Source: a virus | IMG/VR virus record: IMGVR_UViG_3300020185_000257 | Span: 1 to 24,307 of that record | Direction: 5' to 3' (one strand) | DNA: 24,307 bases | Part shown: positions 1-24,307 of the stretch, one piece after another | Position numbering within the stretch: position 1 is the first letter of the stretch | How the letters are laid out: every line of letters starts with the position of its first letter | Position numbers and translations under genes: made by a program | The notes under the pieces: generated by a model | What the model was told of the DNA's origin: nothing | What the model saw: the letters and a program-made list of their open reading frames with translations, nothing else | Databases searched by the model: none

Positions 1-2
1 CT

Positions 3-275
3 CATCAAACATGGGTAAATAGTATAACTAAACAATGCGACCAATTAAAAATTGGATTGAAAGCATATAGATACTTGAGTGAAGCAATAGAACTTGCAAC
101 TGAACTAGGTATTGAAATAGAGGAAGCTGAATTGATTAGAACTAACTCAACAGGCTTAACTATATACAATCCTAAAAATCTAGCTGATATGATTAAAGGC
201 TTAAAGAATAACAAACCTTTAACATTAGCCCAGAAAATAGAGGCAAGAAAAAAATATGAAGAAAGTGTAAATTAA
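3..275 (+). CDS. hypothetical protein, 5' end cut off by window edge
   Basis: The reading frame is open from base 3 without any stop to the TAA at 273-275, so this is the C-terminal 90 residues of a longer gene whose start lies before the window. A TTG at 57 could be read as a start but has no ribosome-binding site, and the frame upstream of it stays coding-like. The visible part is helical and charged (a SEAIELATELGIEIEEAE segment, then a lysine-rich tail). I do not recognise the family. The first promoter-dyad cassette begins four bases after its stop, so the next gene has its own transcription signal. Confidence 0.6.
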   Translation, partial: HQTWVNSITKQCDQLKIGLKAYRYLSEAIELATELGIEIEEAELIRTNSTGLTIYNPKNLADMIKGLKNNKPLTLAQKIEARKKYEESVN

Positions 276-278
276 CAT

Positions 279-327
279 TTGACAAGGGCTATCCTATAAT
301 ATAGGATAGTCCTATAACCAATACAGG
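279..327 (+). promoter_or_regulatory. promoter-dyad cassette, copy 1
   Basis: A perfect TTGACA -35 box (279-284) is followed after 17 bp by TAGGAT (302-307) as the -10 box. The spacer and -10 box lie inside an inverted repeat spanning 285-313: inner arms CTATCCTATA / TATAGGATAG are perfect around a single central base, and the outer arms continue with one G-T pair. A TACAGGAG ribosome-binding site follows (about 322-329), then ATG at 337. The dyad covers the core promoter, which is where a repressor would sit, but it could also act as an RNA hairpin in read-through transcripts. The same layout recurs at 1161, 1486 and 1767. Confidence 0.65.
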
Positions 328-336
328 AGAAATAAC

Positions 337-528
337 ATGGAACTAAACAAACAATTCACAATCACTTATTATTCTAACAAGGATAAAAAGCACATAACAA
401 GACGTGGCAAGTGGACAGATAAATGTAGATATTGGACTAGCAAAATTGGAGATAGTTTAATAACATACTTTGACATGGACAAAGAACAATACAGAACTGC
501 AAAAGGCAGTTGGAAAGTGAGGTTATAA
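337..528 (+). CDS. small hypothetical protein (63 aa)
   Basis: ATG start 8 bases after the strong GGAG ribosome-binding site of cassette copy 1. The 63-residue product is basic and aromatic-rich (FTITYYSNKDKKHITRRGKW near the N-terminus, WTSKIGDSLITYFDMD in the middle) and reads like a small beta-rich domain. I do not recognise it. It is the first gene of a short chain: the next start follows its stop after one base, and two more genes then overlap in sequence up to 1180. Expression is probably set by the promoter-dyad at 279-313. Early-type placement is inferred only from the separate promoter and from lying upstream of the packaging genes. Confidence 0.6.
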   Translation: MELNKQFTITYYSNKDKKHITRRGKWTDKCRYWTSKIGDSLITYFDMDKEQYRTAKGSWKVRL

Positions 529-529
529 T

Positions 530-697
530 ATGGAAGATAGTATATTAAAACTAATTACAATCGGCTATGCTTTAGGCATAGCCATTGTAGGTGTTATGGC
601 TTATCTTGGTATCAAGGGAACTAATGAAGCTATAGATTATCAAAACAGTAGATTAAGACAACACGACAAATGGAGAAAAAATGACACAACTAACTGA
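530..697 (+). CDS. small single-pass membrane protein (55 aa)
   Basis: The ATG at 530 follows the previous stop (526-528) by one base, so translation is probably coupled. The N-terminus has four charged or polar residues, then a hydrophobic span at about residues 6-27 (LKLITIGYALGIAIVGVMAY), then a polar, basic C-terminal tail with DYQNSRLRQHDKWRK. The topology suggests a one-helix inner-membrane protein with a cytoplasmic tail. It overlaps the next gene by 17 bases in another frame. A role such as a small membrane modulator or spanin-like part is possible but not supported by any motif. Function unknown. Confidence 0.5.
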   Translation: MEDSILKLITIGYALGIAIVGVMAYLGIKGTNEAIDYQNSRLRQHDKWRKNDTTN

Positions 698-854
698 TGA
701 GCATTTTGAATTGCACACTAAAAATAAAGCTGAGCAATATGAAAGACAAAAGATTAAATTCTTAGAAGATAGAATTAAAGTCTTAGAAAACGCAATAGAA
801 AGTCATGCTAAAATCTTAGCAAGATTTCAAATGACAGAAGGAGAACAATCATGA
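681..854 (+). CDS. small coiled-coil hypothetical protein (57 aa)
   Basis: The ATG at 681 lies inside the end of the preceding gene and the TGA at 852-854 overlaps the next ATG (ATGA), a pattern typical of coupled phage genes. The product is almost all helix, with heptad-like spacing in KIKFLEDRIKVLENAIESHA (about residues 24-43), so a short coiled-coil is likely. No catalytic or metal-binding residues are visible and I do not recognise the family. The tight packing on both sides, the uniform strand and the coding-like composition support it as a real gene. Confidence 0.5.
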   Translation: MTQLTDEHFELHTKNKAEQYERQKIKFLEDRIKVLENAIESHAKILARFQMTEGEQS

Positions 855-1180
855 GTGAATACGTCTGGTGCCATGGACCAAGCTGTCATACTCAACATAC
901 TCAAGATAGAATACGAGGTGTTAAGGGTAGTAAGGTCTTAAGAACTAAAAAGATAAAACAATTTAATACTCAACATACTAACTTCTATAATTATTTTTGT
1001 AGTCAAGGCTGTTACAATGACTTTGCTCATAAGTATGTTCAACAAGTAATTGCTATTGCACCAAGGACCGAGCCTTTGGAAACACCAATAGAGGTTACCA
1101 AGGAACAGCGACAGTATGGGTGGAGAGACGGAACTTATACAGAAACTGTAATTAATAGGGTTGACAACAATGGTGGATAG
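851..1180 (+). CDS. putative zinc-finger protein (109 aa)
   Basis: Starts in an ATGA overlap with the previous gene, with GAAGGAG 7-13 bases upstream. Cysteine and histidine residues sit in two clusters: WCHGPSCH (C7, H8, C12, H13) and YFCSQGCYNDFAH (C50, C54, H60). The second cluster looks like an FCS/MYM-type zinc knuckle, so a single zinc site holding the two halves is the likely fold. Between them is a basic stretch (GSKVLRTKKIKQF), which would suit nucleic-acid binding. Similar small Cys-rich proteins are common in marine phages, from memory. The gene's last codons form the left part of the second promoter-dyad cassette. Confidence 0.6.
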   Translation: MSEYVWCHGPSCHTQHTQDRIRGVKGSKVLRTKKIKQFNTQHTNFYNYFCSQGCYNDFAHKYVQQVIAIAPRTEPLETPIEVTKEQRQYGWRDGTYTETVINRVDNNGG

Positions 1181-1194
1181 TATAGGATAACCAT
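1161..1194 (+). promoter_or_regulatory. promoter-dyad cassette, copy 2 (overlaps a coding end)
   Basis: TTGACA at 1161-1166 and TAGGAT at 1183-1188 are spaced by 16 bp, followed by TACAGGAG and ATG at 1219. The -35 box and the left arm lie inside the last codons of the zinc-finger gene. Outer arms ATGGT (1170-1174) and ACCAT (1190-1194) are complementary. The inner left half reads GGATAG, the reverse complement of the CTATCC seen in the other copies, so the core here is a direct rather than inverted pair of GGATA half-sites. Confidence 0.5.
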
Positions 1195-1218
1195 ATTAAC
1201 TTATACAGGAGAAATAAC

Positions 1219-1479
1219 ATGACAAAAATAGCCGACACAATAATGGAAACAGGTTACACATTCCAACAGGAACAGTTGCTACATGCATTGGAGAACCAAG
1301 TATGTACAGGTCTGTTGATGTGCAATCCAAGAGTGACAGGCTTTACATCGTTTGCAAAAGCTGTGCTTAATTTTATCAATGATAAGAAAGCGCCTAAGAC
1401 TAAGAATAACTTATACAAGTACTTAGTTGATAACGGTTACTATGAGGGTATACATAAATTCTCTTGGTCCAAGAGATAA
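1219..1479 (+). CDS. hypothetical protein (86 aa)
   Basis: ATG start with the cassette ribosome-binding site (GGAGAAATAAC before the ATG, identical to that of the gene at 337). The 86-residue product is helical, with a single pair of cysteines in QVCTGLLMCNPRVTG (about residues 27-41) and a basic C-terminus. No recognised motif. It stands alone between two promoter-dyad cassettes, so it is probably a monocistronic unit co-regulated with the genes at 337, 1545 and 1826. Confidence 0.6.
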   Translation: MTKIADTIMETGYTFQQEQLLHALENQVCTGLLMCNPRVTGFTSFAKAVLNFINDKKAPKTKNNLYKYLVDNGYYEGIHKFSWSKR

Positions 1480-1485
1480 TAACTA

Positions 1486-1520
1486 TTGACAGGGCTATCC
1501 TAATAAAATAGGATAGTCCT
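1486..1520 (+). promoter_or_regulatory. promoter-dyad cassette, copy 3
   Basis: TTGACA (1486-1491), a 17-bp spacer, then TAGGAT (1509-1514). Inverted repeat arms AGGGCTATCCTA (1491-1502) and TAGGATAGTCCT (1509-1520) enclose a 6-base AT loop, with one G-T pair in the outer arm as in copy 1. TACAGGAG and ATG at 1545 follow. The loop differs in length and sequence from copy 1 while the arms are kept, which suggests that the arms are the functional part. Confidence 0.65.
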
Positions 1521-1544
1521 ACATTAACTTTATACAGGAGATAT

Positions 1545-1760
1545 ATGAAAAGAAAAACTATTAAAGCCGAGTACATGCCAGGCGGCAGCAAGCGACAAGA
1601 ACTATTGGACTCAGTTCCAGATTACTTGTTAAAACCTGGAGCGGACCAGGCAACAAAGCATATGTTTTGCATTGAGATGTTAAAGCTTTCCGAAACAGAA
1701 TACCTGGAAGCATTGAACAAGGCAACCAACGGCGGAGTAGTAGCGTCCGCCTGGAATTAA
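1545..1760 (+). CDS. small hypothetical protein (71 aa)
   Basis: The ATG is preceded by CAGGAGATAT, a strong ribosome-binding site with close spacing. The product begins with a basic tail (MKRKTIKAEYMPGGSKRQ) and continues with two probable helices ending in NGGVVASAWN. No family recognised. Like its neighbours it is a single gene bracketed by promoter-dyad cassettes. A long frame on the opposite strand over the same bases is a shadow with no start signals. Confidence 0.6.
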   Translation: MKRKTIKAEYMPGGSKRQELLDSVPDYLLKPGADQATKHMFCIEMLKLSETEYLEALNKATNGGVVASAWN

Positions 1761-1766
1761 TAACAG

Positions 1767-1804
1767 TTGACATAACTATCCTATCAATGATAGGATAGTT
1801 ATAT
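1767..1804 (+). promoter_or_regulatory. promoter-dyad cassette, copy 4 (perfect 14-bp arms)
   Basis: TTGACA (1767-1772), an 18-bp spacer and TAGGAT (1791-1796). The inverted repeat is perfect over 14 bp: ATAACTATCCTATC (1772-1785), loop AAT, GATAGGATAGTTAT (1789-1802). Relative to copies 1 and 3 the outer arm changed from GGG to TAA and its partner from TCC to TTA, so pairing was kept while sequence changed. TACAGGAG and ATG at 1826 follow. Confidence 0.7.
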
Positions 1805-1825
1805 ATTAATCAATACAGGAGATAT

Positions 1826-2077
1826 ATGAAAACAATTAAATACAATAACAAAGAATACAAACTACCATTTGATGTTGAGTTACCAGAAGACCCAACAGTT
1901 GAGGTTGAGGTTAAGAATAGATTTACTGGTGAAGCAACTACAATGCCAGAGTTTGCAGTTGCAGTATATGACGCAATCATAGGCAGTGAGATGTTCGGTG
2001 ATTATGATACAGTTCGTAAAGGATTGGACTGGTTCAAGCAACACTTTGCAAAACAATACATGGTAGTACTAGACTAA
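1826..2077 (+). CDS. small acidic hypothetical protein (83 aa)
   Basis: ATG start with CAGGAGATAT ribosome-binding site, driven by cassette copy 4. The N-terminus (MKTIKYNNKEYKLPFDVELP) is a probable beta hairpin and is followed by an acidic, helical part containing the phrase GLDWFKQHFAKQY near the C-terminus. The last gene of the early-type block, it precedes the non-coding junction and the terminase gene. Its position just before TerL makes a small-terminase role conceivable, but it lacks a visible DNA-binding helix-turn-helix and is shorter than most TerS proteins, so I leave it as unknown. Confidence 0.6.
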   Translation: MKTIKYNNKEYKLPFDVELPEDPTVEVEVKNRFTGEATTMPEFAVAVYDAIIGSEMFGDYDTVRKGLDWFKQHFAKQYMVVLD

Positions 2078-2087
2078 TCACATACAT

Positions 2088-2139
2088 GTGTGGTCCTGTT
2101 GGACCACACTCACACAACCCTAGGTTGTGCGCCCGCACA
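2088..2139 (+). terminator. tandem/alternative hairpins after the early block
   Basis: Hairpin A pairs GTGTGGTCC (2088-2096) with GGACCACAC (2101-2109) over a TGTT loop. Hairpin B pairs CACAACC (2113-2119) with GGTTGTG (2123-2129). A third possible stem, TGTGC (2126-2130) with GCACA (2135-2139), would use the right arm of B, so B and C exclude each other. There is no T-run directly after any of them, so classical intrinsic termination is uncertain. Termination, RNA protection or attenuation are all possible. Confidence 0.4.
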
Positions 2140-2247
2140 CAATACATAATCAATAGAGGTACCACACCCAATCCCAATTAACTTTGTAACTATATAAACG
2201 ATACACCTTTATATAAAAAGGGGTCCCACTACTTCAGGTTGTATTGC

Positions 2248-2276
2248 TTGTTTTAGACAGATAAGACTGCTATAAT
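2248..2276 (+). promoter_or_regulatory. promoter upstream of the terminase operon
   Basis: A consensus TATAAT (2271-2276) is preceded by TGC, an extended -10 element, and by TTGTTT (2248-2253) at 17 bp as a weak -35 box. It lies in a 240-bp non-coding stretch right before the packaging genes and lacks the dyad of the early-block promoters, so it is probably a separate, late-type promoter. The rest of 2140-2247 shows no clear element. Confidence 0.55.
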
Positions 2277-2321
2277 ACTTCTTCACCTTGAAAAGTGCAA
2301 AAAAATTTTATAAAATTTTTT

Positions 2322-3797
2322 ATGAAACAAAATATAGATATAAGTAAATTACCATCTGACATTAGAACAGAGTACAAGCGTCTAAAAGTAATGCACGCTG
2401 AGAAAAAAATTCAAAGAAAAGCAAAAGATGATTTTATGTCGTTTACAAAAGCTGTTTGGCCCGAGTTTATTGAAGGAGCGCACCATAGAGTTATTGCTCA
2501 AAAATTTAATGACCTTGCAACTAAGAAAATAAATAGATTAATTATTAATATGCCACCCAGACACACTAAGTCTGAGTTTGCATCTTACCTACTTCCAGCA
2601 TGGATGGTGGGCCGTAATCCAAAACTCAAGATCATTCAAGCAACCCACACAGGAGAGTTAGCCGTAAGGTTTGGTCGTAAAGCTAAAACACTAATTGATA
2701 GTGATGAATATTCTAAAATATTTGACACAACACTTAGGGAAGATTCTCAGGCTGCAGGAAGATGGGAGACTGCTCAAGGTGGAGAGTATTTTGCAGCGGG
2801 TGTTGGTGGAGCAATCACGGGCCGTGGTGCGGATTTACTAATTATTGATGATCCACACTCGGAGCAAGACGCAATGAGTCTTAACGCGTTTGATAATGCG
2901 TATGAATGGTATACATCGGGTCCACGTCAAAGGCTTCAACCGGGTGGACAGATAGTTTTAGTTATGACGCGTTGGTCAAAAAAAGATTTAACAGGTATTT
3001 TATTAGATAATCAGAAAAAAGTTAAGGGTGATCAGTGGGAAGTGGTTGAATTTCCAGCAATCTTGGACCACGGAGATAAGAAAAAACCTGTTTGGCCAGA
3101 ATATTGGAAATTATCAGAGTTAGAAAGTGTTAAAGCAACGCTTCCGGTTGGAAAATGGAACGCACAATGGATGCAAGAGCCAACTTCTGAAGAAGGAGCA
3201 CTAATTAAACGTGAATGGTGGAAGAAATGGGATAAAGAATTTTTACCAGACGTTAGTTACGTAATTCAAAGCTATGATACGGCTTTTTTGAAGAAAGAAA
3301 CGGCCGATTACTCTGCAATCACTACTTGGGGTATATTTTACCCTACTGAAGATAGTAAACCTAATATAATTTTGCTAGATGCGATAAAAGAGCGTTATGA
3401 GTTTCCAGAACTGCGTCGTGCCGCATTAGAGCAATATAAATATTGGAATCCGGATATGGTGATTGTTGAGCAGAAAGCATCTGGAACCCCACTAACTCAC
3501 GAACTTAGACAAATGGACATTCCGGTGATGACTTTTACTCCAAGTCGTGGTAATGATAAACATGTTAGAGTAAATTCTTGTGCACCGTTATTTGAGGCCG
3601 GTTTAATTTGGGCTCCTGATGAACAGTTTGCAGAAGAGGTCATTGAGGAATGTGCGTCATTTCCTTATGGCGATCATGATGACTTAGTCGATTCTATGAC
3701 TATGGCTATTATGCGATTTAGGCAGGGAGGCTTCCTACCCCACCCAGAGGATTACGAAGACGAAATACCAGAACCAAGGAAGAAGGAGTACTATTAA
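2322..3797 (+). CDS. terL: terminase large subunit (DNA packaging motor)
   Basis: ATPase-nuclease that translocates DNA into the prohead and cuts the concatemer. Numbering from the ATG at 2322 (491 aa): an N-terminal helical arm; Walker A-like PPRHTKS at 78-84; Walker B LLIIDD at 172-177; an ATPase coupling-type motif MTRWS near 215; then an RNase H-fold nuclease with acidic residues in SYDTA (D319), VIVEQKASG (E383) and YGDHDDLVDS (D454, D457). The length is normal for the family. A GTG at 2295 in the same frame would add nine residues. Neither start has a clear ribosome-binding site, and I prefer the ATG because MKQNIDISKLP resembles the usual TerL beginning. Its stop overlaps the next ATG (TAATG). 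No small terminase was recognised nearby. Confidence 0.93.
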   Translation: MKQNIDISKLPSDIRTEYKRLKVMHAEKKIQRKAKDDFMSFTKAVWPEFIEGAHHRVIAQKFNDLATKKINRLIINMPPRHTKSEFASYLLPAWMVGRNPKLKIIQATHTGELAVRFGRKAKTLIDSDEYSKIFDTTLREDSQAAGRWETAQGGEYFAAGVGGAITGRGADLLIIDDPHSEQDAMSLNAFDNAYEWYTSGPRQRLQPGGQIVLVMTRWSKKDLTGILLDNQKKVKGDQWEVVEFPAILDHGDKKKPVWPEYWKLSELESVKATLPVGKWNAQWMQEPTSEEGALIKREWWKKWDKEFLPDVSYVIQSYDTAFLKKETADYSAITTWGIFYPTEDSKPNIILLDAIKERYEFPELRRAALEQYKYWNPDMVIVEQKASGTPLTHELRQMDIPVMTFTPSRGNDKHVRVNSCAPLFEAGLIWAPDEQFAEEVIEECASFPYGDHDDLVDSMTMAIMRFRQGGFLPHPEDYEDEIPEPRKKEYY

Positions 3798-6697
3798 TGT
3801 CGGCAATAAAATTTATACAAGGTGTAGCTAGAAAATCATTGACCAAGAACCAAGGTTCAGGGATTACAACTATACCCGGTGCTATGCAATCAGAAGCTAA
3901 AGCCGCAGAGATTGTAGCATTGTTACAAAAAGCAGGAATTCCAATGAATCAATTAGATGATTTTATTAGATCAGAAGCAGATGTTTTAAAATTCTTAAAT
4001 ATAATTGAATCTGCAAGCAAACCTAAAGTGTATTCCGGTCAAGCAGCCATAGATCAATTGAATAAAATTTTTCCTAAAAAAGGTGAGGTTATAGAGTTTC
4101 CACAAAAAACAAGTTTTAAAGAACAAGTAGAAGCCATGAAAAAAAGTGGTGACATTGTAGATCCTAATAATCTTAAAAAAAATGACAAAGTCCTTCAAAG
4201 AGATATGTTTAATAATTCTAGTTTAAACCAACCTGGTGAAACTAATATTTTTAGTAACAAGTATCTTAATGATTTAGATAAAAAAATTATTGACAGCGAT
4301 GCTTTTGGATATAGTCAAAAAGAATGGAACAACCTCAGTAATTCCAGCAAAGAAAAATTTAGAAGACAATTTGATAGCAACTATGAGGACGCTATGGAAA
4401 ATACTAAAATGGCTCCTATTGAAACTATTAAAACAGACACTGTTACTGATACAATCACATACATAAAAACTTTAGAACCAATAAAAGCTATGAAAGAAGC
4501 AAATTCTATTATTGCTAGAAAAGGTAAGTATAAAGATTTAACACCAGAACAATCTAAAAAAATATTACAAGATACTGAAGATCATATTTTTCAAAGAGAC
4601 CCTGATAACCTATATGACTATGATCCAGAAGACATGGCCAAAGGCGGACGTGCAGGTTACGCAGTCGGTAATCAAGTTATGCCAGAGGTAGATGCAAGAA
4701 TGAAAAATACCTATGAACAAAATATTAAGTTAAATGAAATTCAAAGAAACATGCAAGACAGAGTTAGAAAAGGAAGTAAAACCCAAGGATTAGAAATAGG
4801 TCAACTAGGGGATATGTATGGAAAAAAAACTACCTCTTATCCTATGAATAGCCCTGATTTAAAACCTAATGAAGCAAATTTATATGGTGCAGCTACAAAC
4901 ATGGGTCTAAGACCAGAACAAATTAAAGCTGTAGCTTATTTTAATACTTTACAAAAAAATTATGGAGATATGGGAATGATGGGTGCACCAATGGCCGGTC
5001 TTGGGGGTGTAGGTCCTATGGGCGGTGGTCTAGCAAGTTTTACAGGAGTAGCTCCTGGCACAAGTCCATTTGCAATGGAAAAATTTTTTAAAACACCTGC
5101 TGAACAATTTGCTCACTATCAAGAAGGTTTAAGAAGAAGCATGATGTTGAACCCTAACTCAGGAATTTATTTTAATGCTGACAAAACTTATGATGCTGGA
5201 GACTATGTTTCTCCTAAAGGTATTTATACATTTAACGATCCTGATCCTAATGAAAGACGTGGAATGATGGTTGATGGTAAAGAATATGCATCAGAACAAG
5301 ATGCAATTGATGATATGGGGATTGAAAGATATAATCAATTTATGGCAAAAGGCGGACGTGCAGGATACTACACAGGGGGTATGGTTGACGTTGAACCGAG
5401 TCTCGATGACATTGGACATGGCTCAGACTCCTTGATGGCTAGAACTAGATTAATGTCACCAGGAGCACAAGCTACAACATCAACAGGATTAAATTATTTG
5501 CTTGCAGAAGATAATGACAACATGAGAGTTCCTTTTTCAGCAGGTGGTGGTGGAAGACGTGCATTTTTAAAATTACTTGCAAGTATAGGTGGTGGCGCAG
5601 CAGCATTTAAATCAGGATTATTATCTTTAGGTGAAGGTGGTACTAAAAAAGCTGTAACAGAGACTGTAAAACAAGCTGCAGGATCCGGCGGACAAGTTCC
5701 TCCATACTTTTTTAAACTTGTAAATAAAATTAAAACACTAGGTGATGATGTAACTCAAACTAAATCTTTAGCAGATAGGCAAAAAGTTACAAAATATAAA
5801 GATTTTGAATTAACAGAAGATGTTACAACCGGACAACAAACAATTCAAAGAATGAAACTGGTTGATGATGTTGATGCACCTAGTTACTATGGTAATCCTT
5901 TAACCGAAGAAACTTACATGAGTTATAAACCTGGAAAAGGTCAGGCTGATGAAACGATGAAAGGTAAAAATCCACCAGATGAGTACGAAGAAGGCACAGC
6001 TTATTTAAGAACTGATAGAGAATATGCAGGAGAGGTTGTTGATGAGATGTCTGGTATTTCTGATGATATATTTAAAGAAGTAGGGGAAGAAGTACCTGAA
6101 GCTATTAGAAAAACAAAAGCAGACGCAAAAGCAGACGGCGGCCGTATTGGTTTATTTTTAGGTGGAGGATTAACAGCAGGAAAAGGATTAGCCAGAGAGA
6201 TGTTAAAATTTATGTCTAAGGGAAGCACCAACGCTAAAAGCCCAAAAGAACTATTACAACTGTACAATCCTAAACAGTTTAACAAACTATTAGACAACCC
6301 TGCGTATACCGGTAAAATTAGTCCTAAAACTGGAGAAACTGCAGATGAAATGATTTTAAATATAATTGATCAAACAAAAAACGATAGATCTAGTATGGTG
6401 GGTGATCTTATAGGAAGTGCAAGAAAAATTAAAAAAGTAGATGATGATATTGAAAAATACAAACAAACAATAATAAAAAAAATGTTAGATGGTGGCATAG
6501 ATGAAGACACAGCATATTCGTTTGCAGAAAAGATGGCAAAAGAAATGAAAGAAGCTGCTGCTCCACAACTAACATCCTCTCCTCCTAAAGTTACAGAACA
6601 AGGTTTATTAGAATTAGAAAACATACAAAAAAATTTATTAACTAAAGATCGTCAGCTACAAGCAACCGGTGGCTTAGCTACTATGTTAGGGGAATAA
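3797..6697 (+). CDS. very large modular protein of unknown function (966 aa), GGRAGY linkers
   Basis: Starts in the TAATG of terL, so translation is coupled. The sequence falls into segments separated by glycine-rich linkers: the nine residues MAKGGRAGY occur identically at 280-288 and 516-524, ADGGRIGL at 779-786, and the C-terminus ends ATGGLATMLGE. Other parts are a Met/Gly-rich stretch (about 392-412), a twin-arginine-like GRRAFLK with a following hydrophobic Gly/Ala segment (586-604), and a helical C-terminal region with KSPKELLQLYNPKQFNKLL (814-832). I recognise this style of protein from marine phage contigs but know of no proven function. Its place between TerL and portal suggests a virion or head-internal protein, possibly processed at the linkers (inference). 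It overlaps the following gene by TAATG. Confidence 0.7.
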   Translation: MSAIKFIQGVARKSLTKNQGSGITTIPGAMQSEAKAAEIVALLQKAGIPMNQLDDFIRSEADVLKFLNIIESASKPKVYSGQAAIDQLNKIFPKKGEVIEFPQKTSFKEQVEAMKKSGDIVDPNNLKKNDKVLQRDMFNNSSLNQPGETNIFSNKYLNDLDKKIIDSDAFGYSQKEWNNLSNSSKEKFRRQFDSNYEDAMENTKMAPIETIKTDTVTDTITYIKTLEPIKAMKEANSIIARKGKYKDLTPEQSKKILQDTEDHIFQRDPDNLYDYDPEDMAKGGRAGYAVGNQVMPEVDARMKNTYEQNIKLNEIQRNMQDRVRKGSKTQGLEIGQLGDMYGKKTTSYPMNSPDLKPNEANLYGAATNMGLRPEQIKAVAYFNTLQKNYGDMGMMGAPMAGLGGVGPMGGGLASFTGVAPGTSPFAMEKFFKTPAEQFAHYQEGLRRSMMLNPNSGIYFNADKTYDAGDYVSPKGIYTFNDPDPNERRGMMVDGKEYASEQDAIDDMGIERYNQFMAKGGRAGYYTGGMVDVEPSLDDIGHGSDSLMARTRLMSPGAQATTSTGLNYLLAEDNDNMRVPFSAGGGGRRAFLKLLASIGGGAAAFKSGLLSLGEGGTKKAVTETVKQAAGSGGQVPPYFFKLVNKIKTLGDDVTQTKSLADRQKVTKYKDFELTEDVTTGQQTIQRMKLVDDVDAPSYYGNPLTEETYMSYKPGKGQADETMKGKNPPDEYEEGTAYLRTDREYAGEVVDEMSGISDDIFKEVGEEVPEAIRKTKADAKADGGRIGLFLGGGLTAGKGLAREMLKFMSKGSTNAKSPKELLQLYNPKQFNKLLDNPAYTGKISPKTGETADEMILNIIDQTKNDRSSMVGDLIGSARKIKKVDDDIEKYKQTIIKKMLDGGIDEDTAYSFAEKMAKEMKEAAAPQLTSSPPKVTEQGLLELENIQKNLLTKDRQLQATGGLATMLGE
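4634..4660 (+). repeat. MAKGGRAGY linker, copy 1
   Basis: Encodes residues 280-288 of the 966-aa protein. A 17-base stretch (4640-4656) is identical to 5348-5364. It uses GGC, GGA and CGT codons, more GC-rich than the surrounding gene, which prefers AT-ending glycine codons and AGA for arginine. Confidence 0.7.
5342..5368 (+). repeat. MAKGGRAGY linker, copy 2
   Basis: Encodes residues 516-524 of the 966-aa protein, identical at the peptide level to copy 1 and sharing 17 identical bases with it. It is followed by YTGGMVDVEPSLDD, an acidic spacer. Confidence 0.7.
5555..5608 (+). other. internal twin-arginine-like segment
   Basis: Codes for residues 587-604 of the 966-aa protein: RRAFLK followed by LLASIGGGAAAF. 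The order (two arginines, any residue, Phe, Leu, Lys, then a weakly hydrophobic Gly/Ala stretch) matches the Tat signal consensus, although it lies in the middle of the protein and not at an N-terminus. Whether it is functional is unknown. Confidence 0.4.
6131..6154 (+). repeat. ADGGRIGL linker, diverged copy 3
   Basis: Encodes residues 779-786 of the 966-aa protein. It keeps GGR and an aliphatic-Gly pair and again uses GC-rich codons (GGC GGC CGT). A glycine-rich LGGG follows directly. Confidence 0.6.
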
Positions 6698-9252
6698 TGG
6701 ACGACATTTTAAGTCAAATCATAGCCTACGCTCCTGATAAAATAGACACAGAATTAAAAGCAAGAGCCCTGGTCCAAGCACCACGGAACATAGACCAAGA
6801 ACCACGGAACATAGACCAAGAACCACGGAACATGTACAACCAAGGTTCATCCGTAGATCATGCAGTAAGAAGCGTAGATCCAGAACGAGATTCATTTAAA
6901 AAAATAAGCAACGTACTAGGTGCTTATAGAAGATATAGAAGAGGCGAGAAAAACCCTGCATTAAACTTTAATCAATTCTTCGAGTTATATTCAACAGAGA
7001 ATTTCGCGACCGGTGGATCAGCTGGTCAGCTAGTACAACCCAATGCCGACGGATCACGGCCCGGGTATGGTGGTCCAGGTAGTGGTGCTAAACCAGGAGT
7101 CAGTAAACCTGTTGGTCCAGGAACTGCAAATCCAAATTATGTTTCACCAATGAAAAATCCTGAAACTGTGGCTAAACTAACAAAAATAAATAGATTAAAA
7201 TATCAAAAAACACCGGTTGGTGAAAGATTACAATGGATAGCTAACAATGGTAAAAATTATAATAATCCTGAAAATTTTATTAAAGCTTATGAGAAACATT
7301 TTAATCATAAGATAGGATCTAAAAAAGATGTTCTTTTTAATACACCAGGTAAAAAAGCTCTTACACAAATTGATAATTTAATGAATACAGGAAGAGCTGC
7401 ACAAGATTTATTTACACTTAAAAAAGGATATAATGAAGAAGAACTATTTAAAGCTTCTATGATTCAAAATAATCCTGAAATAAAAAAAGAATTTAAAAAT
7501 TTATTTAAAGACATACATAAAGACGTAAGTTTTTATTCTGAATTAGGACCAGAAGGTATTGTCGAAAGATTAAACAAGGGTAAATTATTAAAAGAATTTG
7601 ATTTTATTAAATACGGAGTAGGTTCTGGAATTACAAGAAATAGTTTATTAAACACATCAGGAGTGCCAACAGAACATTTAACTTCTTATCAAAATGTAAG
7701 AAAACCATTACAGTCATTGTCACAAATTATAGAAAATTTAAAAAACCCATCTTTTGCAAAACAATATAAAATTAGTCCAACAACAGCTACAAAAGTAAGA
7801 GGACAATTAGAGAATTTTTTTAAAGGAGAAAAAGGACTTCAAACAGATATAAAAAAAATAAATAATCAATTAGGTGATGTAAAATTTAATAATATATTTG
7901 GTGGAGTAAATTTTGAACACACTTTAGCAAAACAATTTGGAAAAGATTATAAATATCTACCTAGAAATTATTTATTAAAAGGTCAGTTTACAACAAAAAA
8001 TTTTAATATGATGAAAAAAGATGCGTTTGATTTACCATTAATTAAATTAATGAAACAATACGAACAAGGTAAAGTTTCTGGTGCAAAGGTGCAAGAATTT
8101 ATTGATAACTTTAATGCTAAAACAAATAACTACGCTGATTTTAAATTTGATGTAGACAAAGGAAAACTTGGTTACACCGATACAAAAGTGTCTTACGATT
8201 TAAGTAGATATGATAATCCAAATGTTGCACGACAGGAATTAATTGACAATATTAAATTAACACAGTCTAACATTTTTCAAAAAGGAATGAAAGATACGGT
8301 AGGATCAAGTAATCAATTAAAATTATTTAAATCAAAAGAAGCTAAAGAAATATTATCTCAGTTAGAAAAACTAGGTTGTGGTAAATCTGCTGGTGGTAGA
8401 ATTATGTTTGGTAATGGTACAACATGTGCAATAAAAGGTAGAGAAGTTTTAGAAAAAGGATTAAAAAACGGATTTAAAAAATCTGACGTTGGTCTTGCAC
8501 AAAAAATTTTGGGTACTGGTAAATTTTTAAAAGACGCTGTATCGCTTAGAGGTTTATTAGGTCCTGCAGCTTTGGCATTTACTGCAGCAGCAGAAGCAGG
8601 TCTTGTTGGTTATGATATGTTATCAACAGGTAAATCATTTAGAGAAGCAGTCGGTGATAGTGTATTTAATTATGCATTAGGTGATAAAACTAAAATAGAT
8701 TCTGTAGAAGAAAGAGACAAAAGAATGGTAGCAGAAGGTATGACTCCAGAGCAAATGGGTAAAATAAAATACTTTGAGTCTATGATGAATGATATGCAAA
8801 CAGGTTTTAAAAACTATGATAATATAAAAGACTTAGAGAAAAAAATTGAAGATAACACATTAAATGAACAAGTTAATCCTGAGTTTTTTCCTAATCAAGC
8901 TTTTCAATTAGATACCCAACTAGATAAGGCACAAGCAGAAAATCAAGATTATTTTAGAACTAATAAAGTAGGTGGATTAGAAAATTACTTTACAACTAAA
9001 GAAGATGGAACAATGCCTTTTGCACAAGGAGCATCAACTTTAGCAGAAGGATTAAGAAGAAACGAACTTGCACAATTACAGTCTGTAGATAACCCACTAC
9101 AAAGTAGAAAAGGTGATGAAAAAAGATCTGCGAGAATACGAGAACTTATGTTACAAAATCCAGATGTAAGAAATTATATGGGACCATATCCAAGTAATTA
9201 CGGATTTATGGAAGGAGGCATAGCTAGTCTAAATGTCAATAAAAAAAAATAA
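6697..9252 (+). CDS. second very large modular protein of unknown function (851 aa)
   Basis: Starts in the TAATG of the previous gene. Residues 28-46 hold a short tandem repeat (PRNIDQE twice plus a partial copy). A Gly/Pro-rich linker follows at 104-140 with ATGGSAGQ and ADGSRPGYGG. The central 150-545 is lysine/asparagine-rich and helical. Residues 559-580 contain GCGKSAGGRIMFGNGTTC with three cysteines, then a hydrophobic segment (about 617-640, LRGLLGPAALAFTAAAEAG) that could enter a membrane, and a charged tail ending EGGIASLNVNKKK. The architecture would suit an internal virion or ejection protein, but that is inference from size, hydrophobic segment and operon position. No enzyme motif was recognised. 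The linkers show that it belongs to the same class as its upstream neighbour. Confidence 0.65.
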   Translation: MDDILSQIIAYAPDKIDTELKARALVQAPRNIDQEPRNIDQEPRNMYNQGSSVDHAVRSVDPERDSFKKISNVLGAYRRYRRGEKNPALNFNQFFELYSTENFATGGSAGQLVQPNADGSRPGYGGPGSGAKPGVSKPVGPGTANPNYVSPMKNPETVAKLTKINRLKYQKTPVGERLQWIANNGKNYNNPENFIKAYEKHFNHKIGSKKDVLFNTPGKKALTQIDNLMNTGRAAQDLFTLKKGYNEEELFKASMIQNNPEIKKEFKNLFKDIHKDVSFYSELGPEGIVERLNKGKLLKEFDFIKYGVGSGITRNSLLNTSGVPTEHLTSYQNVRKPLQSLSQIIENLKNPSFAKQYKISPTTATKVRGQLENFFKGEKGLQTDIKKINNQLGDVKFNNIFGGVNFEHTLAKQFGKDYKYLPRNYLLKGQFTTKNFNMMKKDAFDLPLIKLMKQYEQGKVSGAKVQEFIDNFNAKTNNYADFKFDVDKGKLGYTDTKVSYDLSRYDNPNVARQELIDNIKLTQSNIFQKGMKDTVGSSNQLKLFKSKEAKEILSQLEKLGCGKSAGGRIMFGNGTTCAIKGREVLEKGLKNGFKKSDVGLAQKILGTGKFLKDAVSLRGLLGPAALAFTAAAEAGLVGYDMLSTGKSFREAVGDSVFNYALGDKTKIDSVEERDKRMVAEGMTPEQMGKIKYFESMMNDMQTGFKNYDNIKDLEKKIEDNTLNEQVNPEFFPNQAFQLDTQLDKAQAENQDYFRTNKVGGLENYFTTKEDGTMPFAQGASTLAEGLRRNELAQLQSVDNPLQSRKGDEKRSARIRELMLQNPDVRNYMGPYPSNYGFMEGGIASLNVNKKK
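6781..6832 (+). repeat. 21-bp tandem repeat, about 2.5 copies
   Basis: The 21-base unit beginning CCACGGAACATAGACC occurs at 6781-6801, again identically at 6802-6822, and partially at 6823-6832. It is in frame and encodes PRNIDQE. Exact identity suggests recent slippage duplication. Confidence 0.85.
7006..7086 (+). repeat. Gly/Pro-rich linker module (ATGGSAGQ...DGSRPGYGG)
   Basis: Encodes residues 104-130 of the 851-aa protein. Local base composition is clearly richer in G and C than the flanking coding sequence. It includes a GCGACCGG start and a GGCCCGGG core. It is related in style to the GGRAGY linkers of the upstream gene. Confidence 0.5.
8389..8412 (+). repeat. AGGRIMFG linker, diverged
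   Basis: Encodes residues 565-572 of the 851-aa protein, inside a cysteine-bearing segment (C561, C577). It keeps the GGR core but uses the AT-rich codons of its surroundings, so it may be an older or unrelated glycine turn. Confidence 0.4.
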
Positions 9253-9382
9253 AACACAAAATAAGAAAAACCCAACACTTGCAGCTAAGAATCCTGCATT
9301 TAAATGGTGGGCAGTGCCCCCTAAAAAGGGACCTCTATCACAGGGGTTGAAATTACCATCAAAACAAGTTAAGAAAGCATAG
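9233..9382 (+). CDS. small conserved phage protein (49 aa)
   Basis: Begins inside the end of the 851-aa gene in another frame (ATG 9233) and ends at TAG 9380-9382, ten bases before the portal start. The product is basic, with AFKWWAVPPKKGPLSQGL at about residues 22-39. The pattern WW-AVPP-K-GP-QGL is one I have seen repeatedly in small proteins next to portal genes in marine phages (memory only). A GGAGG lies about 16 bases upstream of the start, further than usual, so translational coupling is likely. Function unknown. Confidence 0.6.
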   Translation: MSIKKNKTQNKKNPTLAAKNPAFKWWAVPPKKGPLSQGLKLPSKQVKKA

Positions 9383-9392
9383 GAGAAAATAT

Positions 9393-11876
9393 ATGGCAGA
9401 TATAGATAAAGCTCTCCCTAACGAACGACCTGAAAATATTGTTGCAGAAGAGGTTAACGTTGAGGAGATTGAAGACACTGGAAACGGTCCTGTAGAAATT
9501 ACTGAAGACGAAGAAGGAGCTACAATTGATTTTGATCCTTCAAAAGTTGATATGCCTGAAGATGGCGGAGATCACTTTGCAAATTTAAATGAATTACTTC
9601 CCGAAGACGATACTGATGAAATTGGTAATCAGTTACAAAACGATTACATGGAATACAAAATGTCTCGTAAAGATTGGGAAAGATCTTACATTAATGGTTT
9701 AGATTTATTAGGATTTAAATACACAAACAGAACTGAACCTTTCCAAGGAGCAAGTGGTGCAACTCACCCTGTGCTGGCTGAAGCTGTAACACAATTTCAA
9801 GCGCTAGCTTACAAAGAATTATTACCTGCAGATGGACCTGTTAGAACAATGGTAATGGGTAAATCAGATCCACAAAAAGAAATGCAGGCACAAAGAGTTA
9901 AGAATTTTATGAACTATCAGATCATGGATCAGATGAAAGAATATGAAACTGATTTTGATCAAATGTTATTTTACCTGCCACTATCAGGTTCTACATTTAA
10001 AAAAGTTTATTACGACGATTTATTGGGACGAGCAGTAAGTAAATTTGTTCCAGCGGATGATCTTGTTGTTCCATATACGGCTACCTCATTAGACGATGCG
10101 GAAGCAGTCATCCATGTTGTCAAGATGTCAGAAAACGATTTAAGAAAACAGATGCTATCTGGATTCTATTCTGACATCGAATTGACAAAACCAACAGGCA
10201 CAGTCACTAACGAACTTGAAGACAAAGAGAGAGAAGTTGAAGGTGTCACAAAATCCCAAAGAGTAGATCCTTTGTATACAATTCTAGAATGCCACGTTGA
10301 TTTAGATTTGGAAGGATTCGAAGACCTTGGCCCTGACGGAGAGCCAACGGGAATAAAATTACCTTACGTCGTTACAGTCGAAGAAGGTAGTAGGAAAGTA
10401 TTGTCTATAAGACGAAACTTTGCGCCCAATGATCCAAAGAAAAATAAAATCCAATATTTCGTCCACTTCAAATTTCTGCCAGGACTAGGTTTTTATGGCT
10501 TAGGATTAATTCATATGATTGGCGGATTGAGCCGTACTGCAACTGCGGCTCTCCGTCAGTTATTAGATGCTGGGACATTATCAAACCTACCCGCAGGATT
10601 TAAACAAAGAGGCGTTAGAGTAAAAGACGACTCTACAGCGATTCAACCAGGAGAATTTAAAGATGTTGACACTCCAGGTGGTAATCTAAAAGATGCTTTC
10701 GTATTCTTACCTTACAAAGAACCATCAGCTACATTATTGCAGTTAATGGGAATTGTAGTTCAAGCAGGACAAAGATTCGCGTCCATTGCTGACATGCAGG
10801 TTGGTGACGGGAATCAACAGGCCGCTGTTGGTACAACCGTAGCTCTTTTAGAACGTGGTTCAAGAGTAATGTCAGCAATCCATAAAAGACTTTACGTAGG
10901 TCTTAAACAAGAATTTAAATTACTCGCTAAAATATTTGGTGAGTCTTTACCACCAGAATATCCTTATGATGTTCCTGGTGCATCTAGAAATATTAAAGCA
11001 ACAGACTTTGATGAAAGAGTAGATGTATTACCAGTAGCTGATCCTAATATATTTTCAATGAGTCAGAGAATTTCATTAGCACAAGAACAATTAAGATTAG
11101 CAACTTCTAACCCACCTATGCATAACATGTACATGGCGTATAGAAGTATGTATGAAGCAATAGGTGTAAAAGACATAGATAGAGTTTTACCACCACCTCC
11201 ACCAAATCAACCTAAAGATCCTGCAATGGAACATATAGATGCAATGGGACAAAAAGCATTTCAAGCTTTTCCAGGACAAGATCATAGAGCACATGTCACT
11301 GCTCACTTAAACTTTATGGCAAGTAATTTTGTTAGAAACAATCCTAGCATTACTGCAGCGTTAGAGAAAAATATTATGGAACACATATCATTGATGGCAC
11401 AAGAACAGGTACAATTAGAGTTTCCACAGGAAATGCAAATGTTACCACAGCTACAACAAATGGCAGTTCAAAACCCACAAGCACAACAACAGCTACAACA
11501 AATATCTCAAAAGATAGAAGCCAGAAAAGCGTTATTGATTGCTGACATGACTGAAGACTTTATGAAGGAAGAAAAACAAATTACTTCTCAGTTTGATCAT
11601 GATCCATTACTTAAATTAAAACAAAGAGAAGTTGATTTAAAAGCTATGGAAGCTGAACGTAAGACAAAAGAAGATGAAGCTAGAATCGATCTAGATAGAG
11701 CTAAAATGGTTCAAGCAAAAGATCTAAATGATAGAAAACTTGATCAGAATGAAGATTTAGCTCAGCTAAGAGCTGATACAGCCATTGAAAAATCAATGAT
11801 GTCTGCAGACGTTAAATTAACATCAGATGCTATGAAAGCTAGAGATGTAAATGTCTTGAAAGGGCTTAAAAATTAG
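9393..11876 (+). CDS. portal protein (P22-like, long C-terminal helix)
   Basis: Forms the dodecameric ring at one head vertex through which DNA passes. 827 residues, longer than most portals but close to the P22 type. Strong AGGAGAAAAT ribosome-binding site. An acidic N-terminal tail (residues about 10-77, poor in basic residues) precedes the portal core beginning DWERSYINGLDLLGFKY. FQGASGATHPVLAEAV at 117-132 is typical of this portal class. A proline run (LPPPPPNQP) leads to a Gln-rich, then highly charged helical C-terminal region of roughly 170 residues, consistent with the barrel helix of P22-like portals. It lies downstream of TerL and upstream of the head genes, as expected. The family assignment is from motif memory. 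Confidence 0.85.
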   Translation: MADIDKALPNERPENIVAEEVNVEEIEDTGNGPVEITEDEEGATIDFDPSKVDMPEDGGDHFANLNELLPEDDTDEIGNQLQNDYMEYKMSRKDWERSYINGLDLLGFKYTNRTEPFQGASGATHPVLAEAVTQFQALAYKELLPADGPVRTMVMGKSDPQKEMQAQRVKNFMNYQIMDQMKEYETDFDQMLFYLPLSGSTFKKVYYDDLLGRAVSKFVPADDLVVPYTATSLDDAEAVIHVVKMSENDLRKQMLSGFYSDIELTKPTGTVTNELEDKEREVEGVTKSQRVDPLYTILECHVDLDLEGFEDLGPDGEPTGIKLPYVVTVEEGSRKVLSIRRNFAPNDPKKNKIQYFVHFKFLPGLGFYGLGLIHMIGGLSRTATAALRQLLDAGTLSNLPAGFKQRGVRVKDDSTAIQPGEFKDVDTPGGNLKDAFVFLPYKEPSATLLQLMGIVVQAGQRFASIADMQVGDGNQQAAVGTTVALLERGSRVMSAIHKRLYVGLKQEFKLLAKIFGESLPPEYPYDVPGASRNIKATDFDERVDVLPVADPNIFSMSQRISLAQEQLRLATSNPPMHNMYMAYRSMYEAIGVKDIDRVLPPPPPNQPKDPAMEHIDAMGQKAFQAFPGQDHRAHVTAHLNFMASNFVRNNPSITAALEKNIMEHISLMAQEQVQLEFPQEMQMLPQLQQMAVQNPQAQQQLQQISQKIEARKALLIADMTEDFMKEEKQITSQFDHDPLLKLKQREVDLKAMEAERKTKEDEARIDLDRAKMVQAKDLNDRKLDQNEDLAQLRADTAIEKSMMSADVKLTSDAMKARDVNVLKGLKN

Positions 11877-11901
11877 TATATTAAATAAATAGGAGAAAAT
11901 T

Positions 11902-12111
11902 ATGAAGGACCCAAAAATAACAAAAGCAGTTGGAGTAAACAAAGATGGTTACGCTAGTGGCGGAGTTAAAGTAGAAGAGTCTTCTCAAAACTTGCATTTA
12001 GATCCTAGATCTAAATCAAGTATCAGAGGAAAAAGCTACATTGCTCAAGGCGACACGGTTACTGTTAAAGGTACTAAAACTAGAAAACCTCAAAAAGCTA
12101 CTTGGTTTTAA
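11902..12111 (+). CDS. small hypothetical protein (69 aa)
   Basis: ATG at 11902 with TAGGAGAAAAT upstream, the same leader type as the portal. The product has a GYASGGVKVEES turn (about residues 17-28) reminiscent of the glycine linkers in the giant proteins, and a basic C-terminus (VTVKGTKTRKPQKATWF) that reads like a small beta domain. Function unknown. The next gene starts two bases after its stop. Confidence 0.6.
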   Translation: MKDPKITKAVGVNKDGYASGGVKVEESSQNLHLDPRSKSSIRGKSYIAQGDTVTVKGTKTRKPQKATWF

Positions 12112-12112
12112 T

Positions 12113-12490
12113 ATGTGGTTATCGGCAATTAAATTAGCCGTTTCTGCAGGCTCACACATTTACAAAAATAAGCAACAGACAAAGATGCTTATGTCGGATG
12201 CTGCTATGAAACATGCTCATAAAATGAGTACTGGAGAATTAGAGTATTCTGGAAAATTACTAGAAGCGAGACAATCGGACTGGAAAGACGAATTTATTTT
12301 GCTTTTATTGTCAATTCCAATCATAATGTTGGGATGGTCAGTCTGGTCAGATAATCCTGTACATATGGAAAAAATGGAGTTATTCTTCTTCCACTTTGGA
12401 AATTTACCATTTTGGTATCAAACAATTTTTGTCGGCGTCATTGCATCCGTCTATGGACTTAAGGCAACAGATCTGATAAAAAGAAAATAA
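12113..12490 (+). CDS. putative holin-like membrane protein (125 aa)
   Basis: I take the ATG at 12113, just after the preceding stop, rather than a TTG at 12041 that would overlap the previous gene. An amphipathic N-terminal region (residues 1-55) is followed by SDWKDEFILLLLSIPIIML (membrane segment about 61-77), a short loop, then LPFWYQTIFVGVIASVYGLK (membrane segment about 100-117) and a basic tail. The W-DE-...-P then LP-WY then G-(K/R) pattern resembles the three-helix holin family described from gene-transfer agents (from memory). A holin would permeabilise the inner membrane for lysis. No endolysin is visible in the window, so the role is provisional. Confidence 0.5.
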   Translation: MWLSAIKLAVSAGSHIYKNKQQTKMLMSDAAMKHAHKMSTGELEYSGKLLEARQSDWKDEFILLLLSIPIIMLGWSVWSDNPVHMEKMELFFFHFGNLPFWYQTIFVGVIASVYGLKATDLIKRK

Positions 12491-12505
12491 TAAGGAGAAA
12501 ATATT

Positions 12506-12610
12506 ATGAGAAACGATTATGGAACAAGACCTTACAAACCAAGATTTGTAAAAAATGCTTCTAAGAAAAATAAAGTTGCTTCTAAGAAAAATAAAAACAA
12601 AAAATCTTAA
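12506..12610 (+). CDS. tiny lysine-rich protein (34 aa)
   Basis: ATG at 12506 with a very good ribosome-binding site (AAGGAGAAAATATT). The product starts MRNDYGTRPYKPRF and ends in two tandem copies of ASKKNK, encoded by a 21-bp direct repeat (12557-12577 and 12578-12598). It is strongly basic and probably disordered, and could bind nucleic acid. The good start signal in an otherwise packed region argues for a real gene despite the length. Confidence 0.5.
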   Translation: MRNDYGTRPYKPRFVKNASKKNKVASKKNKNKKS

Positions 12611-12613
12611 TTA

Positions 12614-12808
12614 ATGTTTAAATCTGTTAAAAAATTCATATGTGATATATTTCATATAAAAGCATGTCAATGTGATGAAGTAGATGAGCATATTGAATAC
12701 TATACAAAAACACTTGAGCCGGATGTACCGGTTCTAATACAATCATGTCCTGGACACAGATATTTTAAAAAAAGATGTCTTGCTTGTCAGGCTGCACAAA
12801 AAGGATAA
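12614..12808 (+). CDS. cysteine-rich small protein, possible zinc binder (64 aa)
   Basis: Begins three bases after the preceding stop. Cysteine positions are C10, C18, C20, C45, C55 and C58 with H48. The C-terminal part CPGHRYFKKRCLAC (45-58) has a zinc-knuckle look (C-x2-H, C-x2-C). The N-terminus is basic and hydrophobic (MFKSVKKFICDIFHIK). I do not recognise the family. It is one of two Cys-rich small proteins in the window, the other at 851. Confidence 0.55.
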   Translation: MFKSVKKFICDIFHIKACQCDEVDEHIEYYTKTLEPDVPVLIQSCPGHRYFKKRCLACQAAQKG

Positions 12809-12812
12809 TAAA

Positions 12813-12938
12813 ATGAAAAAACAAACAAAAAAGAAAAGTAAATTTCCAGATCACTCAGGTGATGGTAAAATTACTAAAAAAGATATTTTAATGGCAAAAG
12901 GAATTATTCCTAAAAAGAAAAAGAAAGTAAAAAAATAA
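12813..12938 (+). CDS. 41-aa protein with one EF-hand-type calcium loop
   Basis: ATG at 12813 just after the preceding stop, with AAGGATAA upstream. Between two lysine-rich tails lies FPDHSGDGKITKKDILMAKG. The twelve residues D13 to D24 fit the EF-hand loop: D at 1, S at 3, D at 5, G at 6, I at 8 and D at 12. Known EF-hands bind Ca2+ and usually work in pairs, so a lone loop would act as a dimer or, as in dockerin, as a structural calcium site. I recall similar minimal proteins in marine phage genomes. It ends TAATG with the next gene. Confidence 0.6.
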   Translation: MKKQTKKKSKFPDHSGDGKITKKDILMAKGIIPKKKKKVKK

Positions 12939-13108
12939 TGGCTAAAGATACTCACAAAACTAAAGACGGACGTACAGCTAAAAAAGGGCTTTGGTATAAT
13001 ATTGCTATGAAGAAAAAACGTGGTGAAAAAATGAGAGCTAAAGGAGCTAAAGGAGCACCTACCGCTAAAGCAATTAAAAAAAGTCAAAAAACATCTAAGA
13101 AAGCATAA
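12938..13108 (+). CDS. small basic conserved protein (56 aa)
   Basis: Starts in the TAATG of the preceding gene and ends in TAATG with the next. The product is rich in Lys and Ala, with GLWYNIAMKKKRGEKMRAKG (17-36) and GAPTAKAIKKSQ (39-50). The combination GLWYNI ... GAPT-KAI is one I have seen in short phage proteins near portals (memory). It probably binds DNA or RNA by charge. Function unknown. Confidence 0.6.
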   Translation: MAKDTHKTKDGRTAKKGLWYNIAMKKKRGEKMRAKGAKGAPTAKAIKKSQKTSKKA

Positions 13109-13386
13109 TGGCTACTGCAGCTTGGACTAGAAAAGAAGGTAAGTCTGCATCAGGTGGATTAAATAAAAAAGGCGTTGCATCTTATAGAGCAGCTAATCCT
13201 GGATCAAAATTAAAGACTGCTGTTACCACTAAACCATCAAAATTAAAATCAGGATCCAAAGCTGCAAAAAGACGTAAGTCATTTTGTGCTAGAATGTCTG
13301 GTATGAAAAAAAAATTAACTTCTGCTAAGACTGCAAGGGATCCAGATTCAAGAATAAATAAATCACTTAGAAAGTGGAATTGCTAA
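13108..13386 (+). CDS. conserved phage protein, DUF6321-like (92 aa)
   Basis: Starts and ends in TAATG overlaps. It contains AAWTRKEGKSASGGLNKKG near the N-terminus, then RRKSFCARMSGMKKKL and SKTARDPDSRINKSLRKWNC-type sequence at the C-terminus (here SAKTARDPDSRINKSLRKWNC, quoted in parts). These blocks match a small, widely conserved phage protein family that I believe is DUF6321; the number is from memory. Strongly basic with two conserved cysteines. Its conservation across unrelated phages next to portal and head genes suggests a structural or DNA-binding role, which is unproven. Confidence 0.65.
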   Translation: MATAAWTRKEGKSASGGLNKKGVASYRAANPGSKLKTAVTTKPSKLKSGSKAAKRRKSFCARMSGMKKKLTSAKTARDPDSRINKSLRKWNC

Positions 13387-13586
13387 TGATTAAAAATTTT
13401 AAAGACATAGTTATATTATTAATAACAAGTGGTGTTTTAATTTTATTAGGTATCATTATTATTGGAGACTATTGGGTAGCTGTTAAAGAAGATAGACCTA
13501 TAGATGACAGCATAATCGTACTTATGAAAATGTCAGTGACAGGTTTAATTGGAGTTATTGGTGGTTACATTGGTGGTAGTAAATGA
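13386..13586 (+). CDS. small two-helix membrane protein (66 aa)
   Basis: I take the ATG at 13386, overlapping the previous stop by one base, not the ATG four codons upstream at 13374 (inside the preceding gene). Hydrophobic spans at residues 8-27 and 42-63 flank a polar loop with KEDRPIDD, giving a hairpin membrane topology. The second span is glycine-rich (GLIGVIGGYIGG). Size and topology would suit a class II holin, making it an alternative to the holin-like gene at 12113. It ends in ATGA with the next gene. Confidence 0.55.
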   Translation: MIKNFKDIVILLITSGVLILLGIIIIGDYWVAVKEDRPIDDSIIVLMKMSVTGLIGVIGGYIGGSK

Positions 13587-13750
13587 GAGATACTAAAGCG
13601 ATAGAGAGCTTTTTAAAAGAGAAATACAAAAAAATTACTGAGATGAGTTTGTTTAGAAACCTGAAAAAAGAAGTAGAAACAGGCGCTAGTGGAACTCAAG
13701 ATTACGTAATAAAAAAAGGACCTAACAAAGATAAAATAGCAAAAAAATAG
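13583..13750 (+). CDS. small charged hypothetical protein (55 aa)
   Basis: Starts in an ATGA overlap and ends at TAG 13748-13750. The product begins MRDTKAIESFLKEKYKKITEMSLFRNLKKE, helical, and ends in a lysine-rich tail. No family recognised. Continuous coupling with its neighbours supports it. Confidence 0.5.
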   Translation: MRDTKAIESFLKEKYKKITEMSLFRNLKKEVETGASGTQDYVIKKGPNKDKIAKK

Positions 13751-13759
13751 AAAGTAAAC

Positions 13760-14002
13760 ATGGAACCAGAACAATTAGTAGAACAACTTAAGAAAGCCTT
13801 GTCTAGAAGAGTGAATCAACTAGCATTATCGGTCACATCAGGAGGTGTTGACAATATGGAAACATATAAGTATATAATAGGACAAATAAACGCATTGGAA
13901 TCAGTGCGTCAGGAAATCTCTAACCTGCAACAAGATGAAGGAGCAAAAGATGAAAATACGGGAACCGTTGTCGACCTTAAAGGAAGAAGTCCCAAAAATT
14001 AA
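13760..14002 (+). CDS. small helical conserved protein (80 aa)
   Basis: ATG at 13760 after a nine-base gap. The product is largely helical with RRVNQLALSVTSGGVDNMETYKYIIGQINALESVRQEI-type sequence (about 16-54), a layout common in short proteins found next to capsid genes of several phage groups (memory). Its 3' end overlaps the GroES-like gene by 53 bases in another frame. Function unknown. Confidence 0.6.
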   Translation: MEPEQLVEQLKKALSRRVNQLALSVTSGGVDNMETYKYIIGQINALESVRQEISNLQQDEGAKDENTGTVVDLKGRSPKN

Positions 14003-14393
14003 AACAGGACTTTTAGACAAATACGAGAAAGAACCAGTAAAAAAAGTTACTACTGAAACTACTAAACTTCCGATGCCTACGGGCTGGAGAATGTTAGTCT
14101 TACCTTTTAGAATGAATGAGAAAACTAAAGGTGGAGTTTTATTAGGAACGGAAACAATAGATAGACAACAAGTTGCATCGCAGTGCGGAAACGTAATTGC
14201 TATGGGACCTGATTGTTATAACGACCCAAAAAGATTTAACGATGGTCCATGGTGCAAGGTGGGAGACTGGGTAGTCTTCGCACGTTATGCCGGATCACGA
14301 ATAGAGATTGATGGTGGAGAAGTTCGTCTTCTTAATGATGACGAAATTTTAGCAACCGTACAGGATCCAACAGATATCCTGCACAAATATTAA
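13950..14393 (+). CDS. GroES-like co-chaperonin
   Basis: Predicted heptameric lid for GroEL. I take the ATG at 13950 because AAGGAG lies six bases upstream; an ATG at 13935 in the same frame lacks this spacing. Of 147 residues, about 1-42 form a basic leader absent from bacterial GroES, and 43-140 match the Cpn10 fold: WRMLVLP (first strand), then a mobile-loop region KTKGGVLLG (58-66) with the GroEL-binding tripeptide position VLL where E. coli GroES has IVL, then CGNVIAMGPD, KVGDWVVFARYAG, IDGGEVRLLNDDEILATV. Phages T4 (gp31) and RB49 (CocO) carry analogous lids to fold large capsid proteins. Lying directly before scaffold and capsid genes fits the same job. Confidence 0.85.
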   Translation: MKIREPLSTLKEEVPKIKTGLLDKYEKEPVKKVTTETTKLPMPTGWRMLVLPFRMNEKTKGGVLLGTETIDRQQVASQCGNVIAMGPDCYNDPKRFNDGPWCKVGDWVVFARYAGSRIEIDGGEVRLLNDDEILATVQDPTDILHKY

Positions 14394-14408
14394 CATAGGA
14401 AGGACACT

Positions 14409-15365
14409 ATGCCAGAAGAAAATGTAAGATCGAGCGAAAAGCCGGTTGAGTTAGATACATCAGGACCAGAGGTCGATGTATCTTTAGAAGATACTAAAGA
14501 GGAAGCGGTAGTTAATACTGCTCCAGAAACCACGGAACAGGAAACAGTAATAGAAGAAGTTAAAACTGAAGAAACTAAAAAAGAAGATGATTCTAATTTA
14601 GAAGATTATAGCAGAGGTGTGCAATCTAGAATTGCTAAACTTACTCGTAAGATGAGAGAGGCAGAACGTAAAGAAGCTGCTGCTCTTGAATACGCTGCTG
14701 CAGTTGAAAACAAAAGAAAACAAGAACAGGATAGGTTTAATAAAACTAATTCTGAATATACAGCTAAATTTGAAGAGAACGTAAAAACTGGAATGGAGTC
14801 TGCAGAAAGAGAACTTTCTTTAGCTATCGAAGCCGGTGATGCATCTGCTCAAGTTTTAGCTAATAAAAAAATTGCTGAGTTAGCTTTTGAAAGTGCTAAA
14901 CTTAAGCAAAGAAAACAAACACAACCCGTTGAACAGGAAACTCCTGTACAACTATCAGACGGTGGTAGGTTACCAAATCAAACACCACAACAAATGCCTC
15001 AAGCTGACCCTATGGCTGAAGATTGGGCAAGTAAAAATACATGGTTCGGAACAGATAGAGCCATGACATTTACTGCGTTCGAAATTCACAAGGATTTAGT
15101 AGATAAAGAAGGTTATGACCCTAAATCAAACGAATATTACGAAGAAATTGATAAAAGGATTAGAGTTGACTTTGGCCACAAATTTGGTAATACTGATACT
15201 AAGCAAACGAACAGGGCCGTTCAGTCGGTAGCTTCGGCTAACAGAAGCTCAAAACCTGGTCGCAAAACTGTGAGACTCACATCTTCACAGGTAGCAATAG
15301 CTAAAAAATTAGGTGTGCCACTAGAAGAGTATGCAAAACAATTAAAACTCACGGAAGGAGCATAA
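14409..15365 (+). CDS. capsid scaffolding protein (putative)
   Basis: Expected to guide assembly of the prohead shell and then leave. 318 residues: a very acidic N-terminus (to about 65), a long helical, coiled-coil-rich centre (70-168, high in Ala, Glu and Lys), a Gln/Pro linker (170-200) containing DGGRLP (184-189), and a C-terminal domain ending in a basic segment SSKPGRKTVRL plus helix, which would be the capsid-binding part. Composition and position, after a chaperonin lid and two genes before the major capsid gene, are classic for scaffolds. No protease domain is visible. Ribosome-binding site AGGAAGG. Confidence 0.7.
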   Translation: MPEENVRSSEKPVELDTSGPEVDVSLEDTKEEAVVNTAPETTEQETVIEEVKTEETKKEDDSNLEDYSRGVQSRIAKLTRKMREAERKEAAALEYAAAVENKRKQEQDRFNKTNSEYTAKFEENVKTGMESAERELSLAIEAGDASAQVLANKKIAELAFESAKLKQRKQTQPVEQETPVQLSDGGRLPNQTPQQMPQADPMAEDWASKNTWFGTDRAMTFTAFEIHKDLVDKEGYDPKSNEYYEEIDKRIRVDFGHKFGNTDTKQTNRAVQSVASANRSSKPGRKTVRLTSSQVAIAKKLGVPLEEYAKQLKLTEGA

Positions 15366-15369
15366 GCAT

Positions 15370-15828
15370 ATGACAAACGAAAACGAAAAGAACCTTTCTC
15401 GTGCGGCTGGAACTCGGACAAAAACTGAACGTCCAAAAGAGTACAAGCCCCCATCATCTTTAGATGCACCACCAGCGCCTGACGGATTTAGGCACAGATG
15501 GATAAGAGCAGAGTCTATGGGTTTCAATGATACCAAGAACATTCATGGTAGATTGAGATCTGGTTATGAGTTAGTGAGAGCTGACGAATACGATGACGAT
15601 TCTTACCCGACTGTCTTAGACGGAAAACACGCTGGAGTGATCGGAGTAGGTGGCCTTCTCCTGGCAAGGATACCGGAAGAACTCGCACAAAGCCGTGTTG
15701 AATATCAGCAAAGACAAACTGAAGGTCAAGACGAAGCTATAGAAAACGACTTACTGAAGGATCAGGACAAACGAATGCCGATGAAATTCGAGCGTTCTAG
15801 CAAAAACTTCGGTGGCAGTAAGAAATAA
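15370..15828 (+). CDS. conserved pre-capsid protein (152 aa)
   Basis: ATG at 15370 five bases after the scaffold stop; GGAGCATAAGCAT upstream serves as ribosome-binding site. The product has DAPPAPDGFRHRWIRAE (about 33-49), HGRLRSGYELVRADEY, and a positively charged tail. The signature 'P-DG-RWIR-E ... R-GYE-V' recurs in proteins just before capsid genes of several marine phages (memory), so a virion or assembly role is likely, but the function is undetermined. Confidence 0.65.
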   Translation: MTNENEKNLSRAAGTRTKTERPKEYKPPSSLDAPPAPDGFRHRWIRAESMGFNDTKNIHGRLRSGYELVRADEYDDDSYPTVLDGKHAGVIGVGGLLLARIPEELAQSRVEYQQRQTEGQDEAIENDLLKDQDKRMPMKFERSSKNFGGSKK

Positions 15829-15858
15829 TATTTCTTTAACCAACGATTAAATTAAACC

Positions 15859-15887
15859 GAACTGGAGGCCGCTAACGCGGCAGGTTC
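15859..15887 (+). promoter_or_regulatory. GC-rich hairpin in leader of decoration/capsid genes
   Basis: GCCGC (15868-15872) pairs with GCGGC (15877-15881) over a TAAC loop; outer GAAC (15859-15862) and GTTC (15884-15887) also pair across an uneven internal loop. No T-run follows, and an AAGGAG ribosome-binding site lies 5-10 bases on. Likely an RNA-stability or processing element at the start of the capsid message, but this is inference. Confidence 0.45.
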
Positions 15888-15905
15888 ACTAAGGAGAAAA
15901 TAACT

Positions 15906-16514
15906 ATGGCAAATAGAAACACCGTAGGATTTGGTCTTATAGCTCAAGGTAACGTTGGTTCATCCGACGCTAACCAGGGTCAAGGCAAATACTACATAGA
16001 TGCTAACTACGGCGTTGCAATGTTTCAGGGATCTGTTGTTCAGTCAAAAGCTGGATACATCGCTGATGCGGAAGCAGCACGTACTAGACTAACTATTGGT
16101 ATACTTAATGGAATTTTTTACAACGCGGCTACTACACAGAAGCCAACTTGGTCAAACCATTATGTTGCTAATACAGTACCAGCAAACTCAGAAGATATTA
16201 CTGCGTTTGTAATTGATAACCCTTTGCAATTGTTTGCAGCTAGCGCTGATGGCGCAGTAGCAGCAGCAACTTATGGGTTAACAGCAAGTATGACTCAGGC
16301 AGTGCCTGCAGGAAGTACTTCATCTGGTCAATCAAGTAAACAATTAAACGTTGCAGCTAACACTAGCGCAACAGATAACCAATTCAGACTATTAAGATCT
16401 GCAGAGGATGTTGAGAATGAAGATGGAACAGTAGCAAATTCTACTGTTATCGTTACTCAGAATCTTAACCAATACATGCAGAACACTGGTACGGCTGGAA
16501 TAACTTGGCAATAA
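15906..16514 (+). CDS. putative head decoration protein (202 aa)
   Basis: Starts after AAGGAGAAAATAACT. Ala/Thr/Ser-rich, lysine-poor, beta-like sequence with N-terminal MANRNTVGFGLIAQGNVG, central FQGSVVQSKAGYIA, LTIGILNGIFYNAATTQKPTWSNHYVAN and a C-terminal TVIVTQNLNQYMQN. The order 'GFG ... FQG-VV ... GI-NG-FY ... PTWSNHY' is familiar to me from capsid-associated proteins located immediately before major capsid genes. Such proteins bind the outer shell surface and stabilise it. Placement and composition are good evidence; the specific role is inferred. Confidence 0.65.
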   Translation: MANRNTVGFGLIAQGNVGSSDANQGQGKYYIDANYGVAMFQGSVVQSKAGYIADAEAARTRLTIGILNGIFYNAATTQKPTWSNHYVANTVPANSEDITAFVIDNPLQLFAASADGAVAAATYGLTASMTQAVPAGSTSSGQSSKQLNVAANTSATDNQFRLLRSAEDVENEDGTVANSTVIVTQNLNQYMQNTGTAGITWQ

Positions 16515-16529
16515 TAGGAGTATAACGAC

Positions 16530-17450
16530 ATGGCAATATCACGAGCACAGCTAGTTAAAGAACTAGAACCAGGTCTGAATGCACTATTCGGACTAGAGTA
16601 CAAAAGGTATGAAAATCAGCACGCTGAAATTTATACAACGGAATCATCAGACAGAGCTTTTGAAGAAGAAGTAATGTTATCTGGTTTCGCTAACGCAGAT
16701 GTAAAAGCAGAAGGTCAAGGCGTATCATATGATGATGCACAAGAGACTTATACTGCAAGATACACTATGGAAACGATCGCGCTAGCTTTCGCTATCACAG
16801 AAGAAGCAATAGAGGACAACCTTTATGACAGACTTTCTTCTAGATACACAAAAGCACTAGCAAGATCTATGTCTAACGCTAAAGAAGTTAAAGGCGCAGC
16901 ACCATTGAACAACGGTTTACCAGCTATTGCAGCTGCAACTGCTTTTCAAACAGGTGATGGCGAAAACTTACTTTCGCTAAATCACCCAACAATTGCGGGT
17001 ACTGTAGCGAATACTTTAGGTACGCAGGCTGACTTAAACGAAACTTCATTAGAACAAGCATTGATTGATATCGCTGCTATGACTGATGAAAGAGGTTTGA
17101 GAATAGCTGCAAAAGGAGTTAAAATGATAATTCCTTCTGCGAATCAGTTCAATGCTGAAAGACTTATGAAGTCTCAAGGTAGAACTCAAACTGCTGATAA
17201 TGACATCAATGCAATCAACTCAATGGGTATGATTCCTCAAGGTTACAGAGTGAACAATTTCCTAACTGATGCTGATTCTTGGTACATTTTGACTGACGTT
17301 CCAAATGGTATGAAGATGTTCTCAAGAACTCCGTTGACTACGTCAATGGAAGGAGACTTCGATACAGGCAATGTTAGATACAAAGCTAGAGAAAGATACG
17401 CTTTTGGCGCATCTGACTTTAGAGGTATCTTCGGTTGCGAAGGTGCGTAA
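16530..17450 (+). CDS. major capsid protein (HK97 fold, Mu gpT-like)
   Basis: Main shell subunit. 306 residues. The N-terminal arm (LVKELEPGLNALFGLEYKRY) is followed by EEEVMLSGFANADVKAEGQGVSYDDAQETYTARYTMETIALAFAITEEAIEDN-type sequence (quoted in part), which is the E-loop/P-domain pattern of Mu-like gpT capsid proteins. The rest fits a full HK97 A and P domain with IIPSANQFNAERLMKS and a final GIFGCEGA. It lacks a long N-terminal delta domain, which fits the separate scaffold gene. Terminated by the hairpin at 17465-17489, so it probably ends a message. Confidence 0.8.
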   Translation: MAISRAQLVKELEPGLNALFGLEYKRYENQHAEIYTTESSDRAFEEEVMLSGFANADVKAEGQGVSYDDAQETYTARYTMETIALAFAITEEAIEDNLYDRLSSRYTKALARSMSNAKEVKGAAPLNNGLPAIAAATAFQTGDGENLLSLNHPTIAGTVANTLGTQADLNETSLEQALIDIAAMTDERGLRIAAKGVKMIIPSANQFNAERLMKSQGRTQTADNDINAINSMGMIPQGYRVNNFLTDADSWYILTDVPNGMKMFSRTPLTTSMEGDFDTGNVRYKARERYAFGASDFRGIFGCEGA

Positions 17451-17464
17451 GCAATAATCATTTT

Positions 17465-17492
17465 TGTGGCCGAACATGTTTCGGCCACATTT
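17465..17492 (+). terminator. intrinsic terminator after the capsid gene
   Basis: TGTGGCCGAA (17465-17474) pairs with TTCGGCCACA (17480-17489) around the loop CATGT, a 10-bp GC-containing stem, followed by TTTAATT. It sits between the capsid stop (17450) and the next start (17514). The stem is strong, and the downstream T-tract is short. Confidence 0.75.
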
Positions 17493-17513
17493 AATTAGTA
17501 GAAAGAAAAAACA

Positions 17514-17771
17514 ATGAAAAAATTCACAGTAAAAATATGGGCATATGATCACTACGCAAAATTTAATGTTGACGCGGAAGATAATGCTATTTCTTTAGAA
17601 CAGTCTATCCTTGACAAATTGGGAGATAAGAGTATAAACTGGGAATATCTCGGAAACAGCTATAATAACGAGATAAATCGAATAACTTATGAGGAGGTTA
17701 TAGATGATACAAGACCTATACAAAGCAAAAAGGTCCTTGGAGTTGAAGTGGGAACAGGAGCATCTATCTAA
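17514..17771 (+). CDS. small hypothetical protein (85 aa)
   Basis: ATG after AGAAAGAAAAAACA, a weak ribosome-binding site. The product begins MKKFTVKIWAYDHYAKFNVDAEDNAISLEQSIL, a likely beta-alpha fold with 'VKIWAYD ... F-VDAE-' at the N-terminus, then polar sequence. Overlaps the next gene by 68 bases in another frame. I do not know its function. The frames do not suggest a split gene because each has its own coding-like start and end. Confidence 0.55.
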   Translation: MKKFTVKIWAYDHYAKFNVDAEDNAISLEQSILDKLGDKSINWEYLGNSYNNEINRITYEEVIDDTRPIQSKKVLGVEVGTGASI

Positions 17772-17913
17772 TGACAGATACACTCTTGAAATGGTCAGAA
17801 TTGATGACAAAGTCAAACAGATCATTACTGACATTAAGCTGGAAGAAGCAGCTATTGCCCACAGGCAGAATAACGTTGAAGGCGTTGCTCCGCAAGTTTC
17901 TGTAGCTACTTAG
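17704..17913 (+). CDS. small coiled-coil protein (69 aa)
   Basis: ATG with an excellent GAGGAGG (17691-17697) located inside the preceding gene. The product MIQDLYKAKRSLELKWEQEHLSND, DRYTLEMVRIDDKVKQIITDIKLEE is one long helix, probably a coiled coil. The 'DLYKAK ... LEMV-IDDK' pattern resembles short proteins next to the capsid gene in related phages (memory). The role is unknown. Confidence 0.55.
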   Translation: MIQDLYKAKRSLELKWEQEHLSNDRYTLEMVRIDDKVKQIITDIKLEEAAIAHRQNNVEGVAPQVSVAT

Positions 17914-17958
17914 AACAAAAGCTACATCGCTGAAATCGCACTTTTACTGTAGGATCTC

Positions 17959-17987
17959 TTGCACTCTACTCAAAAATAACATATAAT
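17959..17987 (+). promoter_or_regulatory. promoter before connector genes
   Basis: Perfect TATAAT (17982-17987) at 17 bp from TTGCAC (17959-17964, weak -35). It lies in the 165-base non-coding region after the capsid block and upstream of the structured leader at 18015-18074, so it probably drives the genes from 18079 onwards, after the terminator at 17465. Confidence 0.5.
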
Positions 17988-18014
17988 ATTATCACTATAC
18001 ATTTAATAAATGAT

Positions 18015-18074
18015 GAATGCTGACGCGTATAGTCGACAACCCTAGGGACAGTATTCAGATATCTAGGAGGATAT
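18015..18074 (+). promoter_or_regulatory. structured 5' leader with nested palindromes
   Basis: Outer arms GAATGCTG (18015-18022) and CAGTATTC (18049-18056) pair with one G-U. Between them lie three perfect palindromes: ACGCGT (18023-18028), GTCGAC (18032-18037) and CCCTAGGG (18040-18047). Directly after, ATATC (18059-18063) and GATAT (18070-18074) can close a hairpin with TAGGAG of the ribosome-binding site in its loop. The start codon follows at 18079. Function unknown; a translational control or protein-binding site is possible. Confidence 0.45.
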
Positions 18075-18078
18075 TAAT

Positions 18079-18483
18079 ATGGCAAATACTACATTCTCAG
18101 GACCGGTTCGATCAGAAAACGGTTTTGAACAAGTAACAAAAAATGCAACAACAGGTGCATTTACAACTAGCGCTACTTACGGAGCAACTATTACTGGTGG
18201 TGTTCAATCATTATCAGGAGCAGGTGCAGTTGATTTAACTAATTTAATAACTGAATTAACTACTACTGGAGCTGATGCATTAACTTTAGCTGATGGCACA
18301 ACTTCAGGACAAGTTAAAATCGTTACTATGATTGTTGACGGTGGAGATGGAACTTTAACTCCAGTTACTTTTGCAAATGGAACTACAATTACGTTCGATG
18401 CGGTAGCTGAATCAGTTACTTTAGTTTGGAATAGCACTATTGGTTGGGTTGCTACTTCAGTTCAAGGTGCAACAATAGCTTAA
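18079..18483 (+). CDS. putative virion protein, MANTTFSGPVRSE type (134 aa)
   Basis: Strong ribosome-binding site AGGAGG eight bases upstream. The product is Thr/Gly/Ala-rich with no lysine after the first segment, beginning MANTTFSGPVRSENGFEQ, and ends with VTLVWNSTIGWVATSVQGATIA, which looks like a final beta strand. This N-terminal phrase and the WN--GW-- ending recur in small structural proteins of marine phages (memory). It is probably a capsid or neck decoration protein. A hairpin with a TTCG loop follows directly. Confidence 0.6.
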   Translation: MANTTFSGPVRSENGFEQVTKNATTGAFTTSATYGATITGGVQSLSGAGAVDLTNLITELTTTGADALTLADGTTSGQVKIVTMIVDGGDGTLTPVTFANGTTITFDAVAESVTLVWNSTIGWVATSVQGATIA

Positions 18484-18493
18484 TAATTAATTA

Positions 18494-18513
18494 ATGTGGG
18501 CTTCGGCCCACAT
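18494..18513 (+). terminator. hairpin with TTCG tetraloop
   Basis: ATGTGGGC (18494-18501) pairs perfectly with GCCCACAT (18506-18513) around TTCG closed by C-G, the unusually stable UUCG tetraloop form. It is followed by AAAATTT and the next gene's ribosome-binding site. Partial terminator or mRNA-processing/stability hairpin setting the ratio of the proteins on either side. Confidence 0.6.
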
Positions 18514-18532
18514 AAAATTTAAGGAGAAAAAT

Positions 18533-18865
18533 ATGTCATCAATATCGTCAAAAGTAAGACAATCAGTTGTGTTAACAGCAGATGGACAACTTCAAGCTTT
18601 AGTAAATGGAACAGCTACTAACCTTCAAAAAATAAATATCATGAATATTTTTGGACTAGCTAGTGCAGCTGATGCTGAAATTAAAATTTATAATGAAACC
18701 GGTGATAGTAAAACAGCAGCTAAATTAGTTTTTCATGCTAAATTTGGAACAGGGGCAAATTCAAATCATGAATTTACATTACCTGGATCTGGAATTTATT
18801 GTGATGAAGGTGCATACGTGGATTTAACTAATTGTGATTTTTGTTACGTAATAGGAACATTTTAA
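18533..18865 (+). CDS. hypothetical structural protein (110 aa)
   Basis: I take the ATG at 18533 because AAGGAG ends eight bases before it; an in-frame ATG at 18494 would lie within the TTCG hairpin and is rejected. The product starts MSSISSKVRQSVVLTADGQLQALVNG and has two cysteines in a CDEGAYVDLTNCDFCYVIGTF-type C-terminus (cited in part). It is beta-rich and reads like a small virion domain. Function unknown. Its stop is followed by AAGGGG, the ribosome-binding site of the next gene. Confidence 0.6.
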   Translation: MSSISSKVRQSVVLTADGQLQALVNGTATNLQKINIMNIFGLASAADAEIKIYNETGDSKTAAKLVFHAKFGTGANSNHEFTLPGSGIYCDEGAYVDLTNCDFCYVIGTF

Positions 18866-18876
18866 GGGGTTAGCCA

Positions 18877-19680
18877 ATGGCAAACACTACTTCACAATCT
18901 TATTCATTCGATCAGAATTTTTCAATTGATGAAATTATTGAAGACGCTTACGAGCGTATTGGTTTACAAGGTACAGCCGGACATCAATTAAAAACAGCAA
19001 GAAGATCATTAAACATAATGTTTCAAGAATGGGGAAACAGAGGGATTCATTTTTGGGAAGTTGGAAATGCTAATATTAATTTAATACAAGGTTCTTCTAC
19101 AAATGTAGATGCAACTGCAGAAGGTTCAGGGACCTACACATTTTATAGAAATGCTACAGATGTACCTGGAGGTGGAGAACCACCGCAAGCTGTAACAACA
19201 CCTGTTGCAAATATTTATGGTATTACTGATATTTTAAATTGTACATATAGACAAAACTACAATACTACAAATCAATCAGACACAGGACTAACTAAAGTTG
19301 CAAGAGATTCTTATTCAGCAACAGCAAATAAAGCATCACTTGGAACACCTTCACAATTTTGGGTTCAAAGATTTATAGATAAAGTTACTATTACTGTTTA
19401 CCCTTTACCCAATGCAACAGCAGCAGGAAATTTTTTAAATGTTTATTATGTTAAAAGAATTCAAGATGTTGGAGCTTACACTAACGCATCAGATGCGCCT
19501 TATAGATTTATGCCTTGTATGGTTTCAGGGTTGAGTTATTATTTATCTATGAAGTTTGCACCACAACGAACACAGGAGATGAAGTTGTTGTACGAGGATG
19601 AATTTGCTAGAGCATTAGCTGAAGATGGTTCTGCAGCTAGTACATTTATTACTCCGAAGACATACTATCCAAATATATAA
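18877..19680 (+). CDS. head-tail connector/neck protein (267 aa)
   Basis: ATG after GGGGTTAGCCA. The product opens with SYSFDQNFSIDEIIEDAYERIGLQG, TARRSLNIMFQEWGNRGIHFWEV, a pattern of helical connector proteins that dock below the portal (P22 gp4 / T7 gp11-like adaptors). A Thr/Ala-rich central part is followed by NVYYVKRIQDV, RFMPCMVSGLSYYLSMKFAP and a helical tail. Its stop overlaps the next start (TAATG). The assignment comes from order in the cluster and N-terminal style, so the exact layer of the neck is not known. Confidence 0.6.
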   Translation: MANTTSQSYSFDQNFSIDEIIEDAYERIGLQGTAGHQLKTARRSLNIMFQEWGNRGIHFWEVGNANINLIQGSSTNVDATAEGSGTYTFYRNATDVPGGGEPPQAVTTPVANIYGITDILNCTYRQNYNTTNQSDTGLTKVARDSYSATANKASLGTPSQFWVQRFIDKVTITVYPLPNATAAGNFLNVYYVKRIQDVGAYTNASDAPYRFMPCMVSGLSYYLSMKFAPQRTQEMKLLYEDEFARALAEDGSAASTFITPKTYYPNI

Positions 19681-19871
19681 TGGCTAAAAGATATGAAACA
19701 TCTATGGGTACTTTTAAAAATAGTAAATCAGAACTACAAGGTCTTTCTAGAAAAAAATTAATACAATTATTAGAAGAAGAACCTGCTTTAACTGCTATTC
19801 AAGAATTATTAAATAGTTATAGTACAGGTGGCAACGTAGAAAAAGCTATGGGACCTGGTGGTAAAAAATAA
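19680..19871 (+). CDS. small hypothetical protein with Gly-rich tail (63 aa)
   Basis: Coupled at both ends by TAATG. A helical segment KSELQGLSRKKLIQLLEEEP (about 15-34) is followed by NSYSTGGNVEKAMGPGGKK. The STGG turn is again of the glycine-linker type seen in the giant proteins. Function unknown; likely a virion assembly factor because it sits inside the connector genes. Confidence 0.55.
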   Translation: MAKRYETSMGTFKNSKSELQGLSRKKLIQLLEEEPALTAIQELLNSYSTGGNVEKAMGPGGKK

Positions 19872-20440
19872 TGGCTAGATTTGCAAAAGGTAGAAGAGCA
19901 TTAGCAATTTCTGATAGATCAGGAGCAGCATTTCCATATAATGAAATGGTTAAAGAATGGAATGGATCTTGGGTTCATAATTCTGAATTTGAAGCTAAAC
20001 AACCACAACTAGAACCACATCCCGTTGGTGCAGATCCACAAGGATTAATGCATGCAAGACCAGCTAGAGTAGAGTTTCCTACATTAGATATTTTACAAAA
20101 TAATCCTTTTCAAACCTATCAAGTAGGTTCTGCAATTATCAATGTTATTTTACCGGGTCATGGTTATACAACAGGTGATGTAAAAAGATTTAGAGGATCA
20201 CCCACTACAGCAGGTGCTTTTAATACACCAAATAGTGTAGGAGGTATAACAGGATCTACGATTGCAAAAGCTGCTGGATATACTATAACTGTAGGTAAAT
20301 TTATTAATGGTGCTACAAATACAGATCTTTCTAACGGAACAGATTGGTTTTATTTTAGCGCTGACACAAACGCAACAAGCGTTGTAAACGGAGGAGGAGG
20401 TTTTCCAGTCTCAGTTGGACCGGTAACTTTACAAGCATAA
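19871..20440 (+). CDS. conserved neck-region protein (189 aa)
   Basis: Overlaps both neighbours by one base. The N-terminus MARFAKGRRALAISDRSGAAFPYNEMVKEWNGSWVH and following VEFPTLDILQNNPFQTYQVGS, PGHGYTTGDVKRFRGSPT are blocks familiar from virion proteins encoded between connector genes in marine phages (memory; cited in part). The end is Gly/Val-rich with VVNGGGGFPVSVGPVTLQA, a possible beta sandwich. Probably a structural protein at the head-tail interface. Confidence 0.6.
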   Translation: MARFAKGRRALAISDRSGAAFPYNEMVKEWNGSWVHNSEFEAKQPQLEPHPVGADPQGLMHARPARVEFPTLDILQNNPFQTYQVGSAIINVILPGHGYTTGDVKRFRGSPTTAGAFNTPNSVGGITGSTIAKAAGYTITVGKFINGATNTDLSNGTDWFYFSADTNATSVVNGGGGFPVSVGPVTLQA

Positions 20441-21174
20441 TGGCAGGATATACTTATTCAGAATTAACCGATGACATTAGAAACTACACAGAAGTAGATA
20501 GTAATGTATTTACTGCTGCAGTAATAAACAGATTTTTAGAAAACGCTGAACATAGAATTAACTTAGAGTGTCCTATGGATTCAGATAGAAAACAAGCAGA
20601 AGCACAATTTGCACAAAATTTTAATTCAATTACAATGCCAACTAAAGCTTTATTTGTAAGAGGTATAGAAGTATTTAATTCTACAGTTAATACCGAGGGC
20701 CAAGGTCAATGGTTAGAGAGACGTGATCAGACATTCATATCAGAGTATGTAGGAGAACTAACAGGTGATTCTGGAGGACAAACAGGTCAAGATGTAACCG
20801 GTCTTCCTAAGTATTATTCTATGTTTGGTGGAGCAACAACGGGAGAAAATTCAGCTACATCAGGAGCGGTTTATCTTGCACCAACACCCGATGCTAATTA
20901 TAAATATATTATTCATTATAACGTAATGCCTGGAGGTTTAGAGGACAATACGGGTGGAACTTATATTAGTAATTATTTCCCTCAAGGGTTATTATATGCG
21001 TGTTTAGTAGAGGCATTTATGTTCTTAAAAGGACCTCAAGATATGTTGACACTATATGAAAATAAGTATAAAACTTCTTTACAATCCTTTGCAGCAATGC
21101 AAATTGGAAGAAGAAGAAGAGACGATTACACGGATGGTACAATAAGAATACCAATCGAGTCACCGCCTCAGTAA
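20440..21174 (+). CDS. phage adaptor / tail tubular-like protein (244 aa)
   Basis: Starts in TAATG with the previous gene. The N-terminal helical section (MAGYTYSELTDDIRNYTEVD, FLENAEHRINLECPMDSDRKQAEAQF) and a C-terminal helical section (FPQGLLYACLVEAFMFLKGPQDM, YENKYKTSLQSF) enclose a beta-rich middle. This is the standard layout of short-tail adaptors attached to portals (SU10 adaptor / T7 gp11-like). Ends with a basic patch IGRRRRDDYTDG. Confidence in the family is moderate, as it rests on architecture and position. Confidence 0.65.
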   Translation: MAGYTYSELTDDIRNYTEVDSNVFTAAVINRFLENAEHRINLECPMDSDRKQAEAQFAQNFNSITMPTKALFVRGIEVFNSTVNTEGQGQWLERRDQTFISEYVGELTGDSGGQTGQDVTGLPKYYSMFGGATTGENSATSGAVYLAPTPDANYKYIIHYNVMPGGLEDNTGGTYISNYFPQGLLYACLVEAFMFLKGPQDMLTLYENKYKTSLQSFAAMQIGRRRRDDYTDGTIRIPIESPPQ

Positions 21175-21191
21175 TTAGGGGATAAAAAATT

Positions 21192-21632
21192 ATGGCAATA
21201 ACATCAGCAATATGTAACAGTTTTAAAACAGAGATTTTAACAGCAGTTCACAATTTTACAGCAACAACAGGTGACACATTTAATTTAGCTTTATACACAA
21301 GTAGTGCTACTTTAGATAAAACAACAACAGCTTACAGTGATACAAACGAAATTACAAATGATGCAGGTTCAGCTTACACTGCAAAAGGAGAAGCACTTAC
21401 AAGTGTAACACCGGCTTTATCTGGCGACACAGCTTGTTGTGATTTTGCAGACGTGTCTTGGACATCAGCATCTTTTACAGCTAACGGTTGTTTAATTTTT
21501 AATGACTCTGCAGCAGGCGATCCATCAGTTTGTGCGATTGCATTTGGCGGAGATAAAACTGCAACTAACGGAACTTTTACAATTCAGTTTCCAACAGCTG
21601 ACGCATCAGACGCAATTATCAGAATAGCATAG
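21192..21632 (+). CDS. conserved tail structural protein (146 aa)
   Basis: ATG after AGGGGATAAAAAATT. The product shows CNSFKTEILTAVHNFTATTGDTFNLALYTSSATLDKTTTAY (cited in part), then DFADVSWTSASFTANGCLIFNDS, IAFGGDKTATNGTFTIQFPTADASDAIIRIA. The 'HNF--TTGDTF-LALYTSSA' and 'FGGDKTATNGTFTIQFPTADA' blocks are highly conserved in marine phage proteins encoded before the tail fibres (memory). It is beta-rich and probably a tail-tip or fibre-attachment component. Followed by a ten-base gap with a GGAG site. Confidence 0.6.
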   Translation: MAITSAICNSFKTEILTAVHNFTATTGDTFNLALYTSSATLDKTTTAYSDTNEITNDAGSAYTAKGEALTSVTPALSGDTACCDFADVSWTSASFTANGCLIFNDSAAGDPSVCAIAFGGDKTATNGTFTIQFPTADASDAIIRIA

Positions 21633-21641
21633 GAGTAAAAC

Positions 21642-22712
21642 ATGGCTGACGTTACAGTATTAGTAACGGGTCAACAAGCCATTGTTAACCCTACAACATG
21701 GAATGCATCCAATGTAAATTGGGGCGCAGGTTCATGGAACGTGGGTGGTGATCTAGATCAAAATATTCTTCAAGGTTGGGGACATCCTCAATGGGGACAA
21801 GCAGATTGGGGTGACGCAGATTATTACGATACAGGTTGGGGTAGAGATAAATGGGGATCACAAGTTTGGGGTGGTACATTTAATGTTGATGTAATTCTAA
21901 ATGGAGTTAGTGCAACTACAGATGTAGGGTCTTTAACAAATGTTATTTCAGTATCTGAAACTTTAACAGGAATTGAGTCAACATCAGACGTAGGAAGTTT
22001 AACACTTGATATTTCAGTATCTCAAACTTTAACAGGTCAACAAGCAACATCAACGACAGGGTTATTAGACCCATCAGATTTAATTATAGGTTTAACTGGA
22101 TTAAGTGCAACATCAACAACAGGTTCTTTAGATCCGGCAGATGTTATAGGTTTAACTGGATTAGAATCAACTTCTACAATTGGAGATCTATTAATACCAA
22201 ATGTTGGAATTCCTTTAATAGGACTTGAAGCAACATCGGCATTAGGAGAATTTGTTATTGAATCAGGAGTTGTTGTTGCCCCATCTGGAGTAGGTTCTAC
22301 TTCTGCATTAGGTAATGTAATAGTTCCAAATGAAGATGTATCTTTAACAGGACTTGAAGCAACATCTAGTTTAGGTAATCCAACAATCAGCATCTCAGTA
22401 TCTCCAATTTTAACAGGAGTTGAATCAACATCAGCAGTAGGTTTATTGGCTCCGGCAGACGTTATAGGTTTAACAGGAGTTCAGTCAACATCAGCAGTTG
22501 GAGTAATATCTCCAACAGAAATGACAGTTGGATTAACGGGCCAAGAAGCAGTGTCTAGTGTTAATGCAGAAGGTTTAATTCTTAGATACTATGGAGATCT
22601 TGTACCTAAAACAAGCACAGGATACACAACAGAAACACCTAAGACATCAGTCAGTGGTTACTCTGCTAAAACACCTAAAACAAGTACAGGATATACAACT
22701 AAAACACCTTAG
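21642..22712 (+). CDS. repeat-built tail/virion protein (356 aa)
   Basis: Three parts: (a) a tryptophan-rich N-terminus, residues 20-77, nine Trp of which six stand at 46, 51, 56, 66, 71 and 76, with Tyr at the missing position 61; (b) residues 85-311, eleven tandem repeats of about 20-22 residues with core LTG-(E/Q/S)-(A/S)TS-x-x-G, lysine-free and rich in Thr, Ser, Val and Leu; (c) residues 323-356, three copies of KTSTGYTTKTP-like sequence. Part (b) looks like a beta-solenoid or beta-strand repeat stalk. It is likely a fibre or adhesin-like appendage protein. The GGAGTAAAAC ribosome-binding site suits the ATG. Confidence 0.6.
   Translation: MADVTVLVTGQQAIVNPTTWNASNVNWGAGSWNVGGDLDQNILQGWGHPQWGQADWGDADYYDTGWGRDKWGSQVWGGTFNVDVILNGVSATTDVGSLTNVISVSETLTGIESTSDVGSLTLDISVSQTLTGQQATSTTGLLDPSDLIIGLTGLSATSTTGSLDPADVIGLTGLESTSTIGDLLIPNVGIPLIGLEATSALGEFVIESGVVVAPSGVGSTSALGNVIVPNEDVSLTGLEATSSLGNPTISISVSPILTGVESTSAVGLLAPADVIGLTGVQSTSAVGVISPTEMTVGLTGQEAVSSVNAEGLILRYYGDLVPKTSTGYTTETPKTSVSGYSAKTPKTSTGYTTKTP
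21777..21869 (+). repeat. tryptophan pentad repeats (W-G every five residues)
   Basis: Encodes residues 46-76. Trp at a strict spacing of five, each followed by Gly, with Tyr at position 61 replacing one. DNA shows repeated TGGGG or TGGGGT. Confidence 0.65.
21894..22574 (+). repeat. eleven 20-22-residue tandem repeats
   Basis: Residues 85-311. Cores are LNG/LTG/LIG followed by two residues, ATS or STS, two residues and G (for example LTGLEATSSLG, LTGVESTSAVG, LTGVQSTSAVG). Some neighbouring copies are nearly identical in DNA (ATCAGCAGT-containing blocks), suggesting recent duplication. Confidence 0.75.
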
Positions 22713-22719
22713 TTTATGT

Positions 22720-22748
22720 TTGACTTAAACATGAATTAACAATATAAA
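22720..22748 (+). promoter_or_regulatory. promoter before tail-fibre gene
   Basis: TTGACT (22720-22725) and TATAAA (22743-22748) with a 17-bp spacer, each one mismatch from consensus. The -35 box lies in the dyad ATGTTT (22716-22721) / AAACAT (22727-22732). An AGGAG site at 22760-22764 and ATG 22775 follow. The inverted repeat may be an operator or a weak terminator of the upstream gene. Confidence 0.55.
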
Positions 22749-22774
22749 TAACAACAATTAGGAGTACAAAATTT

Positions 22775-23779
22775 ATGGCATCTACATACACAACTCTCGG
22801 TATAGAGATAATGGCTACTGGCGAAAACGCTGGTACTTGGGGAACAAAAACTAACGCAAATTTAAATTTAGTAGAACAAATTACTGGTGGATATTTAGAA
22901 GTATCAATTGCTGGTGGTGCACAAACAACAGAATTAGATGTTGATGACGGAGCTTTAACAGGTAAAGCTCAAAATAGAATTATAAAACTTACAGGTACAA
23001 TTACAGGAAATCAAACGGTAACCTTACCGGTTTTGATGGAAAATTTTTACATTATTCAAAATGCAACTACAGGTGCATACACTGTTGAATTAAAAGCAGT
23101 TTCCGGTTCAGGGGCCACGGTCACTTGGGCAACGACTGATAAAGGTTGGAAAATAGTATATGCAGATGGTGTTGCAACAAACACAGGTATTTACGACACA
23201 GGTTTTTCAACAACAGATGGAGATGTAACTCTTACTGGAACACAAACTTTAACCAACAAAACTTTAACTAGTCCTAAAATAAATGAAGATGTAGTTGTAA
23301 CTTCTACTGCAACAGAATTAAATATATTAGATGGAGTAACTTCTACTGCAACAGAATTAAATTATTCTGATCTTGCAACACTAGGTACTACTGCTGCTTC
23401 AAAAGTATTTACAGCAGATGCTAACAATCTAACAACAGTTTCAGGTGCTGTAGCAAATGTAGAAGATACATTAACAGATGGTGCTACAATAACTTGGGAT
23501 GTAATTGATTCTCCAGTTGCTAAAGTTACATTAGCTGGAAACAGAACTTTATCTGCACCAAGTGGAACTACTCCTATTGCTGGACAATTTATATCATTAC
23601 TTATTATTCAAGATGGCACAGGTGGCAGAACTATTACTTGGAACGCAGTTTACGAATTTGCAGCAGATACTGCACCGACATTAACAGCAACAGCTAATCT
23701 TGGCGACTTGTTTACCTTTAGATATAATGGTGCAAAGTGGTTAGAGGTTGGAAGAAATTTAGCATTAACTTTATCATAG
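22775..23779 (+). CDS. tail fibre-like protein (334 aa)
   Basis: N-terminal MASTYTTLGIEIMATGENAGTWGTKTN-type sequence (cited in part) is a common virion-attachment start in marine phage fibre proteins. LTNKTLTSPKI (159-169) and two copies of TSTATELN (176-183, 189-196) are known from phage fibre stalk segments. The C-terminal part (about 230-334) is a beta-rich domain with GQFISLLIIQDGTGGRTITWN and YNGAKWLEVGRN, a likely terminal knob. The role is host recognition or binding, inferred from motifs and position. Confidence 0.7.
   Translation: MASTYTTLGIEIMATGENAGTWGTKTNANLNLVEQITGGYLEVSIAGGAQTTELDVDDGALTGKAQNRIIKLTGTITGNQTVTLPVLMENFYIIQNATTGAYTVELKAVSGSGATVTWATTDKGWKIVYADGVATNTGIYDTGFSTTDGDVTLTGTQTLTNKTLTSPKINEDVVVTSTATELNILDGVTSTATELNYSDLATLGTTAASKVFTADANNLTTVSGAVANVEDTLTDGATITWDVIDSPVAKVTLAGNRTLSAPSGTTPIAGQFISLLIIQDGTGGRTITWNAVYEFAADTAPTLTATANLGDLFTFRYNGAKWLEVGRNLALTLS
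23297..23362 (+). repeat. two direct copies of a fibre stalk repeat (39-bp period)
   Basis: A 27-base identical stretch occurs at 23297-23323 and 23336-23362, encoding VTSTATELN twice with a 13-residue period. The perfect identity suggests recent duplication. Confidence 0.8.
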
Positions 23780-23786
23780 GATTATT

Positions 23787-24307
23787 ATGTACGCATTAGT
23801 AGAATCAGGAACAATAACAAAATACTTTAGTTATCCTAAAGGCTTTACTCTAGGAGACAACCAATACCCAGCAGACATATTTATGAAATGGTCTGTTGCA
23901 GAAAAAGAAGCTATTGGAATTTATGAAGTAGTATTTGATAACTCAAATAAAAAAGATGAGAAATGGTACATCAATACTAATCAATCTTATGCTTTTGCTG
24001 ATGGAACTGTAACTGCAAGTTATGGAACAGCTTTTCCTAAGGCTCATGCAGATAGTTTATGGACACAACAAGATTCAGATGATGGAGATTTACCTGATGA
24101 TAAAGAAGTTGGAGATGTAAAAGTTGAGGGTTTAAAAACACAATTAATTAAAACTATCAAACAACAAGCAAGTGGATTATTAGCACCTACTGATTGGTAT
24201 GTTGTTAAAGCAAGTGAAGTATCTGATTATTCTGTACCAACTAATATTGCAACATATAGAGCAAGTGTTAGAACTAAATCAAACGAAATGGAAACTGCAA
24301 TTACAAA
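23787..24307 (+). CDS. tail-fibre assembly-like protein, 3' end cut off by window edge
   Basis: ATG at 23787 follows the fibre stop by seven bases, with AGGATT as a weak ribosome-binding site. 173 residues are visible without a stop. The first part (MYALVESGTITKYFSYPKGF, ADIFMKWSVAEKEAIGIYEV) and the C-terminal part LKTQLIKTIKQQASGLLAPTDWYVVKASEV (cited in part; about 116-145), then VPTNIATYRASVR, resemble phage tail-fibre assembly / DUF4376- or XkdW-type proteins, in which 'TDW-V---E-----P--I--YR--VR' is typical. These act as fibre-folding helpers or tail components. Gene order directly after the fibre gene fits. Confidence 0.6.
   Translation, partial: MYALVESGTITKYFSYPKGFTLGDNQYPADIFMKWSVAEKEAIGIYEVVFDNSNKKDEKWYINTNQSYAFADGTVTASYGTAFPKAHADSLWTQQDSDDGDLPDDKEVGDVKVEGLKTQLIKTIKQQASGLLAPTDWYVVKASEVSDYSVPTNIATYRASVRTKSNEMETAIT

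Follow-up and report, generated by a model that had tools for sequence, protein, structure and literature searches.

Conserved pairing in hairpins that overlap TTGACA/TAGGAT promoters of an HTVC023P-type phage fragment and its relatives

What does an inverted repeat do when it lies across a phage promoter and recurs ahead of one small gene after another? The question arises from a 24,307-base IMG/VR virus fragment (hereafter the window), for which a first-pass annotation had described four matching cassettes and proposed either that a phage- or host-encoded regulator reads their shared CTATCCTA/TAGGATAG dyad or that the dyads work as RNA hairpins. The window encodes a TerL protein (2322-3797) with 70% identity to those of Pelagibacter phage HTVC027P and phage 023Pt_psg01 and 61% identity to that of HTVC023P; judged by this relatedness, it is a piece of an HTVC023P-type podovirus (pelagiphage). 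The phages in which we found hairpin-bearing promoters are relatives of known SAR11-infecting phages.

Promoters and small genes of the window

TTGACA and TAGGAT, separated by 17, 16, 17 and 18 nt, were found exactly at positions 279, 1161, 1486 and 1767, respectively, as first annotated (Table 1); shuffled sequences gave an expectation of 0.04 sites. All four are followed by TACAGGAG ahead of an ATG and by four different small ORFs, none with a significant Pfam or PHROG match. The inverted repeat claimed for every site is strong at 279, 1486 and 1767, where the dyads fold as RNA with -18 to -19 kcal/mol (z -4.4 to -4.8). Site 1161 has none (fold z -0.55); its spacer contains the 3′ end of the ORF that precedes it (851-1180), stop codon included. 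The window thus has one plain promoter and hairpin cassettes at the other three sites, not four matching cassettes. Across the whole window, CTATCCTA with at most one mismatch occurs at chance level.

Table 1. Promoter elements and small genes in the window
Feature	Position	Strand	Remarks
Cassette 1, -35 box TTGACA	279..284	+	3 nt past upstream stop codon (273-275)
Cassette 1, hairpin	285..313	+	arms 285-297 / 301-313, one G.U pair; fold z -4.8
Cassette 1, -10 TAGGAT	302..307	+	within hairpin; predicted +1 near 314
Cassette 1, ribosome-binding site TACAGGAG	322..329	+	
Small gene 1	337..528	+	63 aa, family 0; orthologue HTVC027P gp36; weak WYL_2/Sm-like match
Cassette 2, plain promoter, no hairpin	1161..1188	+	TTGACA 1161-1166, -10 TAGGAT 1183-1188
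Cassette 2, ribosome-binding site TACAGGAG	1204..1211	+	
Small gene 2	1219..1479	+	86 aa, no family match
Cassette 3, -35 box TTGACA	1486..1491	+	
Cassette 3, hairpin	1491..1520	+	arms 1491-1502 / 1509-1520; -10 TAGGAT 1509-1514 inside; fold z -4.8
Cassette 3, ribosome-binding site TACAGGAG	1533..1540	+	
Small gene 3	1545..1760	+	71 aa, family 3; orthologue HTVC027P gp38
Cassette 4, -35 box TTGACA	1767..1772	+	
Cassette 4, hairpin	1772..1802	+	arms 1772-1785 / 1789-1802, fully paired; -10 TAGGAT 1791-1796 inside; fold z -4.4
Cassette 4, ribosome-binding site TACAGGAG	1814..1821	+	
Small gene 4	1826..2077	+	83 aa, family 1

A covariance-model search of window positions 1-2400 against Rfam 15 gave no match up to E=1. 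The weak WYL_2 (Sm-like SH3 barrel) match of small gene 1 was obtained with six of the eight family members tested (best E 0.0015), the window's own protein scoring under the Pfam cut-off, and a PDB profile search with this family returned no significant match. We also noted a GC-rich hairpin at 2084-2115 (GTGTGGTCC-tgtt-GGACCACAC region), in the gap that separates TerL from the last small gene; at the equivalent position, relatives have different GC-rich hairpins with a CTAAC-type loop, possibly a second variable-arm structure.

Two promoter classes in related phages

The dispersed, gene-by-gene promoter set described in the first-pass annotation recurs in relatives. In 80 loci retrieved via TerL alone we found 75 TTGACA-N14-20-TAGGAT sites, and TAGGAT was enriched 19-fold among the TANNNT hexamers at this distance from TTGACA. 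Five such sites are present in the genome of HTVC027P, and scans of HTVC023P and 023Pt_psg01 gave none in either. The motif TACAGGAG is often replaced by AGAAAGG in relatives and was therefore rejected as a conserved start-associated element.

When every locus then collected was considered, including those fetched with the dyad pattern, the 194 distinct promoter cores fell into two groups: 90 with at least 10 net Watson-Crick pairs, a level that no shuffled sequence reached, and a remainder mostly at background. The relatives thus have two promoter classes, plain and hairpin, with TTGACA and TAGGAT common to both. In the hairpin class the stem comprises 9-16 bp and extends from the end of the -35 box to about +2, its 3′ arm holding the -10 box.

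The distance from TAGGAT to ATG in the plain group, which lacks a long dyad, peaks at 6-8 nt, with no case at 9-14 nt. This spacing points to leaderless messages that begin where a sigma70 start is expected, and so to TAGGAT as the -10 box. With TTGACA, a spacer of 16-18 nt and TANNNT, the promoters have the sequence features of the host sigma70 type, and the same leaderless spacing fits a predicted +1 at the 3′ edge of the hairpin in the other class. Independent agreement that the plain promoters act as a group comes from HTVC027P: published RNA-seq (PMC12753301) assigns gp33 and gp34, which are the two genes preceded by minus-strand plain TAGGAT promoters, to an early-to-middle temporal cluster of which they are the sole members.

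Some features of the plain promoters are recorded here as separate observations. The sequence GGATA, 8 to 4 nt ahead of TAGGAT, is strongly conserved among them; in part it corresponds to the stop codon that ends the preceding ORF (e.g. window 1178-1180), which leaves GGATAT variants unexplained. In HTVC027P a separate GC-rich hairpin (17483-17511) lies between gp34 and the plain gp33 promoter, as though the two were separate elements there. The product of gp33 (16750-17349), whose function is given as unknown (PMC12753301), matches Pfam GP88 with E 2.5e-28.

The two classes also differ in gene context. At loci chosen independently of the dyad, 143 of 147 hairpin promoters sit 2-9 nt (mostly 3 nt) after a co-directional stop codon, although most of these hairpins belong to one orthologous locus (family 0), so that the association with an upstream gene is based on few independent gene families and orthology is a confounder. 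In contrast, none of 71 plain promoters shows this spacing; 47 overlap the end of a co-directional ORF and 17 have no such ORF.

Conservation of pairing in orthologues

An exact-dyad scan is biased towards conserved arms, and our conclusions on the hairpin are therefore based on protein-anchored samples. Orthologues of the gene at 337-528 were collected via protein homology, without use of the dyad in their selection, and a dyad was scored at a net value of at least 8, which 0.5% of shuffles reach; axis and threshold were picked to find dyads, and all mismatch types were penalised equally. Among distinct upstream regions with TTGACA (at most one mismatch), 46 of 47 had such a dyad, all 46 with TANNNT at 16-18 nt, and the remaining region (L214) shows interrupted complementarity as judged by eye. 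A dyad was likewise present in 40 of 42 members of one further protein-anchored sample (subC, the MTKTF subfamily) and in 30 of the 41 regions with any TTGACA-like match in another (subB), the others there being mostly without a recognisable promoter. The permuted -35 controls were partly contaminated, TAGACT falling within other TAGGAT promoters and some others overlapping TTGACA.

Pairing persists while the sequence changes. The 46 family-0 promoters use eleven different -10 hexamers (TAGGAT in 22, TATACT in 8, TATTCT in 5, and eight others), and even TATAAT is seen among the -10 variants of hairpin promoters, with the spacer arm changed to match. All 46 native promoters are paired, whereas in chimeras that join the spacer of one to a different -10 hexamer of another only 9% are paired and 91% lose the stem. 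Most stem positions show three or four pair types (first set, 94 arm pairs), loop length ranges from 1 to 9 nt, and the hairpin of cassette 1 itself is kept with compensation in its orthologues. Such compensatory changes are those of a structure under selection for pairing: what is conserved in the hairpin promoters is pairing rather than sequence, and what evolution has preserved is folding, not the fixed binding site of a shared regulator. The option that the dyads work as RNA hairpins, also raised in the first-pass annotation, fits compensatory change better than the regulator does.

The pairs that fail hint at the strand. Single transitions in a stem are expected to produce G.T and A.C mismatches in equal number. 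Among 98 arm pairs from dyad-independent samples we counted 28 G.T/T.G, 3 A.C/C.A and 2 other mismatches, with one A.C/C.A cell and one of the others coming from L495, whose axis is doubtful; counted by clusters of similar arms, the ratio was 16 to 3 (p=0.004). Since no strand bias is seen at four-fold sites of the window, the excess of G.T over A.C argues for selection on the sense strand, and the tolerated mismatches point to sense-strand RNA, although a strand-specific DNA structure would be expected to give the same bias.

Explanations for the hairpin and comparison with known systems

The best reading of these data is a structural element in read-through RNA, whose exact function is putative. 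Sites 279, 1486 and 1767 would be fused promoter-hairpin boundary elements between co-directional small genes, and site 1161 a plain counterpart set into the 3′ end of the preceding gene. RNA initiated at the promoter should start where the hairpin ends or slightly beyond it, and so include little or nothing of the stem; given the predicted start at the 3′ edge, a complete hairpin would require RNA that reads through from upstream, and selection would act on this RNA, with G.U tolerated on the sense strand. The hairpin most likely marks the gene boundary, where it may stabilise the upstream message at its 3′ end, promote processing of that end, or weaken read-through, while the promoter would restart transcription for the next gene. 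As the whole explanation, we give a fused boundary element acting in read-through RNA an even chance.

Hairpin and promoter are mostly lost together, an observation equally compatible with a role of the hairpin in the promoter itself. Joint presence or absence, and a stem that spans the region from -35 to about +2, would also suit a structure at the DNA level, in which supercoiling or single-stranded DNA lets the promoter extrude as a hairpin or cruciform and so buries or exposes the -10 box. We consider this unlikely: a cruciform involves both strands, whereas G.T lies well above A.C on the sense strand, and the hairpin is absent from plain promoters that have no upstream gene.

An operator, at which a dimeric phage or host regulator would bind the dyad across spacer and -10 box and repress a regulon, appears distinctly improbable. 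Perfect dyads over the -10 box and four related promoters within one window speak for it, as does the repressor proposed for the similar ESAS of mycobacteriophage Adephagia, in which an inverted repeat accompanies a SigA-like promoter (PMC11373665). However, half-site sequence is not conserved: in dyad-independent orthologues the arms, and even the -10 box within them, vary with compensation, and the covariation led us to reject CTATCCTA/TAGGATAG as a shared operator. Nor is spacing fixed, as the variation in loop length shifts the half-sites round the helix. No DNA-binding or helix-turn-helix regulator domain stood out for the 33 HTVC027P proteins among the 25 most frequent Pfam families listed. 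The exact dyad pattern occurred three times across 257 Gb of genome sequence from bacteria and archaea, near a rough chance estimate of about 2 and always in GC-rich MAGs; it is thus not a common host element, and chromosomal use of the exact cassette was rejected. One of these matches, in a Polyangiaceae MAG (L201, 1905-1934), has the same -35/dyad pattern ahead of two short ORFs, antitoxin-like and PIN-type toxin-like, and is probably chance or unrelated autoregulation. The switch envisaged in the first-pass annotation is unlikely to be of the lysogeny type, because published work describes HTVC027P as a lytic phage that lacks its own RNA polymerase (PMC12753301).

That the hairpin is an intrinsic terminator of the upstream gene, overlapping the promoter by accident, we regard as very unlikely; position directly after a stop codon and a stable stem (mean -16 kcal/mol) are in keeping with it, but the 3′ flank is T-poor (mean 1.2 T in the 8 nt past the stem) and thus has no U-tract, which makes intrinsic termination unlikely. 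Template switching in replication, which would keep palindromes perfect without any function and would itself yield compensatory change, explains neither the G.T bias nor the fixed placement with respect to the -35 box, the -10 box and the stop codon, and can be given little credence.

Among known systems the closest analogue appears to be the ESAS/SAS of cluster K mycobacteriophages (PMC11373665), likewise repeated intergenic cassettes ahead of small phage genes with a sigma70/SigA-like promoter, 17-18 nt spacing, an inverted repeat and a start-associated motif. In the copies read, ESAS arms have near-fixed sequence (TGTTGACATGCATACAG...), -35 included, with loops of 9-12 nt; this was so in six of seven Adephagia upstream regions, the dyad search at gene 36 having selected another hairpin. 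The pelagiphage elements differ in that -35 lies outside the stem and the arms vary with compensation; conserved 15-17 nt arms that include -35 were not found in their hairpins, and the SAS 13-mer GGGATAGGAGCCC near the start codon is absent from the four window leaders, which carry TACAGGAG.

More distant likenesses concern the placement of a hairpin next to a promoter. The PeSL cassettes of T4-type phages, compared here by description, consist of an early promoter and an adjacent stem-loop and are mobile between genes; they share with the pelagiphage elements a stem-loop and promoter between small genes, but the two parts are adjacent, whereas here the -10 box lies within the stem. Phage T7 pairs promoters with RNase III sites, placing an RNA-processing hairpin with a promoter at gene boundaries; its hairpin follows a promoter for the phage polymerase, whereas here the hairpin precedes the predicted start of a sigma70-type promoter. 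Transposase genes of the IS10 type are protected by a fold-back in which, as here, the hairpin would be fully formed only by read-through RNA, but in their case the ribosome-binding site is covered by the 3′ arm, whereas in the pelagiphage elements it lies outside the stem.

We suggest tentatively, and with some doubt, that the fusion of hairpin and promoter makes a gene-boundary element of a new kind, in which a -10 box within the stem would let the cell or phage treat read-through and newly started RNA differently. The finding itself provides a concrete promoter grammar for HTVC023P-type phages, together with a nucleic-acid structure that covaries and is linked to the promoter, both testable in the cultured pair HTVC027P/HTCC1062, and it cautions that an inverted repeat over a promoter is not always an operator. 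If true, the hairpin-promoter boundary element would be widespread in an abundant marine phage group.
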